DNA from: Actinoallomurus bryophytorum
GTDB lineage: Bacteria; Actinomycetota; Actinomycetes; Streptosporangiales; Streptosporangiaceae
Reading direction: 5' to 3'
Assembly: GCF_006716425.1 (NCBI RefSeq)
Contig: NZ_VFOZ01000001.1
Span: forward strand, 4,216,001-4,280,000
Length of the DNA: 64,000 bases
This document shows, in pieces, positions 1 to 64,000 of the stretch (within the stretch, counting starts at the first letter, position 1; every line of letters begins with the position of its first letter). The notes below the pieces were generated by a model. It saw nothing but the letters and a program-made list of their open reading frames with translations, had not been told where the DNA came from and searched no databases. The position numbers and the translations under genes were made by a program.

Positions 1-1
1 C

Positions 2-3000
2 AAGCGGCTGGAGTCGCTGACCGAGCCGGGCCAGATCTCGATCAACCTGTACGAGCCGTACGGCGCCGAGCCCGGCGAACGCCGCCTCAAGGTCTACCGG
101 CTCGGACCGCCGATCTCCCTGTCGCACGTGCTGCCGTTGCTGCACAACATGGGCGTCGAGGTCGTCGACGAGCGGCCCTACGGCGTCGCGCCCGAGAACG
201 GCCGGCGTTCGTGGATTTATGACCTGGGCCTACGTCACGAGCCGTCGCCCGACGTGGACGAGGCCGACATCAAGGAGCTGTTCCAGGACGCCTTCACCGC
301 CCTGTGGCGCGAAGACGTGGAGAGCGACCCGTTCAACAGCCTCGTGCTGGGCGCCGGCCTGGCCTGGCGGCCGGTCATGGTGCTCCGCGCGTACGCCCGC
401 TACCTGCGCCAGACCGGCACGACGTTCTCCGAGCGGTACCTCGAGCAGGTGCTCATCGGCAACCCCCGCATCGCGCGGCTGCTGGTGCGCCTCTTCGAGT
501 CGAGGTTCGACCCGCGCCTCAAGTCCCGCGACGGCCACGCCGCGGACGCGCACGAGGAGCTGGGCTCAGCGATCACCGAGGAGATCGAGGGCGCGCTCGA
601 CGCGGTCACCAGCCTGGACGAGGACCGGATCCTTCGCAGCTTCCTGTCGATGATCCGCGCCACCCTGCGGACGAACTACTACCAGCGGACCGCGAGCGGC
701 GCGCCCAAGCCGTACCTGTCGCTGAAGTTCGACCCCGAGGCGATCCCGGACCTGCCGCTGCCGAAGCCCAAGTTCGAGATCTTCGTGTACTCCCCGCGGC
801 TGGAGGGCGTGCACCTGAGGTTCGGCCCGGTGGCGCGTGGCGGCCTGCGCTGGTCGGACCGCCGCGAGGACTTCCGCACCGAGATCCTCGGCCTGGTCAA
901 GGCGCAGGCGGTCAAGAACACCGTGATCGTCCCGGCCGGCGCCAAGGGCGGGTTCGTGTGCAAGCGGCTGCCCGACCCGGGCGACCGCGAGGCGTTCCTG
1001 GCCGAGGGCGTCGCCTCGTACAAACAGTTCATCAGCGGCCTGCTCGACATCACCGACAACCTCGCCGGTGGCGAGGTGGTGCCGGCCAAGGATGTCGTAC
1101 GCCACGATGCCGACGACACCTACCTGGTGGTCGCCGCCGACAAGGGCACCGCGACGTTCTCCGACATCGCCAACGAGGTCGCGGCCTCGTACGGTTTCTG
1201 GCTCGGCGACGCCTTCGCCTCGGGCGGGTCGGTCGGCTATGACCACAAGGGCATGGGCATCACCGCGCGCGGCGCCTGGGAGTCGGTGAAGTACCACTTC
1301 CGCACGCTCGGCGTTGACGTGCAGAACGACGACTTCAGCGTGATCGGCGTCGGCGACATGTCCGGTGACGTCTTCGGTAACGGGATGCTGCTGTCCGAAC
1401 ACATCCGGCTCATCGCGGCCTTCGACCACCGGCACATCTTCCTCGACCCGGCGCCGGACCCGGCCACCTCCTTCCACGAGCGCGAGCGGCTGTTCGCCCT
1501 GCCGCGCAGCTCCTGGGCCGACTACGACACCTCGCTGATCTCCAAGGGCGGCGGGGTGCACCCGCGTACGGCCAAGAAGATCCCGCTGACGCCGCAGGTA
1601 CGCGCGGTGCTCGGCATCCCCGACGGTGCGGGTGCGATGACCCCGCACGAGCTCATCCACGCCATCCTGTGCGCGCCCGTGGACCTGATGTGGAACGGCG
1701 GCATCGGCACCTACGTCAAGGCGTCGGGGGAGACCCACGCCGACGTCGGCGACAAGGCCAACGACGTCCTGCGCGCCGACGCGACCGAGCTGCGCTGCAA
1801 GGTCGTCGGCGAGGGCGGCAACCTGGGCCTCACCCAGCGGGCGCGGATCGAGTTCGCCCTCGGCGGCGGCCTCGTCAACACCGACTTCATCGACAACTCC
1901 GCGGGCGTGGACACCTCCGACCACGAGGTGAACATCAAGATCCTGCTCGACCAGCTCGTACGCGACGGAGAGCTGACCCGCAAGCAGCGTGACACGCTCT
2001 TCCTGGACATGACGGACGAGGTCGCCGACCTGGTTCTGCGCGACAACATCGCGCAGAACGTCGCACTCGCCGCCGCGCGCGCCCAGGCGTCCTCCATGCT
2101 GCACGTTCACGGCCGCTACCTGCGCAAGCTGGAGCGGGACGGCAAGCTCAAGCGGCGGCTGGAGTTCCTGCCCGACGACAAGGTGCTCGCCGAGCGGCGC
2201 CAGGCCGGGCCGGGCCTCACCGGCCCGGAGTTCGCCACCCTGCTGGCCTACACGAAGCTCACGCTCGAGGACGAGATCCGGGGTTCGGACCTGCCCGACG
2301 ACCCTGACCTGGCCAGCCGGCTGGTCGAGTACTTCCCGACGCCGCTGCGGGAGCGGTTCCGCGACTACATGGACCGGCATCCGCTGCGCCGGGAGATCAT
2401 CGCGACGTCGGTCGTCAACAGCATGGTCAACGACAGCGGGATCACCTTCGCGTTCCGCATGAGCGAGGAGACCGGGGCGTCGGCCTCGGACATCACCCGC
2501 GCCTACCTCGTGGCGCGCGAGGTCTTCCACATGGAGGGCTTCTGGCGCAAGGTGGACGAGCTGGACTACCAGATCGACACCGCGACGCAGATCAAGATGC
2601 GGCTGGAGGCGCGCAAGCTCACCGAGCGCGGCGCCCGGTGGCTGCTGCACAACCGGCGCATGCCGTTCGACATCCGCGACACGGTCGACTTCTTCGCCAC
2701 CGGGGCGGCCGCCCTCGCGGCGCTCATGCCCAAGCTCCTGGTCGGCCGCGACCTGGAGGGCTACGAGGAGAGGCGTGACCGGTTCACCGAGAGCGGTGTC
2801 CCCGACCAGCTCGCCGAGCACGTGGCGATGATGGTGCCGGCGTTCTCGACGTTCGACCTGGTGGAGATCGCCCGCAGCGCGGACCGGCCGGTCGAGGAGG
2901 CCGCCGAGGTCTACTTCGACCTCGCCGAGCGCCTGCAGCTGTCACGCCTGCGCGAGCGGATCATCCAGCTGCCGCGCGACGACCGGTGGAACTCCATGGC

Positions 3001-3253
3001 CAGGTCCGCGCTCCGCGACGACCTGTACGCCGCGCACGCGGCCCTGGCGCGTGACGTGCTCATCACCAGCGAGCCGGGAGTCGGGCCGGAGCAGCGCCTG
3101 GCGACCTGGGCGGACAAGAACAGCGCCGCCGTCGGCCGTGCGGCACAGACCCTGGGCGAGATCTGGGAGACCGACAGCCTCACGATCGCGACCCTCTCGG
3201 TCGCGCTGCGCTCGATCCGTACTCTCGTGACGGCGTCCACACTGCCTGACTGA
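2..3253 (+). CDS. gdh: NAD-specific glutamate dehydrogenase, large type (5' end outside window)
   Basis: This is the C-terminal two thirds of the roughly 1600-residue NAD-dependent glutamate dehydrogenase of actinobacteria and proteobacteria, which deaminates glutamate to 2-oxoglutarate in the cytoplasm. The reading frame is open from base 2, so the start lies upstream of the window; about 1083 codons are present. The dinucleotide-fold catalytic core is clear: GPVARGGLRWSDRREDF followed by KNTVIVPAGAKGG, which carries the catalytic lysines, then VGDMSGDVFGNGML and KVVGEGGNLGLTQRAR. The long helical C-terminal extension typical of the 180-kDa class follows and ends at a TGA next to a strong hairpin. 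Mycobacterial homologues are controlled by the FHA protein GarA; nothing here shows that control. Identification is firm. Confidence 0.96.
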   Translation, partial: KRLESLTEPGQISINLYEPYGAEPGERRLKVYRLGPPISLSHVLPLLHNMGVEVVDERPYGVAPENGRRSWIYDLGLRHEPSPDVDEADIKELFQDAFTALWREDVESDPFNSLVLGAGLAWRPVMVLRAYARYLRQTGTTFSERYLEQVLIGNPRIARLLVRLFESRFDPRLKSRDGHAADAHEELGSAITEEIEGALDAVTSLDEDRILRSFLSMIRATLRTNYYQRTASGAPKPYLSLKFDPEAIPDLPLPKPKFEIFVYSPRLEGVHLRFGPVARGGLRWSDRREDFRTEILGLVKAQAVKNTVIVPAGAKGGFVCKRLPDPGDREAFLAEGVASYKQFISGLLDITDNLAGGEVVPAKDVVRHDADDTYLVVAADKGTATFSDIANEVAASYGFWLGDAFASGGSVGYDHKGMGITARGAWESVKYHFRTLGVDVQNDDFSVIGVGDMSGDVFGNGMLLSEHIRLIAAFDHRHIFLDPAPDPATSFHERERLFALPRSSWADYDTSLISKGGGVHPRTAKKIPLTPQVRAVLGIPDGAGAMTPHELIHAILCAPVDLMWNGGIGTYVKASGETHADVGDKANDVLRADATELRCKVVGEGGNLGLTQRARIEFALGGGLVNTDFIDNSAGVDTSDHEVNIKILLDQLVRDGELTRKQRDTLFLDMTDEVADLVLRDNIAQNVALAAARAQASSMLHVHGRYLRKLERDGKLKRRLEFLPDDKVLAERRQAGPGLTGPEFATLLAYTKLTLEDEIRGSDLPDDPDLASRLVEYFPTPLRERFRDYMDRHPLRREIIATSVVNSMVNDSGITFAFRMSEETGASASDITRAYLVAREVFHMEGFWRKVDELDYQIDTATQIKMRLEARKLTERGARWLLHNRRMPFDIRDTVDFFATGAAALAALMPKLLVGRDLEGYEERRDRFTESGVPDQLAEHVAMMVPAFSTFDLVEIARSADRPVEEAAEVYFDLAERLQLSRLRERIIQLPRDDRWNSMARSALRDDLYAAHAALARDVLITSEPGVGPEQRLATWADKNSAAVGRAAQTLGEIWETDSLTIATLSVALRSIRTLVTASTLPD

Positions 3254-3267
3254 CGGCCCGTGGCAGG

Positions 3268-3292
3268 GCGGCCCGGACAGCGTCCGGGCCGC
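3268..3292. terminator. Hairpin terminator between convergent gdh and NUDIX genes
   Basis: A perfect 11-bp inverted repeat (GCGGCCCGGAC / GTCCGGGCCGC) with a 3-nt loop lies between the gdh stop and the stop of the convergent NUDIX gene. It lacks a clear T-tract, as is common in GC-rich actinomycetes, and could serve both genes. Confidence 0.7.
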
Positions 3293-3305
3293 TCCAGGGC
3301 ATGGC

Positions 3306-3821
3306 TCATGGACCTGGTACGACGACCGGGGCGCCGCCGGTGCCGTCGGGCCACAGCCACAGGCGTCCCGGCGTGGTGCCGTCCCGCAGGTGGTGCAGAA
3401 GTGCCTCGCGGCGGGGGCGGAAGGACTGCCGTGACAGGCGCAGGCACGCCTCGTGCAGCGGCACCCAGGCGGCCTCCAGGACGAGGCCGTCCGGGTCGGC
3501 GGGCGCCAGATCCTGCGCCGGGGCCTCGACCTCGAAGGTGAACACCGTCCAGACCCCGGCCCAGTCCGGGTCGTGGGTGACGGTGTACTGGCACACGAAC
3601 GCCAGCCGGCCCGGCACGGAGGCCCGCAGGCCCGTCTCCTCCGCCAGCTCGCGCATCACCGCCTGGTGCACCAGCTCACCGGGCTCGACCTGGCCACCGG
3701 GGAGTACCCAGCTCGTGCCGTCGGCCGTGCCCGCCTCCTCCCGTACCATCAGCACGTCGGTGCCGCGGCGGACCAGAGCCGAGACGAGGAGTCCGCTACG
3801 GGCGGCTCGGGGGAGCGTCAC
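3306..3821 (-). CDS. NUDIX hydrolase
   Basis: A 171-residue NUDIX-fold pyrophosphohydrolase. The full NUDIX box GX5EX7REUXEEXGU runs from G43 to L65 and ends RELAEETGL, so the metal-binding glutamates are intact. It is preceded by SWVLPGGQVEPGE, typical of the ADP-ribose/NDP-sugar or mutT-like group, but the substrate cannot be told from sequence. The gene is convergent with gdh and divergent from a lipoprotein gene that starts 66 bp away. The start gives MTLPRAARSGLLVSALV, in register with the first beta strand of the fold. No other in-frame start fits better. Confidence 0.93.
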   Translation of the reverse strand: MTLPRAARSGLLVSALVRRGTDVLMVREEAGTADGTSWVLPGGQVEPGELVHQAVMRELAEETGLRASVPGRLAFVCQYTVTHDPDWAGVWTVFTFEVEAPAQDLAPADPDGLVLEAAWVPLHEACLRLSRQSFRPRREALLHHLRDGTTPGRLWLWPDGTGGAPVVVPGP

Positions 3822-3887
3822 CGCGGTGTCCTTTCCGGATTGCCGATTCGGACAGTAGTCGATCAGTTACTGTGCGAATCTGTCGGC

Positions 3888-4796
3888 ATGCGTCGACATC
3901 TGGCCGCACTGACGGCCGTCATCCTCCCAGTGTCCGCGTGCGGCTCCCTCGGATCCGCGCAACCGGCCCTCACGAAGAGCCAGGCCGAACAGGTCCTGGC
4001 CAACTACCAGTCGATCAACAACCGGGCCAACGGCGACCTCGACGCCAACCTCCTGGCCACGGTGGAGACCGGCGCGCAGCTCGAGATGGACCGGGCCGGC
4101 TACCGCCTGCGCCGGGCGAAGAAGGACAAGTACACCCCGTTCACCTACACCAGACCGGCCTACTACATCCCGCGCCAAAGCGGCTTCCCCAAGTGGTTCG
4201 CGGTCGACGCCACGTCCGGGGACACCCGCCACGCCCTGCTGTTCGTGCAGGACCACACGGGCGGCCCCTGGCTGCTCGCCGCCGACCCGTTCCCCTCGGC
4301 GCCGCTGTCGGGCATCGCCACCGACAAGGACGGTTACGCCACGGCGGTCAACCCCGCGGACTCCGACGCCGCGGTGGAGCCGCGCAAGGTGGCCGGCGCG
4401 CACGCCGCCACGCTGTCCAGCGGCGCGACCGGCATGGCGCCGGGCCCGTACACCTCCGAGTCGCGTGACGCGCTGACCAAGGTCGAGAGCGAGCTGCGCA
4501 AGCGCGGCGTGACCCTCACCTCCGACTTCGCCCCGGACCAGCAGCGGTCATTCGCCCTGCGCACGACCGGCGGCGGCGCGCTGGTGTGGTACGTCGTACG
4601 GCAGAGCGAGCGCTACGACATGGTCGACCCGGGCACGGTCAGCGCCGACGGCGACCTCGCCGGCCTCGTGACCGGCCGGGTGGGCCACCACCTCAGCTCG
4701 GTCGCGCTCATCCAGTACCTCGCCGTGGTCCCCGACCACGGGGACACCCAGGTGATAGGCACTTATCGCAAAGCGGTCCAGGCCACAACGTCCTAG
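3888..4796 (+). CDS. Predicted lipoprotein, paralogue of the convergent gene at 4890-5942
   Basis: A 302-residue exported protein starting at ATG 3888, chosen because it opens a complete lipoprotein signal: MRRH, a hydrophobic stretch, then lipobox VSAC with the lipidated Cys at residue 18. The mature part has no domain I can name. It shares an architecture with the next gene on the opposite strand: a helical start (TKSQAEQVLANYQSINN versus [17 protein letters not shown]), then a Y/VPR...KWFAV or QWFVAV core, then a C-terminal half containing GGGALVWYVV versus GGGIVLYAL. Role unknown; likely a surface protein on the outer face of the membrane. Both genes end at a shared hairpin. Confidence 0.82.
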   Translation: MRRHLAALTAVILPVSACGSLGSAQPALTKSQAEQVLANYQSINNRANGDLDANLLATVETGAQLEMDRAGYRLRRAKKDKYTPFTYTRPAYYIPRQSGFPKWFAVDATSGDTRHALLFVQDHTGGPWLLAADPFPSAPLSGIATDKDGYATAVNPADSDAAVEPRKVAGAHAATLSSGATGMAPGPYTSESRDALTKVESELRKRGVTLTSDFAPDQQRSFALRTTGGGALVWYVVRQSERYDMVDPGTVSADGDLAGLVTGRVGHHLSSVALIQYLAVVPDHGDTQVIGTYRKAVQATTS

Positions 4797-4833
4797 GGGA
4801 TGACCGGCCGCCGGTTCACCTTCTCGGAAACGC

Positions 4834-4875
4834 GGGGCGGCCCTCATCCGGCCAGGGCGGGGTGAGGGCCGCCCC
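4834..4875. terminator. Bidirectional hairpin terminator between two convergent lipoprotein genes
   Basis: A perfect 13-bp inverted repeat (GGGGCGGCCCTCA / TGAGGGCCGCCCC) with a 16-nt loop sits in the 93 bp between the two convergent stops. Confidence 0.8.
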
Positions 4876-4889
4876 CGACACCGTCCGGG

Positions 4890-5942
4890 TCAGTGGGCCG
4901 CCGGGACCGCCGCCTTGATGGTGCCGCCGTCGGCACCGATGATCGTGGCCTTGTCGCCGTCATCGCCCTTCTTGGGCTGAGGCGGCACCAGCGTGGCGAA
5001 CTGCAGCGTCTGGGTCACGTCGAGCTCGCTGTGCACCAGATCGGCCGAGATGAACGGCGCCGCGTCCTTGGGGATCGGCACGTGTCCCGGCTTCTTCTTG
5101 TTCTTGATCGAGACCGCGTCGCGACTCAGGGCGTACAGGACGATGCCGCCGCCGTCGGTGGTCGCCAGCGGAAAGATCGGGAAAGCGGTCGTGGCGTACA
5201 CCGTGTTGATGTGCAGGCCCGAGCCCTTCTTCGGCTTCGTCGCCTTCTGGTCCGAGCTGTAGTAGTCGGTCGTGTGCTTTCCGGTCTCCATGACCTTGGC
5301 CGCGACGTTCCCCGGCCCTTCCTCGGCGAGCGTGGCCTGGATGGAGGGCACGACGCGCGGCGGGATCAGCAGCGCCGCGTCGAACGTCGCGAGCGGTTTC
5401 GCGTACCCCTGGTCATCCACCGCGATCTTCGGCGGCTTCTGCTTCTTGTCCAGCAGCGTGGCCAGGCTCAGCCGCCAGCGCTGGGTGGGCTTGCTGCGGA
5501 CGAACCCCATGATCACGGTGTGCGGGTCCTTGCCGTCCACGGCGCTGCGCCGTACGACCGCCACGAACCACTGGATGCCCTGGGGCAGCAGGCGCGGCAC
5601 GTAGAGCGTGGGGGCGCCGTAGCGATACCGGGGGACCGGGTCACCCTTGGCCACCGCCCTGCGGAACGCCGCCGCGGTCAGCTGTGACTGCCCTTCGCTG
5701 GTCCACCACAGGGCCAGCCGTTCGTCCCCGCTGGCACGCGCCACGTCGTCGTTGGTCACGAACGCCCGGAACGCCTTGTCCGCCGTCTGCGGGGTCATGG
5801 GCTCGGGCGGAGGGCTGGCGTCGGGGCTGGACTGCGCCGCGGCCGGCTTGGTCTGGGCCTGGCTCCGTGAGTCGTCCGAGCACCCCACCAGCCCGGCGAG
5901 GGCCAGTGCCATCGCCAGCGCAGACGTTACCGCTGTCCTCAT
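4890..5942 (-). CDS. Predicted lipoprotein, paralogue of 3888-4796
   Basis: A 350-residue exported lipoprotein. The signal peptide [17 protein letters not shown] ends at lipobox LVGC (Cys21), followed by a Ser/Ala/Pro/Gln-rich linker of about 30 residues, then a folded part without recognisable enzymatic motifs. It matches the convergent gene at 3888 in order of segments (helical start, YVPRL...[32 protein letters not shown]), so the two look like an old inverted duplication. It is divergent from prfB, with 128 bp between the starts. Function unknown. Confidence 0.85.
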
Positions 5943-6070
5943 GCTCCCCGGCCGATCATCGTTACCGCTGTCGGGCAGAGTATGCCAGGCAAGTTCAAGT
6001 GCCCGGACGCGAGGTGATCAGGTGGTGGCTCGCGTACCCCGGGGACCAGGCCCCAGGTAGGCTTTCGGTC

Positions 6071-7189
6071 GTGGCAGCCATCGATCCGTCTGAAGAGCTG
6101 AAGGAGCTCGGCGCCATGCTCGGCGGCGTCGAAGCCGTACTCGACCTCGACGGCATGCGCCGTGACCTCGAAGAGCTTCGTGAGCAGGCTGCCGATCCGG
6201 AGCTGTGGAACGACCAGGACCGGGCGCAGTCGGTCACCAGGCGCCTTTCCTACCTCGAAGGCGAGCTCGGCAAGGTCGAGGGTCTGCGGCACAGGCTCGA
6301 CGACGCGGCCCTGATGCTGGAGCTGGCCTCGGAGGAGGGCGACGAGGAGACCCGCGCCGAGGTCGAGCGGGAGCTGGCCACTCTCCGCAAGGAGATCGAG
6401 CAGCTGGAGGTCCGCACCCTCATGTCGGGCGAGTACGACGCCCGCGAGGCCCTGGTGACGATCAACTCCCAGGCGGGCGGCGTCGACGCGGCCGACTTCG
6501 CGCAGATGGTGCAGCGGATGTACCTGCGCTGGGCCGAGCGGCACGGCTACCCGACCGAGGTCTATGACACCTCCTACGCCGAAGAGGCCGGCCTCAAGTC
6601 CACGACGTTCACGGTGAAGGCGCCGTACGCGTACGGCACGCTCCGTGGTGAGCACGGCACCCATCGCCTGGTCCGCATCTCGCCGTACGACAACCAGGGC
6701 CGGCGGCAGACCTCGTTCGCGGGTGTGGACATCGTCCCGGTGGTGGAGCAGACCGACCACGTCGACATCCCCGAGGACGAGCTGCGGATCGACGTCTACC
6801 GCTCCAGCGGGCCCGGTGGTCAGGGCGTCAACACGACCGACTCGGCCGTGCGCATCACGCACCTGCCGACCGGCATCGTGGTCTCCTGCCAGAACGAACG
6901 CAGCCAGCTGCAAAACCGAGCGACCGCCATGACGGTGCTCCAGGCCAAGCTCCTCGAGCGCAAGCGTCAGGAAGATGCCGCGCGCATGAACGAGCTGCGT
7001 GGTGAGTCGACCAGCTCATGGGGCACCCAGATCCGCAACTACGTCCTCCACCCGTACCAGATCGTCAAGGACCTGCGTACGGGCGTCGAGGCGGGCAACC
7101 CCACCGCGGTGCTCGACGGCGACATCGATGAGTTCATCGAGGCCGAGATCCGGTGGATGCGCCGGCTGGAGTCCGGCGACGGCCAGTAG
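6071..7189 (+). CDS. prfB: Peptide chain release factor 2
   Basis: RF2 (372 residues) terminates translation at UGA and UAA. The GTG at 6071 gives [17 protein letters not shown], the usual N-terminus. The N-terminal coiled-coil domain is followed by the codon-reading domain and the catalytic loop [17 protein letters not shown] with GGQ at residues 249-251. The stop-codon-recognition tripeptide is SPY (residues 204-206) where RF2 normally has SPF; the codon is TAC at 6686-6688. There is no in-frame TGA near codon 26, so the autoregulatory +1 frameshift of E. coli prfB is absent. The prfB-ftsE-ftsX order is conserved in actinobacteria. Confidence 0.97.
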
Positions 7190-7201
7190 CCGCGGCGCCG
7201 G

Positions 7202-7387
7202 CTAGTTCAGTCCGATCTTCAGCGCGATCAGGAGGGTCAGCGCCAGCAGCAGCGCGCCGATCAGAACGGGTGATACGCCGAATGTTCCAGGGTGGTGCAT
7301 CTCAGTGCGTGCCGCCCGGCAGGCGGCGCAGCGTCCTTCGACGACGGGTCCCGCACACCGAGCACAGATCAGGTGTTCGCAGCTCAT
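7202..7387 (-). CDS. Small zinc-ribbon membrane protein (hypothetical)
   Basis: A 61-residue protein encoded opposite to its neighbours in the prfB-ftsE gap. The start at ATG 7387 is supported by a strong ribosome site reading GGAGAGGAG just upstream. The N-terminal half has Cys3, Cys8, Cys11, Cys20 and Cys23 (CARCAG...CAACRA), a small zinc-ribbon pattern. The C-terminal half is one transmembrane helix ([22 protein letters not shown]) ending two residues before the stop. This suggests a tail-anchored protein with the zinc knuckle in the cytoplasm. A longer frame upstream is unlikely because it is Pro/Arg-rich and lacks a ribosome site. Function unknown. Confidence 0.72.
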
Positions 7388-7666
7388 CTGGCTCCTCTCC
7401 GAGGTCAAATCGTGGGACCGGCCCGGCCCGGGGGACCGCGCCCGTCCCTTGGCCCGCACCGGCGTCGGATGTGGTCCGCCGGGGCGTGTGATGCTCGGTT
7501 GCACCTATGGGTGTACCCAAGTTGGACGATCCATGCCAGTCTCCCCCTTAGACTGCTGCTTGGCCAATCGGCCCTCCGAGCCGCGAAGCCACCCTGGGGC
7601 TCCTGTCCCTCAAAAGACAGCCGTCCCCGTCCCCCAGCCCCTAGACTGACACGTCGTGATGCAGCC

Positions 7667-8365
7667 GTGATCCACTTCGATAACGTCACCAAGATCTATT
7701 CCCACCAGAGCCGCCCGGCCCTGCAGGGTGTCAATGTGGCCGTCGAGAAAGGCGAGTTCGTCTTTCTCGTGGGTCCCTCCGGGTCCGGCAAGTCCACCTT
7801 CCTGCGCCTGATCCTCAAGGAGGAGCGGCCGACGCAGGGCGGCATCCACGTCGCGGGCAAGGAGCTGAACAAGCTCACCAACTGGAAGATCCCCCACCTG
7901 CGCCGTCGCATCGGCTGCGTGTTCCAGGACTTCCGGCTGCTGCCCAACAAAAACGTCTACGAGAACGTCGCCTTCGCGCTGGAGGTCATCGGTAAGCCCC
8001 GGCGCTTCATCCGCAAGGTCGTCCCCGAGGTGATCGACCTCGTCGGCCTCGAGGGCAAGGCACACCGCATGCCGGACGAGCTGTCCGGCGGTGAGCAGCA
8101 GCGGGTGGCCATCGCGCGGGCGTTCGTCAACCGGCCGATGATCCTTCTCGCCGACGAGCCCACGGGCAACATCGACCCGGCGACCAGCATCGGCATCATG
8201 AAGGTGCTCGACCGGATCAACCGGACCGGCACCACGGTGGTGATGGCCACGCACGACGCGGCCATCGTCGACGCGTTCCGCAAGCGGGTGGTGGAGCTGG
8301 AGGACGGTCGTGTGGTTCGCGACCAGTCCCGCGGCGTCTACGGCCAGGCATACGGCGGCGTGTAG
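7667..8365 (+). CDS. ftsE: Cell division ATP-binding protein FtsE
   Basis: FtsE (232 residues) is the cytoplasmic ATPase of the FtsEX complex, an ABC-type machine that transmits force to activate septal peptidoglycan hydrolases. GTG 7667 is chosen because it gives [11 protein letters not shown], the family's usual N-terminus. Visible motifs are Walker [11 protein letters not shown]-loop FQDFRLLP, signature [14 protein letters not shown], Walker [10 protein letters not shown] and the H-loop ATHD. The gene is followed after 53 bp by ftsX and is probably co-transcribed with it. About 280 bp upstream are free of genes and probably contain the promoter. Confidence 0.97.
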
Positions 8366-8418
8366 CCTCCCACGGGAGACGAGACCACCCCACAACGGAC
8401 GACCAAGGACAGCGAGGC

Positions 8419-9324
8419 ATGCGCGCACAGTTCGTTCTTCAGGAGATCTGGATCGGTCTCCGCAGGAACCTCACGATGACCATTGCCCTCGTCGTTACCG
8501 TCGCGATCGCCATGGCGCTGTTCGGCACGGGCGTCCTGCTCAAGATGCAGGTCGACAAGTCGAACAACTACTGGTCGGACAAGGTCGAGGTCTCCGTCTA
8601 TCTCTGCAACAAGCTGAGCGCCAACCCGGCCTGCCACAAAAACGAGCCGAGCCCGCAGGCCAAGGCCCAGATCAAGGCCTCGCTCCAGTCGTTGCCCCAG
8701 GTCGCCTCGGTCGTCCAGGAAACCCAGGCGGAGGCGTACCAGCGGGCCAAGGAGCGGTTCGCCGACACCCCGGGCTTCTCCGACACGATCCAGCTCGGCG
8801 ACATCCCCGACTCGTTCCGGGTGAAGCTGAAGGATCCCAAGCAGTACACCGCGGTCGCCGCGCAGATGAACGGCCGTGAGGGCGTCGACCAGGTGATCAA
8901 CGAACGCGCGATCCTGGAGAAGTTCTTCAAGATCCTCGGCGGCCTGCAATGGGCCGCGCTGATCATCGCCGCGATCCAGGTCATCGCCGCCGTACTCCTG
9001 GTGGCCAACACGATCCGGCTGTCGGCCTTCAACCGGCGCAGGGAGACCGGCATCATGCGGCTGGTCGGGGCCTCCAACCTCTATATCCAGCTGCCCTTCG
9101 TGCTCGAAGGTGCGATCGCCGGACTGATCGGTGGCCTGTTCGCCGCGGTGCTGCTCGGGTTCTCCAAGGTCTTCCTGCTCGGACGGCTGACGAAGAACCT
9201 GCAGTTCGCCACCGAACTGGGCTGGCTGGACGTCACGCAGGTCATCGTCTTCTCGGTGTGCTTCGGCGTGGTCCTGTGCTCGCTGGCGTCCTTCCTCACC
9301 CTTCGTCGCTACCTGAAGATCTGA
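8419..9324 (+). CDS. ftsX: Cell division membrane protein FtsX
   Basis: FtsX (301 residues) is the membrane partner of FtsE. It has the expected topology: a short cytoplasmic start (MRAQFVLQEIWIGLRRN), a first membrane helix at about residues 18-38, an extracellular domain to about residue 170, then three membrane helices (around IIAAIQVIAAVLLVANTI, LEGAIAGLIGGLFAAVLL and VIVFSVCFGVVLCSLA) and a short basic tail. The loop FNRRRETGIMRLVGASN is the conserved coupling region. The extracellular domain contains two Cys (YLCNK...NPACHK) that may form a disulfide. Many actinobacteria have a peptidase gene next; here nothing convincing is encoded before smpB. Confidence 0.96.
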   Translation: MRAQFVLQEIWIGLRRNLTMTIALVVTVAIAMALFGTGVLLKMQVDKSNNYWSDKVEVSVYLCNKLSANPACHKNEPSPQAKAQIKASLQSLPQVASVVQETQAEAYQRAKERFADTPGFSDTIQLGDIPDSFRVKLKDPKQYTAVAAQMNGREGVDQVINERAILEKFFKILGGLQWAALIIAAIQVIAAVLLVANTIRLSAFNRRRETGIMRLVGASNLYIQLPFVLEGAIAGLIGGLFAAVLLGFSKVFLLGRLTKNLQFATELGWLDVTQVIVFSVCFGVVLCSLASFLTLRRYLKI

Positions 9325-9717
9325 TCGCCGCCCAGGCGGTCTTCCCATGTCATGAGCGGGCCGGCTCCTAGAATCCCCACATGCTCCGCCCCAGCGGCCG
9401 TGTGTCCCACCAGCCTGCCGCCGCATCGATGGGGTGCCGCCATGCCGGGTAATCGCGATCGCGCGATGATCGTCGGATCGCGTACCTTCGGAAGGGGATC
9501 GGTTCGAGAGCCGTTGTGGCGGGCCGGCGGTTCCGCGACCGGACTCACTGTCGGTCGCCATCGGACACCGCGTGGTCGTAGCCTCGACGGATTCCGGATC
9601 GAGCCCGATATGGCGGTCGACCCGGACCGTCTACCCCGGAAGGCCGAGCGGTGCGCGCACACGATGGTGCGCGGGCTGCCGGCCGCCCTGCCGACGAAAG
9701 ACCGAGGCTGAGTTCCA
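9325..9717. other. Non-coding gap between ftsX and smpB
   Basis: 393 bp. Open frames here are Arg/Pro-rich and have no ribosome site or family resemblance. The last part should hold the smpB promoter, but no clear -10/-35 pair stands out. Confidence 0.5.
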
Positions 9718-10191
9718 GTGCCACGCGAACAAGGGCGCAAGCTCATCGCGCAGAACAAGCGCGCGCGTCACGACTACCACATAGACGACACCTACGAGGC
9801 CGGCCTCGTGCTCACCGGCACCGAGGTGAAGTCGCTGCGCGCTGGCCGTGCCAACCTCACGGACGGGTACGCTCACATCCGCGACGGTGAAGTCTGGCTC
9901 GAGGGGGTCCACATTCCCGAGTACACGCAGGGAACCTGGACCAACCACGCCACCCGCCGCCCGCGCAAGCTATTGCTGCACCGGCGGGAGATCGGCAAGC
10001 TGATCGGCACGATGAACGAGTCCGGGTGGACCATCATCCCGCTGTCCTTGTACTTCAAGGACGGAAGGGCCAAGGTCGAGATCGCGACGGCGCGCGGCAA
10101 GCGCACCTACGACAAGCGGCAGGCCCTTGCCAAACGGGACGCGGACCGCGAGATGGAACGCGCCCGAGTGGCACGGTTCAAGAGGCGCTGA
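9718..10191 (+). CDS. smpB: SsrA-binding protein SmpB
   Basis: SmpB (157 residues) binds tmRNA and delivers it to stalled ribosomes for trans-translation. GTG 9718 gives [20 protein letters not shown]. The OB-fold core is complete ([42 protein letters not shown]) and the C-terminal basic tail that becomes helical in the decoding centre is present ([20 protein letters not shown]). Its RNA partner ssrA lies 2.5 kb downstream on the same strand. The stop is 8 bp before the next gene, so the two are probably translated from one mRNA. Confidence 0.97.
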
Positions 10192-10199
10192 AGGTGGTC

Positions 10200-12023
10200 A
10201 TGCGAAGGGTCCGTGGGGTGGCCGCCCTTACCGGGGCGCTGCTGGTCACGACTGCTGTCTCGGGCTGCTTCGCGGAGCCCTCGCCACTTCCGACGGTCCG
10301 CGACTTCCTGGTGGCCTGGCAGAACGGCAACTACTCCGGCGCCGCCAAGCAGACCAACGGCGACCGCAAGGCCGTCGCGGGAGCGCTCGAGGCGCTCCCC
10401 GGCCAGCTCGACCTCGCCTCACTGCACCTGGCGCTCGGCCACGTCCGCAAGGACGGCGACGACGCCACCGCGCAGTTCGAGGTCCAGATCGACCTCGGCG
10501 ACAACGGTCCGCCGTGGGACTACGGCAGCCAGATGCGCCTGCACCGCTCGGGAGGGCAGTGGAAGGTCGTGTGGAGCCCGTCGATCATTCATCCGAAGCT
10601 CGGTAAGGGGCAACGGCTGGCGGTCGTCACGGAGACGCTGCCGCGGGCCTACATCCAGGACTCCAAGGGCCGGCCGCTGACCAAGAAGACCAAGGTGGAG
10701 ATCTTCGGCGTACTGCCCGGCCAGCTGGCCAAGCCGGAGGCGACACTCGACCGCCTCTCCAAGATCACGAACCTGGACAAGGACCGGGTCCTCGGGCGCG
10801 TACGCTCGGCGCCGCCACAGGAGTTCCTCCCGCTGGTGACGCTTCAGCTGCCCGACCAGGTCGAGGAGGCGGCCCAGCTGCTGCAGGTGCCGGGCGTACA
10901 GGCACGTACGCGCTATCTCCAGATCGCTCCTACCGCCGCCGGCGACGTCGTCGGCAAGCTCGGCCCGGCCACGGCGGTCCTGCTTCAGCAGGTCGGCGCC
11001 CCGTACCAGCCGGGCGACACGATCGGAGTGTCCGGACTCCAGGTGCTCGACCAGCGCAGACTCGCCGGCACCCCGACCGTCAAGGTGGTCGCCCAGGGGC
11101 CGTCGGGATCGGGCAGCCAGGTGCTGTACGAGCTGCCGGGCGCCCCTCGCCAGCCGGTGAGCACGACGATCGACCAGCGGGTCCAGGTGGCCGCGGAGAA
11201 GGCACTGCAGGGTGTGCACGGGGCGGCGTCGCTGGCCGTCGTGCACCAGGCGACCGGAGAGATCCTGGCCGCCGCCAACCACGGGACGAACGGCAAGAAC
11301 CTGGCGTTCGAGGCCCACTACCCGCCGGGGATGACCTTCAGCATGGTGACCACCCAGGCGCTGCTGGGCTACCACCAGAAGGTCGGCGCCAAGGTGCCGT
11401 GCCCGTCGACGTACAAGGTCGGCGACGAGGTGTTCCACGGCAAGGCGTCGAGCAAGGCGACGTTCTCGAGCAACTTCGTCCGCAACTGCCCGACGGCGTT
11501 CGCGTCGCTGTACCGCTCCCTGACCTATCAGGACCTGCGGACGAGCGCGTCGCGCTTCGGCATCGGCGTGCCGTGGACGCTGCCGCTGCCGTCCTTCCCG
11601 GGCTCGGTCCCGCCGTCGGCCAACGCCGCCGACCAGGCGGCCGCCATGGTGGGCGAGGGCCACATCGAGGTGAGCCCACTGTCGATGGCACTGGCCGTCC
11701 GTGCGGTGTACAGCGGCACCTGGAAACCCCCGAGCCTGCTGAAGGACCCGTCGCCGCCACAGCCGATCCAGCCGCGGTCACTCGACTCGGACTCGATCTC
11801 GGCGCTGCTGCCGCTGCTGCGCGCATCGGTCAAGAGCGGCCCGGGCCGAGCCGCCAACCTGTCCGGCTCGCCGGTCAGCGGCGTCGCGGCCACGGTGCCG
11901 TACGGCTCGGGGAAGACGGTGTCGTGGTTCGTCGGCTTCCGCGGGTCTTACGCCTTCGCCCTGGCCGTGGAGGGCAAGGTCAACGCCGCGGCCGTGGCGG
12001 CGAAGTTCCTGCGCGGGACCTAG
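10200..12023 (+). CDS. Penicillin-binding-protein-like lipoprotein with degenerate active site
   Basis: A 607-residue exported lipoprotein (signal peptide, lipobox VSGC with Cys23). Its domain order matches class B penicillin-binding proteins of the MecA type: an NTF2-like MecA_N domain (about 30-140), a dimerisation domain (about 150-330) and a transpeptidase domain (about 350-600). All three catalytic motifs are changed. The SxxK serine and lysine are replaced in PPGMTFSM (Met378, Ser381), the SxN motif reads NCP (429-431), and the KTG strand reads ATVP (about 564-567). The surrounding fold is well kept (NAADQAAAMVGEGHIEVSPLSMALAV, SWFVGFRGSYAFALAVEG). It should not cross-link peptidoglycan or bind beta-lactams covalently; a scaffold or sensor role is inferred. 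ATG 10200 sits 8 bp after smpB; GTG 10194 is an alternative start. Confidence 0.85.
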   Translation: MRRVRGVAALTGALLVTTAVSGCFAEPSPLPTVRDFLVAWQNGNYSGAAKQTNGDRKAVAGALEALPGQLDLASLHLALGHVRKDGDDATAQFEVQIDLGDNGPPWDYGSQMRLHRSGGQWKVVWSPSIIHPKLGKGQRLAVVTETLPRAYIQDSKGRPLTKKTKVEIFGVLPGQLAKPEATLDRLSKITNLDKDRVLGRVRSAPPQEFLPLVTLQLPDQVEEAAQLLQVPGVQARTRYLQIAPTAAGDVVGKLGPATAVLLQQVGAPYQPGDTIGVSGLQVLDQRRLAGTPTVKVVAQGPSGSGSQVLYELPGAPRQPVSTTIDQRVQVAAEKALQGVHGAASLAVVHQATGEILAAANHGTNGKNLAFEAHYPPGMTFSMVTTQALLGYHQKVGAKVPCPSTYKVGDEVFHGKASSKATFSSNFVRNCPTAFASLYRSLTYQDLRTSASRFGIGVPWTLPLPSFPGSVPPSANAADQAAAMVGEGHIEVSPLSMALAVRAVYSGTWKPPSLLKDPSPPQPIQPRSLDSDSISALLPLLRASVKSGPGRAANLSGSPVSGVAATVPYGSGKTVSWFVGFRGSYAFALAVEGKVNAAAVAAKFLRGT

Positions 12024-12433
12024 GTCTGCCGACGGTTGGATGATCTTGGTAGAGGTGTGGCGTGGTGTGGATTGCGAGATCTGCACCGGCGACCAGAAGG
12101 CCTTCCTGCCGGAACATGACGCATCCCTGGGCGTCTTCGCCTGGCGCGTTGTGTCGTGGGGGACGGCCGGCCGTTGCGGCGGGCCGCCGAACGGTTCCAG
12201 GTCTCGGTTAGCGGTGGGCCGGCCGCTACGGCCAGTGTCCGGTGAGGCCGGCATGACCGATCGCTCCAGCCGCCCCCATGCCCGCCCGCGGCGCACGCCG
12301 ACCTGGACCGAGCGTCCTGGCGCGGGGCCCGGTTTTCGGTCCTCAGGAGGCTCGTTCACGCTCCGTGATTGCTTTGTCATCCCTTGACTCATGGGCGGCA
12401 ACCATCCCTGGCGTCACTGACGTCTTAACAGAT
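12024..12433. other. Non-coding stretch upstream of the RNA region
   Basis: 410 bp after the PBP-like gene. Short open frames exist on both strands but none has a ribosome site or family resemblance. No clear repeats or hairpins stand out before the structured element that begins at 12434. Confidence 0.4.
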
Positions 12434-12574
12434 GACTGAGATACCGCTTGGGGGGTTGCGGACTCAGTCGCCGTGATGAGACCAGAGCCTCGTCTCGGGG
12501 GAGGCTCTGCCGTCCGGACCGGCCCGACCCTGCCGGTCACCCCCGTGGGTGTGCCTAGTCCACGCCCACGGGGG
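12434..12574 (+). ncRNA. Unassigned structured RNA candidate with three hairpins
   Basis: Three consecutive hairpins lie between the PBP-like gene and ssrA. Hairpin 1 (12434-12469) pairs GACTGAG with CTCAGTC around an inner CCGC/GCGG stem, with a loop containing six G. Hairpin 2 (12483-12509) is a perfect 9-bp stem CAGAGCCTC/GAGGCTCTG. Hairpin 3 (12540-12574) is a perfect 10-bp stem followed by a pyrimidine-rich tail and looks like a terminator for the plus strand. No protein gene follows in that direction before ssrA. On the opposite strand the first loop would carry six C, as in the actinobacterial 6C RNA, but the terminator polarity favours the plus strand. Identity unknown. Confidence 0.45.
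12540..12574 (+). terminator. Terminator-like hairpin upstream of ssrA
   Basis: Perfect 10-bp inverted repeat CCCCCGTGGG / CCCACGGGGG with a 15-nt loop, followed by TTCTCATCTT. It would end transcription arriving from the PBP-like gene or from the structured RNA candidate. Confidence 0.7.
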
Positions 12575-12708
12575 TTCTCATCTTCCAAGCGACCCTGACC
12601 TCCCACGACCCCACCGGCCCAAGCCGTCCAGGTGGTCACCGCCCCCGCTTCCCCTGTGTGGGCGGGAATCTCGTTGGCGTGACCTGTGTTGTACGTGTAC
12701 GGTCGACG

Positions 12709-12738
12709 TGACGGGCACCTCGGTGTCCGGTTGATAAT
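12709..12738 (+). promoter_or_regulatory. ssrA promoter
   Basis: A GATAAT -10 box (12733-12738) lies 6 bases before the first base of the mature tmRNA, with TGACGG (12709-12714) as a plausible -35 at 18-bp spacing. This resembles a vegetative sigma-70-type promoter. Confidence 0.6.
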
Positions 12739-12744
12739 TCAATA

Positions 12745-13116
12745 GGGGGTGATCGGTTTCGACTTTGGTATGTCGAGATATGGGGAAGCGGGCCGAGGGC
12801 TGCGGTTGTGACCTCGTTAATCCTGTGACCGCAAAACAACAAGTGCCAACTCTAAGCGCACTCAGTTCGCCCTTGCCGCCTGAGGCTAGGTAGCGAACTT
12901 GTCAGCCCGGGAGCGTCTCCGACCCGGGGTCTGGCATCGTAAGGAGACTCCACCTGTAGTCCCGGCCGCGGGAACAACGGGAAAAACTAACAGCGGCTGA
13001 GCCTGTCGGCGACACGCCTGCGTGAGCGCCGGGGCTGAGAAAACGACTAGCAGGATGCGCCCGGAGAAGCCCTGTCTTGGTACCGAAGGACGCGGGTTCG
13101 ATTCCCGCCACCTCCA
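12745..13116 (+). ncRNA. ssrA: Transfer-messenger RNA (tmRNA)
   Basis: The 5' end GGGGGTGATCGGTTTCGAC and the 3' end with the T-arm GGTTCGATTCC and acceptor CACCTCC-A pair as the tRNA-like domain of tmRNA (7 bp with one G-U). The tag frame starts at GCC 12845 and encodes ANSKRTQFALAA, followed by TGA at 12881-12883. The ending FALAA marks tagged proteins for proteolysis. CCA is not encoded; the sequence after the discriminator A is CTG. The internal region shows several G/C-rich stems expected of pseudoknots. smpB is 2.5 kb upstream on the same strand. Exact ends are set by pairing and may be off by a base. Confidence 0.96.
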
Positions 13117-13134
13117 CTGTGTCTGCCCGGGGGG
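13113..13134 (+). repeat. Left copy of a 22-bp exact direct repeat at the ssrA 3' end (possible attachment site)
   Basis: 22 bases beginning TCCACTGTGTCTGCC and ending in six G occur here and again at 18579-18600 in the same orientation. The left copy covers the last four bases of tmRNA and the left arm of its terminator. tmRNA 3' ends are common integration sites, but typical att cores reach further into the gene, and no integrase lies between the copies. The DNA between the copies holds the CHAT operon. Confidence 0.6.
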
Positions 13135-13146
13135 ACGACCCCCCGG
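13127..13146 (+). terminator. ssrA terminator
   Basis: Perfect 8-bp stem CCGGGGGG / CCCCCCGG with loop ACGA beginning 11 bases after the mature tmRNA 3' end. Confidence 0.8.
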
Positions 13147-13157
13147 AACCCCCCGAT

Positions 13158-13178
13158 GTGGGGGGCTCCGCCCCCCAC
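13158..13178. terminator. Second hairpin behind ssrA
   Basis: Perfect 9-bp stem GTGGGGGGC / GCCCCCCAC with a 3-nt loop, 12 bases after the first hairpin. It is probably a back-up terminator. Confidence 0.65.
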
Positions 13179-13567
13179 GCCCCCCGCGGGCTGGGGTCGG
13201 AAGAGGCACCCTTGTTCATTCGACGGCGTTGCTCGTCCACCTGCTCTTTGGAGCGGTGGGGGCGGCGCCGTTGTTGTGTTCCGGCGGTGTTGTCCCGGCT
13301 GCGCGGTGTCGCTACGTGTGTCATCCGGCCCGGAACGGCTGACATGCACGGGCATTTGCGTCATGTCCACGTTGAGCGCGACGATTCCCCCTAATCCACG
13401 ACGATGACTGCCTGCGGACGACGTCGGCGAGAGACGGACATCGAGGCGCCTGCTCGCGGCTGGACGCTCCAAGGCAGTCGTTCATCTCAAGTCCTGCCTT
13501 CTTGAAGAGGGATTCATTCGAGGCTTATTGCCGAGTGGTGATCGGTGGTTGATGCATGTCAGTTGGG
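13179..13567. other. Non-coding gap between ssrA terminators and the CHAT gene
   Basis: 389 bp. Open frames are Arg/Pro/Cys-rich and overlap antisense ssrA sequence; none is convincing. No integrase or recombinase remnant could be recognised. Confidence 0.45.
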
Positions 13568-16513
13568 TTAAGGCCCGCTGTGGATCAGGGCCGCCCAGAG
13601 ATCAGGGCGATCGGGATATTCGGTGCGTAGCCCCCTGATGACCTGGTGCAAAGCCAGGGCAGCGTCCGCCGCGGAATGCCCTTGCTTGAGAGCATCGTAG
13701 AAGCGCTGCGAGGCATCGGCAGCGAAGTCGTCCTCCAGCGGCCAGAGGCTGGCCATGACATGACGGAAGCCGGCCAGGTGGAACGCAGAGGCAAGGTTGA
13801 TGGACTCATCGGCGTGGACCAGGCTGCGATGGGCGGTCGAGCAGGCGGACAGGTATGCCAGCTCCGCGTCGGCCAGTTGGAGTCGGCTCACTTCCGGGAT
13901 CGTCAGCATGCCGTCGTTGAGGCGCAGCCCGCCCTTGGACGGTGCGCCATAGTCGGCGGTGGCGTGGCAGGCGAAGTGCACCCAGGTAGCGGCGGGCAGG
14001 GCGGCGCGCACTTCGTCGACGGATGCCCGCCAGTTCAGCAGTGGCGGGATGGCGGGCCGGTCGCGCACCAGGTTGAGGGCCTCTGCGATGGTGCCACGAA
14101 GGTCGGGCAGTCCGGGCGTGTGGGCCAGCGCGACGGTGAGCTGGCGCCGGGCACCCGCTGGGGGTCGGTCGTGTGCGTACGCGAGCATCCGCAGCGTCGG
14201 GATGTAGGAGGAGACGAAGGCGTCCAGCGCGCCGGGCTTACCGGGATGTCCGGCGGCATGTAACGGGAACACCCCGAGTGGGCCGACGGGGAGCCACCAT
14301 ATCCGCTGTGGTCCGTTCGCAGGGGGTAAAGCCTTGCTCACCGGCAGCGCAATCGTCTTCCACAGCCATCCGAGAACCTCCTTGAGGTCTTCTCGCCACA
14401 GCAGCTGAGCCGGGCCGCTAGACGCGCGAATGGTGGAAAGGAGCACCCCGGCCATGGCGGAGATATCGGCCGGTGCCAAGTCCGGTAGGGGGACCGGTAC
14501 GGGATCGCCGTCAGCGCCGATGAGGATGGCGTCAGCTTGCTCGCGGCCCGAATTGACCATGACGACAGTGCCACCGTGGGCAGCGTGCCGTAGTTTGAGC
14601 AGCTGCGGCGTGCACAGGAAGCGGCCGAAGCCGGGCCGTTCGCGGATCTGGCTGACCAGGTTCTCATAGCGGGTCCACAACTCTGCCCGGTTCCCGGCCT
14701 GGCCGGGCGAAGACACGTTGAGCATGTCCCGGACCCGGCGAAAGGAGTCTGCGAAATGGGGCAGTTGCCGGTCGAGTTCGGTGAGGTCGGTGCGAGAGTC
14801 CAGCTGTGCGGCAAGCAGGATTCCCCTACCCAACTCCGCGATCTCGGCCGCACCGGTCGGGTCGCCGATCGCGCAGTGCGCGGCGACGGCCTGGCTCACC
14901 AACCCGGCAAACTCACCGAAGCGGTGCTCTCGGTCCGCCCAGTCGGCTTCTCGCGCGGCGACGGCGGGAAGCAACGTCACCGCCGCGTCCAGCACCTCCA
15001 CTGCGGTGGCGTGGTCACCTATCGCATTCGCGAGCGTGCCAAGGTTTCCTCCGGCTTGGACCCGGGCTCTAGGCGAGGCGTTCCGTGCGGTGGACAGCCG
15101 GCCGATGAGGGCGCGCACCGTAAGCTGATCGATGCCTTTCCTGCCTGGCTCAGCCCGCAGGTAACCGGCCGCGAGCTGGGAGAGCACGGAGGGCAGTTCC
15201 GGATCCCCGTCCGGGGTGGCCGCCGCCGCCCGTCGCAGCGCCGCAAGCCCCTCGGTCAAGTCAGTGTTCAGGCCGGTTCGATCGTAGCGGTTAAGGCGGC
15301 ACCTGCCGAGGTTGCCCAGTCGGGCGTACAGGCGCCGGTCGCCATCTGGGGTGGCGGCCACGGCGCGTTCGCACAGCGCGATCGCCCGGCCCGGATCGCT
15401 GGCCTCGACGGCGGTGGCGAGGTTGGACAGCCGCACCGCCAGTCTCGGATGATCGTCCGGGGTAGCGGCCACCGCCTGCTCAAGCAGTTCGACGGAACGT
15501 TTGAGGTCGCTTGGTGTCCTGCTGAGCTCGAAGCGACGTGAGTAGATCATGCCGGCGTTGGCCAGAATGGCAGTCCGGTGGTCGGGGTCGGCCGGCAGGC
15601 TCGTCAGTGCCCGGTCCAGCAGGGCGACCGCCCGGTCCAGGTCACCGGCGGAGCCTCCGTGTCGGTAGCGCTCGCTGTAGGCGAGGCCGAGGCTGGACAG
15701 CGTGGCATGGTAGCCGGGCGCCCGCGGGGCTATCGCGATCGCCTGCTCGTGGCAGTCGATCGCGTGGTCCAGGTCGGCGGGCAGTCCGTGATTCGCGAAC
15801 CGCTCACGGTAGGCCACGCCCAGCTCGGTCAGCCTTTCCGCGCTCTCGGACACCGGCACGGTCGTGGCCACAGCTAGCTCGAGATATGTGATCGCCTGGT
15901 CGATGTCGTCGGCATCGCCGTCGCGTGCGTAGCGTGATCTGTGATCACGGCCGAGCTGGGCCAGCTGGGCGCCCGGCAGGGACAGCTGCGACCGGTAGTC
16001 CTCTGGGGGTCGGTGAGCCCATGACCAGGTGCGTTGGCGGGGTGAGGTGAGTGCGGGCGGTTCGCCCGCGCAGCGCAGACAGTCGCTCATCGGCGAGGCA
16101 GGCGACGCGCCGCCGAGGGAAGTAGTCAGCGGTCCACCGCACTGGCGACAGAAATCCATTTTCATCTCGGCCAGAGTGCCCGGGGCCTGAGGGTTGCCCT
16201 CGTATGCGGCCCGCGCCAAGTGGGCTGCGGCTTGCTCGGAAAATCCGACCGATTGAAGGGCCATGCCTAGGCCGTTACGAGCATCGCGGTGGCCCGGCTC
16301 GAGATAAACACATCGTGCGAAAGGAATCAGCGCGCCTCCGATATTCCCGGAATTGAACCGGCTGACACCGAGGAGGAAATGGCTGTTCGGCGCGTTGGGT
16401 ACAAGCTCGATCGCGGACTCGAACGCCGCGATCGCCTGTGGATATCTTTCCAGCTGATAAGCCGCCTTGCCCTTCTCGAAGAGCTTCTCGGCTCGACGCT
16501 CTGCAGATTTCAT
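13568..16513 (-). CDS. TPR-repeat CHAT-domain (caspase-like) protease
   Basis: A 981-residue protein, last gene of a three-gene operon. The start at ATG 16513 overlaps the upstream TGA as ATGA and opens MKSAERRAEKLFEKGKAAY, the first TPR helix; a longer frame of 28 more residues is less likely. Order of parts: two or three TPR units (about 1-115), an embedded zinc ribbon C122xxC125...C145xxC148, then at least eight TPR-like units of the actinobacterial 'YxxRFxxxGxxxDLDxAI' type (about 170-600), then a C-terminal CHAT domain. The predicted catalytic dyad is His850 (WVHFACHATAD) and Cys891 (LSACSTAH). CHAT proteases are clostripain/caspase-fold peptidases, such as those acting with gasdermins or type III-E CRISPR. 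The substrate here is unknown; the two co-transcribed proteins are the obvious candidates. Confidence 0.92.
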   Translation of the reverse strand: MKSAERRAEKLFEKGKAAYQLERYPQAIAAFESAIELVPNAPNSHFLLGVSRFNSGNIGGALIPFARCVYLEPGHRDARNGLGMALQSVGFSEQAAAHLARAAYEGNPQAPGTLAEMKMDFCRQCGGPLTTSLGGASPASPMSDCLRCAGEPPALTSPRQRTWSWAHRPPEDYRSQLSLPGAQLAQLGRDHRSRYARDGDADDIDQAITYLELAVATTVPVSESAERLTELGVAYRERFANHGLPADLDHAIDCHEQAIAIAPRAPGYHATLSSLGLAYSERYRHGGSAGDLDRAVALLDRALTSLPADPDHRTAILANAGMIYSRRFELSRTPSDLKRSVELLEQAVAATPDDHPRLAVRLSNLATAVEASDPGRAIALCERAVAATPDGDRRLYARLGNLGRCRLNRYDRTGLNTDLTEGLAALRRAAAATPDGDPELPSVLSQLAAGYLRAEPGRKGIDQLTVRALIGRLSTARNASPRARVQAGGNLGTLANAIGDHATAVEVLDAAVTLLPAVAAREADWADREHRFGEFAGLVSQAVAAHCAIGDPTGAAEIAELGRGILLAAQLDSRTDLTELDRQLPHFADSFRRVRDMLNVSSPGQAGNRAELWTRYENLVSQIRERPGFGRFLCTPQLLKLRHAAHGGTVVMVNSGREQADAILIGADGDPVPVPLPDLAPADISAMAGVLLSTIRASSGPAQLLWREDLKEVLGWLWKTIALPVSKALPPANGPQRIWWLPVGPLGVFPLHAAGHPGKPGALDAFVSSYIPTLRMLAYAHDRPPAGARRQLTVALAHTPGLPDLRGTIAEALNLVRDRPAIPPLLNWRASVDEVRAALPAATWVHFACHATADYGAPSKGGLRLNDGMLTIPEVSRLQLADAELAYLSACSTAHRSLVHADESINLASAFHLAGFRHVMASLWPLEDDFAADASQRFYDALKQGHSAADAALALHQVIRGLRTEYPDRPDLWAALIHSGP

Positions 16514-17625
16514 GATTCTTCGGCAACCGGGGTGCTCAATCCTGCTCGCTGTATCCTGGCGATCATCCGTTTGAGGCATATCTGACACAAGAGCCATTTG
16601 TCGCCTGGGCGAGGCGGAGACAGCGGTGCGCTGTCGATGATTCCGCTAGCGCGGAACTCCTCAAATCTCGCTCTTCCCACGGAGCCCGCGGTCTCCCGCC
16701 GGTAGATCTTCTTCGCGCACAGGTCGCAGGAGTCCACGACTTCGGGCTGCTCGGCGGACGCCGGCCAGCGACCGAAGACGTGCTCCCAGGCCTTAGCGGC
16801 CACCTGGACACATTCGCTCGGATCTACCGGGCCGCACTTGGGCGGGCTGACTTCGCTGACGGCGTGCGACCGTGCCTCGTCCCGTTTGATCAAAAAGAAC
16901 TCGCTGCAGTCCTCGCAGATCAGCCATGGGGTCCTGGAGCTGGCTACGTGCTGCAGCATCCTGGCGAACATGAGCAACTGCATGTGTTCGTCCCATTCGG
17001 CGTCGTCTTCCATCATATGGGCGCGAATCTTCGTGGCGTACAGTCGCCAGTACGCCTCCGACACCACGACGTCAGCGGTCGCGAGGTAGTAGCCCTGAGC
17101 ACGGTCCAACGGCGCGCTACAGGAGTCACAACGAGATGTGCTGCCAGTGGGACCGGCCAAGGTCTGCGGCGAGGACGGTCGGTGGCCAAAGATGTATTCC
17201 CATGCCGCGCCGGCGACCACGGCGCATTCGTTCGGATTCACCGGGCCGGACTTGCGCGGGCTGACTCCGCGAACGGCGTACGACCGCGCCTCGTCCCGCT
17301 CGAAATCGAAGAACGCGCTGCACTTCTCGCAGATCAGCCACGGAGCCTCGTTACCGGCCACACTAGTAAGTAGCGTATGAAACGCGGCTTGTTCATCCAG
17401 TCCGGCAGCGTTGCCCCTGGGCGTCCCGACCATGTCCGCCATGATCTTGAGGGGCTCGATATGGTTCCGCCAGAAGGGCTCTGACATGACGATATCGGTG
17501 GTCGCGACGTAATAGCCTTGCGTGCGGTCTAAGTTCACGCCGCAGCAGTCGCAAGAACCAACGGATGGGCTGCCGTCCGTATTGTTCAAATTATGGCCAG
17601 ATTTCCTGCTTTTGAACCAGCCCAT
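16510..17625 (-). CDS. Protein with three tandem CxxC...CxxC modules, middle gene of the CHAT operon
   Basis: A 371-residue protein I cannot assign to a family. It contains three copies of a two-half zinc-binding module: Cys25/28 with Cys99/102, Cys166/169 with Cys237/240, and Cys300/303 with Cys347/350. Modules 1 and 2 are close repeats. Each opens LDRTQGYYVATTDIV or LDRAQGYYLATADVV, carries PWLICEKC or PWLICEDC, and closes with RDEARSYAV or RDEARSHAV. The third is shorter. ATG 17625 is preceded by GGAAGGG and overlaps the upstream gene by 40 bp; a start 15 codons earlier is possible. The stop overlaps the CHAT start as ATGA, so synthesis of the two is coupled. Likely a soluble adaptor, sensor or protease substrate. 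Confidence 0.8.
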   Translation of the reverse strand: MGWFKSRKSGHNLNNTDGSPSVGSCDCCGVNLDRTQGYYVATTDIVMSEPFWRNHIEPLKIMADMVGTPRGNAAGLDEQAAFHTLLTSVAGNEAPWLICEKCSAFFDFERDEARSYAVRGVSPRKSGPVNPNECAVVAGAAWEYIFGHRPSSPQTLAGPTGSTSRCDSCSAPLDRAQGYYLATADVVVSEAYWRLYATKIRAHMMEDDAEWDEHMQLLMFARMLQHVASSRTPWLICEDCSEFFLIKRDEARSHAVSEVSPPKCGPVDPSECVQVAAKAWEHVFGRWPASAEQPEVVDSCDLCAKKIYRRETAGSVGRARFEEFRASGIIDSAPLSPPRPGDKWLLCQICLKRMIARIQRAGLSTPVAEES

Positions 17626-18410
17626 AACGCCCTTCCATCCCGGAACAACGCGTACTTTACGGAGCGCCATCGCCCGGCGCCGACATCCCAGTGAAGTTCG
17701 GCACCGCGGACGTCTTCGGCGGTCAGGTCGAGGTCAATGGCGGCCAACCTGGCCGCGTCGGTGAAGTCGGCTGGCAGCACCAGCGTCGTCCTCGTCGACT
17801 CCGGCAGGACAACGTCAAGGTCGGTGCGGGCGTGCCGGTGATTGCGCAACAGGCGAATGCGCCCGATCGCGCGAGCGGCCGATTCTCCCAGTGACTCGCC
17901 GAGCTTTGTCGCGAATGCCTCTGCGAACGGCCCGAGGAACTTGACCGTAACGAATCCGACGGCTAGCTCCACGAACAGGTCCGCCCGATACGACACATTG
18001 CTACGGAAACCTGACTTATAGTATTCGTCTGACCTAGCATCCTGAAACGAGGCGAACCATTGCGTCTCTTCAGAAGAATCAAGGAGAAAATCTCGCCAGG
18101 AACCGTCCTGGCTCGCCAGCTCATCCAATTCCTTCGGGTTCAAGCCAAGCACCGTCAGCACCTGGTCATCGCTGTCGCGGTCGCCAACCTCAACGGCGAG
18201 CTGCTCGGCCTGCCTGCAGATATAACGGCCCTCACCGACACGATGGGCGTTGAGCAGCGCCTGGCCGAGCGTGCTGAGCGCACGCGCCTCGCCGGCGCGG
18301 TCGTCCCGGTCCCGTGCGTCGGTGACGGCACACGCGGCCGCTTCGATCGCGGAATCATCCCTTGCCATGACCCAATTGTGACGCAACCACTGCCTGGCGG
18401 AGACGTCCAC
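17586..18410 (-). CDS. TPR-like protein with amphipathic segment, first gene of the CHAT operon
   Basis: Up to 274 residues. GTG 18410 gives the longest form; ATG 18368 (MARDDSAIEAAACAV) is an alternative, and neither has a clear ribosome site. The N-terminal ~80 residues look like one or two TPR units (ARALSTLGQALLNAHRVGEG, then CRQAEQLAVEVGDRD). The middle has a hydrophobic/amphipathic stretch (FVELAVGFVTVKFLGPFAEA) that could insert into or lie on a membrane. The C-terminal ~85 residues are mixed alpha/beta (VVLPESTRTTLVLPADF ... WDVGAGRWR) without a family I can name. It overlaps the next gene and is probably co-transcribed with it. A pore-forming or membrane effector released by the CHAT protease is a possibility, not shown. 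Confidence 0.7.
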   Translation of the reverse strand: MDVSARQWLRHNWVMARDDSAIEAAACAVTDARDRDDRAGEARALSTLGQALLNAHRVGEGRYICRQAEQLAVEVGDRDSDDQVLTVLGLNPKELDELASQDGSWRDFLLDSSEETQWFASFQDARSDEYYKSGFRSNVSYRADLFVELAVGFVTVKFLGPFAEAFATKLGESLGESAARAIGRIRLLRNHRHARTDLDVVLPESTRTTLVLPADFTDAARLAAIDLDLTAEDVRGAELHWDVGAGRWRSVKYALFRDGRALWAGSKAGNLAII

Positions 18411-18573
18411 AGGGAATCCGCATTGGCCTTGTATTGCCCAACTGTGAGTTAAGGAGAGCCGAAATCGTCATTACAGTGGAGGGAAAGTCCTCCTGGCGCT
18501 TCCTTAAGTAGCGGCGCTTCCAGCTCCGATCACAATGCTGTGAACTGGGTACTTGTGTTCGAGTAAGCGGTCG

Positions 18574-19361
18574 TCAGGTCCACTGTGTCTGCCCGGGGGG
18601 CCAGTCGCCGTCGAGGGAGGTCAGCTCCGCGTAGACCTCGAAGAACCGTCGTGCCTCGGCCGGGGGCGAGGTGGACCACACGTGGGCGAGGTCGACCTCG
18701 GCCCACATGTAGGACACGGCCGGGTCGATCAGCGCGGGCCGGCCGCCCGGGGTGGCCATGAGGCTCTGTGCCCACAGATCGCCGTGCGTCAGGCATGGCG
18801 GACGGTCCGGCAGCAGGTCGGGCAGCCGGTGGCACAGCCGCTCCAGCGCCGCGCGGTCTCCGGCGTCGAGTGCCGCCTCGACGCGGGGCTGGCCGACCAC
18901 CGAAGCAGCCGATGCCGGGTGAAGAACGCAAAGCCGTCGTCGTCCCAGGTGTTGACCTGTCGGCGGCGGCCCAGCCAGTTGTCGCGGTGCCATCCGAAGC
19001 GAGGGTGGGTCGTACTCGTGTGCAGGCGGGCGAGTGCGTGTGCGAACTGCTCCCAGAAGGGCTCACTGCGCGGCCTCGGCCGGAGTACGGACAGCACAAG
19101 CAGTTCCCGGTCCGCCAGGATGACCTCGGGTGTCGCCATCCCGCCGAGCTCACGCAGGGCGGCCAGCCCTTCGGCCTCGGTGACGAAGACGTCGTCTCCC
19201 GGTGCGTCGGCGAAGGCCTTGACGAACACCGGCGGTGCGTTCCGGCGGGTGGCTATGCCCGCGAGCGCCGCGACCCCACCGGTCGCCGGCTCCACCGCGA
19301 CGACGTCGCGCATCCCGGCCTGGAGCAGGCACTCGAGCAGGTACGTCGCCGAGCGCACCAC
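18574..19361 (-). pseudogene. Fructosamine kinase family gene, frameshifted and 3'-truncated
   Basis: Reads as a ketosamine/fructosamine kinase (APH-like fold) in two frames. The N-terminal part starts at GTG 19361 behind an AGGAGG ribosome site 8 bases away, and runs through VFVKAF, TEAEGLAALRELGG and FGWHRDNWLG to FFTRHRLLRW. The rest, QPRVEAALDAGDRAALERLC with the catalytic THGDLW and LIDPAV, continues in another frame. The shift lies near 18888-18900 and would be repaired by one extra G. The protein stops soon after YAELTSLDGDW, where homologues usually continue for about 30 residues; the end coincides with the 22-bp repeat. So the 3' end was probably removed when the neighbouring segment arrived. 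A sequencing error could explain the frameshift but not the truncation. Confidence 0.75.
18579..18600 (+). repeat. Right copy of the 22-bp direct repeat
   Basis: Exact second copy of the sequence at 13113-13134, same orientation, 5.4 kb away. It directly abuts the truncated 3' end of the fructosamine-kinase-like pseudogene; read on the minus strand it adds PPGQTQW to that protein before a stop. Confidence 0.65.
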
Positions 19362-19718
19362 GTCGGGCCCCTCCTGTCCGGGGTGATCGTTTCGCCAGAT
19401 CCTATGCGGACGACACCCGGCCCCTCCCGAGGATCGGCCTCCGGCCCAGGGCCAGGCGACACGGCATGCCACGGTCCGGTCGCTGCGCTCTCCCGCTGCT
19501 GGAGGCCGACGGCTATCCCGGGCGAGTGACCGCCCGGCTAGCCGGGCTCGTGTTCGGCCGCCTGGAGCCGCTGCCACTTGGCCATCGACTGCGGCCGTCC
19601 GGGCCACTGACTTACTCCGCTATCGGCTCGTACTCGTTTGCCGATGAGCGGATATCTACGCTGCATGGATTCGGCGGGAAACGTCCTGGGGTGTCGTGGT
19701 CAAGCTCGGCCGCGATCG
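19362..19718. other. Non-coding gap
   Basis: 357 bp between the pseudogene start and the 3' end of the imine-reductase-like gene. Open frames here lack ribosome sites and family resemblance. Confidence 0.4.
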
Positions 19719-20633
19719 TCAGGACCTTGCTCGGCTCGATGCGCCGGCTGGGGTGAGGATCTGGGCGAGTCGTGGATATCCGTCGTGGCCGTGGCCTGCT
19801 GTGATCGCGCGGTCGATGATGGCCTGCACGGCGTGCAGGGGGCCGGTGTCCATGCCACGCGCTTCGGAGGCCTCCGCAACGTGGGTGATCGCGGAGCCTG
19901 CCGATGCGATGCTCGACGTGTTGCCGGGAAAGCGGCCTTCGAGGAGTTGGCCGGCGAATCCGTCGATCATGTCCGGCAGCAGGTTTCCGATGCCTTTGGC
20001 GAAGCGGGCGAATGCTGTGGGTGTGATGCCTTCGGTGGTGGCCATCGCGAAGGAGTGCGCCAGGCCGCCGATCGTCATGGCGAAGAGGTCGAGCAGCGCC
20101 ATCTCGTATGCCGCTGCGGTGCCGTAGTCGTCTCCGAGGTAGATGCCGCTAGGGCTGAACGTCTCCAGCGTGGTCCGGCTTCGGGTGAAGACGGGCTCGG
20201 GGCCGCAGTACAGGATCGACGCGGAAGGCGTGCCGATGGTGGGGGCGGGTGTCAGGATCGCGCCTTCCAGGTAGGGGATTTCGCGTTCGCCGGCCCACAC
20301 GGCCATGGCGCGAGCCTCGTCTGAGTGGCCGCTGGTCAAGTTGACGAGTGTCGTCGCGGACCAGTCGGCGACGTCGCCGACGATCGCCTGGAGTACGTCG
20401 TAGTTCATCACGCAGCAGATCACCAGGGACGCTTGGCGTACCGCGTCGGCTGCTGTGGGCGCAAGCGTCGCGCCTTGGGCGACGAGCGTGTGTGCCTTGT
20501 CCGGCGTACGGTTCCAGATCACGGTGGATCGGCCGGCTGCGACCGCCGCGGCGGCGAATGCTCGGCCCATGGGGCCGAGCCCCAGGACGGTGAGGGTGGA
20601 GTCCGGTCGGCTCTCAATGGTGTTGTTGGGCAT
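19719..20633 (-). CDS. NAD(P)-dependent imine reductase / beta-hydroxyacid dehydrogenase family
   Basis: A 304-residue oxidoreductase. The N-terminal Rossmann fold carries LTVLGLGPMGRAFAAAAVAAG and the NADP-preferring loop VIWNRTPDKA. The long interdomain helix and the C-terminal helical domain resemble imine reductases (NLTSGHSDEARAMAVWA, PYLEGAILTPAPTIGTP, EMALLDLFAMTIGGLAHSFAMA). The substrate is unknown. ATG 20633 is preferred over GTG 20642 because the promoter's -10 box ends 10 bp upstream, which would make a leaderless mRNA. It is divergent from a MerR regulator whose operator overlaps this promoter. Confidence 0.88.
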   Translation of the reverse strand: MPNNTIESRPDSTLTVLGLGPMGRAFAAAAVAAGRSTVIWNRTPDKAHTLVAQGATLAPTAADAVRQASLVICCVMNYDVLQAIVGDVADWSATTLVNLTSGHSDEARAMAVWAGEREIPYLEGAILTPAPTIGTPSASILYCGPEPVFTRSRTTLETFSPSGIYLGDDYGTAAAYEMALLDLFAMTIGGLAHSFAMATTEGITPTAFARFAKGIGNLLPDMIDGFAGQLLEGRFPGNTSSIASAGSAITHVAEASEARGMDTGPLHAVQAIIDRAITAGHGHDGYPRLAQILTPAGASSRARS

Positions 20634-20642
20634 GGCTTGCAC

Positions 20643-20672
20643 GGTAAACGTTCACGTTGACGTGAAGGTCAA
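20643..20672 (-). promoter_or_regulatory. MerR-type promoter/operator
   Basis: Read on the minus strand, TTGACC (-35) and TTTACC (-10) are separated by 18 bp, the over-long spacing typical of MerR-activated promoters. A perfect palindrome TTCACG-TTGA-CGTGAA fills the end of that spacer (20651-20666). The divergent merR gene begins 20 bp beyond. Confidence 0.7.
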
Positions 20673-20691
20673 GTTTTGATTCGCTTGGTGG

Positions 20692-21051
20692 GTGCGGATA
20701 AGCGAGCTGGCCCGGAGGACGGGCACGAGTCCCCGGGCGTTGCGTTACTACGAGGAAAAGAGCCTCTTGCGGCCCGATCGCAGCGCGAGCGGCTACCGTG
20801 ATTACGACGAGCGCGCGGCGCAAGCCGTTCGTCACATTCAGCTGCTGCTGTCCGCCGGGTTGGGGACGTCGGTCATCGCAGAGATCCTGCCTTGCATTCC
20901 CGACGACACGACCGTGCTCGCCCCCACCTGCCCGGAACTGCTCGACGGTCTGGCAGAGGAGCGCGTCCGGATCACCAGGTCCATCGACAAGCTCGCGGCC
21001 GCCCGTGACATCCTGGATCAATTGCTCCAAACCAGGCCCGTACGGGATTGA
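20692..21051 (+). CDS. MerR family transcriptional regulator
   Basis: A 119-residue regulator with a winged-helix MerR domain at the N-terminus (MRISELARRTGTSPRALRYYEEKSLLRPDRSASGYR is interrupted only by normal family variation) and a dimerisation helix ending in SIDKLAAARDILDQLL. There is no large ligand-binding domain, and the short C-terminal tail lacks the Cys pattern of metal or redox sensors, so a small organic signal is likely. The start GTG 20692 places the first helix at residue 2. It most likely controls the divergent reductase through the operator in the shared 58-bp gap. Confidence 0.9.
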   Translation: MRISELARRTGTSPRALRYYEEKSLLRPDRSASGYRDYDERAAQAVRHIQLLLSAGLGTSVIAEILPCIPDDTTVLAPTCPELLDGLAEERVRITRSIDKLAAARDILDQLLQTRPVRD

Positions 21052-21224
21052 CTCGACCATCTGGACGACGCACTTAGCGAACGCGTTCTTCTGCCGCTGG
21101 CAGCGCGCTCGTGCCGATGAGCGTGCACTTCGTTCTGCCTGTCCGCCGAGAAAACCCGTTGCGAGTGGCCGGCATCGAGTATCTGATTGTCTGGCCATTG
21201 ATCACGGGAGGGGACCTGACGCGC

Positions 21225-21797
21225 ATGGCCCTGCCGACACCCACGTTGCACACCGCTCGCCTTCGGCTACGTCCTTTCGACGACGCGGACGCGAACGACC
21301 TCTTCGCGCTGCACAGCAACGCCTACGTGCTGCGCTACTGGGACGCGCCGCCATGGAGCGAACGCGTACGCGCCGAGCGTTTCATCACGGCTTGCCGGCA
21401 GATGGCGCAGGGAGGCACCGGGGCGCGGCTGGCCGTGGATCGTATCTCCGACGGGACGTTCATCGGCTGGTGCAGCCTGAACCGGTGGAATCCGGACTAC
21501 CGCAGCGCATCGCTGGGCTACTGCTTCGGTGATGCAGCGTGGGGCCACGGTTACGCGACGGAGGCCGCACGCGTATTGCTGCGGTGGGCATTCGACTCGC
21601 TGGACCTCAATCGCGTCCAGGCTGAGACCGATACGCGCAACGTGGCATCTGCCCGCGTGCTGGAGAAGCTCGGCTTCATGCGTGAAGGGACATTGCGGGA
21701 AGACTGCGTCGTGAACGGCGAGGTCTCCGACTCGTGGGTCTACGGGCTGATCAGGCGCGAATGGCGGCCGTCGTCCGAGCCGGTCCCCGCCCGCTGA
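21225..21797 (+). CDS. GNAT acetyltransferase of the RimJ/RimL type
   Basis: A 190-residue N-acetyltransferase. ATG 21225 (MALPTPTLHTARLRLRPF) is the usual start of this group and is preceded by GGGAGGGG; a longer frame upstream has no homologous look. It contains the acetyl-CoA region (AAWGHGYATEAARVLLRWAF) and the closing motif NVASARVLEKLGFMREG followed by GEVSDSWVYGLIRREW. Members acetylate ribosomal protein N-termini or small-molecule amines; the target here is not predictable. Confidence 0.9.
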   Translation: MALPTPTLHTARLRLRPFDDADANDLFALHSNAYVLRYWDAPPWSERVRAERFITACRQMAQGGTGARLAVDRISDGTFIGWCSLNRWNPDYRSASLGYCFGDAAWGHGYATEAARVLLRWAFDSLDLNRVQAETDTRNVASARVLEKLGFMREGTLREDCVVNGEVSDSWVYGLIRREWRPSSEPVPAR

Positions 21798-21961
21798 ATC
21801 CTCGCTTCCTCGCGCGACGTCGCCCGGGTGCGTTGATCGGGATTTCGTCCGTGTCAAGTGTCAGATTTCTGACTTGCGGCTCGTCGGGTGTGAGAGTGGA
21901 CTGAGGGAGCGGCAGCTTCAGTTGCCCGCGCCGGGTTCAGACAGAGAGGCAGTGGTCTGAC

Positions 21962-23173
21962 ATGACCTCGCCCGAGCAGGAGCAGGAGCAGGCTGACGGC
22001 GTCATCCAGCCGTTCACCGTGCAGATCCCCGAAGAGGCGCTCGACGATCTGCGCCGCCGCCTGGCGATGACGCGCTGGCCGAGCAGGGAGCTTGTCGACG
22101 ACCGCTCTCAGGGTGTGCAGCTGGCCGCGATGCAGGCGCTGTGGCAGTACTGGACGACAGAGTACGAGGGACGGCGGGTCGAATCCCGGTTGAACGCGCT
22201 GCCTCAGTTCACCACTGAGATCGACGGTGTGGACATCCACTTCGTGCACGTCAAGTCCGAGCACCAGGAAGCACTGCCGCTGATCATGACCCACGGCTGG
22301 CCGGGCTCGGTCATCGAGATGCTCGACTCCGTCGGCCCGCTCACCGATCCCACCGCGCATGGCGGTTCCGCTACGGACGCGTTCCACCTCGTGCTGCCGT
22401 CGCTGCCCGGGTACGGCTTCTCGGGACAGCCGGTGGAGGTCGGGTGGGACCTCGACCGTACCGCGCGGGCATGGTCGGAGCTCATGCGCCGGCTCGGCTA
22501 CGACCGCTATGTGGCCCAGGGCGGCGACGTCGGCGCCGGCGTTACCGACAGGTTGGGACGGCTGGGCGCCGAAGGGCTGGCCGGTATCCACACCAACCTG
22601 CTCGTGCCGGCGCTCGACGACCCGGCGTCGCTGCCGGACGACGGGGACGCCGAACGCGCGGCGCTCGCCGCGATCAAGACCTTCCAGACCAGCGGGATCG
22701 GCTACTTCACGCAGATGGCCACCCGGCCGCAGACGATCGGGTACGCGCTGCTGGACTCGCCGTCCGCTCTTGCCGCTTGGATGCTCGACCACGACACCGA
22801 CGCCTACTACAAGATCGCCCGCGCGTTTCTCGATGGCCGGCCCTCGGGCAACCTCACCCGCGACCACATCCTCGACAACGTCACGGCCTACTGGCTGACC
22901 GGCACAGGAGCGTCCGCGGCCCGGTCGTATTGGGAGGCCTACGGGCCGGACGCGCCCGCCGCAGGCAGCCGGCCGCTCCCGCCACCGCGAATCCCGGTCG
23001 GCTTCAGCGCGTTCCCCGGCGAGATCTGGCGGACACCGCGCAGCTGGGCCGAGAAGTCCTACCCCACGCTCAACTACTTCGGCGAGCCCGAACGGGGCGG
23101 CCACTTCGCCGCCTGGGAGGAGCCGGAGTTGTTCGCGACTGAACTGCGGGCCGCGTTCCGTCCACTGCGGTAA
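21962..23173 (+). CDS. Epoxide hydrolase (EHN-type alpha/beta hydrolase)
   Basis: A 403-residue microsomal-type epoxide hydrolase. The N-terminal EHN lid (residues ~14-125: IQPFTVQIPEEALDDLRRRL, WPSRE) is followed by the alpha/beta-hydrolase core. Visible catalytic features are the oxyanion motif HGWPGS (111-116), the nucleophile Asp189 in QGGDVGAG, and the general-base His381 in GGHFAAWEEP. The protein starts at ATG 21962 with a Glu/Gln-rich tail before the EHN domain. It opens epoxides to diols, probably in catabolism or detoxification. It stands alone on its strand. Confidence 0.93.
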   Translation: MTSPEQEQEQADGVIQPFTVQIPEEALDDLRRRLAMTRWPSRELVDDRSQGVQLAAMQALWQYWTTEYEGRRVESRLNALPQFTTEIDGVDIHFVHVKSEHQEALPLIMTHGWPGSVIEMLDSVGPLTDPTAHGGSATDAFHLVLPSLPGYGFSGQPVEVGWDLDRTARAWSELMRRLGYDRYVAQGGDVGAGVTDRLGRLGAEGLAGIHTNLLVPALDDPASLPDDGDAERAALAAIKTFQTSGIGYFTQMATRPQTIGYALLDSPSALAAWMLDHDTDAYYKIARAFLDGRPSGNLTRDHILDNVTAYWLTGTGASAARSYWEAYGPDAPAAGSRPLPPPRIPVGFSAFPGEIWRTPRSWAEKSYPTLNYFGEPERGGHFAAWEEPELFATELRAAFRPLR

Positions 23174-23442
23174 CCGCGCACGCGGCAACCAACGGCCGGC
23201 AAGGCAGACATCTGTTCATGCCGCGATGCCCGAACGATGCGCGCGCTCACAGGTGAGTCCTCCGCCGCAGGTTGTCGGTGGCGATCCGTAATGTCCTGAG
23301 CATTACGACGCCTCCGGCGTTCCCTCAGCTTGGCCCCGGACCACGGGATCATGGAGAACATCGGCGATCCGCTGACCTTCGAAGAGCCGCCATCATCGCG
23401 GTACGGTGCTCGGCCGGCAGATGGCGTGTGAGGTGGCGTGGC

Positions 23443-24294
23443 GTGAGCGGGGCGTTCCGAATAGAGGCGGCGCAGAGGGGTTTGCGTCGGTACTGGCTGG
23501 CCCGGGGTGAGCTGAACGGTGGGCGTTTCGAGGTCGCGGACGGCAACTTCAATGTCAGCTTTGCGCAGGCACGAATTGTGGATGTCGACTTTTCCGGGCT
23601 GAGGTTTTCCAGCTTTGGGGCGTACGACTCCGTCTTCGAGCGCTGCGACTTCTCTCGGACCGCGTTCGACAACGTCGGTTTCGGCGCCACTACCGCCGAT
23701 GAGCAGTGGGACCGGCTGGCCTGGCCGGCGACGTTGTACCGGGAGTGCGTCTTCGCGCGTACTCGGATACCTCCGGAGGCCTTTTTTGGCAACGCCCGAT
23801 TCGAGCGCTGCCTGTTCGAGGGCGCCCGCCTGCGCGATCTGATCCATACGCATGAGGCGCAGTTCGTCGAGTGCACATTCCGCGGCAAGATCCAAAACAC
23901 GAACTTCTGGGGTAAGCCCACGGAACGAGCCCTGGTGCTCGGCCGCGACCGCAACGCCTTCACCGGTAACGACCTCACGGGCGCGGACCTGCTCGATGTC
24001 GCGTTCATACACATCGACCTGGACGCGCAGAGGCTTCCCGGCCTACCCGACTACAGCGTCTTGGACCGCGTTGATCAGCGCGTAGCGGTTGCGCTGGCCG
24101 CCATGGCTGATTGGCCGGACAACGAGATCCAGACTGAGGCGGCACGGTCCCTGAGGTTCCAGGCCGATTGTGCGATCGAGTACAACAACGGGCACGCCGT
24201 GGTGTCTCGGAACTGGGTCGGTCGGCGGCTGCCACCCGACGTCCGCGACCAGATCTTCGGGATGCTCGTCAACTACAGCGATGACCAGCAGTAG
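23443..24294 (+). CDS. Pentapeptide-repeat-like protein
   Basis: About 283 residues. The central part has irregular pentapeptide-type coils (VDVDFSGLRFSSF, FERCDFSRTAFDNVGF, YRECVFARTRI, FERCLFEGARL, FVECTFRGKI, FTGNDLTGADLLDVAF), which fold as a right-handed quadrilateral beta helix, followed by a helical C-terminus. Such proteins include DNA mimics that protect gyrase, but most are of unknown role. GTG 23443 is chosen for the AGGTGG ribosome site six bases upstream; an upstream GTG at 23428 is possible. The 3' end overlaps a small antisense frame by 22 bp. Confidence 0.8.
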   Translation: MSGAFRIEAAQRGLRRYWLARGELNGGRFEVADGNFNVSFAQARIVDVDFSGLRFSSFGAYDSVFERCDFSRTAFDNVGFGATTADEQWDRLAWPATLYRECVFARTRIPPEAFFGNARFERCLFEGARLRDLIHTHEAQFVECTFRGKIQNTNFWGKPTERALVLGRDRNAFTGNDLTGADLLDVAFIHIDLDAQRLPGLPDYSVLDRVDQRVAVALAAMADWPDNEIQTEAARSLRFQADCAIEYNNGHAVVSRNWVGRRLPPDVRDQIFGMLVNYSDDQQ

Positions 24295-24497
24295 AGGTTC
24301 CGGCCGCTGGCCCCTGCCGACCTTGCCAGGTCCCGCAGCCGGACGTACCGAACGGCTTCATGTTCGTCCAGCAGCTCATCCTCGGCGTACTCCGCCAACC
24401 GCTCGTCGGACACGCCGGCCAACGCCAGGACGACCTCCGGCCGCACCCGCGTCAGCCACGGCCCGTCAGCATCGGCTGTCCTCGACAAGTAGCGCAT
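24273..24497 (-). CDS. Small hypothetical protein, possibly real
   Basis: A 74-residue acidic, Leu/Glu/Arg-rich frame (LTRVRPEVVLALAGVSDERLAEYAEDELLDEHEAVRYVRL) predicted to be helical. It fills the gap between the pentapeptide gene and infA, has no obvious ribosome site, and lies behind the infA terminator. The amino-acid make-up looks like a genuine protein, but no family is recognised. Confidence 0.4.
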   Translation of the reverse strand: MRYLSRTADADGPWLTRVRPEVVLALAGVSDERLAEYAEDELLDEHEAVRYVRLRDLARSAGASGRNLYCWSSL

Positions 24498-24512
24498 CGA
24501 ACCGCGGCCGCG

Positions 24513-24553
24513 GCGGTATCGGCGACAGGCTGGAAGCCGGACGCCGATACCGC
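24513..24553 (-). terminator. Terminator hairpin behind the IF-1-like gene
   Basis: Perfect 12-bp inverted repeat GCGGTATCGGCG / CGCCGATACCGC with a 17-nt loop that itself holds a GGCT/AGCC stem, 35 bases after the infA-like stop. Confidence 0.75.
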
Positions 24554-24587
24554 AGGCAGGTGACGTGCCTACCCGGCGCGCCTACCG

Positions 24588-24812
24588 CTACGTCCTGTAG
24601 CGGAAGAGGATCCGGCCGCGGGTGAGGTCGTACGGGCTGAGCTCCACGAGCACCCGGTCGTACGGCAGGATCTTGATGTAGTTCCTCCGTATTTTCCCGC
24701 TGATGTGTGCGAGCACCTTGTGCCCGTTCTCGAGCTCGACTCTGAAGGTGGCGTTGCGCAGGCACTCGACGACGGTGCCTTCGACTTCGATGCCCCCTGA
24801 TGTTCGTGCCAT
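24588..24812 (-). CDS. infA: Translation initiation factor IF-1 family protein (isolated copy)
   Basis: A 74-residue S1/OB-fold protein of IF-1 type: [60 protein letters not shown] and FRYR. ATG 24812 has a GGAGAGG ribosome site 9 bases upstream. The housekeeping infA normally sits with ribosomal protein genes (rpmJ, rpsM); this copy lies behind an acetyltransferase gene and shares a 50-bp gap with it, so it may be a second, specialised IF-1. Whether the genome has another infA cannot be seen here. Confidence 0.9.
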
Positions 24813-24862
24813 GGTCTTCACCTCTCCGATCGGTGACGAGTGACGAGTGACGTGGTGAGGCG

Positions 24863-25627
24863 TCAGCGGAGGACCAACTCCAGGTTGCTGCTCGCGCGCC
24901 GGGCGCCGACGCCCTCGAACAGCGCCACGGCCGCCCCGTTGGATTCGTCCACTTCGGTCGATGCCGCTTCGACCCCGGAGCGGTGCGCCGAACCCAGCGC
25001 GTGGGCCAGCAGCGCCCGGGCGATGCCGCGGCGGCGATGGTCGGATGGGACCGCGAGCAGCCCGATGCGTGGCCGCACGGTCACCCGCCCCGTGACCCGG
25101 ACCAGTCCCACGTAGCGATCGGCTTGCACCGCCACCGCGTACTTCGACGGGTCCAGCGGCGGAGTCCCGTTCGGCAGGGCCGGCACCTCGGCCGGCATCG
25201 TTGCCCAGCCGACGGTGGCGTCGACTTCGTCGTGGATCGTGGTGTAGACCTCGCGCAGCGGGTCCTCCTGCGCCGCACCGGCGGGCACTATCGTCACGCC
25301 CTCCGGCGGAAGCACGGAGCCGAGGCCCGTGGCCCGTGGGTCGGTGGGCACGAGGTACTCCCACTCGCGCCGCCGGGTCGTGAAGCCCGCTCGGTGCCAG
25401 CGGGACGTCAGGTCGAGGTCAGCCTCGTCGACCAACGTGTAGAGCGGCCTCGGCAGGTCCGCCAGCATGGCGTCGGCGAGTTGGTCGAAGACCGCGCCTT
25501 GCCACGAGTCGATGCTCAGGAGGATCCGGCCGGCCCTGCGCAGAGTGTCTCCGCGGCCGACCACCCGGTCGTCCTCCACCGCGTGCCACTGCCGCTCCGC
25601 CACCCTGGTGATCACTATTGGGTGCAT
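24863..25627 (-). CDS. GNAT acetyltransferase
   Basis: A 254-residue protein with the acetyl-CoA-binding region near the C-terminus ([27 protein letters not shown]) and the final [24 protein letters not shown]. The N-terminal ~110 residues form a degenerate second GNAT half ([36 protein letters not shown]), a two-domain arrangement common in actinobacteria. The substrate is unknown. The start ATG 25627 is preceded by AAAGG, part of which is buried in a leader hairpin. Downstream, 50 bp away, is the IF-1-like gene. Confidence 0.87.
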
Positions 25628-25632
25628 AGGTT

Positions 25633-25676
25633 GTCGCCTTTCGGGAGTGCCTGGTTGTCGAGGCGCTCCCGGCGAC
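25633..25676 (-). promoter_or_regulatory. Leader hairpin overlapping the ribosome site of the GNAT-infA operon
   Basis: On the minus-strand RNA, GUCGCC pairs with GGCGAC, and inside it GGGAGCGCCU pairs with AGGCACUCCC (one mismatch), leaving a GAAA bulge and an 8-nt loop. The GAAAGG ribosome site is half in the bulge and half in the stem, 9 bases before the AUG. It could regulate translation. Confidence 0.5.
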
Positions 25677-26041
25677 CCCTAAGTCAGTCGTCCGGCCGTG
25701 ACAACGAAGGGGAGCACCCACCTCGAAACAGCGTTCATGGGTCTCACCTCCTCGCGTGATGTCACGGCGTCGCAGATGCTAACAACCGAACCTCATCCCG
25801 CCCAACCTCTTTTTCGGTGCCGGACCGCGCGGCCGGCGAGGCGAGCGAGACCGCCGCCTGGGGAGGGGTGCGGAGTACGGGCCGTCGGTCCAGGTGCGGT
25901 CTTGGCCTCGGTTCCTTCCGGGTGAGGCAATAGACGGCCAGGTCACCGGCTCGGCATCGCTCCTGTCCTTGACATTGGTCACGGTGGCTCGACCCGTTTG
26001 ATTCCGCCCGGAGCCGGCCGATCGGGCCCTAAGGAGCACTC
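25677..26041. other. Divergent intergenic region
   Basis: 365 bp between the acetyltransferase leader and the secreted-protein gene. It should contain both promoters. An AAGGAG ribosome site lies just before ATG 26042. Open frames here are not convincing. Confidence 0.4.
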
Positions 26042-27238
26042 ATGAACCTCAAGCATCCGACGGCCGCCCGGATGCCGTCTCGCGCCGTCGTGGCCTGTGT
26101 CCTCGCGCTCACCGTGACCGGGGCGGCGCCCTCGGCTTCGACGCGAGCGGCGACCCAGGCCAGGGCGGCCTGCGTCACCACACCGGACGAGTACCAGACC
26201 GCATGGAACAACCGTGAGGTTCGATGCGTCTCGCCCTTGCTCTTCGCCACGACACACCCGCGCGGCAGCACGACGATCTATCCCAGCGGCTTCTGGTACG
26301 CCTGGGCGGTCTCCAACACCAATCTCGAGCGCTACCTGCTGCTGCGCAGGATCTACGGCGACAATCCTCCGAAGGTCGGCATCGGGATCCTGTCGTACGC
26401 GGGGTTTCCGGGCCTGGTGAGCTTCGATGACCCGATGGACCTCGCGGTCTACACCCTGCCCCTGGGTACCCAGGTCCAGGTGCCGAGCTTCGAGACGTGG
26501 TTCCGCCTCCTCGACCAGGAGTTCGGCGACACCGGGGCGTACCCGCTCGCGGCCCAGATCGACCTCGTCCTCGCGTACTCCCGGCTCCGCCCGAACGAAG
26601 ACGTCGTCGGCGCTTTCCAGACGGTGACCGGCTGCCGGCGGGCCGCGCTGCTCAGAGGGCAGGACCTGTCGCCGAAGATCGGCTGTAACCGATCCTTCCT
26701 CGGCGCGATCGCGGCCGCGGGCCCCTCCCCGTACACCACCGGCGAGTCGACGTCGTGCTTCCAGAACTTCGCCTCGACCTACCAGGGGCCCAGGAACGCC
26801 GCGGCGATGCGCGGAGTGCTGTACCAGTGTCAGGACGTCGGATTCCTCAACACCGGCGTCGGGCTCGGCTACAACACTTACGCGAACCCGTTCGTCTGCA
26901 AGCCCGCAGCCAAACAGACGGTCCGGCAGAGGTACACGGGCAGGGAGTTCATCCTCCCGAACATGGCGTTCGACGACCTCCCAAGCCACGTGAACATCGA
27001 GCTGGACCTCGGTGAGCCGTTCGAGCGAGGCTTCCTGTTCGCCGGCTACTGCCGGATCGGCCGTGGCGGCGCGGGGTCCGCGTCCGGCTCCGCCTCTGGC
27101 CCAGGGAGAGCGGCATCCGTCCAGAACAATGCTCAGGACATGTCGATCGGCGTCGGGCAGCGTACGTCCGCGAGTGATCGGCACTCGCGGCGCACGGTAC
27201 CCAGACGGCGCGGCAACGGTGGGAAGCGCCGGCCTTAA
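26042..27238 (+). CDS. Secreted protein of unknown function, cysteine-rich
   Basis: A 398-residue exported protein with an N-terminal signal (RAVVACVLALTVTGAAPSAS, cleavage around residues 36-43). The mature chain has eight or so Cys, spaced as ACVTTP, VRCVSP, GCRRA, GCNRS, SCFQN, YQCQD, VCKPA and YCRIG, suggesting four disulfides, and many aromatic residues. No enzyme motif is evident. The C-terminal ~55 residues (after FAGYCRIG) are low-complexity, Ser/Gly- and then Arg-rich, and may be a disordered tail. It is convergent with the PadR-linked membrane gene and stands alone. Function not known. Confidence 0.75.
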   Translation: MNLKHPTAARMPSRAVVACVLALTVTGAAPSASTRAATQARAACVTTPDEYQTAWNNREVRCVSPLLFATTHPRGSTTIYPSGFWYAWAVSNTNLERYLLLRRIYGDNPPKVGIGILSYAGFPGLVSFDDPMDLAVYTLPLGTQVQVPSFETWFRLLDQEFGDTGAYPLAAQIDLVLAYSRLRPNEDVVGAFQTVTGCRRAALLRGQDLSPKIGCNRSFLGAIAAAGPSPYTTGESTSCFQNFASTYQGPRNAAAMRGVLYQCQDVGFLNTGVGLGYNTYANPFVCKPAAKQTVRQRYTGREFILPNMAFDDLPSHVNIELDLGEPFERGFLFAGYCRIGRGGAGSASGSASGPGRAASVQNNAQDMSIGVGQRTSASDRHSRRTVPRRRGNGGKRRP

Positions 27239-27314
27239 GCCGAGGTGCCGTCGCGCTGCTGAGCGTGACCCCAACGCCGCCGGCGAGTTCAGCCGATGGC
27301 GGCCGGGCGTACGG

Positions 27315-28091
27315 TCACCCGGGGGGCGACCACGGGCCGGCGGGAGGCCAGGCTCCGTCGTCCGGTGGCTGGGGGCGCCGTGCGCGGACGGCGACGGGCG
27401 GCACCATCGGCGGCCAGGAATCGGGGACATGACCCAGGGGCGGCCAGGAGCCGGGTACGACGGCGGCCGGCGCGACGGACGGCGGGAGAGCGACCGGGAC
27501 TCCGGACGGGCCTTGCGGTGGCCACGCCGGTCCCCACCACATCGATGCGGCTTCGAAGGGTGTGCCGTCCGGGAGGAACTCGTGCTTCTTCAGAGCCAGG
27601 CGCCTGTTCCGTTTGTTCAGGGGCGGTATGGGGACCAGCAGGAACACCGCGAGAATGATGGCTATCCACCACCCATTGCCGTGGGGAAGCGGTGAACGGT
27701 ACGGGATGCCGCGTTGGGCGCTGAAAACCGCGCGTTCGCCGACGAGCACACCGAGGGAGACGGGGTAGCTGAGCAAGGAGAATCCGAAGTTGCTGCGCGC
27801 GTAGAACCAGCGGCCGAGAATGTCGTCGCGGGCCCACCAGCGGTACGCATAGGGGAGGCGGGCGCCGGTTCCCCTGTAGAGCAGCCAGCGCCACACCGGT
27901 GGGTGGGCGCGCCAGCGGGTCATGAGCCCGCCGCGGATGACGTCCCAGGACTCGCGGATCGAGGGGGTCTCTCTGCCCGGTGTCGCCGCGTCGAGCAGGG
28001 TGCCGATTAATTCCTCTCCGCGGGCGGCGCGGTAGCGCGGAGGGTAGGCGCGCAGCAGCGTGAGGCAGCGCTGCTCGTACCGTGTCGTCAT
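27315..28091 (-). CDS. Membrane protein co-encoded with a PadR regulator
   Basis: A 258-residue protein. The N-terminus has the motif LLRAYPPRYRAARGEELIGTLLDAA, found in many actinobacterial membrane proteins paired with PadR regulators, then two hydrophobic segments (about FGFSLLSYPVSLGVLVG and WWIAIILAVFLLVPI), then a C-terminal Pro/Trp-rich cytoplasmic tail of about 90 residues. The start overlaps the padR stop as ATGA, so the two are translated together. The same pairing occurs at 55598-56703. The role is unknown; PadR partners are often efflux or stress proteins. Confidence 0.8.
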   Translation of the reverse strand: MTTRYEQRCLTLLRAYPPRYRAARGEELIGTLLDAATPGRETPSIRESWDVIRGGLMTRWRAHPPVWRWLLYRGTGARLPYAYRWWARDDILGRWFYARSNFGFSLLSYPVSLGVLVGERAVFSAQRGIPYRSPLPHGNGWWIAIILAVFLLVPIPPLNKRNRRLALKKHEFLPDGTPFEAASMWWGPAWPPQGPSGVPVALPPSVAPAAVVPGSWPPLGHVPDSWPPMVPPVAVRARRPQPPDDGAWPPAGPWSPPG

Positions 28092-28414
28092 GCCGGACTC
28101 CCGGAGATCCTCGGGCCGGCCAGTCGCCGGCGGGCCCGCGCGGCCAGCGCGGTCAGTCTGCTGGTCTCGGCCTCAAGGGCCTCGCGGCCGGGACCGGTGA
28201 GCCAGTAGTAACGGCGGAACCGGCCCTGTACGACCTCTTCACGGTCGCGCGTGATGAGGCCGTCTTCGGCCAGGCGGTCCAGGGCGCCGTACAGGGTGCC
28301 GGGACCGAGCTTGACCCGCCCGTCCGACAGATCCTTCACGGCGGCGATGATGCCGTAGCCGTACAGGGGTTCGGGGGCGAGAGCGAGCAGGATCAGATAA
28401 CTCTGCTCCCGCAT
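28088..28414 (-). CDS. PadR family transcriptional regulator
   Basis: A 108-residue winged-helix regulator: QSYLILLALAPEPLYGYGIIAAVKDLSDGRVKLGPGTLYGALDRLAEDGLI is the DNA-binding domain, followed by one dimerisation helix (EALEAETSRLTALAARARRR). ATG 28414 has a GGAGG ribosome site 8 bases upstream; longer forms starting at 28465 or 28429 are possible. It probably represses its own operon through the AT-rich inverted repeat at 28444-28462. Confidence 0.9.
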   Translation of the reverse strand: MREQSYLILLALAPEPLYGYGIIAAVKDLSDGRVKLGPGTLYGALDRLAEDGLITRDREEVVQGRFRRYYWLTGPGREALEAETSRLTALAARARRRLAGPRISGSPA

Positions 28415-28443
28415 CGGTTTGGCCTCCATGAGACCTAATATGA

Positions 28444-28462
28444 CGTTACGCGATATATAACG
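28444..28462 (-). promoter_or_regulatory. Putative PadR promoter/operator
   Basis: CGTTA and TAACG are inverted around a TATATAT-containing core in an otherwise GC-rich gap. The TATATA may be the -10 box of the padR operon. Confidence 0.45.
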
Positions 28463-28505
28463 CAAGCATCAGGGGCGGCATCGGGCCGCGACAAGGACGC
28501 AGGTG

Positions 28506-29213
28506 TCACTTGCGCGCGAGGACGAGCCCGTACCGCGGGCCGCCGTCCTCGCGTTGGCCGAGAGCCGGCAGGGGGACCGTCGTCACGGTGAACCCGGAGG
28601 CGGCCAGGTCGTCGCGGACCGCGTCCAGCCCGCAGGTGCGGTAGTACATGACGAACGGGGGACGCCATAGGGCGTTGCGGGCCCGCATGGCCAGGTCGAA
28701 TCCGAGCAGCGCCCAGTACGAGCCCGAGGTGATGGGTAGTGGCGCACCGATCGGGAGGGCGAACAGTCCGCCGGGCCGCAGCGCGCGGAACACCCCGGCG
28801 AACAGGGCGGGCCGTTCGGCGGGCAGGAAGTGCCCGAGCGCCCCGAAACTGACCGCCAGGTCGAAGGCGTCGGCGAAGGGCAGCGCCCGTGCGTCGGCCC
28901 GTACCCACTCGGCGTCCGGGTGTGCGTCGCGCGCCCGCGCGAGCATGCCGGCGCTGAAGTCGACGCCCGTGATCCGTTCCTGGCACAGGGGCGCGAGGAC
29001 CCGCGTGCCCGCACCGGTGCCGCAGCACACGTCCAGTCCCCGGCCGAACGGGCCGAGTGGCCGCAGCGCGTCGGCGGTCGCGTCGAGGATGCCATCGGGG
29101 GTGCGAAATGGCGTGTGGTCGAACTTCGGAGCGAGCAGGTCGTAGCCGTGCTCGACCGACGACAGCGCCTGCATTGCCAGTTCACGCAGAGACGGGCCTT
29201 GAGGCGAGAACAC
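28506..29213 (-). CDS. SAM-dependent methyltransferase (class I)
   Basis: A 235-residue class I methyltransferase. SAM motif I is GLDVCCGTGAGTRVLAPL, motif II ITGVDFSAGMLARAR, and post-II VRADARALPFADAFDLAVSFGALGHF. The C-terminal half (ALPIGAPLPITSGSYWALLGFDLAMR) would form the substrate pocket. The substrate is not predictable. It follows the PhyH-like gene on the same strand after 75 bp and may be co-expressed with it. Confidence 0.9.
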   Translation of the reverse strand: MFSPQGPSLRELAMQALSSVEHGYDLLAPKFDHTPFRTPDGILDATADALRPLGPFGRGLDVCCGTGAGTRVLAPLCQERITGVDFSAGMLARARDAHPDAEWVRADARALPFADAFDLAVSFGALGHFLPAERPALFAGVFRALRPGGLFALPIGAPLPITSGSYWALLGFDLAMRARNALWRPPFVMYYRTCGLDAVRDDLAASGFTVTTVPLPALGQREDGGPRYGLVLARK

Positions 29214-29288
29214 GGGCCAAGAGTACTTCCTGATGTCCTAGGTGTATTGACCGTTGGTGACACGCCGGTCTGGGTCTGACGATGCGGG

Positions 29289-30152
29289 TCAGCGGCGGTC
29301 CAGGAGGCGTTTGGGGTGCATACCGTCGACCATGCCGACGAAAGGCGGATAGATGCTGTAGCCGAGCATCCGGCGGAGATCCTCTGAGACCTCACGGACG
29401 GCATCCCGGCTGGTGGAGAGGGTGAACGCCTCCTGTGTCCGCAGCCAGGGCTGACAGTATTGGGCGGTGGCGGCCAGGCGTGGTGCGACGGTGCGGTTGG
29501 CGCCGCCACCGTGCCAGAGGGTGCCGACGAACAGCCCGCAGGAGCCGGCGGGCATGACGGCGGTCAGGTGGGGGTCTGCGTCGGTGGGGGTTCTGCCGTC
29601 CGGCCAGCGGTGACTCCCGGGGAAGAGGACGGTTGCGCCGTTATCGGCGGTGAACTCGTCGATCGCCCAGATGGTGGCCACCGACAGCTCCGGTCGGGGG
29701 CGAGGGACCGGATAGAAGCCATCGTCGGGGTGCGGCAGCTGGGGGTCTTCGCCAGGCCGGATGTTGATGATCTGCAACTGGGACAGCAGGTAGTTGGGCA
29801 GCAGCAATCGGTCGAGCAGGGCCAGGACGCGAGGGTGGTCAACGAGGCGGTCCACCGAACGGGTCTTGTTGAGCACGCTGTAGATCCGCTGGGTACGGTG
29901 GCCCTCGAAGGCGTTGCGCCCGGTCTGGCCAAGCAGCGGCGTGAGTTCGGCGCGAAGATCGTCGCATTCTTGGCGGCTGAGCAGGCCGGTCAGGATGAGG
30001 TAGCCGTCGCGTTCGAGTGCGGCCAGGTCGGCTTGGATCTGCCCAGGCTCGACGCCCCGGCCGCCGCCGCCGGTGGCCCGGTGCGTGCGAGCGAGATCTC
30101 CGGCCAGATCCTCCAGGCTGTGCACCTCGGGGTTCGCGCCCTGCTCGGTCAT
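29289..30152 (-). CDS. Phytanoyl-CoA dioxygenase (PhyH) family protein
   Basis: A 287-residue Fe(II)/2-oxoglutarate oxygenase. ATG 30152 overlaps the stop of the upstream TetR gene as ATGA. The fold is seen in LERDGYLILTGLLSRQECDDLRAEL, the metal-binding HPD in LPHPDDGFYPVP, FPGSHRW, and the distal histidine in GTLWHGGGANRTV. The HxD...H triad and a following Arg are present, so it should be active. Such enzymes hydroxylate lipids or secondary metabolites. Translational coupling to TetR suggests control by its substrate or product. Confidence 0.88.
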   Translation of the reverse strand: MTEQGANPEVHSLEDLAGDLARTHRATGGGGRGVEPGQIQADLAALERDGYLILTGLLSRQECDDLRAELTPLLGQTGRNAFEGHRTQRIYSVLNKTRSVDRLVDHPRVLALLDRLLLPNYLLSQLQIINIRPGEDPQLPHPDDGFYPVPRPRPELSVATIWAIDEFTADNGATVLFPGSHRWPDGRTPTDADPHLTAVMPAGSCGLFVGTLWHGGGANRTVAPRLAATAQYCQPWLRTQEAFTLSTSRDAVREVSEDLRRMLGYSIYPPFVGMVDGMHPKRLLDRR

Positions 30153-30757
30153 GATGTCTCTCCGGAAGTGTTCGCGGCTTCGGCAGCTCCGGCGACGAAG
30201 GCCCACAACTCGGCGGCAACTCGTGAGCGGTCGGGACGAGGGGTGCGGGTCAGGACGACCGCGACAGCCATGTGGACGCCGCCAAGGATCGCTGCCACGA
30301 GCAACTCGGGGTCTCGGTCGGGGAGTAGATCGCCGTCACGCTGTCCGCGTGCGATGTTGCGGGCGCCCAGCTCAATGGCCTTGTGCAGGCGCTGCGTCTC
30401 GATACTTGCCGTCTCGGCGTCGCCGCCCAGCCGACCGAGCACGACGGGGGCGAGCGGATCGTCGTACAGGTGGTCGACCCATGTGGTGACCCGTGCCCGC
30501 TCCCTGTCGTACCAGGTGTCGCCGTCGAAGTCCCGGTTGGTCACCGCCTCATCCAGCCGGTCGTAGAAATCGGAAATGACAGCGCTGACCAGGCCGCTGC
30601 GGGTGCCGAAGTAGCGGTAGGGCAGGCCGACGCTCACCCCGGCACGCCGCGCCACAGCGGCCACCTCGATGTCGCCGGCCGCGACCATCTCCTCGGCGGC
30701 CGCGTGGAGTATCCGCTGCCGAGCCGCCGAGCCCCGTGCGGACCATCGTTCTTCCAT
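30149..30757 (-). CDS. TetR family transcriptional regulator
   Basis: About 202 residues. The N-terminal helix-turn-helix is clear (RQRILHAAAEEMVAAGDIEVAAVARRAGVSVGLPYRYFGTRSGLV), and the ligand domain is the helical remainder. ATG 30757 or GTG 30763 may be the start. The gene is 5' of phyH with an ATGA overlap. A perfect 12-bp palindrome lies 16 bp upstream and probably is its own operator. Confidence 0.9.
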   Translation of the reverse strand: MEERWSARGSAARQRILHAAAEEMVAAGDIEVAAVARRAGVSVGLPYRYFGTRSGLVSAVISDFYDRLDEAVTNRDFDGDTWYDRERARVTTWVDHLYDDPLAPVVLGRLGGDAETASIETQRLHKAIELGARNIARGQRDGDLLPDRDPELLVAAILGGVHMAVAVVLTRTPRPDRSRVAAELWAFVAGAAEAANTSGETS

Positions 30758-30772
30758 GGGCACTGACCCTAA

Positions 30773-30784
30773 GTTGAGCTCAAC
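30773..30784. promoter_or_regulatory. Putative TetR operator
   Basis: Perfect palindrome GTTGAGCTCAAC, followed by a partial repeat CTCAATT, immediately upstream of the TetR start. Confidence 0.55.
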
Positions 30785-30859
30785 TCAATTACAAGGGCCA
30801 CATCGTCAGGCGCATGCCCGTGGTTCTGGTGACCGCTGCGGCGCGGACGTTCCGGGCCG

Positions 30860-31552
30860 CTACGTCTCCAGGGGCGGCATGATCGCGAACTGAGCCAGCC
30901 GTTCGATGCCGGTTTCGGTGACCGTGAGGGCCCGATCGCGAGGTCGTCGGGCGATCCAGCCGTGCGTGAGCATGGCGGCCAGGAGGGTGGCACCGAGTCG
31001 ACCGGCGAGGTGCGGTACTCGTTCGGTCCAGTCCAGGCAGCCGCGGGTGGCCGGTCCTGGTCCCGGGGGCAGATCGGTGATGCCTAGCGCGGCCAGGAGT
31101 GGATCGCTGAAGTGGTGGACCCTGCCGGTGACCCCCTGTGCGCACGGGTCGACGACACCTGCTGCGGCGAGGTGGCCGGAGACCGCCACGGCGACGCTAC
31201 CGCCAAGGTGGGCGTAGCAGACGCGGGCTTGTTGCAGCCGCCTGCCGGTGCGGGCCTGACGCATGCTCTCGACCGGTTGTGGCGGGGCGATCGCGGCGAG
31301 TGCCTCGACGGCGACGTCGGACGAGGCGAGACGGTGCAGCTTGCGCCGTCCGGCCTGCACGACGGTTACCAGGTTCGCGGTGACGAGTTGATGCAGGTGG
31401 GCGGTCGCGGCCGAGTTGGAGATCCGGGCGGTCGCGGCGAGGGCGCTGGCGGTGTGTGCCTGTCCGTCCATGAGGCGTTGCAGCATGGCTGCGCGGGCGG
31501 GTTCGCCGATCGCACGCGCGACCGCGCTGAGGTCACAGTCGGAAGCGAACAC
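30860..31552 (-). CDS. ArsR family winged-helix regulator
   Basis: A 230-residue regulator with an N-terminal ArsR helix-turn-helix (AVARAIGEPARAAMLQRLMDGQAHTASALAATARISNSAATAHLHQLVTANLV is split by no gap). A conserved C-terminal segment has CYAHLGG and a second basic helical region. It lacks the CxC metal site of true ArsR, so it senses something else. It is divergent from a MaoC hydratase gene, with an imperfect ACTTC/GAAGT inverted repeat in the gap, and may control it. Confidence 0.85.
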   Translation of the reverse strand: MFASDCDLSAVARAIGEPARAAMLQRLMDGQAHTASALAATARISNSAATAHLHQLVTANLVTVVQAGRRKLHRLASSDVAVEALAAIAPPQPVESMRQARTGRRLQQARVCYAHLGGSVAVAVSGHLAAAGVVDPCAQGVTGRVHHFSDPLLAALGITDLPPGPGPATRGCLDWTERVPHLAGRLGATLLAAMLTHGWIARRPRDRALTVTETGIERLAQFAIMPPLET

Positions 31553-31616
31553 CGTGGAAGCGTAGCGTCCTCATACTTCGGGTTGGGCTGAAGTGTTGCC
31601 GTGCAACGCTTGAGCC

Positions 31617-32138
31617 ATGTCGACCAGGGCCGAGCCGGGCAGCGGTACGCGCACGCTCACCGCAGTGGACTTCTCCGTGGGGATCGACGAGCGCTGGTTC
31701 GAGGACTACGCCCCGGGATCGGTGTACGAATACGGCTACGTCAACGTGGTCCGGGAGGAGATGCTGGCTTTCGCGTCGCAGTTCGACCCCCAGCCGATCC
31801 ACCTGGATGCCGCCTTTGCCGAGCTTGGTCCGTTCGGCGGTCTCATTGCCAGTGGCTGGTACACGGCATGCGTGTTCATGCGGTTGTTCGCCGATCATTA
31901 CCTGTCGCGGGTAGCCAGTTTGGCGTCACCTGGCGTGGATGAGCTGCGATGGCCGGCACCCCTGCGCGCCGGGGATCAGGTGCGCCTGCGCACCACGATC
32001 CTGGCCGCTCGCCCGTCGCGCTCGAAGCCCGACCGTGGAGTGGTGCGGACCCGAGGAGAGCTGATCAACCAGGACGGGCGGATCGTGCTGAACTTGGTGG
32101 CGGTGAACCTCCTGCGCCGCCGCATCACCGATCCGTGA
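31617..32138 (+). CDS. MaoC-like dehydratase
   Basis: A 173-residue single hotdog-fold protein. The hydratase-2 motif reads FASQFDPQPIHLDAAFAELGPFGGLIASGWYT, with the catalytic Asp and His of FDPQPIHLD. The C-terminal strands (DELRWPAPLRAGDQVRLRTTI) complete the fold. These enzymes hydrate enoyl-CoA in beta-oxidation or polyketide-like pathways. It is divergent from the ArsR-type regulator. Confidence 0.9.
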   Translation: MSTRAEPGSGTRTLTAVDFSVGIDERWFEDYAPGSVYEYGYVNVVREEMLAFASQFDPQPIHLDAAFAELGPFGGLIASGWYTACVFMRLFADHYLSRVASLASPGVDELRWPAPLRAGDQVRLRTTILAARPSRSKPDRGVVRTRGELINQDGRIVLNLVAVNLLRRRITDP

Positions 32139-32241
32139 CGACCGAGGTCCGACGTGCGCCAGCTCATGATCAATCGCAACGGGGGGATATCCGTGCACTA
32201 CCTTGTCCTCGCCTATGACCAGCCCGGCGGTAAAGGACAAC

Positions 32242-33165
32242 CTAGCGCCGGTGGGGATCGTCCTCGGGTAGCCAGGCGTCCGGGCCGTGGACTCCGAGGT
32301 CGCCGACGCCGGTGGTGAGCGCGTCAATGGTGGTCAGGACGGCGGGGCGGGACTCGCCGCGCCGCCAGACGAGGGACCACGTCCAGTAGACCTGGGGTGC
32401 GATCAGCGAGCGTTTGGTCAGGTCGGATGGCAGCGTGGCGGTCTGGCCCATGGGCGAGTCGACGATCGGGCGCGGGCTGTTGCGTACGTGGTCGAAGAAG
32501 GGCTCGCCGATGATGCCGCAGTCGGAGATGTGCAATGGGTGAGTGCCGGTGTCGCGGGCGAGGCGCTCGGCGTAGGCGTTCCACGACAGCCACGGCGTGT
32601 TGTCGTCGGCGATGAGCACGGCGGTGTCGTCCACGCGGACGTCGCCGGCATCGTTGCCGGTCGCGATCGCGAAGAGCCGGACGGCGCGGAGGAGCCGGGC
32701 GTTCAGCCCGTACCGCTCCATGTCGCCCGTGGACACCCGGCACACCGCGAGGTCCAGGCTGCCGGTGGAGACCCGCTCCGCCTGAGTGTGGGAAGGGCCG
32801 GTCCAAGGGTCGATGCGCAGCTGAACCGTCGGGGAGACGCGCGGGACCACGCCCGCGGGCAGCCAGCTCACGTACCCGATCCAGACCGGTTCGGAGCTGG
32901 ACATCCGTTTTACCCGGCCCTGGAGGTCATCGGCCTGTTGGAGCAGGGCGCGGGTGTGCGGAAGCAGGGCCGCTCCGGCCGGAGTGAGGCTCACCGAGCG
33001 GCGGTCACGGTCGAACAGCCGCACGCCGAGGTCGCGTTCGAGCGCCTTGATCTGCTGCGAGAGGGACGGGCCGGCGATCAACAGCCGCTCGGCGGCACGG
33101 CCGAAGCTGAGCTCTTCGGCGACCGCCACGAAGTAGCGCAGCTGGCGAAGCTCCACCCCTCTCAC
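32242..33165 (-). CDS. LysR family regulator, near-duplicate of 39026-39946
   Basis: A 307-residue LysR-type regulator. The N-terminal helix-turn-helix is [36 protein letters not shown], and the effector domain follows. The whole protein and about 65 bp of upstream DNA closely match the gene at 39026-39946; both end WLPE(D/G)DPH(R/K)R. GTG 33165 ([12 protein letters not shown]) is the start conserved between the copies. The genes it regulates are not obvious; no divergent enzyme gene is adjacent. Confidence 0.9.
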
Positions 33166-33643
33166 GCTACGTCACTGGAAGGCTGTGCCTACCAGCAGGG
33201 AGGAATCATGTCCTGGCGTCACCGCTGGTCAGTCGTGCATTGTGGGTGGCACGGGAACGCCGGAGCATGCCCCCGCCGACTTCTTCCGCCGGTCCCCCCG
33301 AGGCGGAAAGACGATCGTGGCCGTGGCGCTCCGCGACACACCCCGCCGGTCGAGGCATGACGGACGACGCTGCCTGACCCACACGCCCCCCTGGAGGCTT
33401 CCCGCCGCCGCCCCCGGCGGCCGAGCTGGGAGCCATCCCCTAAAGGCTTCCCGCCGCAGCGACCCCAGCTGCGGCGGGAAGCCGACCAACGATCACGGCG
33501 GGACGCCGCTGCCATCGCCCGGACGGGCCGCGGCACCGGGCGCGCGGGCCCGGCCACACGAAGTCGTCCCCTCATGGAACGGCGTGGAACGCCCTCCTTC
33601 TGAGGCGCCCTCCACCAAGGCGCCACGACTGCGAGGAGGCAAC
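33166..33643. other. Intergenic region with duplicated and palindromic DNA
   Basis: 478 bp. The first ~65 bp match the region upstream of the second LysR copy (39947-40011). A 13-base sequence GGCTTCCCGCCGC occurs at 33396-33408 and again as the left arm of the large hairpin at 33445-33483, so the two copies compete for one right arm. No protein gene is convincing before the small leader frame at 33644. Confidence 0.55.
33445..33483 (+). promoter_or_regulatory. Large leader hairpin upstream of the secreted-protein gene
   Basis: Perfect 16-bp inverted repeat (GGCTTCCCGCCGCAGC / GCTGCGGCGGGAAGCC) with a 7-nt loop. It may be a terminator or attenuator. An upstream repeat of the left arm offers an alternative pairing. 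Confidence 0.6.
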
Positions 33644-33679
33644 ATGACCACCTATCGATGCGCCGGAGCGCGGACATGA
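33644..33679 (+). CDS. 11-residue leader peptide, overlapping the next start
   Basis: ATG 33644 is preceded by GAGGAGG at ideal distance and encodes MTTYRCAGART. Its TGA overlaps the ATG of the secreted-protein gene as ATGA (33676-33679). It contains one Cys. The strong ribosome site lies here rather than at the main gene, so translation of the secreted protein may depend on re-initiation. Confidence 0.5.
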   Translation: MTTYRCAGART

Positions 33680-34515
33680 TGAGGATGGTGCGGGTCGCCG
33701 TCGCGCTGACGACCGCGGTCATGGGGCTCTTCGTCGTCGGGTCCGCCGTGCCGGCATCGGCCGCGATCAACCCGCGGACGCTCACCACGGCGCAGGTAAG
33801 GGTCAACGGCGCCGCGCAGGATGGGCTGGCGAGCGGCAACGTGGCCTGCCCGGCGGGCAGCAAGGTCATCGCGGCCGGCCTGGGGCATGCCCGGATGACC
33901 GGTCTGATCCCGCGGCCGGACTTCAACGGGGTCATCGCCAGCGGTGCCCCGCAGGGCACCGGCGCGGACCAGTTCATGGTCATCCAGGTGACCTGCGCGC
34001 CGAACGACCAGTTGGCCGGTTTCACCCAGAAGCAGGTGATGTTCCCCTTCAGCGGGTCCGTCCTCCGCCGCGGGGTCGTCTCGTGCCCGGCGGGGACGTA
34101 CGCGATCGGCGGCGGCGGGATGATGTTCAACTCGCGGGGCGGCATCAGCGCGTCCGTTCCGATGGTCGCCAACACGCCCACCGCCGACGGGAGCGGCTGG
34201 CAGGTCACAGTGCTGGACGCGATCCAGTCCGACACGCTCACCGTGAGCACGCAGTGTGCGCCGAAGGACACCTCGACCCTGCGTCAGGCCACCTTCGACG
34301 TCAACACCGCGTCGAGCAACGAGATCGACTGCGGGATCACCGGGCTGTCGTTCGGCGCCGGCCTGTTGGTGGTGGGTCCTGACGGCACCGAGGCACAGGA
34401 CGGCTCCCTCACCCAGCTGACCCAGCTCGGCACACGCGGCTGGTTCACCGCGGGCACGTCCCCGACCGCCGGCAGCCGTCTCGTCGTCCGGATCCGGTGC
34501 GTGGAGCCGACCTGA
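33676..34515 (+). CDS. Secreted protein of unknown function with internal repeats
   Basis: About 279 residues with a Sec signal (MMRMVRVAVALTTAVMGLFVVGSAVPASA, cleavage at ASA-A). The mature part has two similar repeats, VACPAGSKVIAAGLG and VSCPAGTYAIGGGGM, each followed by a segment ending VTCAPNDQ or TQCAPKD, and a third related ending RIRCVEP. Paired Cys suggest disulfides in a small beta-rich fold. ATG 33676 is chosen from its coupling to the leader peptide; ATG 33658 is the longer alternative. No enzymatic motif is seen. Confidence 0.78.
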   Translation: MMRMVRVAVALTTAVMGLFVVGSAVPASAAINPRTLTTAQVRVNGAAQDGLASGNVACPAGSKVIAAGLGHARMTGLIPRPDFNGVIASGAPQGTGADQFMVIQVTCAPNDQLAGFTQKQVMFPFSGSVLRRGVVSCPAGTYAIGGGGMMFNSRGGISASVPMVANTPTADGSGWQVTVLDAIQSDTLTVSTQCAPKDTSTLRQATFDVNTASSNEIDCGITGLSFGAGLLVVGPDGTEAQDGSLTQLTQLGTRGWFTAGTSPTAGSRLVVRIRCVEPT

Positions 34516-34532
34516 CGATTTCTACGCGAGCA

Positions 34533-34562
34533 GGAGCCTCGTCCCGGCCGGGACGAGGCTCC
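34533..34562. terminator. Bidirectional terminator
   Basis: Perfect 15-bp palindrome (GGAGCCTCGTCCCGG / CCGGGACGAGGCTCC) between two convergent stops. Confidence 0.8.
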
Positions 34563-34570
34563 CTCGCCGT

Positions 34571-35233
34571 TCACGATGGTGTCGAAGCGAAGGGATTGAG
34601 TACGAGTGCGACCGCGGCCTCTGTGGTGTTGGTCTGAAAGGCCTCTCCGGTGGCCGCGCGTTGCATCACGACGCCGATGACGGTGGCCCAGAACGCGCGG
34701 GCTTCGATGTCCGGCGTGGTACGCAGCGTCCAGTCGTGCCTGCTGAGTGTGTCGCGGGCGGCGCGTTCACCCTCGCGATGCAGGACATCGAACGTCCGGG
34801 TGATGGGTTCGGAGAGCTCGGGGTGACGTCCGGCGAGCAGCATCGCTTCGGCGAAGGTGAGCAGGCTGGGCTGGGCGAGAGCCTCGGTGACGATGGCGCG
34901 TACGTATTCGGCCGGCGTACGTGCTCTTGCTCCGGCTCGTTCGACCTCGCGTGCGGCGTGGCGTACGTCGTGGCAGGCGGTCTCCACGAACAGGCGGTCT
35001 TTGGTGCCGAAGTAGTAGGCGATCTGGCTGGGAAAGACGTCGGCGGCACGGGCGATGTCACTGACGGAGGCTCCGGCGAGTCCGCGCTCGCGGAACAGGC
35101 CGGAGGCCGCGGAGAGGATGGCCGCGCGAGTGGAACGACCGGCCTCGCGGGTCGCGCGTTGTGCTGAGCGTGGGGTGCCGGCACCGCGCCGGGGCTCCGC
35201 CGCGGCCTGGTTCTCGGTGGCCATGTCCGCCAT
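34571..35233 (-). CDS. TetR family regulator, divergent from acyl-CoA ligase
   Basis: About 220 residues. After a ~30-residue Ala/Arg/Thr-rich tail, the helix-turn-helix is AAILSAASGLFRERGLAGASVSDIARAADVFPSQIAYYFGTKDRLF. The remainder is the helical ligand domain. ATG 35233 and ATG 35224 both fit; neither has a clear ribosome site. The gap to the divergent ligase contains a strong TetR-like palindrome over the ligase promoter, so it likely represses fatty-acid degradation genes in response to an acyl-CoA or free acid. Confidence 0.88.
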   Translation of the reverse strand: MADMATENQAAAEPRRGAGTPRSAQRATREAGRSTRAAILSAASGLFRERGLAGASVSDIARAADVFPSQIAYYFGTKDRLFVETACHDVRHAAREVERAGARARTPAEYVRAIVTEALAQPSLLTFAEAMLLAGRHPELSEPITRTFDVLHREGERAARDTLSRHDWTLRTTPDIEARAFWATVIGVVMQRAATGEAFQTNTTEAAVALVLNPFASTPS

Positions 35234-35301
35234 TGTGTCGTGTCGGCCGACGGTGTCGCCGAAGGGGATCCGCCGACGTGTCGTGCACGGACGGGCATGG
35301 G

Positions 35302-35328
35302 TTGACATTTGATTGGTCGCCATTCAAA
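35302..35328 (+). promoter_or_regulatory. TetR operator within the acyl-CoA ligase promoter
   Basis: A TTGACA -35 box (35302-35307) is followed at once by the 21-bp palindrome TTTGA-x-TGG-xxx-CCA-x-TCAAA (35308-35328), which would cover the spacer and -10. The ligase ATG is 31 bp further on. Confidence 0.65.
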
Positions 35329-35359
35329 CTCTACTCATCCGAACTGGGGGAGAAGACAG

Positions 35360-36901
35360 ATGGACGTCGCCATGCATCTGCCGTTGAGCATCGGACAGTT
35401 CCTCGCACGTGGTGCCACCGTCCACACCGCCCGGTCCGCCGTCATCGACGATCCGGCCATCCCCGGCGGCCCGTTACCGGACGCGACGTACGGAACGCTG
35501 GCCGCTCGCGTCGCCGGGCTCGCCGCCCTCCTGGACGGGCTCGGCGTCGAGCCGGGTCAACGGGTCGCCGTCGTGGCGCACAACTCCGCCCGAGCCCTGG
35601 AGCTCTATTACGCCGTGCCCGCCACCGGCCGGATTCTCGTGCCGATCAATTTCCGGCTGGCCCGCGATGAGATCGGCTTCATCGTCCGCCACAGCGGGGC
35701 CCGTGTTCTGTTCCACGACCCGGAAGTGGCGGACACGGTCGCCGGCCTCCCCGTCGACCACCTTGTCTCCCTCGGCCGAACGCCCACGCGGGGCGTGGCA
35801 ACGACCACAGTGGGCCGGTCACCGGATGAGGATTCCGTCGCCACGATCAACTACACCAGCGGCACCACGGCGGCCCCGAAGGGCGTACGCCTGACGCATC
35901 GCAACCTGTGGCTGAACGCCGTGACCTTCGCGCTGCACTTTTCGATGACCGAACGCGACGTCTATCTGCATACGGTGCCGCTCTTCCACGCGAACGGGTG
36001 GGGCATCCCGTACGCCGCCGCGGCGCTCGGTATCCCTCAGGTCATGTTGCGCAAGGTCGACGGCGCCGAGATCCTGCGGCGCGTGGCCGACCACGGTGTC
36101 ACGCTGATGGGCGGAGCGCCGGCGGTCCTCGCCGCCGTGCTGGCCGCTGCCGAGACGCATCGAGGTGCCGTGCCCGGCCGCGGCCGGGTGCGCGTCATGT
36201 GCGGTGGCGCTCCGCCGCCGCCTTCGGTGATCGCCCGTTTCGTCGAGGTCACCGGATGGGAGTTCGCCCAGGTCTACGGGCTCACCGAGACCGGCCCGTT
36301 GCTGACCGTGAACCGGATGCGACCAGAACACGAGGGGTTGCCGCCCGCCAGGCAGGCCGCGCTCCTCGCCGGCCGTACCGGAGCCCCGGTACTGGGGGCC
36401 GACCTGCGGATCGCGGCCGACGGCGAGGTTCTCGCACGTGGCCACGGAGTATGCGACGGCTACTGGGAGCAGCCCGAGACGACCGAGGCCGCCCTCGCGG
36501 ACGGCTGGCTCCGTACCGGCGACGCCGGCCGGCTCGACGCTGACGGTTATCTCACCATCACCGACCGGAAGAAGGACGTCATCATCACCGGCGGCGAGAA
36601 CGTCTCCGCCACCGAGGTGGAGAACCGGCTGCTGGGCCACCCGGCAGTGTCCGATGCCGCCGTCATCGCCGTCCCCGACCCACGCTGGGGGGAGACCGTG
36701 AAGGCGATCGTCATCCTCACCGGCGAGGCGGCTGCCACCGAGGCCGAACTGATCGCGCACTGTCGTGCCGGCCTCGCCCATTTCAAGTGCCCGACCTCGG
36801 TCGACTTCGCCGAAGCGCTCCCGCGTACGGTGACGGGCAAGATTCAGAAGTTCATACTGCGCGCTCCGTACTGGAGCGGGCAGCAGCGGAAGGTGAACTG
36901 A
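35360..36901 (+). CDS. Acyl-CoA ligase (AMP-forming, FadD type)
   Basis: A 513-residue adenylating enzyme that activates carboxylic acids to CoA thioesters. Motifs: P-loop INYTSGTTAAPKGVRLTHRN, A5-type YGLTETGP, A7/A8 TGDAGRLDADGYLTITDRKKDVIITGGENV, and the C-terminal catalytic lysine in RTVTGKIQK. ATG 35360 follows GGGGGAGAAG. Substrate class (fatty, aromatic or terpenoid acid) is not decided by sequence. It is convergent with an enoyl-CoA hydratase and under likely TetR control. Confidence 0.94.
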   Translation: MDVAMHLPLSIGQFLARGATVHTARSAVIDDPAIPGGPLPDATYGTLAARVAGLAALLDGLGVEPGQRVAVVAHNSARALELYYAVPATGRILVPINFRLARDEIGFIVRHSGARVLFHDPEVADTVAGLPVDHLVSLGRTPTRGVATTTVGRSPDEDSVATINYTSGTTAAPKGVRLTHRNLWLNAVTFALHFSMTERDVYLHTVPLFHANGWGIPYAAAALGIPQVMLRKVDGAEILRRVADHGVTLMGGAPAVLAAVLAAAETHRGAVPGRGRVRVMCGGAPPPPSVIARFVEVTGWEFAQVYGLTETGPLLTVNRMRPEHEGLPPARQAALLAGRTGAPVLGADLRIAADGEVLARGHGVCDGYWEQPETTEAALADGWLRTGDAGRLDADGYLTITDRKKDVIITGGENVSATEVENRLLGHPAVSDAAVIAVPDPRWGETVKAIVILTGEAAATEAELIAHCRAGLAHFKCPTSVDFAEALPRTVTGKIQKFILRAPYWSGQQRKVN

Positions 36902-36924
36902 GGCCGTCCATCGGCACCGTGCGG

Positions 36925-37692
36925 CTACGGATCCTGGCGTGCGCGCACGGTGCGGTCCATGAAGGACTGGATGCGGCCGTCCGTCGCCCTCGTCTTCCAC
37001 AGGTCCAGCGTGGTGGTCTCGCTGGCGTCCGCGAGAGCGTCGATGCGCCCGGTCACCTCGGCGTGCCACTGCTTCTTGGTGTGGCGGAAGGTGTCGGCCG
37101 GGATCGCCGTGGACAGCCGGTCGGCCACCGACCGGGCGCGGTCGAGCAGGTCGGCCGGGGCGGCGAGCTCGTCGACGAGACCGTGGGATAGCGCCTCGGC
37201 CGGTGGGTGGTTGGTCCCGTTCAGGATCGCCCGTCGTGCTCCGGCGGGTCCCAGGGCGAACCGCATGATCTCCAAGGCCGCGGCCGGAAACGGCACACCG
37301 ACGTACAGCTCGGGGACACCGATGGTGCCGTTCCCGGTGGCCATGATCCGGTGGTCGCACGCCGCGGCCAGCACGCAGCCCCCGGCGATCGCGTGACCGT
37401 TGACCGCGGCCACCACCGGCTTGCCCAGGTCGAAGACGGCCCGGAAGGCACCGACCAGCGCAGGCAGGTATTCGGCCACGTAGCCGGTGCCGCCTGCGAC
37501 GATGCGGTGGAGATCGACCCCGGCCGAGAATGCCCGCCCTGCGCCGGTGAGCACGACGGCCCGTACGTCCTCGATGTCGAGGCGTCGCATCGTCTCCTCG
37601 ATCGCCTGGCACAGCTCCAGGTCGAGGGCGTTGACCTTGCCGTGGGCCAGCCGTACGTACCCGACCCCATTGACGACATCGACCTCGATCAT
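36925..37692 (-). CDS. Enoyl-CoA hydratase/isomerase family protein
   Basis: A 255-residue crotonase. ATG 37692 (MIEVDVVNGVGYVRLAHGKVNAL) has a GGAGG ribosome site. The CoA oxyanion hole is formed by GAGRAFSAGVDL and by NGHAIAGGCVLAAACDHR. The usual catalytic Glu of true hydratases at the VPELYVGVPF segment is present as E in GVPELY; whether the second acid is kept is uncertain, so hydratase or isomerase remains open. It lies next to the acyl-CoA ligase and probably acts in the same catabolism. Confidence 0.9.
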   Translation of the reverse strand: MIEVDVVNGVGYVRLAHGKVNALDLELCQAIEETMRRLDIEDVRAVVLTGAGRAFSAGVDLHRIVAGGTGYVAEYLPALVGAFRAVFDLGKPVVAAVNGHAIAGGCVLAAACDHRIMATGNGTIGVPELYVGVPFPAAALEIMRFALGPAGARRAILNGTNHPPAEALSHGLVDELAAPADLLDRARSVADRLSTAIPADTFRHTKKQWHAEVTGRIDALADASETTTLDLWKTRATDGRIQSFMDRTVRARQDP

Positions 37693-37885
37693 GGCGTTCC
37701 TCCATCCGGCCCTCGACGTTTCGTGAAGTCGATTGGTCGTGAAACGGGCACGAATTCCATGTTCCCGCATATCGGCCGATACGGCCGGGCCAAGGGCCGG
37801 AAAACAGGCTCACGAAGACTCCGGCACAGGTCGCAGGCTATTTCCTGTTACCAAATACCCTTTCCGGTGCGTAACATCGGGTTCG

Positions 37886-38998
37886 ATGTACGGGTCAAGG
37901 GAGATCGAGCCACGCCGGTCGCGGTTTGCCGCGAAAGCGTCGATATGGGTTGTTCCCTTGTCCGCCCTGGCAATCATCACGGCCGCCGACCTGGCGTTGC
38001 GCGGTGGCTCGGGCGTCTGCGTGATGTACGCCGTGGTGCCCGCCCTGGCGCTTCTGCAAGGCGCTGACCAGCGCCGGTTCCATCTGACCGGCGTGGCCGC
38101 CTTCTCCGTCTGTTTCCTGCTGGCAGTGATCCGAGGGCGCGAAGACGCGCTGGCCTCCGCCGCCGGTGTCGCCGCCGTGATGGTCGTCTGCGGGATCGGC
38201 TGCCTCGGCCGCCTACGTCGTCTGGCCGACACCCAGGCGGTGGCCGAGGTGGTGCAGCGTGCGCTCCTGCGGCCGCTGCCCTCGCGGCTAGGCCCGCTAC
38301 GGCTGGAGACCCGGTATCTCGCCTCCGCCCCGCAGGCACAGGTCGGCGGCGATGTGTACGACGCGGCCTGGACGCCGTACGGCATCCGGCTCCTGATCGG
38401 TGACGTCATGGGCAACGGGCTGGGCACCGTGGAGACCGCCGGGCGGCTGCTCGGCGCCTTCCGTGAGGCGGCCTACGACGAGGAGGACCTGGCCTCACTG
38501 GCCTGGCGCCTGCACGTCGGCCTGTCGCGGGACCCCGGGGTGGGGGAGCGCGGGGTGTTCGCGACCGCGCTGCTGGTCAACGTCTCTCCCGCGGGCGATG
38601 TCGCCGAAGTGCTGTCCTGCGGTCACCCGCCGCCCCTGCTGCTGCGGAGCGACGGCGGAGTGGAGGAGGTCGAGATCGGGTCGCCGCTGCCGCCACTCGG
38701 GATGCTCGAGCTCTCCCAGGAGCACGTCCGGATCGAGGTCGGCCTCCGTCCGGGCGATGGACTGCTGCTCTACACCGACGGATTCACCGAGGCCCGCGAC
38801 GCGGACGGAGAGTTCTTCCCGCTGGCCAGGCACGCCGCGTGTGGAGAGCCGGAGGATCTGGTTCAACGCCTGGTGGATGACCTGGCCGCGCACGTGGGGG
38901 ACCGGCTCGGAGACGACGCCGCCCTGGTCATGCTGCGCCGCCACGAGGCCGACGGCATCAAGGTTGACGACCACGTACGGCACAGCGCCACGCCTTAG
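37886..38998 (+). CDS. Membrane PP2C-type (SpoIIE/RsbU) serine phosphatase
   Basis: A 370-residue protein. The N-terminal ~140 residues hold three or four membrane helices (VVPLSALAIITAADLALRGG, VCVMYAVVPALALLQG, GVAAFSVCFLLAVI, AAVMVVCGIGCLG), then a RsbU/SpoIIE phosphatase domain: AQVGGDVYDAAWTPYG, LLIGDVMGNGLGTVETA, SCGHPPPLLL, GDGLLLYTDGFTEARDADG and LGDDAALVMLRRH, with the metal-binding aspartates kept. Such phosphatases dephosphorylate anti-anti-sigma factors in stress signalling. ATG 37886 is a reasonable start; a longer frame upstream is low quality. Confidence 0.88.
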   Translation: MYGSREIEPRRSRFAAKASIWVVPLSALAIITAADLALRGGSGVCVMYAVVPALALLQGADQRRFHLTGVAAFSVCFLLAVIRGREDALASAAGVAAVMVVCGIGCLGRLRRLADTQAVAEVVQRALLRPLPSRLGPLRLETRYLASAPQAQVGGDVYDAAWTPYGIRLLIGDVMGNGLGTVETAGRLLGAFREAAYDEEDLASLAWRLHVGLSRDPGVGERGVFATALLVNVSPAGDVAEVLSCGHPPPLLLRSDGGVEEVEIGSPLPPLGMLELSQEHVRIEVGLRPGDGLLLYTDGFTEARDADGEFFPLARHAACGEPEDLVQRLVDDLAAHVGDRLGDDAALVMLRRHEADGIKVDDHVRHSATP

Positions 38999-39025
38999 GA
39001 GGCGGGACGGCTCGTGCGGACGCGT

Positions 39026-39946
39026 CTACCGCTTGTGGGGGTCCCCTTCGGGCAGCCAGGCGTCCGGGCCGTGGATTCCGGCGTCACCGACGCCCTCGGT
39101 GAGCGCGTCGACGGTGGCCAGGACGGCGGGCCGGTCCTCCGTGCGCCGCCAGACGAGGGACCAGGTCCAGTAGACCTCGGGTGCGATCACCGGGCGTTCG
39201 ACCAGGTCGGCCGGTGGCGGTGTGGTCTGACCCTTGGGCGAGTTGACGACCGGGCGTGGGCTGTGACGTACGTGGTCGAAGAAGGCGGCGCCGACGATGC
39301 CGGAGTCGGAGACGTGCACCGCCCGCGCGCCGGTGTCGGCGGCGAGACGTTCGGCGAAGGCGTTCCACGTCCAGTACGCGACATCGTCGGCGAGGAGGAC
39401 GGCGGTGTCCCGGGCCTCGACGTCACCGGTACCGTCACCGGTCGCCAGCGCGTAGAGCCGGTCGGCGCCGAGGAGCCGGGCGTTCAGCCCGTGCCGCTGG
39501 AGGTCCTCCACCCCTACCCAGCACACGGCGAGGTCCAGGCTGCCGGCGGAGACCCGGGCCGTCTGCGTGTGTGAAGGAGCGACCCACGGGTTGATGCGCA
39601 GCTGAGCCACCTCGGCGGCCCGGGAGGCCAGGTCCGGGGGAAGCCAGTTGACGTACCCGAGGCGGATCGGCTCGGAACCGGACATCCGTGCCGCGCGACT
39701 CTGGAGGTCGTCGGCCCGTTCGAGTACGGCGCGGACGTGGGGAAGCAGGGCCGTTCCGGCCGTGGTGAGGCCGACGGAGCGGCGGTCGCGGTCGAACAGC
39801 CGCACGCCGAGGTCCCGTTCGAGCGCCTTGATCTGCTGGGAGAGCGAAGGGCCGGCGATCAGTAGCCCCTCGGCGGCGCGGCCGAAGTTGAGCTCTTCGG
39901 CGACCGCGACGAAATAGCGCAGCTGACGAAGCTCCACGCTCGCCAC
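39026..39946 (-). CDS. LysR family regulator, near-duplicate of 32242-33165
   Basis: A 306-residue LysR-type regulator. By eye about 70% of residues match the copy at 32242-33165 along the full length, including the helix-turn-helix ([20 protein letters not shown]) and the C-terminus ([17 protein letters not shown]). GTG 39946 gives [12 protein letters not shown] in register with the first copy. Upstream DNA (39947-40011) is also shared. A DoxX-type gene lies just upstream on the same strand; a LysR/DoxX neighbourhood also occurs at 59671-60991. Confidence 0.9.
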   Translation of the reverse strand: MASVELRQLRYFVAVAEELNFGRAAEGLLIAGPSLSQQIKALERDLGVRLFDRDRRSVGLTTAGTALLPHVRAVLERADDLQSRAARMSGSEPIRLGYVNWLPPDLASRAAEVAQLRINPWVAPSHTQTARVSAGSLDLAVCWVGVEDLQRHGLNARLLGADRLYALATGDGTGDVEARDTAVLLADDVAYWTWNAFAERLAADTGARAVHVSDSGIVGAAFFDHVRHSPRPVVNSPKGQTTPPPADLVERPVIAPEVYWTWSLVWRRTEDRPAVLATVDALTEGVGDAGIHGPDAWLPEGDPHKR

Positions 39947-40024
39947 ACTACGTCGCTGGGAGGCTGGGCCTAACAGCAGGGAGGAACTCTGTCCTGGCGT
40001 CATCCCTGGTCAACCGCGCACACC

Positions 40025-40438
40025 TCACGGTCCACCACCGCGAGCACGCGATCGAGCGAGGGAGGAAACGCGGCGGTCCGCCGGCCGCAGCGACCAGGAA
40101 AGGGCGGTAAGGAGGGCGAGCGGGATCAGGATGGCCAGTTCGCCGGACCCGTAACCGACGATGAGGTGGGAGGCGATGGCGCCGGTGTCGGTGAAGATGA
40201 CGCCGGCGTAGGCCCACTCCTTGAGCAGCGGAAAGCGCGGAGCGAGCAGCGCGATCATGCCGAGCAGTTTCCAGGTGCCGAGGATGACGAGGAAGTACGG
40301 CGGGTAGCCGAGGTGGTCGACGAGGTCGCGAACCTGCGGCGTCCGCGACACGTCCCACGCTCCGCCGACGCCCAGCTCGGCGGCGACGAGCAGGGTGGCG
40401 ACCCAGTACACGGCCTTGGCCCTGATGAGACCACTCAT
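40025..40438 (-). CDS. DoxX-like membrane protein
   Basis: A 137-residue protein with four membrane helices (AVYWVATLLVAAELGVGG, PPYFLVILGTWKLLGMIALLA, EWAYAGVIFTDTGAIASHLI, LAILIPLALLTALSW) and the GxW(K/D) motif region of the DoxX/SURF4-like family, linked to redox stress or membrane quinones. ATG 40438 is preferred for its spacing to GGGAG; ATG 40447 is possible. It lies between a LysR gene and a truncated aldo/keto reductase. Confidence 0.82.
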   Translation of the reverse strand: MSGLIRAKAVYWVATLLVAAELGVGGAWDVSRTPQVRDLVDHLGYPPYFLVILGTWKLLGMIALLAPRFPLLKEWAYAGVIFTDTGAIASHLIVGYGSGELAILIPLALLTALSWSLRPADRRVSSLARSRARGGGP

Positions 40439-40525
40439 GATGTGCATCTCCCGGATTGGTCCGTCACCGACTTGACGGATCGCACCGCGACGATGTGACC
40501 GCGGCCTCGCCCGTGTTCCCGCGGC

Positions 40526-41290
40526 TTATTCGCGGCCCGCCGAGGTGAAGTTCATGTCGGCGTAGCGGTGGCCGGTCACCTGGGCGGCGATGGGGTCGAG
40601 CAGTGCCAGCTCGTCGGCGGTGAGGGTGATGCGCGCGCCGGTCGCGTTCTCGATCACCCGGGTACGCCTGCGGGTGCCGGGCATCGGCACCACGGGCAGG
40701 CCGAACACGTCCTGCTGGGCGCGCAGCCATGCCAGCGCGATCTGAGCGGTCGTCGCCTCGTGCGCCTCCGCGATCTCACGCAGCGGGGTGAGCAGGTCGT
40801 GGTTGGCGCGGTCATTCCCCTCGGCGAAGCGCGGCATGGCACGGCGGACGTCGCCGGCCTCCAGGCGCTGGACGGAGGGGACGGCACCGGCGAGGACGCC
40901 CCGGCCCAGCGGCGAGTACGGCACCAGCGCGGTCCCGAGCGCGGCGGCGGCCGGGACGACGTACGTCTCGATGTCCCGGCTGAACAGCGACCATTCGGAC
41001 TCCACCGCCGTGATCGGGTGAACGGCGTGCGCCGCCCGCAGTTCGTCGGCCGTGACCTCGCTGAGGCCCAGATGCCCCACCTTGCCGGCCGCCACGAGTT
41101 CGGCCATGGCGCCGACGGTCTCCTCGATCGGCACGTTCACGTCGCGCCGGTGCATGTGGTAGAGGTCGATGTGATCCACGCCCAGACGCCGCAGGCTGTG
41201 GTCGGCGGCGCCGCGGATGTAGGCCGGATCGTTGAAGATCCCCGGCTTCTGGTGCACCAGCCCGGCCTCACCGGCGATCCCCGTTCTCAT
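40526..41290 (-). pseudogene. Aldo/keto reductase lacking its N-terminus
   Basis: About 254 residues that match the C-terminal three quarters of an aldo/keto reductase ([66 protein letters not shown], the NADPH-binding [18 protein letters not shown]). The normal first ~70 residues are missing: the opening barrel strands, the catalytic Asp and Tyr of the DxxxxY motif, and the catalytic Lys region. At the point of truncation (near 41290) a different gene fragment begins on the other strand. Loss of the active site means it is unlikely to work. Confidence 0.75.
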
Positions 41291-41301
41291 GACCGGGCCG
41301 C

Positions 41302-41658
41302 CGGTTCTTCCTCGACCCGAAGTCACGTACGTTCTTCCCGGACTGGGCGACCGACGCCGAGTCCGTCACCGCCGAACTGCGCGTACAGGCCGCACGGCAC
41401 CCCGACGACGAGTGGCTCGCCGCGCTGATTCGCGAGCTGGACGCCACGAGCCCGGAGTTTCGCGCCCTGTGGGCGGATCACACGGTCAAGGAGAAGACGC
41501 GGGGCCTCGAACGCATCGACCATCCGATCGTCGGCGAGCTCGTGTTCACGTACGAGCGGCTCGCCCTGGCCGACGACGACGAGCAGGCCCTGATCGCGTA
41601 CACGGCCGAGGCCGGTTCGCCCACCGCCGAGCGCCTGTCCGTGCTGGCCAGCTGGACC
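41302..41658 (+). pseudogene. Fragment of an MmyB-type helix-turn-helix regulator (ligand domain only)
   Basis: In frame from 41302 the sequence reads [18 protein letters not shown], then [56 protein letters not shown], and AYTAEAGSPTAERLSVLASW. This is the MmyB-like ligand-binding domain found at the C-terminus of XRE-type regulators in actinobacteria. The helix-turn-helix half and the start are missing; a stop precedes it at 41290. It runs without a stop toward the SRPBCC gene. It shares its breakpoint with the truncated reductase. Confidence 0.72.
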
Positions 41659-41778
41659 GCGGCCGGAGACGCGGGCGCGGCCCCCCGGGCGGCGAACGGC
41701 CGGCGGCTCGGCCGCGCACCGATCGGCGAGCGATTGGGGCCTGTCCCGAAGTCCTTCGTACGTGCGAGGGTGGCGGGC

Positions 41779-42240
41779 ATGGCGACGGAGCGGTTCGAGG
41801 TCCAGCGCGAGATCGCGGCGAAACCCGGGGAGGTGTTCGCGCTGCTGTGCGATCCCGGCGGGCATGTGGCGATCGACAGCTCCGGGATGCTCCAGTCCGC
41901 GGACGGCGATCACGTACGGCAGGTGGGCGACGAGTTCGTCGTGCACATGGATCGGGAGGCGCTGGGCGACTACCCGATGGGCAGGTACGACGTCAGGGTG
42001 ATCATCACCCGGTTCGAGCAGGATTCGCTCATCGAGTGGACGATCTCCGGGGCGATCCAGCCTCCGATCAGGCATCTTTACGGCTATCGGCTCGAGGCGA
42101 CGGAGACGGGCACCAGGGTGACGTCGTACTACGACTGGAGCCAGGTCGACGACAAGTACCGCGACAAGGGCATCTTCCCCGTCATCCCCGAAGCCGCCCT
42201 GCGCGCGACCCTCGGCATCCTCGCCAGAAACGTCGAATAG
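41779..42240 (+). CDS. SRPBCC (START-like) domain protein
   Basis: A 153-residue protein of the SRPBCC/polyketide cyclase superfamily: MATERFEVQREIAAKPGEVFALLCDPGGHVAID, then VGDEFVVHMDREALGDYPMGRYDVRVII, SLIEWTISG and RVTSYYDWSQVDDKYRDKGIFPVIPEAALRATLGIL. The fold binds hydrophobic ligands. ATG 41779 is preceded by GAGGGTGG. The role is unknown. It lies behind the MmyB fragment, which may now provide its upstream transcript. Confidence 0.85.
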   Translation: MATERFEVQREIAAKPGEVFALLCDPGGHVAIDSSGMLQSADGDHVRQVGDEFVVHMDREALGDYPMGRYDVRVIITRFEQDSLIEWTISGAIQPPIRHLYGYRLEATETGTRVTSYYDWSQVDDKYRDKGIFPVIPEAALRATLGILARNVE

Positions 42241-42245
42241 ATCCG

Positions 42246-43127
42246 CTATTCGGCGGGGCTCGGTTCGTCGGCCGGGAGTTCGCGAGGAGCGCGGCGGCGG
42301 AAGACGGCCGTCACGGCGACGGCGAGCACGAGGCAGCACACCGCCAGTGCGAAGACCAGCGCGCTCGCGGACTCGTTCCACAAGGACAACTCGTCGGGAG
42401 TGAGGCGGTACAGCACCGCTGCGAGCACCGGGCCGGCCGCGCCGGTGGCGATGGACACGGCCCACGCGCCCGTACGACGCGCGGTGACGCCGCTCAGGAT
42501 GCCGGCCAGGACCAGCACCACCACCGCGACGGGAAGCATCGTCGGCAGGTGGTAACCGAGGTTGTGCGGCAGGTCCGCCGGCAGCGAGGATCCCAGCGAG
42601 TCCAGGAAATCCAGGCCCAATGGTTGCACGAGGCCGGCGTATACGACCGTGTTGGAAACGAGTGAGGTGAACACCAGCGCGGCGGCCCACAGCAACGCCA
42701 CGTACGCCGCCAGTCCTCGTCCGATGGCCGGTGCCACCGCGACGGCCGACGCGCCGACGATGCCGAGCAGAATGCCGGCCAGCAGCGCGGAGACGACGTT
42801 GTGCCGCATGCCGTCACTGCTGAAATGGGCCGCCAGCGGATACACCGCAAGCGTCCCGGCGGCGGCGGCGAGTACGGCCACCCCGCGGGTCTTCAAGCCC
42901 AGATCACGCCGCGCGCCCGCGATCGCGACGGCCAGCGGCACCGCCATCGCGCAGTACCACGCGACAAGGGTCACCTGAGCGCCCTGGACACGGTCGTCGC
43001 CTCCGCCGAAATCCGCGCCGAGCGTCGTGATGTCCGTGAGTTCCGCCACCGTGACCTGTACGAGGCCGAGTACGGCACCCGCGGCCGCGGCGACGATGAT
43101 GGCGGTGGTGTTCCGCACTGCGCTCAT
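42246..43127 (-). CDS. Polytopic membrane protein of unknown function
   Basis: A 293-residue protein with about seven or eight hydrophobic helices (e.g. AIIVAAAAGAVLGLVQVTVA, VAWYCAMAVPLAVAIAGA, VAVLAAAAGTLAVYPLAA, LLAGILLGIVGASAVAVA, AYVALLWAAALVFTSLVS, MLPVAVVVLVLAGILSGV, ALVFALAVCCLVLAVAV) and short loops. No transporter signature is recognised. It follows the SigE-family sigma gene on the same strand after 117 bp, so it may belong to that regulon. It is convergent with the SRPBCC gene, with 5 bp between stops. Confidence 0.82.
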   Translation of the reverse strand: MSAVRNTTAIIVAAAAGAVLGLVQVTVAELTDITTLGADFGGGDDRVQGAQVTLVAWYCAMAVPLAVAIAGARRDLGLKTRGVAVLAAAAGTLAVYPLAAHFSSDGMRHNVVSALLAGILLGIVGASAVAVAPAIGRGLAAYVALLWAAALVFTSLVSNTVVYAGLVQPLGLDFLDSLGSSLPADLPHNLGYHLPTMLPVAVVVLVLAGILSGVTARRTGAWAVSIATGAAGPVLAAVLYRLTPDELSLWNESASALVFALAVCCLVLAVAVTAVFRRRAPRELPADEPSPAE

Positions 43128-43244
43128 GAAATGTAGGACTTTAACAGAGCCCGTGCGTTTTCGGCCTGATTTACGGTGCAGTGATATTTAATGCCAGTAA
43201 TGGTCGGGCCGATGTTTCCTGTATGGCGCAATATGCCACAGACC

Positions 43245-43745
43245 TCAGCCGATATCCCGGTGAGCCGATCCGGCCGGGGCGTCCTCCCCGAGAAGGGCGC
43301 GGAGTTTCGTGAGTGACCGCATGCTCTGGATCTTGACATTGCCCTCGGAAATACCGAGCAGGCCGGCGACGTCACGGACGCTCAGGTCCTCCCAGTAGCG
43401 AAGCACCACGACCGCCCGGTCGCGCGCCGGCAGCCGGCCCAGCGCCTCGAACAGGGTGAGCCGCAGATCGGGGCCGTCGTCGGCGGCGGGGATCTCCGGG
43501 AGTTCCTCGACCGCGAGCTCGTCAGAGCTGCGCCGCCGCTTGTGGTCGAGAAAGGCGCGGAGCAGGATCTTCTTGGCGTACGCGTGCGGATCGTCGATCC
43601 GGCGCCACTTGAGGTAGACCTTGGCGAGTGTGATCTGCGTCAGGTCCTGGGCGAGATGCCAGTCACGGCTGAGCAGGAATGCCGTCTGCCGCAGCCGGAC
43701 CACGGCCGCCTCGGCGAAGTCGGAGAACTCGCCGTCGTCACGCAT
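43245..43745 (-). CDS. SigE-family ECF RNA polymerase sigma factor
   Basis: A 166-residue extracytoplasmic-function sigma factor. Region 2 reads RLRQTAFLLSRDWHLAQDLTQITLAKVYLKW; region 4 reads LEALGRLPARDRAVVVLRYWEDLSVRDVAGLLGISEGNVKIQSMRSL. It is of the actinobacterial SigE family, which usually pairs with a single-pass membrane protein. Here that membrane protein gene lies upstream (73 bp before) rather than after the sigma gene. No autoregulatory promoter could be picked out by eye. Confidence 0.92.
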   Translation of the reverse strand: MRDDGEFSDFAEAAVVRLRQTAFLLSRDWHLAQDLTQITLAKVYLKWRRIDDPHAYAKKILLRAFLDHKRRRSSDELAVEELPEIPAADDGPDLRLTLFEALGRLPARDRAVVVLRYWEDLSVRDVAGLLGISEGNVKIQSMRSLTKLRALLGEDAPAGSAHRDIG

Positions 43746-43818
43746 GGGGGATCCTCTCGCTCGGTGACGTGATACGGCGGGCCCGCGGAGATGGCGTGGC
43801 CCGCCGTACCGGCGGCGG

Positions 43819-44706
43819 TCAGTAGACGGTGGGCATGGAGGGGTGGTCGGTGGCGGCCTTCTTGACCAGCGCGGAGTCCATCTTGGCCCCCCAGCCGGGG
43901 AAGGCGGCGATCTTGAGCACCTGGCCCGGGGTCAGCGCGACCGTCCCGGCAGGGTTCTCCTTGCCGTTCCAGGCCAGCCAGGTCGCCGTGAACACGGTCA
44001 CGACGATGCCGTTGCCGTGGTCGACCGTCGCCGATGCCGTTCCGTCCGCGTCCTTCTGGAAGAGGGCGCGGCCGCCGCCCGGCAGGTCCCTGCAGCCCGG
44101 CCGCTTCTGCGCCATGAGGGCCGCGTAACGCCGCCGGACCTGTTCCTGCACCTTCTTGTCAGTACTGGCCTTGAGCTCGGCCGCCTCCTTCGAGGCGAGG
44201 CCCTCGGTGTTGGGGGTGGTGCTGCACGCCTTGTCGCTGAGGCCGCCCTTGTAGACGAAGGCGCGGACCATGCCCGGTCCCTTACCGGAGTCCAGGTAGA
44301 TCTGGCCGAACGCGTACCGGTTGGCCTCCTTGGACCCCTGGGCGAAACCACTGGTCCTGCCCGCCGGCAGCAGGCGAGCGAGCTGCTCGACCACCGCCGC
44401 GTCGGTGACCGGGGACTTCGGACCGGACGGCTGCTTGATCACTGTGGAGGTCGAGCTCGCGGCGAGGACGGGTACGGGCCCTTTCAACGGGGCCGCCTCC
44501 CGCTGCGGGCTCTTCCCCGGGACGACCAGGAAAGCGCCGACGGCCAGTGCCGCCACCGCGCCGGTGGAGCCCAGACCGATCCAGGCCCTGCGAGTACGCC
44601 GCGCGCGCCGGCCGTCACGTACCGCATCGTCGAGCAGGTCCCCCAGCGGTGGCTGCCGCTCGGCGGACATCTCTTCACGGAACATCATTCGAAGCCTCTC
44701 GTCCAT
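43819..44706 (-). CDS. Single-pass membrane protein, probable partner (anti-sigma-like) of the sigma factor
   Basis: A 295-residue protein: a cytoplasmic N-terminus of about 40 residues (MDERLRMMFREEMSAERQPPLGDLLDDAV), a basic stop-transfer patch RRARRTRRAW, a membrane helix (GSTGAVAALAVGAFLVV), and an exported domain of about 225 residues with two Cys (KACSTTPN, RPGCRDL). This layout matches the proteins that sit beside SigE-family sigma factors. No zinc-binding anti-sigma motif HxxxCxxC is present. The order membrane protein then sigma is the reverse of the usual. The function is inferred from layout and neighbourhood only. Confidence 0.7.
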   Translation of the reverse strand: MDERLRMMFREEMSAERQPPLGDLLDDAVRDGRRARRTRRAWIGLGSTGAVAALAVGAFLVVPGKSPQREAAPLKGPVPVLAASSTSTVIKQPSGPKSPVTDAAVVEQLARLLPAGRTSGFAQGSKEANRYAFGQIYLDSGKGPGMVRAFVYKGGLSDKACSTTPNTEGLASKEAAELKASTDKKVQEQVRRRYAALMAQKRPGCRDLPGGGRALFQKDADGTASATVDHGNGIVVTVFTATWLAWNGKENPAGTVALTPGQVLKIAAFPGWGAKMDSALVKKAATDHPSMPTVY

Positions 44707-44886
44707 CTCGTACCTCTCTTCGGACCGGGGCGCGCGCTCCTGTCCGTAAGGACGGGATGGGTGGCTGCTTTGGTTACGAGATCCATCATGACCGGCGCCG
44801 GTCCGCGATCGATGGCCGGGAAGGCAGCCGTGACCAGGCGGCCGGCGGCAAGGCGGCGGGACCGGTCGTCCGCTACCCCCGGGCGG

Positions 44887-46059
44887 TCACGCGTGGCGCA
44901 GGGCGCGGCGGACGGTGACGACGGGATCGTCGAGGTGATAGATCCGCTCGGACGGCTCGATCCCGTCCAGGAACTCCTGGTAGCGCACGGCGTAGGCCAG
45001 GTGCCCGAGGGGCTCGCCGATGGCCAGGGCACGGGCCGGGTGGCAACCGGGGCGGTGGGATCTCCAGGCGTCGGCCCAGGCCCGTACGGCGATGGGCCGC
45101 TTGCCCTCGGGAAGGAAGTCGCGGACCCGCAGGCCGTCCAGCACCGGGTTGCCGAGGTGCGCGTCGGCGAAGTCCATCACGACCGGCGGCCCGCCGTCGC
45201 CGCGCCAGTTGCCGGGATGGAAGTCCCCGTGCACGACCGTGTCCGGCAGGCCGCAGTCATCCAGCATCGGCCAGCGGCGTACCAGGTCGTGCGCCACCGC
45301 GCGTTCGCCGGCGGTCAGCTCACCGCCGACCGGGCCGTCGAGCAGCGCACGCACCCGATCGGCGATCACCGGCGAACGCCCGTCCGGCAGCCCCTCCGGA
45401 GGAGAGACGGCGGTCTGCGCGGCGACCCAGCGCTCGACGGCACTGATGATGACCGGGGCGGAGGCGTCCCAGCAGTCCTCGCCGGGCAGGTGTTCGAGCA
45501 GCATGCGCCGGTCGCCGGCCGCGATGACCTGCGGGACGAGGCCCGGGTCCAGCCGCGCGAACGCGGCGATGACGCCGGCCTCGTCCGTGGCGAAACGGGG
45601 TGTGGCCTTCAGCCAGACCGGCCCCTGCCGGGTCGGCAGCCGGAACAGCCCGGCCAGATTCCAGGTCCGGTGCTGCTCGACCGGCCCGGTCGGCGGGCGG
45701 CCGGCGGCGGCCAGGATGTCCGCGGCCCACCCGAGCAGCTCCCGCAGACCGTCGAGCCGTGCCCACGGCGAGCGCAGCTCGTGTGAGGCGCCCAGGCCCG
45801 CGTGGTCGATGGGACGTGCGGGGACGCGCGTCGGGGGGTGCAGCGCCTCGGCGTGGTACGTCACGTGGCCGTCCCGGCCGCCCTCACCATGCTCGACCTT
45901 CAGCAGTCGCAGCACGAGCACCGGAACCCCGAGCTCGCGGCGCAGGTGACCGGCGACCGACCCGACCTCGGACCACCACGCGGTCTCCACGGCGAACGGC
46001 CCGACGGCACCGAGGGGATCGCCCTCATGGGTCACCAGCGCGGTGACGGTCCGTCCCAT
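44887..46059 (-). CDS. Aminoglycoside phosphotransferase family kinase
   Basis: A 390-residue APH-fold protein. The N-terminal ~100 residues (GAVGPFAVETAWWSEVGSVAG, VPVLVLRLL) are an extra region that resembles a NUDIX-like or sugar-binding accessory part. The kinase domain follows, with VWLKATPRF, LLEHLPGEDCW, the catalytic loop VVHGDFHPGNW and the metal-binding VVMDFADAHLGNP. The HGDxxxxN and D motifs are complete, so kinase activity is likely. The substrate is unknown; antibiotic resistance should not be assumed. It is divergent from a hemerythrin gene. Confidence 0.87.
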   Translation of the reverse strand: MGRTVTALVTHEGDPLGAVGPFAVETAWWSEVGSVAGHLRRELGVPVLVLRLLKVEHGEGGRDGHVTYHAEALHPPTRVPARPIDHAGLGASHELRSPWARLDGLRELLGWAADILAAAGRPPTGPVEQHRTWNLAGLFRLPTRQGPVWLKATPRFATDEAGVIAAFARLDPGLVPQVIAAGDRRMLLEHLPGEDCWDASAPVIISAVERWVAAQTAVSPPEGLPDGRSPVIADRVRALLDGPVGGELTAGERAVAHDLVRRWPMLDDCGLPDTVVHGDFHPGNWRGDGGPPVVMDFADAHLGNPVLDGLRVRDFLPEGKRPIAVRAWADAWRSHRPGCHPARALAIGEPLGHLAYAVRYQEFLDGIEPSERIYHLDDPVVTVRRALRHA

Positions 46060-46252
46060 GCCGCCAGTGTGAGCGCCCCTGCCACCATCGGCGAGCGATT
46101 AAGAGCCGTGGTGGCCCTCACCTGCGGTTTTGCGTCGGGCGGCGTTTCGCCGGGCCGGCGGACGGGCAGGGCCGCAAGAGATCACGGACGCGTCCGCACC
46201 CGGATCTCAGGGCGAACATGAGGGGCCATCGGCGACAAGCCAGAGAGGCGTC

Positions 46253-46828
46253 ATGAACCGACCCGATGACCTGATCAGCATGCTCAAGGAAGATCACCGC
46301 GAGCTGAGACAGCTGTTCGTCGAGGTGGAGTTCCTGTCCGGCGGGGAGAGCCTGCGGCGCACGCTGACCGACCAGCTGATCGTCGAGATGGTGCGGCACG
46401 CGGTGGCCGAGGAGGCCTACCTCTACCCGGCGTCCCTCGAGTACCTGCCAGACGGGGCCTGGATCGTCGAGCAGGCGATCATCGAGCACGAGTGGCTGGA
46501 GGGGATACTGCGACAGCTGGAGGCGCCGGACCTACCGGACGACCACTTCTCCTACCTGCTGGCCAGGCTGACCCCCGACACTCGCCGCCACATGGACGAT
46601 GAGGAGGAGCGGATCTTCCCGCTGCTGAGCGAGTACGTGAGCCGGGAGCAGCTGGTCGTTCTCGGCGAGCTGGCCAGGAAGGCCAAGGAGAGGGCGCCCA
46701 GCCGGCTCGACGCGGGATCGCAGAACCGGCTGACCACGCTGCTGGAGACGGGCGCGGGACTGGTCGGACGTGTCCGTGAGCACCTGTGCGGCCGCGGGAA
46801 GGCCTACCCGGAGCTCCCAATGCGTTGA
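46253..46828 (+). CDS. Hemerythrin HHE domain protein
   Basis: A 191-residue four-helix di-iron protein. ATG 46253 follows AGAGAGG. Iron-ligand positions are visible in ISMLKEDHRELRQLF, VRHAVAEEAYLYP, IEHEWLEGIL and RRHMDDEEERIFPLL. Hemerythrins bind oxygen or nitric oxide, or sense redox state. It is 31 bp upstream of the photolyase gene, suggesting a joint oxidative/light-stress unit. Confidence 0.92.
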   Translation: MNRPDDLISMLKEDHRELRQLFVEVEFLSGGESLRRTLTDQLIVEMVRHAVAEEAYLYPASLEYLPDGAWIVEQAIIEHEWLEGILRQLEAPDLPDDHFSYLLARLTPDTRRHMDDEEERIFPLLSEYVSREQLVVLGELARKAKERAPSRLDAGSQNRLTTLLETGAGLVGRVREHLCGRGKAYPELPMR

Positions 46829-46859
46829 TCCTGGCCGGAAGGGGGAAGGGCCCTGGTTG

Positions 46860-48224
46860 ATGACCGTCGCGATCGCTCTTTTCACCGCCGACCTGCGGAC
46901 CCACGACAGCCCGGTGCTCCGTGGCGCGCTCGACTCGGCCGACCAGGTGGTGCCCCTGTTCGTGCTCGACGACGGGGTGCGCGCAGCCGGGTTCGTCACG
47001 CCCAACCGGGCGGCGTTCCTCACCGGCTGTCTCGCCGACCTCGACCGGGCGCTGCGGGAGTACGGCGGGCGGCTCGTGGTGCGTTCCGGCGACGTCGTAC
47101 GTGAGGTCTGCCGGGTCGCCGAGGAGACCGGTGCCGGGCAGGTGCACGTCGCGGGCGACGTCAGCGGGTTCGCCCAGAACCGCGAGGAGCGGCTGCGTAC
47201 GGCGCTGTCGGCCGCGCGGCGGGAGCTGCGGGTGCACGAGGCCGCGCTCACCGTGGTCCCGCCCGGCGCGGTGACCCCGGGCGGCAAGGAGCACTTCGCG
47301 GTGTTCACCCCGTACTTCCGCCGGTGGAGTGCCGTGGGCGTGCGCCGGCCTCTGGCGGCGCCGGCGAAGGTCTCCGTGCCCGACGTCGACTCCGAGCCAC
47401 TGCCCGAGGCGTCCGGCTTCGCCCCCGGCCGTCCCTCACCCGAACTGCCGGCGGGCGGCGAGAGCGAGGCGCGCCGCCGCGCCGAGGCGTGGCTGGCCGG
47501 GCCGATCGACCGGTACGCCGACCTGCACGACGACCTGGCCGCCGACGCCACCTCACGGCTGTCGCCGTACCTGCACTTCGGCTGCGTCTCCGCTGCCGAG
47601 CTCGTGCACCGCGCGGTGGGGCGGGGCGGTACGGGCGCGGAGGCGTTCGTCCGGCAGGTCGCCTGGCGCGACTTTCACCGGCAGATGCTCGCGGACCGCC
47701 CCGTGATCGCGCGCGCCGACTACCGGCCGAGGGGAGACCGGTGGCGCGCCGACGACGCGGAGGCCGCGGCGTGGCGCGAGGGGCGTACCGGCTATCCGCT
47801 GGTCGACGCCGCGATGCGCCAGCTCGCGGAGCAGGGGTGGATGCACAATCGCGGCCGGCTCATCACCGCCAGCTTCCTCGCCAAGACCCTCTACGTGGAC
47901 TGGCGGGTGGGAGCCCGCCACTTCCTGGACCTGCTGGTCGACGGTGACGTCGCGAACAACCAGCTCAACTGGCAGTGGGTGGCCGGCACCGGCGCCAGCA
48001 CCCGTCCCGGCCAGATCCTCAACCCGCTGGTGCAGGCGAGACGCTTCGACCCCCATGGCGACTACGTACGCCGCTGGGTGCCCGAGCTGCGCGAGGTCGA
48101 CGGGGCGCCCGTACACCGGCCGTGGCTGCTGCCCGACGCCGAACGCCGGCGACTCGACTATCCCGAGCCCATCGTCGACCTGGACGAGGGCGTGAAGAGA
48201 TTCCGGAGAGCACGTGGCATCTGA
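46860..48224 (+). CDS. Deoxyribodipyrimidine photolyase
   Basis: A 454-residue cryptochrome/photolyase family enzyme that repairs UV-induced pyrimidine dimers with blue light. ATG 46860 gives MTVAIALFTADLRTHDSPVL, the start of the antenna-binding Rossmann domain. The FAD domain shows SRLSPYLHFGCVSAAEL, FVRQVAWRDFHRQML, GYPLVDAAMRQLAEQGWMHNRGRLITASFLAKTL, NNQLNWQWVAGTGAS and RFDPHGDYVRRWVPEL. All match class I CPD photolyases of actinobacteria. The 3' end overlaps the next gene by 11 bp. Confidence 0.95.
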   Translation: MTVAIALFTADLRTHDSPVLRGALDSADQVVPLFVLDDGVRAAGFVTPNRAAFLTGCLADLDRALREYGGRLVVRSGDVVREVCRVAEETGAGQVHVAGDVSGFAQNREERLRTALSAARRELRVHEAALTVVPPGAVTPGGKEHFAVFTPYFRRWSAVGVRRPLAAPAKVSVPDVDSEPLPEASGFAPGRPSPELPAGGESEARRRAEAWLAGPIDRYADLHDDLAADATSRLSPYLHFGCVSAAELVHRAVGRGGTGAEAFVRQVAWRDFHRQMLADRPVIARADYRPRGDRWRADDAEAAAWREGRTGYPLVDAAMRQLAEQGWMHNRGRLITASFLAKTLYVDWRVGARHFLDLLVDGDVANNQLNWQWVAGTGASTRPGQILNPLVQARRFDPHGDYVRRWVPELREVDGAPVHRPWLLPDAERRRLDYPEPIVDLDEGVKRFRRARGI

Positions 48225-49743
48225 GACCGAGAACGCCGACGGCCCGCTCTGCCTCGTCACGGGGGCGACGGGCTACATCGGCGGGCGTCTCGTACCCGAG
48301 CTGCTCGCCCACGGATACCGCGTACGCTGCGCGGCCAGGTCCCCGGAACGGCTGCGTGACCAGCCCTGGAGCTCCCGGGTGGACGTGGTGCGCGCGGACC
48401 TGACCGACGCCGAGTCCATGCGACGGGCGCTGGAGAACGTCGAGGTGGCGTACTACCTCATCCATGCCCTGGGCAGCGGCCGTGACTTCGGTGAGACCGA
48501 CCGCCGCGCCGCGAGTGTCTTCGCCGCCGCGGCGAAGGAGGCCGGGGTGGGCCGCGTCGTCTACCTCGGCGGCCTCGCGCCGTCCGGCGACGGGGAGGTG
48601 TCGGAGCACCTGCGTTCGCGCGCCGAGGTCGGGGAGATCCTGCTGGCCTCGGGCGTGCCGACCGCGGCGCTGCGGGCCGCCGTGGTGATCGGTTCGGGCT
48701 CGGTGTCCTTCGAGATGATGCGCTATCTCACCGAGCGCCTGCCGGTGATGGTCACGCCACGCTGGGTCCGTTCGCGCATCCAGCCCATCGCCGTACGCGA
48801 CGCGCTGCGCTACCTCGTCGGCTGCGCCGCCCTGCCGCCCGGCGTGAACCGCTCCTTCGACATCGGCGGGCCGGACGTCCTGACGTACGAGCAGATGATG
48901 CGCAGGTACGCGGCCATCGCCGGGCTGCGCCCCCGCCGGATCAGGCCCGTCGGGGTGCTCTCGCCCCGCCTGTCCAGCCTGTGGGTCGGCCTGGTCACGC
49001 CGGTACCGGGCGGCATCGCGCGGCCGCTCGTCGACTCGCTCCGCCACGAGGTCGTCTGCCACGAACACGACATCGCCGAGTACGTGCCCGACCCACCGGA
49101 GGGCCTGACCGGCTTCGACCGGGCCGTGCAACTGGCGCTCAAGCGCATCGGGAGCGGTGACGTCGCGACCCGCTGGTCCTCGGCGTCCGTGCCGGGCGCC
49201 GCCAGCGACCCGCTGCCGACCGACCCCGACTGGGCCGGCGGCAGCCTGTACGTCGACGTGCGCGAGTCCTCGGTCGCCGCGTCACGCGAGGCGCTGTGGC
49301 AGGTGATCGAGAGCATCGGCGGCGAGAACGGCTGGTACTCCTGGCCGCTGGCCTGGACCGCGCGTGGCCTGTTCGACCGCCTGGTGGGCGGTGTGGGGCT
49401 GCGGCGCGGACGCCGCGACCCGTACCGGCTGCGCATCGGCGACTCACTGGACTTCTGGCGCGTCGAGGAGCTCGACCCGGGGCATCTGCTGCGCCTGCGG
49501 GCCGAGATGCGGCTGCCCGGCCTCGCGTGGCTCGACCTGACCGCGATCGAGCGGGACGGCCGGACCTGGTTCCGGCAGCGGGCGCTCTTCCACCCGCGCG
49601 GGCTGCCCGGTCAGTTCTACTGGTGGGGCGTACGGCCGTTCCACGGGATCATCTTCGGCCGGATGCAGCGCAACATCCGGCGCGCGGCCGAGGCACGGGA
49701 AGGCTGTGCGCCGCGGTCCTCTGCTCCTACTCTTGGCGGGTGA
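48214..49743 (+). CDS. SDR-type NAD(P)-binding protein fused to DUF2867
   Basis: A 509-residue two-domain protein. The N-terminal atypical short-chain dehydrogenase (LCLVTGATGYIGGRLVPELLAHGYRVRCAARSPERL, with YYLIHALGSG and ALRAAVVIGSGSVSFEMMRYLTERLPVM) is followed from about residue 330 by a DUF2867/SRPBCC-like domain (ENGWYSWPLAWTARGLFDRLVGGVGLRRG, WFRQRALFHPRGLPGQFYWW). This fusion is common next to photolyase genes. GTG 48214 overlaps the photolyase end by 11 bp, and its TGA overlaps the next GTG as GTGA, so the run is translated in step. Reaction unknown. Confidence 0.9.
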   Translation: MASETENADGPLCLVTGATGYIGGRLVPELLAHGYRVRCAARSPERLRDQPWSSRVDVVRADLTDAESMRRALENVEVAYYLIHALGSGRDFGETDRRAASVFAAAAKEAGVGRVVYLGGLAPSGDGEVSEHLRSRAEVGEILLASGVPTAALRAAVVIGSGSVSFEMMRYLTERLPVMVTPRWVRSRIQPIAVRDALRYLVGCAALPPGVNRSFDIGGPDVLTYEQMMRRYAAIAGLRPRRIRPVGVLSPRLSSLWVGLVTPVPGGIARPLVDSLRHEVVCHEHDIAEYVPDPPEGLTGFDRAVQLALKRIGSGDVATRWSSASVPGAASDPLPTDPDWAGGSLYVDVRESSVAASREALWQVIESIGGENGWYSWPLAWTARGLFDRLVGGVGLRRGRRDPYRLRIGDSLDFWRVEELDPGHLLRLRAEMRLPGLAWLDLTAIERDGRTWFRQRALFHPRGLPGQFYWWGVRPFHGIIFGRMQRNIRRAAEAREGCAPRSSAPTLGG

Positions 49744-50522
49744 AGAACTTCATCGCCGGGGTGCGCTACTTCACCCGTGGGCTCGGCTGGGCGGCGCGCC
49801 GCCCGGGGCAGTGGTTGTTCGGCCTGATCCCGGCGCTGATCGTGCTGGTGGTGTACATCGTCGGCCTGACCTTTCTCGGTGTGTACCTCACCGATCTGGT
49901 CAAGGCCGCGAGCCCGTTCGCCGACCACTGGTCCGCCGGGCCGCGCGACACGGTCCGCGTGCTGATGGCGATCCTCCTCTTCGGCGCCGCGATCATGATC
50001 TCGATCGTGACGTTCACCGGCGTCACGCTGCTCGTCGGCGAGCCCTTCTACGAGAGCATCTCCGGACGTGTCGAGGAGTCGGCGGGAGGGTTGCCCCCGG
50101 AGGCGGATCTGTCGCTGTGGCGGCAGCTGATGTACGGCCTGGGCGACGCCGTCATCGTCGGGCTGATCACCGGGCTGTTCGCGGTGGTCTTCTTCGCGCT
50201 GGGCTTCCTGCCGGTCGTCGGGCAGACCGTCGTGCCGGTCGTCGCGGCGTGCGTGTCCGGCTACTTCCTCACGCTCGAGCTCACCTCCATCCCCCTCGAA
50301 CGCCGTGGCCTGCGCCGCCGGGACCGGTTCGCGCTGCTGCGCCGCAACCGGGCACTCGCGGTGGGGTTCGGTGCCTCGGTTTTTGTGGTGTTCCTCATTC
50401 CGCTGGGTGCGCTGATCGCGATGCCGGGCGCCGTGGCGGGCGGCACGCTCCTCGCCCGCGAACGCCTTGCGGACCAGGGTGTTTCCGCACGTCAGGGCCT
50501 GTCGTCGGCGGATGTCGGTTGA
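49740..50522 (+). CDS. EI24 (CysZ-like) membrane protein
   Basis: A 260-residue polytopic membrane protein. GTG 49740 gives MKNFIAGVRYFTRGLGWAARRP, and the EI24 domain continues with helices at about WLFGLIPALIVLVVYIVGL, VRVLMAILLFGAAIMISIV, GLITGLFAVVFFALGFLPV and GASVFVVFLIPLGALIAM, with the conserved NxxxGEPFYExI-type loop as LLVGEPFYESI. CysZ relatives import sulfate; this actinobacterial branch is uncharacterised. The start overlaps the SDR stop (GTGA). Confidence 0.9.
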   Translation: MKNFIAGVRYFTRGLGWAARRPGQWLFGLIPALIVLVVYIVGLTFLGVYLTDLVKAASPFADHWSAGPRDTVRVLMAILLFGAAIMISIVTFTGVTLLVGEPFYESISGRVEESAGGLPPEADLSLWRQLMYGLGDAVIVGLITGLFAVVFFALGFLPVVGQTVVPVVAACVSGYFLTLELTSIPLERRGLRRRDRFALLRRNRALAVGFGASVFVVFLIPLGALIAMPGAVAGGTLLARERLADQGVSARQGLSSADVG

Positions 50523-50624
50523 GGCGGCCGTAACCTCGATGCCACGCTGTGGATAACAAGCTGTGGCCGGAGCGTAATTAGTGACGTAAGCGAGAAATGT
50601 TGATCTTCACGTACCCTGTGCGGC

Positions 50625-52343
50625 ATGTCGGATCAGGGGGACGCCGGGCAGTGGCGCCCGGCCACCAGCCAGAGCGACCAGTACTCCACGCCCGATGACA
50701 CCACCGGGCCACTCCCAGCGGTTTCGGGAGATGAGGACGACACACCGGGCTTTCCGTCCGTGAGCGATCCGTCTGAGTCCTGGTCCGCCACCGATGACGA
50801 CGAGTCACCGACCGGAGGGTTCCCGGCGGTTCCGCCGGAGGAGCCCGCCGCGCCGATGGGTCGGTCGCCGTTCGAGCCGGTCAACCGCACGACCTTCTCG
50901 GCCGAGGAACCGGTCTCGCCGCCGGAGCCGGAGGACCCGGGACCCAACGGGACGACGCCGCGCTTCGGCACCGGGGTACGGGATGCCGAGGAGGAGCCCT
51001 CCTTCGGGTCCGGCTCTTTCGGCGAGTCCTTCCGCGAGCCGGGTGGGTCATCGTCCGGCTCGGACGAGTCGTCCTTCGGTTCGTTCGGGTCCGGTTCGTT
51101 CGGGGAGAGCTCGTACGGGGACTCGGGCGGGTCGGCGCCCGGCAGAAGCTCCTTCGACTCGTTCGGCTCCGGTTCGTTCGGCTCCAGCTCGTTCGAGGAC
51201 AAGCCGTTCGAGGACAAGCCGTATGGCGACAGGGCGTTCGGGGACCGGTCGTACGACGACCAGCCGTACGGCGCGCGCGAGTCCTCCTACGGGTCGGGCT
51301 CCTTCACCTCCGAGCGCGACGAGACGGGCGCGCCGGGCACCGGGGCGTTCGAGGTCCCGCCCCGTCCGCCCGCCCCGGAAAAGGGCGTGACGGCCGAGGA
51401 CGAGGCGGCGGAGAACGACTTCTTCGCCTCCGATGACCACCCGCCGATGTGGGACAAGGTGGTCGCACCCTCCGGGCCGCCGCCCAAGCCGGGCAAGCCG
51501 AGCAGCGGCAACCTGCGGCTGCCCGACTGGATGCGGGACGAGAACGGCAACCCCACCGGGCCGCCTGACGGTGGTGGCGGCATGTCCCATGAGGAGGACG
51601 GCCACTCGCGGCGTCCGCTGTACCTCGGGCTCGGCGTCCTGGTGGCAGGTCTGATCGCGGTCGCCGGCGTCTATGTGCTCAAGGGCAACGGTGACAGCCA
51701 GGCGTCGAACGCCGCGGCGCCCACCCGTACGAAGGCGCCCGCGCAGACTCCCGCGCACGCGCCGACGAACAAGCCGTTGCCGCGCAAGCAGCTTCCGAGG
51801 TTCAAGGGCGTGCACACGAAGACGGTCGGGCGGGTCACCGATCCGCGCTCCGGCCTGTCCTACCCGCGGCTCGCCAAGCCGTGGGCGCCGGCGCCGAAGA
51901 AGAGCCCGATGAACGAGCTCGGCTTCAGCGTGAGCCAGTTCGCCGTGACGGAGAAGTCCGGCGTACGGCCGAACCACTGGGCCAGGCTGATGAGCGCCGA
52001 GCTGTCCGGAGCCGCCGCGGACACCTACAACGGACCCGGCAGCGAGCGCGACGCCACGGCCGAGGCCGCCCAGGTGTACGAGGCACGGATGTTCAACTTC
52101 CAGCACAAGAAGAGGCTGCTGGCCTCCGAGCCGCTGAACCTCGGCGGGCACAAGGGCTGGCTGGTCAGCGACTACGTCACCTACCACCGCCCGGGGACCA
52201 AGGCCACCGGTGACGTCGTGACGGTGGCGCTGGTCAACACGGGCAGGAAGACCCCCGGGGTCCTGTTCATGTCGGTGCCCAACACCAACAAGAAGCTCTG
52301 GCCCGACGTCAACTTCGTCGTGCGCTCTCTCCGGGTCGGCTGA
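50625..52343 (+). CDS. Single-pass membrane protein with Ser/Gly/Phe repeat region
   Basis: A 572-residue protein. The N-terminal ~300 residues are disordered and acidic, with repeats of the type FGSGSFGES, FGSFGSGSFGES, FDSFGSGSFG and EDKPFEDKPYGDRAFGDRSYDDQPYG. One membrane helix follows at about 327-347 (LYLGLGVLVAGLIAVAGVYVL), then a Pro/Ala/Lys linker and an exported C-terminal domain (HTKTVGRVTDPRSGLSYPRLAKPW, FNFQHKKRLLASEPLNLGGHKGWLVSDY). Similar layouts occur in actinobacterial surface proteins whose cytoplasmic tails phase-separate or are kinase targets; that is inference. Function unknown. Confidence 0.85.
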   Translation: MSDQGDAGQWRPATSQSDQYSTPDDTTGPLPAVSGDEDDTPGFPSVSDPSESWSATDDDESPTGGFPAVPPEEPAAPMGRSPFEPVNRTTFSAEEPVSPPEPEDPGPNGTTPRFGTGVRDAEEEPSFGSGSFGESFREPGGSSSGSDESSFGSFGSGSFGESSYGDSGGSAPGRSSFDSFGSGSFGSSSFEDKPFEDKPYGDRAFGDRSYDDQPYGARESSYGSGSFTSERDETGAPGTGAFEVPPRPPAPEKGVTAEDEAAENDFFASDDHPPMWDKVVAPSGPPPKPGKPSSGNLRLPDWMRDENGNPTGPPDGGGGMSHEEDGHSRRPLYLGLGVLVAGLIAVAGVYVLKGNGDSQASNAAAPTRTKAPAQTPAHAPTNKPLPRKQLPRFKGVHTKTVGRVTDPRSGLSYPRLAKPWAPAPKKSPMNELGFSVSQFAVTEKSGVRPNHWARLMSAELSGAAADTYNGPGSERDATAEAAQVYEARMFNFQHKKRLLASEPLNLGGHKGWLVSDYVTYHRPGTKATGDVVTVALVNTGRKTPGVLFMSVPNTNKKLWPDVNFVVRSLRVG

Positions 52344-52357
52344 CCCACCCCGATCGG

Positions 52358-52395
52358 AGACGCCCCGGTGGTCGCAGGTGACCACTGGGGCGTCT
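52358..52395 (+). terminator. Terminator behind the repeat-rich membrane protein
   Basis: 16-bp stem (AGACGCCCCGGTGGTC / GACCACTGGGGCGTCT, one G-U pair) with a 6-nt loop, 15 bp after the stop. Confidence 0.8.
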
Positions 52396-52507
52396 GGGGT
52401 CTCAGAGAAGCTACTGAGCGGTACGTTTCACGCCGAATCCCATTCCAACAAGCGCCCGGCGGCCTCTAGGGTAGGCCGCAAGAGGACGTCGCGAATGGGG
52501 TGTTGAG

Positions 52508-54709
52508 ATGGGCATCGGGCTGACCGAGGAGCACGAGGCACTGGCCGACGCGGTGCGCGGATGGGCGGAGCGCAACGCGCCCGTCAGCGTCGTACGCGCC
52601 ACGCTCGATGCCGATGAGGAGAGCCGTCCCGCCTTCTGGACGGGCCTTGCCGAGCAGGGTCTGCTGGGTCTGCACGTACCCGAGGAGTTCGGCGGCCAGG
52701 GCGCGGGCCTGCTGGAGCTCGTGGTGGCCCTGGAGACCCTCGGACGCGCGGTCGTGCCCGGCCCTTACCTGCCGACCGTGCTGGCCAGCGCGGCGCTGCT
52801 GCGGGCCGACGAGTCGGTCGAGGCGCGCAAGGCGCTGCTGCCCGGTCTGGCCGACGGCAGCACGGTCGGCGCGCTGGGCCTGGCCACCGGTCTGACCGGC
52901 CGGCGTACCGACGCGGGCCTGACGATCAGCGGCACGGCCGAGCCGGTGCTCGGCGGGGCGCTGGCCGACGTGATCGTGCTGCCGGTCAGCACCGACGACG
53001 GCGAGGAGTGGGTGGCCGTCGACGCCGGCGCGCTCACCGTAACCCCGCTGAAGAGCCTGGACCGCACGCGACGGGTGGCACGGGTCGAGGCGGCGGACGT
53101 GACCGTTCCGGCCGACCGGATCCTGACCGGGCTGGAGGGCGAGGAGGTCCTCGATCTCGCCTCGCTGCTGCTCGGCGCCGAGGCGGCCGGCATCGCCGCG
53201 TGGTGCGTCGACACGGCGGCGAGCTACGCGAAGGTGCGTGAGCAGTTCGGCCGGCCGATCGGGCAGTTCCAGGGCGTCAAGCACAAGTGCGCGCGCATGC
53301 TCATCGAGCTGGAGAAGGCCCGCGCGGTCGTGTGGGACGCCGCACGCGCCTCCGACGACCCGGCCGAGGAGTCGGGCTTCGCGGCCGGCGTGGCGGCCGT
53401 GATCGCCCCGGACGCCGCGCTCCGGTGCGCGCGCGACTGCATCCAGGTGCTCGGCGGCATCGGCTTCACCTGGGAGCACGAGGCCGGCCTCTACCTGCGC
53501 CGCGCCTCGACGCTGCGCGTCCTGCTGGGCCCGGCCAAGGACTGGGCCGGCTCGGTCGCGACGCTGGCGCTCGACGGCGTACGCCGCGCGGTCGAGGTGG
53601 AGCTGGACGAGGACACCGAGCCGCTGCGTAACCGCATCCGCGCCGAGGTCGCCGAGCTGGCCGCGATCTCCGATGAGAAGGCGCGGTTCGCCAGGATGGG
53701 CGACGAGGGCTGGGTGTTCACGCACCTGCCCAAGCCGTGGGGCAAGGCGGCTCCGCCGATGGAGCAGGTGCTGATCCTGCAGGAGCTGCGCGCGGCCGGC
53801 GTGAAGGGCCCGCAGCTCGGGATCGGCGCGTGGGTGGTCCCCTCGCTGGTGGTGTACGGCACGCCGGAGCAGCAAGAACGCTTCCTCGCCCCGACGCTGC
53901 GCGGCGAGATGATCTGGTGCCAGCTGTTCAGCGAGCCGGGCGCGGGCTCGGACCTGGCGTCGTTGCAGATGAAGGCCGAGAAGGTCGAGGGCGGCTGGAA
54001 GCTCACCGGCCAGAAGATCTGGACCTCGGTCGCCAAGCAGGCCGAGTGGGCGATCTGCATCGCGCGCAGCTCCAGTGAGCCGAAGAAGCACGACGGCATC
54101 ACCTACTTCATCGTCGACATGAAGTCCGAGGGCGTCGACGTCCGTCCGCTGCGCGAGCTCACCGGCGCGGCGATGTTCAACGAGGTCTTCCTGGACGGCG
54201 TCTTCGTGCCCGATGACCGCGTGGTGGGCGAGGTCGGCCAGGGCTGGAAGGTCGCCCGCAACACCCTCAGCAACGAGCGCGTCCAGCTGTCCAGCGGTTC
54301 CGGCTCACTGGGCGCCGGCACGAAGGAGCTCCTGGGCTTCTTCAAGCCCCAGGACCTGGACGCGGTCAAGCGCGCGGAGCTGGGGGAGTACCTCTGCGAG
54401 GGCCAGGCGATCGACCTGCTCGGCCTCCGCCTCACCCTCAAGCAGATCTCCGGCCACGAACCGGGCGCCGAGGCGAGCGTACGTAAGCTGCTGGGCGTGC
54501 AGTTCAACCAGCAGGCCGCCGACTTCATCTGGGAGTCGCAGGGCGCCATGGCGTCGGAGGAGGACATGACCGCCGCGACGGGCCTGTGGGCGCGCTACAT
54601 GCTGTTCAGCCGCTCGATGACCATCTACGGCGGCACGACCGAGGTCCAGCTGAACGTCATCGCCGAACGCATGCTCGGCCTGCCCCGCGACCCGGAGCCG
54701 GGCAAGTAG
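52508..54709 (+). CDS. Tandem-domain acyl-CoA dehydrogenase, FadE34 type
   Basis: A 733-residue protein with two acyl-CoA dehydrogenase domains in one chain, the layout of mycobacterial FadE34 that acts on steroid side-chain CoA esters. Domain 1 (1-~360) begins MGIGLTEEHEALADAVRGWAE and contains REQFGRPIGQFQGVKHKCARML and the C-terminal QVLGGIGFTWEHEAGLYLRRA. Domain 2 (~380-733) shows WCQLFSEPGAGSDLASLQ, GQKIWTSVAKQAEWAI and IYGGTTEVQLNVIAERMLGLPRD. A second gene of the same type starts at 62291. Substrate (sterol or other polycyclic acid) is inferred from the family. Confidence 0.9.
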   Translation: MGIGLTEEHEALADAVRGWAERNAPVSVVRATLDADEESRPAFWTGLAEQGLLGLHVPEEFGGQGAGLLELVVALETLGRAVVPGPYLPTVLASAALLRADESVEARKALLPGLADGSTVGALGLATGLTGRRTDAGLTISGTAEPVLGGALADVIVLPVSTDDGEEWVAVDAGALTVTPLKSLDRTRRVARVEAADVTVPADRILTGLEGEEVLDLASLLLGAEAAGIAAWCVDTAASYAKVREQFGRPIGQFQGVKHKCARMLIELEKARAVVWDAARASDDPAEESGFAAGVAAVIAPDAALRCARDCIQVLGGIGFTWEHEAGLYLRRASTLRVLLGPAKDWAGSVATLALDGVRRAVEVELDEDTEPLRNRIRAEVAELAAISDEKARFARMGDEGWVFTHLPKPWGKAAPPMEQVLILQELRAAGVKGPQLGIGAWVVPSLVVYGTPEQQERFLAPTLRGEMIWCQLFSEPGAGSDLASLQMKAEKVEGGWKLTGQKIWTSVAKQAEWAICIARSSSEPKKHDGITYFIVDMKSEGVDVRPLRELTGAAMFNEVFLDGVFVPDDRVVGEVGQGWKVARNTLSNERVQLSSGSGSLGAGTKELLGFFKPQDLDAVKRAELGEYLCEGQAIDLLGLRLTLKQISGHEPGAEASVRKLLGVQFNQQAADFIWESQGAMASEEDMTAATGLWARYMLFSRSMTIYGGTTEVQLNVIAERMLGLPRDPEPGK

Positions 54710-54747
54710 CACTGCTGCGAGTCAGGAGCCGGCCCCTGAGACGGGGT

Positions 54748-54802
54748 CGGCTTCTTCGGCGAGCCGCAGCTCTTCAGACGTGCCGGTGTCCCTGCCGGGC
54801 GG
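54748..54802 (+). repeat. 55-bp direct repeat, left copy (flanks toxin-antitoxin module)
   Basis: Matches 55572-55626 at 50 of 55 positions. The right copy is the 3' end of a membrane-protein gene plus its flank, so this left copy looks like a duplicated remnant of that gene's end. The repeats bracket the RelE/DUF6247 pair. Confidence 0.6.
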
Positions 54803-54841
54803 GTTCCCACAGACCACGTGCGGTTGTCATGTTGTACGTGG

Positions 54842-55087
54842 TCAAGGCCACTCGATGCGGAGCAGGTACACCTCGTCCTGGTCCTCTAAGACCAGATAGG
54901 TGGCAAGGCCACGTTCGCCGAAGGCATGCGTGAGCATGTTGCCTCGGGGATTGGCCGGATTGAACGGGTGACCGCTCCACGGCGCGGTCTCCAAGAGGAC
55001 GAACAGTTCTGCGAGCGGTCGCAGGGCATTTTCCGGGACCGCGCTGATCTGCTCCTCGGCGATCGGGTCCAGCGTCAGCCGGTACAC
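54842..55087 (-). CDS. RelE/ParE-like toxin
   Basis: An 81-residue protein of the RelE/ParE-like fold (MYRLTLDPIAEEQISAVPENALRPLAELF, then ATYLVLEDQDEVYLLRIEW). Start GTG 55087 directly follows the TAG of the upstream DUF6247 gene with no spacer. RelE-type toxins cut mRNA on the ribosome or poison gyrase. The usual catalytic basic residues are not obvious, so activity is uncertain. Antitoxin-first order fits a type II module. Confidence 0.75.
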   Translation of the reverse strand: MYRLTLDPIAEEQISAVPENALRPLAELFVLLETAPWSGHPFNPANPRGNMLTHAFGERGLATYLVLEDQDEVYLLRIEWP

Positions 55088-55420
55088 CTACCGTCCGTTC
55101 TCGCGTTCGGAGAGAAGCTCGCGCCACGGCCTTCCCTGGGGGACCGTCTCACCGGCCGCGATGCGTCCAGCGCGGGCATGCATCTCTCGGCGTCCCTCGA
55201 GGTCGCGGGTGGAGTCGCAGGCCGAGATCCACCAGCGGTGCACGAAGTCATTCAGTGCACCGAGGTCGAGGCTCGTACGGACCTCATCGAGCACCGCCTT
55301 GAGGCCGGAATCGAAAGCTTCACGGTCCTGGGGCACGACCAGAGCGGCGCGGATGGCCCGTAGATTCTTGGCCGGTTCGGACGTGTCGCCAGAGACGAAA
55401 TCATGCGGCTGTGCCGTCAT
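55088..55420 (-). CDS. DUF6247 family protein, probable antitoxin
   Basis: A 110-residue soluble helical protein (IRAALVVPQDREAFDSGLKAVLDEVRTSLDLGALNDFVHRWW ... RAGRIAAGETVPQGRPWREL) of the DUF6247 group usually found beside RelE-like genes in actinobacteria. ATG 55420 has an ideal AAGGAGG ribosome site. It is the first gene of the pair and is expected to neutralise the toxin and control transcription. Confidence 0.75.
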   Translation of the reverse strand: MTAQPHDFVSGDTSEPAKNLRAIRAALVVPQDREAFDSGLKAVLDEVRTSLDLGALNDFVHRWWISACDSTRDLEGRREMHARAGRIAAGETVPQGRPWRELLSERENGR

Positions 55421-55571
55421 CCCGGTTGCCTCCTTCCACCCATCCGAAGCTTACAGAAGCGGACCGACAGGCTCCGTGGAGCGGCGGAGATCGTCTACTC
55501 GGGCTGGTCCGCGGAGGACGATGTGGGGATCTCGTGCGCTCGAGCGACGTGGCGGCGCGGCCCTGGGGGAC

Positions 55572-55626
55572 CGGCTTCATCGGCGAGCCGCAGCCCCTCA
55601 GACGCGGCGGTGTCCCTGCCGGGCGG
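55572..55626 (+). repeat. 55-bp direct repeat, right copy
   Basis: Overlaps the last ~30 bp of the membrane-protein gene at 55598-56401 and its 3' flank; 50 of 55 positions match 54748-54802. Separation is 824 bp and contains the toxin-antitoxin module. Confidence 0.6.
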
Positions 55627-56401
55627 CGGCCGCCGTGGCCAGGAGGAGGGCGAGCAGGATTCCGTAGTACGCGACGTTCATGGTGCTGTGCATCCGGGTG
55701 TGCGGGTCGTCGAAGTCACCGAACACGCCGGGGATGACGTAGACGGCGGCGCCGAGAGACCAGCGGAGGTCGCGTGCCGCCACGGTCGCGCACAGGCCCG
55801 CGAACAGCAGGCCGACCTCCGTGAACGCCTGGAGCTCGAGTGGCGAGACGAAAAGGAACAAGGCGTCGAGCAGCCCGGCGGCCGGGAGGGCGAGCCACCA
55901 CCATGAACGCGGATGCGAGGGGCCGCGCGAGTCCCGTACGGCGAGGACGAGCAGGACGGCGGCCGTCAGCCAGAGCGACGCGCCGAACCGCCGGTCGGTG
56001 GCCTGGCTCATCCAGGCCAGACCCCCCAGGTCGTTCTGCAGGGCGAGGAGCACGGCGATCGGCAGCGCCGGACGGAACCGGCCACGCAGCACGGCCAACG
56101 CGAGCACCGCGTACACGATGGGCCGTACGGGAGCATCACGCAGCTCGGTGAGCACGCTGCCGAAGGCGGCGATGGTGAGACCCAAGGCCGCCAGATGCAG
56201 GCCGTCGACCCACCATCGGACCGGACGTGCGGACCTCTGACGCGCGTGGGCGCCGAACGCGCCGCGCACCAGGGCAAGACTCTCGCGTGCGGAGGCCGCC
56301 CGGCGTCCCTCGTGGGTCTCCATCAGCGTGCCGAGCAGCTCGTCACGGTGCCCTTCGGGGTGGGCGTGCAGCAGCCACCGGTACCAGTCTTCCGTGTTCA
56401 C
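55598..56401 (-). CDS. Membrane protein co-encoded with PadR (second pair)
   Basis: A 267-residue protein with an N-terminal soluble motif (WYRWLLHAHPEGHRDELLGTLMETHEGR) like that of the first PadR-linked protein, then about six membrane helices (HLAALGLTIAAFGSVL, PIVYAVLALAVLRG, ALPIAVLLALQNDLGG, ASLWLTAAVLLVLAV, WLALPAAGLLDALFLFV, YYGILLALLLATAAAA). Start GTG 56401 overlaps the PadR stop (GTGA). The 3' end carries the 55-bp repeat. Function unknown. Confidence 0.83.
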   Translation of the reverse strand: MNTEDWYRWLLHAHPEGHRDELLGTLMETHEGRRAASARESLALVRGAFGAHARQRSARPVRWWVDGLHLAALGLTIAAFGSVLTELRDAPVRPIVYAVLALAVLRGRFRPALPIAVLLALQNDLGGLAWMSQATDRRFGASLWLTAAVLLVLAVRDSRGPSHPRSWWWLALPAAGLLDALFLFVSPLELQAFTEVGLLFAGLCATVAARDLRWSLGAAVYVIPGVFGDFDDPHTRMHSTMNVAYYGILLALLLATAAAARQGHRRV

Positions 56402-56712
56402 GCGCTCGCCGGCCTGAGCCGTACGATGCGGGCGGCGGCCGCCATTCGCTCGGCCTCCTTCGTGACGGCCGCGGTGCCGTCGTCGGTGATGCGGAAGTAG
56501 CGGCGGGGGCGCCCGTCGACGGTCTCCTCGCGGTCCACGGCGATCAGGCCGCTCGCGGTCATCCGGTCGAGGGCGCCGTACAGCGTGCCGACCGCCAGGC
56601 GCACCCGGCCGCCGGACTGTTCGCCCGCGCGCTTGATGATGCCGTAACCGTGCAGGGGACCCTCGATCAGCGCCGCCAGGATGAAGTACGTCGCCTCGCT
56701 CATCGCGCGCAT
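56398..56712 (-). CDS. PadR family transcriptional regulator (second copy)
   Basis: About 104 residues: ATYFILAALIEGPLHGYGIIKRAGEQSGGRVRLAVGTLYGALDRMTASGLI is the winged helix, with a short dimerisation tail. ATG 56712 and ATG 56703 are both possible; no ribosome site is visible. A TATATA -10-like box eight bases upstream of ATG 56712 suggests a leaderless mRNA. Its promoter region lies inside the 3' end of the upstream transporter gene. Three TATCG repeats (56725-56745) are candidate operator half-sites. Confidence 0.88.
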   Translation of the reverse strand: MRAMSEATYFILAALIEGPLHGYGIIKRAGEQSGGRVRLAVGTLYGALDRMTASGLIAVDREETVDGRPRRYFRITDDGTAAVTKEAERMAAAARIVRLRPASA

Positions 56713-56719
56713 GAGCGGA

Positions 56720-57640
56720 CTATATATCGATTATCGAAGTATCGGCCAGGTCGGCACCGGCCGATGCGGCGCGGGCCCGGCGGGGGAGCCAGAACAGGGC
56801 GGCGGCGATCGCCGCGAGGCCGGTCAGGCGTAGTACCAGGTCGACGGCGTCCGCCGGCAGGCGTTCGCCGAACATCAGGGTGCCGGCCACGACCGTGTAG
56901 AGCGTGGAGACCACGGTGGAGACCGGCGCGACGATCGACGCGCGGCCGCGTTGCAACGCCGTCTGGAAGATCAGGAAGCCGGCGAGGGTGATCGGCGCGA
57001 GCAGGTAGAGGTACGGCGAGGCCAGGGCGGAAGCCGCGATCGTCTCCGGACCGTGGAAGTCGATCGACGCGGACAGGCCCTTGACGACCATGCCCGCGAC
57101 GCCGTAGACGATGCCGGCCGCGAGCCCGTACGGCACGTCCCCGGCGGGCCGGCGGTGCCTCCCGCCGCGGCGGCCCGCCGCCACGAAGACGCCGATGCCC
57201 GCCAGCGTGGACGGCACCGCGATCAGCAGCACGCGGAGTACGTGGCCGCCCGTCCCCACGGTGTCCGTGCGCGAGTTCAGCGAGGCCACGACGCAGATCA
57301 CCCCGGCCATGATCCCTGCCAGCCCGGTCCACTCGTGCGAGGTCAGGCGTTCGCCCAGGACCGTCATGGTGAGCAGCAGCAGGAACACGATCCCGGAGGA
57401 GAACAGCGGCTGGGCGACGGTCAGGGGGATGCGCGTGAGCACCACGAGCTGGCCGGCCAGCCCCACGGCGATCAGGCCGAACCCGGCCATCCAGCGAGGG
57501 TTGGTCACCAGCATCCGCATGAGGTTCAGCGGAAGCCGGATGTTCAGCGGGGGCAGCGAGGAGAGAGCGCCCTTCTCCAGGACGAACCCCGCGTTGTAGG
57601 CGAGCGTGGTCACGAGCGCTAACACCACGCCGAGGATCAC
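56720..57640 (-). CDS. DMT-superfamily (EamA/NIPA-like) transporter
   Basis: A 306-residue ten-helix membrane protein. It has the EamA/NIPA pattern: GVVLALVTTLAYNAGFVLEKGAL at the start, AVGLAGQLVVLTRIPLTVAQPLFSSGIVFLLLLTMTVLGERLTSHEWTGLAGIM (first half), and ASIVAPVSTVVSTLYTVVAGTLMFGERLP (second half). Substrate could be a cation or small metabolite; not decided. It lies next to methyltransferase genes and ends inside the promoter region of padR. Confidence 0.87.
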   Translation of the reverse strand: MILGVVLALVTTLAYNAGFVLEKGALSSLPPLNIRLPLNLMRMLVTNPRWMAGFGLIAVGLAGQLVVLTRIPLTVAQPLFSSGIVFLLLLTMTVLGERLTSHEWTGLAGIMAGVICVVASLNSRTDTVGTGGHVLRVLLIAVPSTLAGIGVFVAAGRRGGRHRRPAGDVPYGLAAGIVYGVAGMVVKGLSASIDFHGPETIAASALASPYLYLLAPITLAGFLIFQTALQRGRASIVAPVSTVVSTLYTVVAGTLMFGERLPADAVDLVLRLTGLAAIAAALFWLPRRARAASAGADLADTSIIDI

Positions 57641-57665
57641 GGCCGGTCCGTGGCCGTTCCGGTGT

Positions 57666-58394
57666 TCACGCGCGCCGGGCCTGGACGAGCAGGATGCTGG
57701 CGGCGGACGGCCACCGGCAGAGCAGCCGGTCCAGCGGCCTGAGCACGCCCGGCACGTCCTGGTACGGCGCGCCGTCCACGCGTTCGCAGACGAAGCCCCG
57801 CGCGGTCAGGAACTCCGTCAGCGCCCGCTTGGTGAACATGTGCAGGTGGCCGGCCACCTGACTGCCCGGACGCCCGTAGACGCCGCGCAGGCTCACCTCG
57901 GAGAAGATCGGCTGGATGCCGAGCGCGAGCAGGCCGCGGTTGTACCAGGCGGCGAGGTTCGGCGTGGAGACCAGGAGCCGGCCGCCGGGCCGCAGCACCC
58001 GGTGGAGCTCGTCGATGGCCGAGTCGGTGTCCACGAGGTGCTCGATCACCTCGCTGAGGATGACCAGGTCCACGGTGCCGTCCCCGAGCGGCAGGCCGGG
58101 CGCGTCCACCCCGCCGCGGATCAGCAGCAGGTCGTGGCGCCGGGCGTGCCGCAGCGCCATCATCGACCAGTCGACGCCCACCACGGTGTGCCCGAGGCGC
58201 CGCACCATACCGGTGGCGGCGCCGTCGCCGCAGCCGACGTCGACGATGACCTGTTGTCCGTCGGCCTCCGCGAGGACGGCCTTGAGCATCCGCAGCTGCC
58301 GGTGGGCACGGTCCGAGCCGGAGCTGACCGGGACGTGTGGATCCTCATAGAAGTGCCGGAGCCCGCCACGCCCGCCAGTAACGCCGGTCGTCAC
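57666..58394 (-). CDS. SAM-dependent methyltransferase
   Basis: A 242-residue class I methyltransferase of the UbiE/arginine-N-methyl-like group. SAM motif I is VIVDVGCGDGAATGMVRRLG, motif II VVGVDWSMMALRHAR, followed by VDLVILSEVIEHLVDTDSAIDELHRVLRPGGRLLVSTPN. GTG 58394 is preceded by GGGAGCGG. It is divergent from another methyltransferase gene at 58608, with 213 bp between starts. The C-terminal part (HMFTKRALTEFLTARGFVCE) is typical of small-molecule or lipid methyltransferases. Confidence 0.88.
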   Translation of the reverse strand: MTTGVTGGRGGLRHFYEDPHVPVSSGSDRAHRQLRMLKAVLAEADGQQVIVDVGCGDGAATGMVRRLGHTVVGVDWSMMALRHARRHDLLLIRGGVDAPGLPLGDGTVDLVILSEVIEHLVDTDSAIDELHRVLRPGGRLLVSTPNLAAWYNRGLLALGIQPIFSEVSLRGVYGRPGSQVAGHLHMFTKRALTEFLTARGFVCERVDGAPYQDVPGVLRPLDRLLCRWPSAASILLVQARRA

Positions 58395-58607
58395 CCTGAC
58401 CGCTCCCTTCCGCGACCCATCGTCGATCGCCGCGGCGAGACCGGCCGGACACCCGTCCGCGGCCGGTCGATCAGCATCTCGGACCGATTTGCGACATTCT
58501 GTGGGGGTTATTGATGGAATGTCAACGGCGCCTGAGCCCTGTTGTCGATCAGTCAAGAGTGCTCTAGCTTCGTCGGAACCACCCACGCTCCCGCACCAGG
58601 ACACCGA

Positions 58608-59375
58608 ATGGCCCTCCGTGCCTCGTCGACCCGGACACCCCCGCGCCGCCCCGCGGACCAGGGGCGCTTCCGCTCGTTGCGGCTGTTCCGCGGCTTTCTC
58701 AGCGAGCAGTCCGATCCCGAAGGCTTCTACACGATGCTGGCCGACGACGCCGTGAGCCAGGTCGAACGCCACGCCGACCTGGCCGGCCGTACGGTCGTGG
58801 ACGTCGGCGGCGGCAGTGGGTACTTCACAGCCGCCTTCGGCGACCGCGGCGCGAACGGCCTCCTGGTGGAGCCGGACCCCGGCGAGCTGCGCAAGCGGGG
58901 CGAGCCCCGGCGCAACTCCGTGGTCGGCGACGGCTACCGGCTCCCCATCCAGGACGCGAGCGCGGACGTCAGCTTCTCCTCCAACGTCCTCGAACATGTC
59001 CCGGACCCGGGCGCGTTCATCGACGAGATGGTGAGGGTGACCCGGCCGGGCGGAATCGTCTACCTCTCGTACACGCTCTGGCTTTCGCCCTGGGGCGGCC
59101 ACGAGACCTCTCCCTGGCACTTCCTCGGCGGCACGTTCGCGGCCCGCCGCTACGCCCGACGGCACGGGCGGCCGCCGAAGAACCGGTACGGCACGAGCCT
59201 GTTCGCCGTCGGCGCGGGCCGGGTCCTGCGGCTGGTCCGCTCCCGCGGCGACGTCACGGTCCTGGAGGCACGGCCGCGCTACTACCCGCGCTGGTGCGGC
59301 TTCGTCGTCCGGCTGCCGGTGCTGCGCGAACTGCTGACCTGGAACCTCCTGCTCATCCTCCGGCGCGAGTCATGA
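58608..59375 (+). CDS. Rv0224c-like SAM-dependent methyltransferase
   Basis: A 255-residue methyltransferase. From memory it resembles the mycobacterial protein Rv0224c closely along its length (FYTMLADDAV, VVDVGGGSGYFTAAF, SSNVLEHVPDPGAFIDEMVRVTRPGGIVYLSYTLWLSPWGGHE, YARRHGRPPKNRYGTSLFAV, YYPRWCGFVVRLPVLRELL). Its substrate is unknown; neighbours of Rv0224c act in cell-envelope biosynthesis. ATG 58608 is a reasonable start. Its TGA overlaps the start of the Trm112-like gene as ATGA. Confidence 0.88.
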   Translation: MALRASSTRTPPRRPADQGRFRSLRLFRGFLSEQSDPEGFYTMLADDAVSQVERHADLAGRTVVDVGGGSGYFTAAFGDRGANGLLVEPDPGELRKRGEPRRNSVVGDGYRLPIQDASADVSFSSNVLEHVPDPGAFIDEMVRVTRPGGIVYLSYTLWLSPWGGHETSPWHFLGGTFAARRYARRHGRPPKNRYGTSLFAVGAGRVLRLVRSRGDVTVLEARPRYYPRWCGFVVRLPVLRELLTWNLLLILRRES

Positions 59376-59683
59376 GCGCGGAGACGATCGCCGACCCGGC
59401 CGAGGAGCCGGCGCCGCTCGACGAGCGGCTTCTTCCGCTCCTGGCGTGCCCGGTCGACAAGGACGCGCTGCTGTACCTGCCCGGCGACGATCTGCTGTAC
59501 AACCCGCGTCTGCGACGCGGATACCAGGTCGAGACGGGCATCCCGATCCTCCTCGCCGACGAGGCCGAGGAGATCTCCGACGAGCGGCACGTGGCACTGG
59601 TCGCCAGTGTCGAGCGGGGTGAGGCGACGGCCACGCTCGGGCGCGACCCCGTGGAGCTTCTCAAACGCGCTCAGTCGCGGTAG
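59372..59683 (+). CDS. Trm112-like (UPF0434/YcaR) protein
   Basis: A 103-residue small protein of the Trm112/YcaR family: LDERLLPLLACPVDKDALLYL, then YNPRLRRGYQVETGIPILLADEAEEI. Classic members bind zinc by several Cys; only one Cys is present here (CPVDK), so the zinc site is lost. Trm112 proteins activate methyltransferases in eukaryotes and archaea. Here the start overlaps the methyltransferase stop (ATGA), pointing to a matched pair. The 3' end overlaps the convergent LysR gene by 13 bp. Confidence 0.85.
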   Translation: MSAETIADPAEEPAPLDERLLPLLACPVDKDALLYLPGDDLLYNPRLRRGYQVETGIPILLADEAEEISDERHVALVASVERGEATATLGRDPVELLKRAQSR

Positions 59684-60522
59684 GCGGCCGTCGCGATCTG
59701 GACGACCGATTGGACCAGCGGGTTCGCGTCGCCCTCGTTCCACGCCACCACCACGCGGCTCGGCGCCATGTCGGCCAGCGGCACCACGGCCAGCTCCGCG
59801 GTCAGGTCGTGCCCGAGCGGGGCCATCCCGACCGTGCCGTTCCAGAGCACGGCCTGCAGGCACTCCTGGACGGCGCGCACCACCGGACCCTCGCGAGGCT
59901 CGCCGCCGTTCCAGTACGACTGCCAGATCGGATCGGTGCCGTACGGGAACTGGAACCAGCGCCGGTCGGCCAGGTCGGCCAGTTTCAGGCGGTCGCGGCG
60001 GCCCAGCGGATCGTCGGCGCGCAGCACCGCGCCCACCGGGTCGACGCGCAACTCGTGCACCCTCAGGCCGGTCTCGTCGAACGGCCCGCGGGTCAGAGCG
60101 ACGTCGACCAGTCCGGCGCGCAGCCCGCAGGTCGGATCGGTCAGGTCGGTCTCACGGATGCGGACCTCGACGCCCGGGTGCCGCCGGCCGTACGCGGCGG
60201 CCAGCCGCGTCGCGCCCCGGTCGGTGCTGTCGCCCAGGATGCCGATGGTGATGGTCGCGGTGCCGGCCGCCGCGACCACGCGCACGCGTACCCGGTCGGC
60301 CTGGCCGAGCAGGGTGCGCGCCTCGTCCAGGAGCACCGCCCCAGCAGGGGTGAGCGTGACGCCTCTGGCGGAGCGATGCAACAGCGCGGCACCGAGGTCG
60401 GTCTCCAGCAGCTTGATCGCCCGGCTCAGCGGCGGCTGGCTCATGTGCAGCCGGGTGGCGGCCCGGCCGAAGTGGAGTTCCTCGGCGACGGCTACGAAAT
60501 AGCGCAGTGTGCGTAGCTCCAT
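59671..60522 (-). CDS. LysR family regulator, divergent from DoxX
   Basis: A 283-residue LysR-type regulator: [37 protein letters not shown] forms the helix-turn-helix, and the effector domain ends VVAWNEGDANPLVQSVVQIA. It is not a close relative of the other two LysR genes. ATG 60522 is chosen because it opens the conserved first helix. A divergent DoxX-type gene starts 103 bp away and is its likely target. Confidence 0.9.
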   Translation of the reverse strand: MELRTLRYFVAVAEELHFGRAATRLHMSQPPLSRAIKLLETDLGAALLHRSARGVTLTPAGAVLLDEARTLLGQADRVRVRVVAAAGTATITIGILGDSTDRGATRLAAAYGRRHPGVEVRIRETDLTDPTCGLRAGLVDVALTRGPFDETGLRVHELRVDPVGAVLRADDPLGRRDRLKLADLADRRWFQFPYGTDPIWQSYWNGGEPREGPVVRAVQECLQAVLWNGTVGMAPLGHDLTAELAVVPLADMAPSRVVVAWNEGDANPLVQSVVQIATAAYRD

Positions 60523-60625
60523 GACCGGTGACGATATCCGTTCGGTATCGAGCCCATCTGATCGGTCTTGGACGGTCGTGGTGCCTGGGTGGTGGTATCG
60601 CCCGTAACCACCACGGGGGATCTCC

Positions 60626-60991
60626 ATGCACGTCGCGTACTGGATCGTCGCCGCACTCCTCGCACTGTTCTACGTCTATGCGGGTGGCAAGAAACTCCTC
60701 CAGGACCGGGAGCGGCTGCGTCCCATGATGGGCTGGGTCGACAGCGTGCCCCTGCCACTCGTCAGGCTCATCGGGGCTTTGGAGGTCCTCGGCGCGCTCG
60801 GCCTCCTCCTGCCGCCGCTGACGGGGATCGCGGTCTGGCTCGCCGTCGCGGCCGCGGTCGGCCTGGCCCTCGTACAGGTCGGCGGCATGACGCTGCACTT
60901 GGCCCGGGGCGAAGTCCGGGAGATCGGGCTCAACATCGTTCTTCTGGTGCTCGCCGCGGTGGCCGTATGGCTGGGAACCGGCCGGCTCTGA
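60626..60991 (+). CDS. DoxX-like membrane protein
   Basis: A 121-residue four-helix membrane protein (YWIVAALLALFYVYAGGKKLL, LIGALEVLGALGLLLPPL, IAVWLAVAAAVGLALVQVGG, IGLNIVLLVLAAVAVWLG) of the DoxX family. It starts with a good ribosome site (GGGGGATC). LysR control from the divergent gene is likely. It is a paralogue in type of the gene at 40025-40438. Confidence 0.87.
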   Translation: MHVAYWIVAALLALFYVYAGGKKLLQDRERLRPMMGWVDSVPLPLVRLIGALEVLGALGLLLPPLTGIAVWLAVAAAVGLALVQVGGMTLHLARGEVREIGLNIVLLVLAAVAVWLGTGRL

Positions 60992-61038
60992 CCGAATAGC
61001 ATCTAGGCACCAGCCCATGACGATGATGCCGGTTGCCG

Positions 61039-62220
61039 ATGTTCCGAGCTCGTGACGCCGCGCGGGTCCTCGCGTGCGCGACGCTCGTCCTGGGCGCGTG
61101 TTCGCCCGCCAAGGACCCCGCCGCGGTCTCCGACGCGGCGATGAACTCCCGCTGGACCCGGGCCGGTGACGCCGCGGGCCCGGGGCAGTGGAGCGGTGCC
61201 GACGGCACCAGCTCGGTCCGCCTCCCTGACGGACGTGTCGCGTGGTTCTTCTCCGACACCTATCTCGGCCCGGTGAACCCGGACGGGTCGCGCAGCGGGG
61301 CCGGGTTCGTGCGCAACTCCCTGGTCGTGCAGGACGGGGACCGGCTGACCACGGTTCCCGCCGACACTCCCGTACGCCCGCCGCTCGGCACGCCGGGCTG
61401 GTACTGGGCCGGCGCCGGCCATGTCGAGGGCGGCAAGCTGGTGGAGTTCTACCACCGCCTCAACGGCTCGGGCGCGGACTTCGACTTCACCGAGCAGGGT
61501 GTGGCCCTGGCGACGTTCTCGCTGCCCGGCCTGCGGCTGGAGAGCGTGCGCGAGCTGCCGCAGGCCTGGCCCGCGCCGGCGCGCACTCCCGTCATGTGGG
61601 GCGCGGCGCTGTTCGACGAGGGATCGTGGACCTACGTCTACGGCTACCGGGGGCACCTGGACCGCCTGGACCGCCCCAAGTGGTTGTACGTCGCGCGCGC
61701 CCCGCGCGGCCACGTCACCGACGTTCCGTCCTGGCGGTACGACACGGGAACCGGCTGGTCGGCGGATCCGTCGCGCGCCGCGGAGCTGCCGACCCCCGTC
61801 GACAGCGGGTTCGGGATGGCGAGGGTCGGTGACGGCTACGCGCTGGTGACCCGGCGGCCGTCGGCGGACCTCGGGGACGGCGCCATGATCGCCTACCTGG
61901 CCGGATCCCCGGCCGGCCCGTTCCGCGAGGCGGACAGCGCCGTCATCTACCGGGCGCCGGAGGTCTCGTCGGGCTGGTTCGTCTACCAGGCGCGCGTCCA
62001 CCCCGAGCTCGGCGGCCACGGCCGGATCGTGATGTCCTACAACGTCAACACGACGCTCGTGGACGGCCAGTGCGTGCCGCAGAACCTCCGCCAGGCCTCG
62101 GTCTACCGCCCGAGGTTCGTGTCGGTCCCGCTCGGCGTCTTCCGCCGCGGGTACGCGGCGCCGCCCGCACGCGGCGTGACCGTCGGCCCGGGCTGGTTCC
62201 GCACCTGCCCGAGGCTCTGA
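61039..62220 (+). CDS. Lipoprotein with DUF4185/DUF5005-like beta-propeller
   Basis: A 393-residue exported lipoprotein. ATG 61039 opens MFRARDAARVLACATLVLGAC with lipobox LGAC. The mature part reads as a five-bladed propeller of the DUF4185/DUF5005 (glycosidase-like) type: VAWFFSDTYLGPVNPDGSRSG, FVRNSLVVQDGDRLTTVPAD, WGAALFDEGSWTYVYGYRG, MIAYLAGSPAGPF and RIVMSYNVNT. Such proteins may act on cell-wall glycans, but no catalytic residues are certain. Confidence 0.82.
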   Translation: MFRARDAARVLACATLVLGACSPAKDPAAVSDAAMNSRWTRAGDAAGPGQWSGADGTSSVRLPDGRVAWFFSDTYLGPVNPDGSRSGAGFVRNSLVVQDGDRLTTVPADTPVRPPLGTPGWYWAGAGHVEGGKLVEFYHRLNGSGADFDFTEQGVALATFSLPGLRLESVRELPQAWPAPARTPVMWGAALFDEGSWTYVYGYRGHLDRLDRPKWLYVARAPRGHVTDVPSWRYDTGTGWSADPSRAAELPTPVDSGFGMARVGDGYALVTRRPSADLGDGAMIAYLAGSPAGPFREADSAVIYRAPEVSSGWFVYQARVHPELGGHGRIVMSYNVNTTLVDGQCVPQNLRQASVYRPRFVSVPLGVFRRGYAAPPARGVTVGPGWFRTCPRL

Positions 62221-62290
62221 TCGACGCGGCCTATACCGAATCCCGTTCGCTTTGATCTAAGGTGGCGGCGCGGACGAGCGAGAGGACCCT

Positions 62291-64000
62291 ATGGGAATCG
62301 GGCTGACCGGGGAGCACCAGGCACTCGCCGCCTCGGTGCGCGCCTTCACGACGCGCCACGTCACGCGCGAGGTCGTACGCGCGGCGGTCGAGCGGGAACC
62401 CGAGGCTCGGCCCGCCTACTGGCAGGCGCTCGCCGGCCAGGGTCTGCTCGGCCCGCACATTCCGGAACGCAACGGCGGCCAGGGCTTCTCCCTGGTCGAG
62501 CTGGCCGTCGTCGTCGAGGAGATGGGACGCGCCGCGGCGCCGGGACCCTACGTCGCGAGCGTCCTGGCGAGCGCGGTCCTGGTCACGGCGGGCGCCGGTG
62601 AGGCGTTGCTGCCCGCCCTCGCCGACGGCGGCGCGATCGGCGCGGTGGCGCTGGCGGGCGGTCTGACCGGAAGGCGCGACGGCGGGTCACTCGTCGTGAG
62701 CGGTACCACCGAGCCGGTGCTGGGCGGACGGCACGCCGACATCTTCGTCGCCCCGGTCGCGACCGGGGCCGACGAGACGTGGGTGGCGCTGCGCCGGGAC
62801 GAGCTGGACGCCGTCGCACCACTGGAGAGCCTGGATCTCCTGCGCGGCGTGGCGGCGGTCGCGCTGACGGACGTGGAGATCCCCGTGGACCGGATCTTGA
62901 CCGGGCTCACGCGAGAACACGTGCTGGGCGTCGCGGCGGTGGTCCTCGGGGCCGAGGCGTGCGGCGTGGCCGGCTGGGCGGTCGACACGGCGGCGGCGTA
63001 CGCGAGGACGCGTGAGCAGTTCGGCCGGCCGATCGGGCAGTTCCAGGGGATCAAGCACAAGTGCGCCCGCATGCTGATCGAGCTCGAACGCGCCCACGCC
63101 GCCGTCTGGGACGCGGCCCACGCGGTGGGCCAGGGCGGGAGCCAGGCCGCGTACGCGACCGGGGTGGCGGGTGCGCTGGTCCCTGACGTCGCGGTCGCCG
63201 TCACCCAGGACTGCATCCAGGTGCACGGCGGCATCGGATACACGTTCGAGCACGACGCCCACCTGTACTACCGCCGTGCGCTCACCCTCCGCGCGCTCCT
63301 CGGCCGGGGCGGGCACGCGCGGGTGGCCGGGCTCGCGCTGGCCGGGGTGGCCCGGAGCCACGAGCTCGACCTGCCCGGCGAGGCCGAGCCCCTCCGGCAG
63401 GAGATCCACGAACAGGTCACCGCCCTGGCCGCGCTGAACGACAAGGACCGGGTCGCCGCACTCGCCGACGGCGGCTGGGTCCAGCCGCACCTGCCCAGGC
63501 CCTGGGGCCGCGCCGCGTCGCCACTGGAACAGGTCGTCATCCACCAGGAGCTGCGCGCCGCGGGCGTACGGCCGCCCGCCCTCCTGATCGGTGCCTGGGT
63601 GGTTCCGTCACTGGCGGCGTACGGCACGCCGGAACAGCAGGAACGCTTCCTGCCCGCGACGCTGCGCGGGGAGATCGTGTGGTGCCAGCTGTTCAGCGAG
63701 CCGGGGGCGGGCTCGGACCTGGCGGGGCTGCGCACCAGGGCGGAACGCGTCGAAGGCGGCTGGAGGATCTCCGGGCAGAAGATCTGGACCTCGCTCGCCC
63801 AGCACGCCCAGTGGGGCATCTGCGTCGCGCGCACGGACCCGGCCGCGCCCAAGCACAAGGGCATCACCTACTTCCTGGTCGACATGACCACGCCCGGCAT
63901 CGAGGTGCGCCCGCTCAAGGAGCTCACCGGGGACGAGATCTTCAACGAGGTCTTCCTCGACGAGGTGTTCGTGCCGGACGCGATGGTCGTCGGCGAGGTG
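62291..64000 (+). CDS. Second tandem-domain acyl-CoA dehydrogenase (3' end outside window)
   Basis: 570 codons are present, open to the window end. The protein begins MGIGLTGEHQALAASVRAF and follows the FadE34-type gene at 52508 along its length: REQFGRPIGQFQGIKHKCARML, QVHGGIGYTFEHDAHLYYRRA, WCQLFSEPGAGSDLAGL, GQKIWTSLAQHAQWGICVAR. The start is conserved between the two copies. It is expected to end about 160 codons beyond the window. It is a paralogue, not a repeat of identical DNA. Confidence 0.92.
   Translation, partial: MGIGLTGEHQALAASVRAFTTRHVTREVVRAAVEREPEARPAYWQALAGQGLLGPHIPERNGGQGFSLVELAVVVEEMGRAAAPGPYVASVLASAVLVTAGAGEALLPALADGGAIGAVALAGGLTGRRDGGSLVVSGTTEPVLGGRHADIFVAPVATGADETWVALRRDELDAVAPLESLDLLRGVAAVALTDVEIPVDRILTGLTREHVLGVAAVVLGAEACGVAGWAVDTAAAYARTREQFGRPIGQFQGIKHKCARMLIELERAHAAVWDAAHAVGQGGSQAAYATGVAGALVPDVAVAVTQDCIQVHGGIGYTFEHDAHLYYRRALTLRALLGRGGHARVAGLALAGVARSHELDLPGEAEPLRQEIHEQVTALAALNDKDRVAALADGGWVQPHLPRPWGRAASPLEQVVIHQELRAAGVRPPALLIGAWVVPSLAAYGTPEQQERFLPATLRGEIVWCQLFSEPGAGSDLAGLRTRAERVEGGWRISGQKIWTSLAQHAQWGICVARTDPAAPKHKGITYFLVDMTTPGIEVRPLKELTGDEIFNEVFLDEVFVPDAMVVGEV

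Follow-up and report, generated by a model that had tools for sequence, protein, structure and literature searches.

Does a caspase-like protease gene that lies next to ssrA, behind two genes of no recognised family, belong to a system of bacterial conflict? The locus is found in a 64,000-nucleotide stretch of Actinoallomurus bryophytorum DNA, called here the window. Its three genes (g1, g2 and g3; Table 1) are overlapping minus-strand ORFs at 18410-13568, as the first-pass annotation had described.

Gene order and the TPR-ribbon-CHAT protein

The overlaps proposed earlier (40 bp or more, then ATGA) hold on recounting. That between g1 and g2 is 85 bp counted from the first ATG of g2 (17670), or 40 bp from the start at 17625, (M/V)GW..., which is favoured by relatives, and an ATGA at 16513-16510 is common to g2 and g3. 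Since the first overlap is at least 40 bp, g1 and g2 are probably co-translated in the window. The lower GC content noticed by eye at about 16.3-18.5 kb was seen again, for between 16.25 and 18.5 kb most 500-base windows have a GC of 0.60-0.64, versus about 0.63-0.73 around; GC3 is low, which we count towards mobile cargo.

Table 1. Positions of the operon, its domains and the neighbouring elements in the window.
Feature	Position	Strand	Remarks
g1	17586..18410	-	274 aa; TPR-like start, hydrophobic and amphipathic segment, C-terminal domain with predicted strands
g1 hydrophobic segment	17922..17978	-	residues 145-163
g2	16510..17670	-	386 aa from first ATG; 371 aa from start 17625, favoured by relatives
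g2 long module 1	17173..17565	-	CDCC ... CEKC
g2 long module 2	16737..17145	-	CDSC ... CEDC; modelled, pLDDT 88
g2 short third module	16576..16728	-	CDLC ... CQIC; present in both other multi-module loci
g3	13568..16513	-	981 aa; TPR / four-Cys ribbon / TPR / CHAT
g3 four-Cys ribbon	16070..16150	-	CRQC 122-125, CLRC 145-148; kept in relatives
g3 CHAT domain	13574..14380	-	residues 712-980 of 981; His850, Cys891
ssrA (tmRNA)	12745..13117	+	
22-bp direct repeat copy 1	13113..13134	+	first 5 bases = ssrA end
22-bp direct repeat copy 2	18579..18600	+	abnormal 3' end of kinase pseudogene
Fructosamine-kinase-like pseudogene	18574..19607	-	two frames; C-terminus cut at repeat

The g3 product matches CHAT (PF12770) with E 1.2e-44 and 153.3 bits against a gathering cut-off of 24, and it also matches TPRs. 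H850 lies in HFACH and C891 in SACST, which we take to be the His/Cys dyad motifs of CHAT. With the four cysteines of the ribbon, these matches agree with the 981-residue TPR-CHAT protein, with His850/Cys891 and its own zinc ribbon, that had been claimed. Judged by its sequence, g3 is a caspase-like protease whose catalytic residues are intact. It shares 56% identity (537/965) with its relative in the family genome G219, 65% in the CHAT part, and the dyad residues and four ribbon cysteines are kept there; a relative in a Kutzneria MAG keeps the HLACH/SACST motifs. The NG86 dN/dS between the window and G219 is about 0.30 at a dS of 1.25, which is near saturation, and by this comparison g3 shows purifying constraint between species.

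The N-terminal 240 aa of g3 match 172 of 341 family genomes at E <= 1e-3. Broad occurrence was nevertheless rejected, as only its own genome, G219 and G332 rise above the generic TPR level (next best 6.5e-10). The A9 profile used in this occurrence test matched 37 of 153 class genomes at E <= 1e-8, only the own genome better than 3e-15, and plasmid matches to the N-terminus (9 records) comprise the TPR part only, with at most 43% coverage. The host genome has three further CHAT genes, one of which adjoins a subtilase gene and an ORF read as sigma-70-like. None has a g2 beside it, since g2 occupies a single place in the genome.

The two partner genes

Six CxxC motifs, at residues 40, 114, 181, 252, 315 and 362, divide g2 into the three CxxC...CxxC modules noted earlier, two of them long and the third shorter. 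The long modules are 53% identical (66/125) in pairwise alignment and 48% in a five-row alignment, and the linker before the third (GRWPA..QP) is conserved in the three loci described below, with one departure in G219. The g2 modules are predicted to be small and metal-binding. Structure prediction, which the first-pass annotation had proposed, gave a confident model of a g2 module (pLDDT 88) with no significant match in the PDB (24 fold matches at E <= 10, 0 at E <= 0.001). A viral fold search returned 64 and 0 at the same thresholds, and a profile search against PDB sequences found nothing credible (best E 0.68). Neither g2 nor g1 has a Pfam or NCBIfam family above cut-off, so that both proteins, unrecognised at first reading, have no family in the libraries searched; nor did any known housekeeping family, the outcome that had been held to count against the earlier reading, claim g2 there. 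The g2 gene was not found on plasmids, nor its module in any of 14 candidate stretches on viral contigs. The 296 phylum genomes gave two weak partial A2 matches (E 0.007 and 0.009), which were set aside as no better than chance.

In g1, one moderately hydrophobic segment (mean hydropathy 1.71) is followed by an amphipathic segment at residues 167-186, and together they make up the amphipathic stretch of the earlier description. The hydrophobic segment is borderline. The g1 structure model is poor (pLDDT 51), and a PDB fold search with this unreliable model gave 238 matches at E <= 10 and 0 at E <= 0.001; a profile search of the C-terminal domain against PDB sequences found nothing credible, the best match (E 0.013) being a designed minibinder. 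Matches to g1 occur in 103 of 341 family genomes including its own, nearly all to the TPR part. Its broad occurrence was rejected, since outside the own genome the C-terminal domain has matches in just G214 and G258, the latter a weak one (E 7e-5) that plain tblastn missed. The C-terminal profile A6 found its own genome and two weak partial matches among 178 class genomes.

Pairing of g2 with g3 and signs of mobility

The g2 profile matches 3 of 341 family genomes, one of them through a lone single-module protein. Multi-module g2 loci were found in three places: the window, G219 and the Kutzneria MAG. The same TPR/ribbon/CHAT gene stands next to g2 in all three, and only the window's pair is unbroken. 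The G219 locus has an IS-like break, and what adjoins g3 there is the tail of g2, the remainder of which lies on another contig; the MAG locus carries a stop and frameshifts. By these counts the pairing of g2 with g3 is genuine, although it occurs very rarely. A single g2-type module occurs in G244, where tblastn found no CHAT in the 10 kb around.

Both other loci carry membrane-type ORFs upstream of g2. As examples of an exchangeable first gene they are weak, because a transposase-like ORF separates the membrane gene from g2 in G219 and the Kutzneria membrane gene is in two frames. A tyrosine-recombinase-like ORF, so read from its translation, and an AAA_21 gene lie near the G219 locus. By tblastn, g1 was found in none of the stretches of these two loci (L006, L069 and L070), on which ground it was rejected as part of a conserved core, and no CHAT was found in the stretches around g1 relatives. 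The three-gene interpretation thus stands in part: g2 and g3 travel together in 3/3 multi-module loci, so the lack of co-conservation that was to refute it is not seen for this pair, and co-conservation of all three genes is not borne out.

The neighbourhood of ssrA was also recovered and the mobile character suggested for the segment gained support, the operon lying in an ssrA-linked, GC-poor, species-variable region between direct repeats. Two exact 22-bp copies flank it, one overlapping the ssrA 3' end as in an ssrA island. No such exact pair arose in 100 shuffles of the window, and elsewhere in the 9.47-Mb assembly the 21-bp core is nowhere repeated exactly. The 22-bp sequence has two one-mismatch copies elsewhere in the genome and is a member of a dispersed repeat family, and so is not necessarily an att site. 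The sequence just 3' of the ssrA copy is part of a dispersed repeat, which in G231 likewise comes after ssrA; either copy may therefore be the older one, and the repeats do not establish a simple one-step att insertion. The called genes between the repeats, which are g1-g3 and a 105-aa ORF starting inside ssrA, include no integrase. PADLOC detected no known defence family in g1-g3, its best match being a weak one of g2 to PDC-M14A (E 0.016). The variable segment has about 31 further called genes, of which seven were scanned; they gave one partial match, to mad2 (E 3.6e-21), in what is probably an ordinary SAM methyltransferase gene.

Proposed function and related systems

Our tentative reading, given a probability of roughly 0.45, is that the locus is a conflict operon built around a CHAT protease and gained by lateral transfer, in which g2 and g3 form the constant core and the first gene, of membrane type, can be exchanged. 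It looks akin to known bacterial cell-suicide or phage-defence systems. The reading is favoured by the CHAT domain with its dyad, the pairing of g2 with g3, the upstream membrane-type ORFs and the exact repeats, and also by the recombinase-like ORF and AAA_21 gene of G219. A caspase-superfamily gene with a 5' TM-containing partner is moreover a conflict-system layout described in the relevant passages of PMC7159879. It is weakened because g1-g3 hold no known defence family, just three loci were found and two of these are damaged, the g1 segment is borderline and its model poor, and the 22-bp sequence is dispersed. In the proposed mechanism, the N-terminal TPRs and four-Cys ribbon of g3 would most likely dock or sense, g2 would be its dedicated partner, either adaptor/regulator or substrate, and g1 may be the exchangeable membrane-associated first partner, an effector or membrane sensor with which the protease acts. 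Infection or stress would switch on the g2-g3 core, CHAT would cleave a partner, and the cell would be harmed or arrested. A bolder version, which we consider doubtful, is an immune operon in which tandem four-Cys modules of unseen fold are sensor or substrate of the TPR-ribbon-CHAT protease and are preceded by an exchangeable gene for a membrane executor, the whole forming a 5.5-kb integrase-less cassette at the ssrA 3' end.

That g2 is the one constant partner of g3, is modular and has a conserved linker before its third module, and that g1 was not found in the other loci nor any CHAT in the stretches around its relatives, would also suit a two-gene protease-substrate system with g1 as a chance neighbour. 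Cuts in the inter-module linkers would then release acting single modules, by analogy with Csx30 cleaved by Csx29. We think this rather unlikely, however, as g1 and g2 are probably co-translated and the single module of G244 has no CHAT in the 10 kb around it. A further possibility is that the locus regulates signalling or development in the actinomycete and plays no part in phage defence, CHAT and TPR proteins being common in these genomes and this one being species-specific by chance. That would fit the three further host CHAT genes apart from g2 and the subtilase and sigma-70-like neighbours of one. We hold such a regulator improbable, since mobile cargo accounts better than a housekeeping function for how extremely rare the locus is, for its low GC3 and flanking repeats, and for the decay of the other copies. 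Least plausible is a decaying or selfish mobile remnant with no present function: neither of the other multi-module loci is intact and the adjoining kinase is a pseudogene, but the window's three frames are open, its catalytic and cysteine residues are intact and g3 shows purifying constraint between species.

CHAT proteases with co-encoded partners are a known bacterial route to protease-triggered immunity or cell death. To our knowledge few CHAT substrates have been identified, that of Craspase being Csx30. The conflict operon proposed here resembles type III-E Craspase (Csx29 and Csx30) in that a TPR-CHAT protease is encoded with orphan partner proteins, and the CHAT part of g3 can be aligned with NCBIfam NF041237 (E 2.3e-9). 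The score of 36.6 bits falls far short of the cut-off of 300, however, g3 has its own ribbon, and neither g1 nor g2 has a counterpart among the families of the libraries used. In the 2022 work of Johnson et al., CHAT-type proteases are said to occur with bacterial gasdermins, that is, with a membrane-active partner. Those operons likewise combine a CHAT-type protease with a membrane-active partner, but g1 has no PADLOC match and its model is too poor for a verdict on fold.

The two-gene EACC1-caspase systems, as treated in the relevant passages of PMC7159879, are actinobacterial and share a 5' gene with one hydrophobic helix and alpha/beta extensions and a 3' caspase-superfamily gene. They differ, in those passages, in placing the caspase-like domain N-terminally, whereas it is C-terminal in g3, and in having no counterpart of the middle gene. 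No Pfam match of g1 named EACC1 was found at E <= 1 in a library whose inclusion of that model is uncertain. Borvo BovA carries, according to the part of PMC10952713 that deals with it, a CHAT domain in a defence protein, as g3 does; g3 has no PADLOC match to BovA (0 PADLOC families at E <= 1), and two other host CHAT genes match it weakly. New here are the rare g2-g3 pairing with g1 outside the pair, the flanking 22-bp repeats and a confident module model with no significant PDB match. A dedicated modular partner of no recognised fold is here tied to one TPR-CHAT protein. The position between repeats also hints at a way in which operons of this kind might travel while lacking an integrase of their own, and at three genes and 4.8 kb the unit could readily be cloned for direct cleavage and phage-sensitivity assays.

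Layout of the operon and its proteins

ORF calls confirm the three overlapping genes of the first-pass annotation, here g1, g2 and g3; they lie on the minus strand beside ssrA, which ends at 13117. As relatives of g2 start with (M/V)GW, a g2 start at 17625 is favoured, giving a g1/g2 overlap of 40 bp, and g2 and g3 share an ATGA as had been described. The lower GC content noted by eye for part of the segment was also found (0.60-0.64 over most of 16.25-18.5 kb), and GC3 is 0.72, 0.75 and 0.77 in g1, g2 and g3 respectively, compared to mostly 0.8-0.97 in neighbouring called genes.

Coordinates of the operon, its flanking features and related loci
Feature	Location	Strand	Description
g1	18410-17586	minus	274 aa ORF
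g2	17670-16510	minus	386 aa ORF
g3	16513-13568	minus	981 aa ORF
22-bp direct repeat, left copy	13113-13134		exact; overlaps final five bases of ssrA
22-bp direct repeat, right copy	18579-18600		exact; last codons of kinase-like gene
Fructosamine-kinase-like pseudogene	18574-19607		two frames; truncated exactly at 22-bp repeat
WP_266501686.1, 490 aa	L088 (Streptomyces plasmid) 4179-5651		g1-like N- and C-terminal parts; middle internally repeated
Small protein (sub-threshold zinc-ribbon match), membrane ORFs, g2 relative	L006 (Kutzneria MAG) 4639-6678		several frames broken

The g3 product combines TPRs with a CHAT domain (PF12770, E 1.2e-44) at its C-terminus. The predicted catalytic dyad, His850 and Cys891, is present, and the zinc-ribbon-like element ascribed to g3 is a four-Cys ribbon (residues 122-148). 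Dyad and ribbon cysteines are retained in the homologue from another genome of the family (G219), in which 537/965 residues are identical to g3 (65% identity in the CHAT part) and dN/dS is near 0.30 (our own NG86 script, with synonymous sites near saturation). Elsewhere in its own genome the organism has another TPR-CHAT gene (L084 4530-9602, contig C1, ~5.69 Mb), and on the same strand a subtilase gene (PADLOC subtilase, E 7.7e-9) and an ORF read as sigma-70-like.

The three modules claimed for g2 were recovered as six CxxC motifs in two long modules and a shorter third, the long modules being 53% identical to each other in a pairwise alignment (66/125) and 48% in a five-row alignment. Neither g1 nor g2 had a match above the curated cut-off in Pfam or NCBIfam, or better than E 0.016 in PADLOC. 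AlphaFold2 was run on module 2 of g2 with a five-row alignment, in which the window's own modules supplied two rows; pLDDT ranged from 74.4 to 88.3 over five models, and the top one had a pLDDT of 88.3 and a pTM of 0.83. Foldseek comparison of the module model with the PDB gave 24 matches at E <= 10 (best query TM-score 0.36) and 0 at E <= 0.001, and nothing significant was found in a viral structure search. The comparison covered the PDB and viral structures, and the module may have a known fold. The g1 model was too poor (pLDDT 50.8) for a fold search to be meaningful.

Flanking repeats and the variable region behind ssrA

The operon is bounded by an exact 22-bp direct repeat. No such repeat arose in 100 dinucleotide shuffles of the window, even with three mismatches permitted. 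Its 21-bp core occurs exactly only at these two places in the 9.47-Mb assembly and with one base different at two additional places, and is absent, within one mismatch, from 7/7 other genomes of the genus. Between the copies our gene caller found only g1-g3 and a 105-aa ORF beginning inside ssrA. The Pfam match of the kinase pseudogene stops at position 251/288, and its closest relative among 31 genomes searched (G013) is 37 residues longer at the end; the DNA on the right is therefore cut exactly at the copy of the ssrA-end sequence. The 3' end of ssrA also carries a dispersed repeat of ~85-110 bp (window 13088-13200), and a 601-bp query matched at 27 places in this genome, one of them ssrA, and at many in its genus mates. 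What follows the left copy of the 22-bp repeat is part of this family and is also found 3' of ssrA in a genus mate (G231), so that more than one order of events is possible.

Of the 7 other genomes of the genus, 5 were used to compare the surroundings of ssrA. The genes immediately upstream are common to all five, and downstream content differs in all four with sequence there (G231, G214, G204 and G195); the G201 contig stops just past ssrA and gave no downstream comparison. G195 lacks the segment between ssrA and window gene 46776, having directly after ssrA a 66-aa partial homologue of that gene and homologues of genes 48214 and 50625, and G214 has one gene in common with the segment, 23278 (79% identity), in the corresponding position. 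These differences mark 13.2 to ~46.7 kb of the window as a species-variable hotspot behind ssrA, of which the operon is the ssrA-proximal unit. None of g1, g2 or CHAT was detected by tblastn in the ssrA stretches of the four genomes. In Dehalococcoides, ssrA is a known site of genomic islands (PMC3146451).

Relatives of the g2-g3 pair and the first gene

Matches to g2 (P0001) were found in 3/297 genomes of the order, and to a profile of its module (A2) in 3/341 family genomes (own, G219, G244); among 296 phylum genomes a strong module match occurred in the own genome only. A scan of genome contigs added one locus, L006, in which the g2 relative has one long and a short module, and 31 bp later comes a g3 homologue that likewise starts with TPR and ribbon. 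In G219 two contig ends are involved: one carries the long module and the beginning of the short one, the other the remainder of the short module and, no more than 10 bp on, a g3 homologue; we infer that these ends (L069 and L070) form one g2-g3 locus. Co-occurrence of the upstream genes with CHAT, the check proposed in the first-pass annotation, held for multi-module g2, which adjoins g3 in L006 and in the inferred G219 locus, but not for g1, which tblastn did not find in L006, L069 or L070. G244 has a single g2 module with no CHAT in a 10-kb stretch around it, and G332 the TPR-ribbon part of g3 alone, with neither g2 nor CHAT in a 14-kb stretch. L069 also holds, near its g3 relative (1006-4270, contig C80), an ORF that we read as tyrosine-recombinase-like, a DUF5677 gene and an AAA_21 gene matching many defence ATPases (best AriA, 1.5e-24).

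The g1 protein has a TPR-like N-terminus. Its second half, made up of a hydrophobic segment and the C-terminal domain, is related to a sequence in G214, to a weaker match in G258, and to WP_266501686.1; this last protein is on three plasmid records and gave no hit in Pfam, NCBIfam or PADLOC under the thresholds applied. The g3 CHAT domain had no tblastn match in the 10-15 kb around each g1 relative. Upstream of g2, L006 encodes a small protein with a zinc-ribbon match below threshold and ORFs with two hydrophobic segments apiece, probably two frames of a single membrane protein, and G219 encodes a protein with three hydrophobic segments beyond a transposase-like ORF. The differing membrane-type genes before g2 in the three loci suggest that the first-gene slot may be exchangeable.

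One intact copy of the operon was found within everything searched. Besides its membrane gene, apparently in two frames, L006 has a stop inside g2 and a protease split over two frames. These broken frames may be an assembly error, although three metabolic ORFs nearby are intact. The g2 gene of G219 is broken at a 10-bp inverted repeat close to both contig ends, as would be expected of an IS within the third module.

Proposed role and known systems

Of the readings considered, a CHAT-protease conflict operon is the likeliest, in which g2-g3 would be the constant core and the first gene a membrane-associated partner. The g3 protease domain, with its dyad, is paired with g2 in a repeat-bounded setting; the g2 modules would bind metal and dock on the g3 ribbon, the protease would cleave g1 or g2, and the outcome would be defence or cell death. 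Among the matches listed for literature on CHAT/TPR proteases and conflict systems, no title or abstract opening concerned a g1-g2-g3 operon, and no paper was found combining a CHAT domain, tetratricopeptide and zinc ribbon. What is new is the joining of a known catalytic domain to unrecognised partners, in a unit that is unusually rare and sits in a clean mobile setting. Among known systems, Borvo and type III-E CRISPR are both listed with CHAT, and Csx29 cleaves Csx30 (PMC8195603, PMC10952713, PMC10028731); EACC1-caspase pairs represent an actinobacterial two-gene layout that is membrane-associated (PMC7159879).
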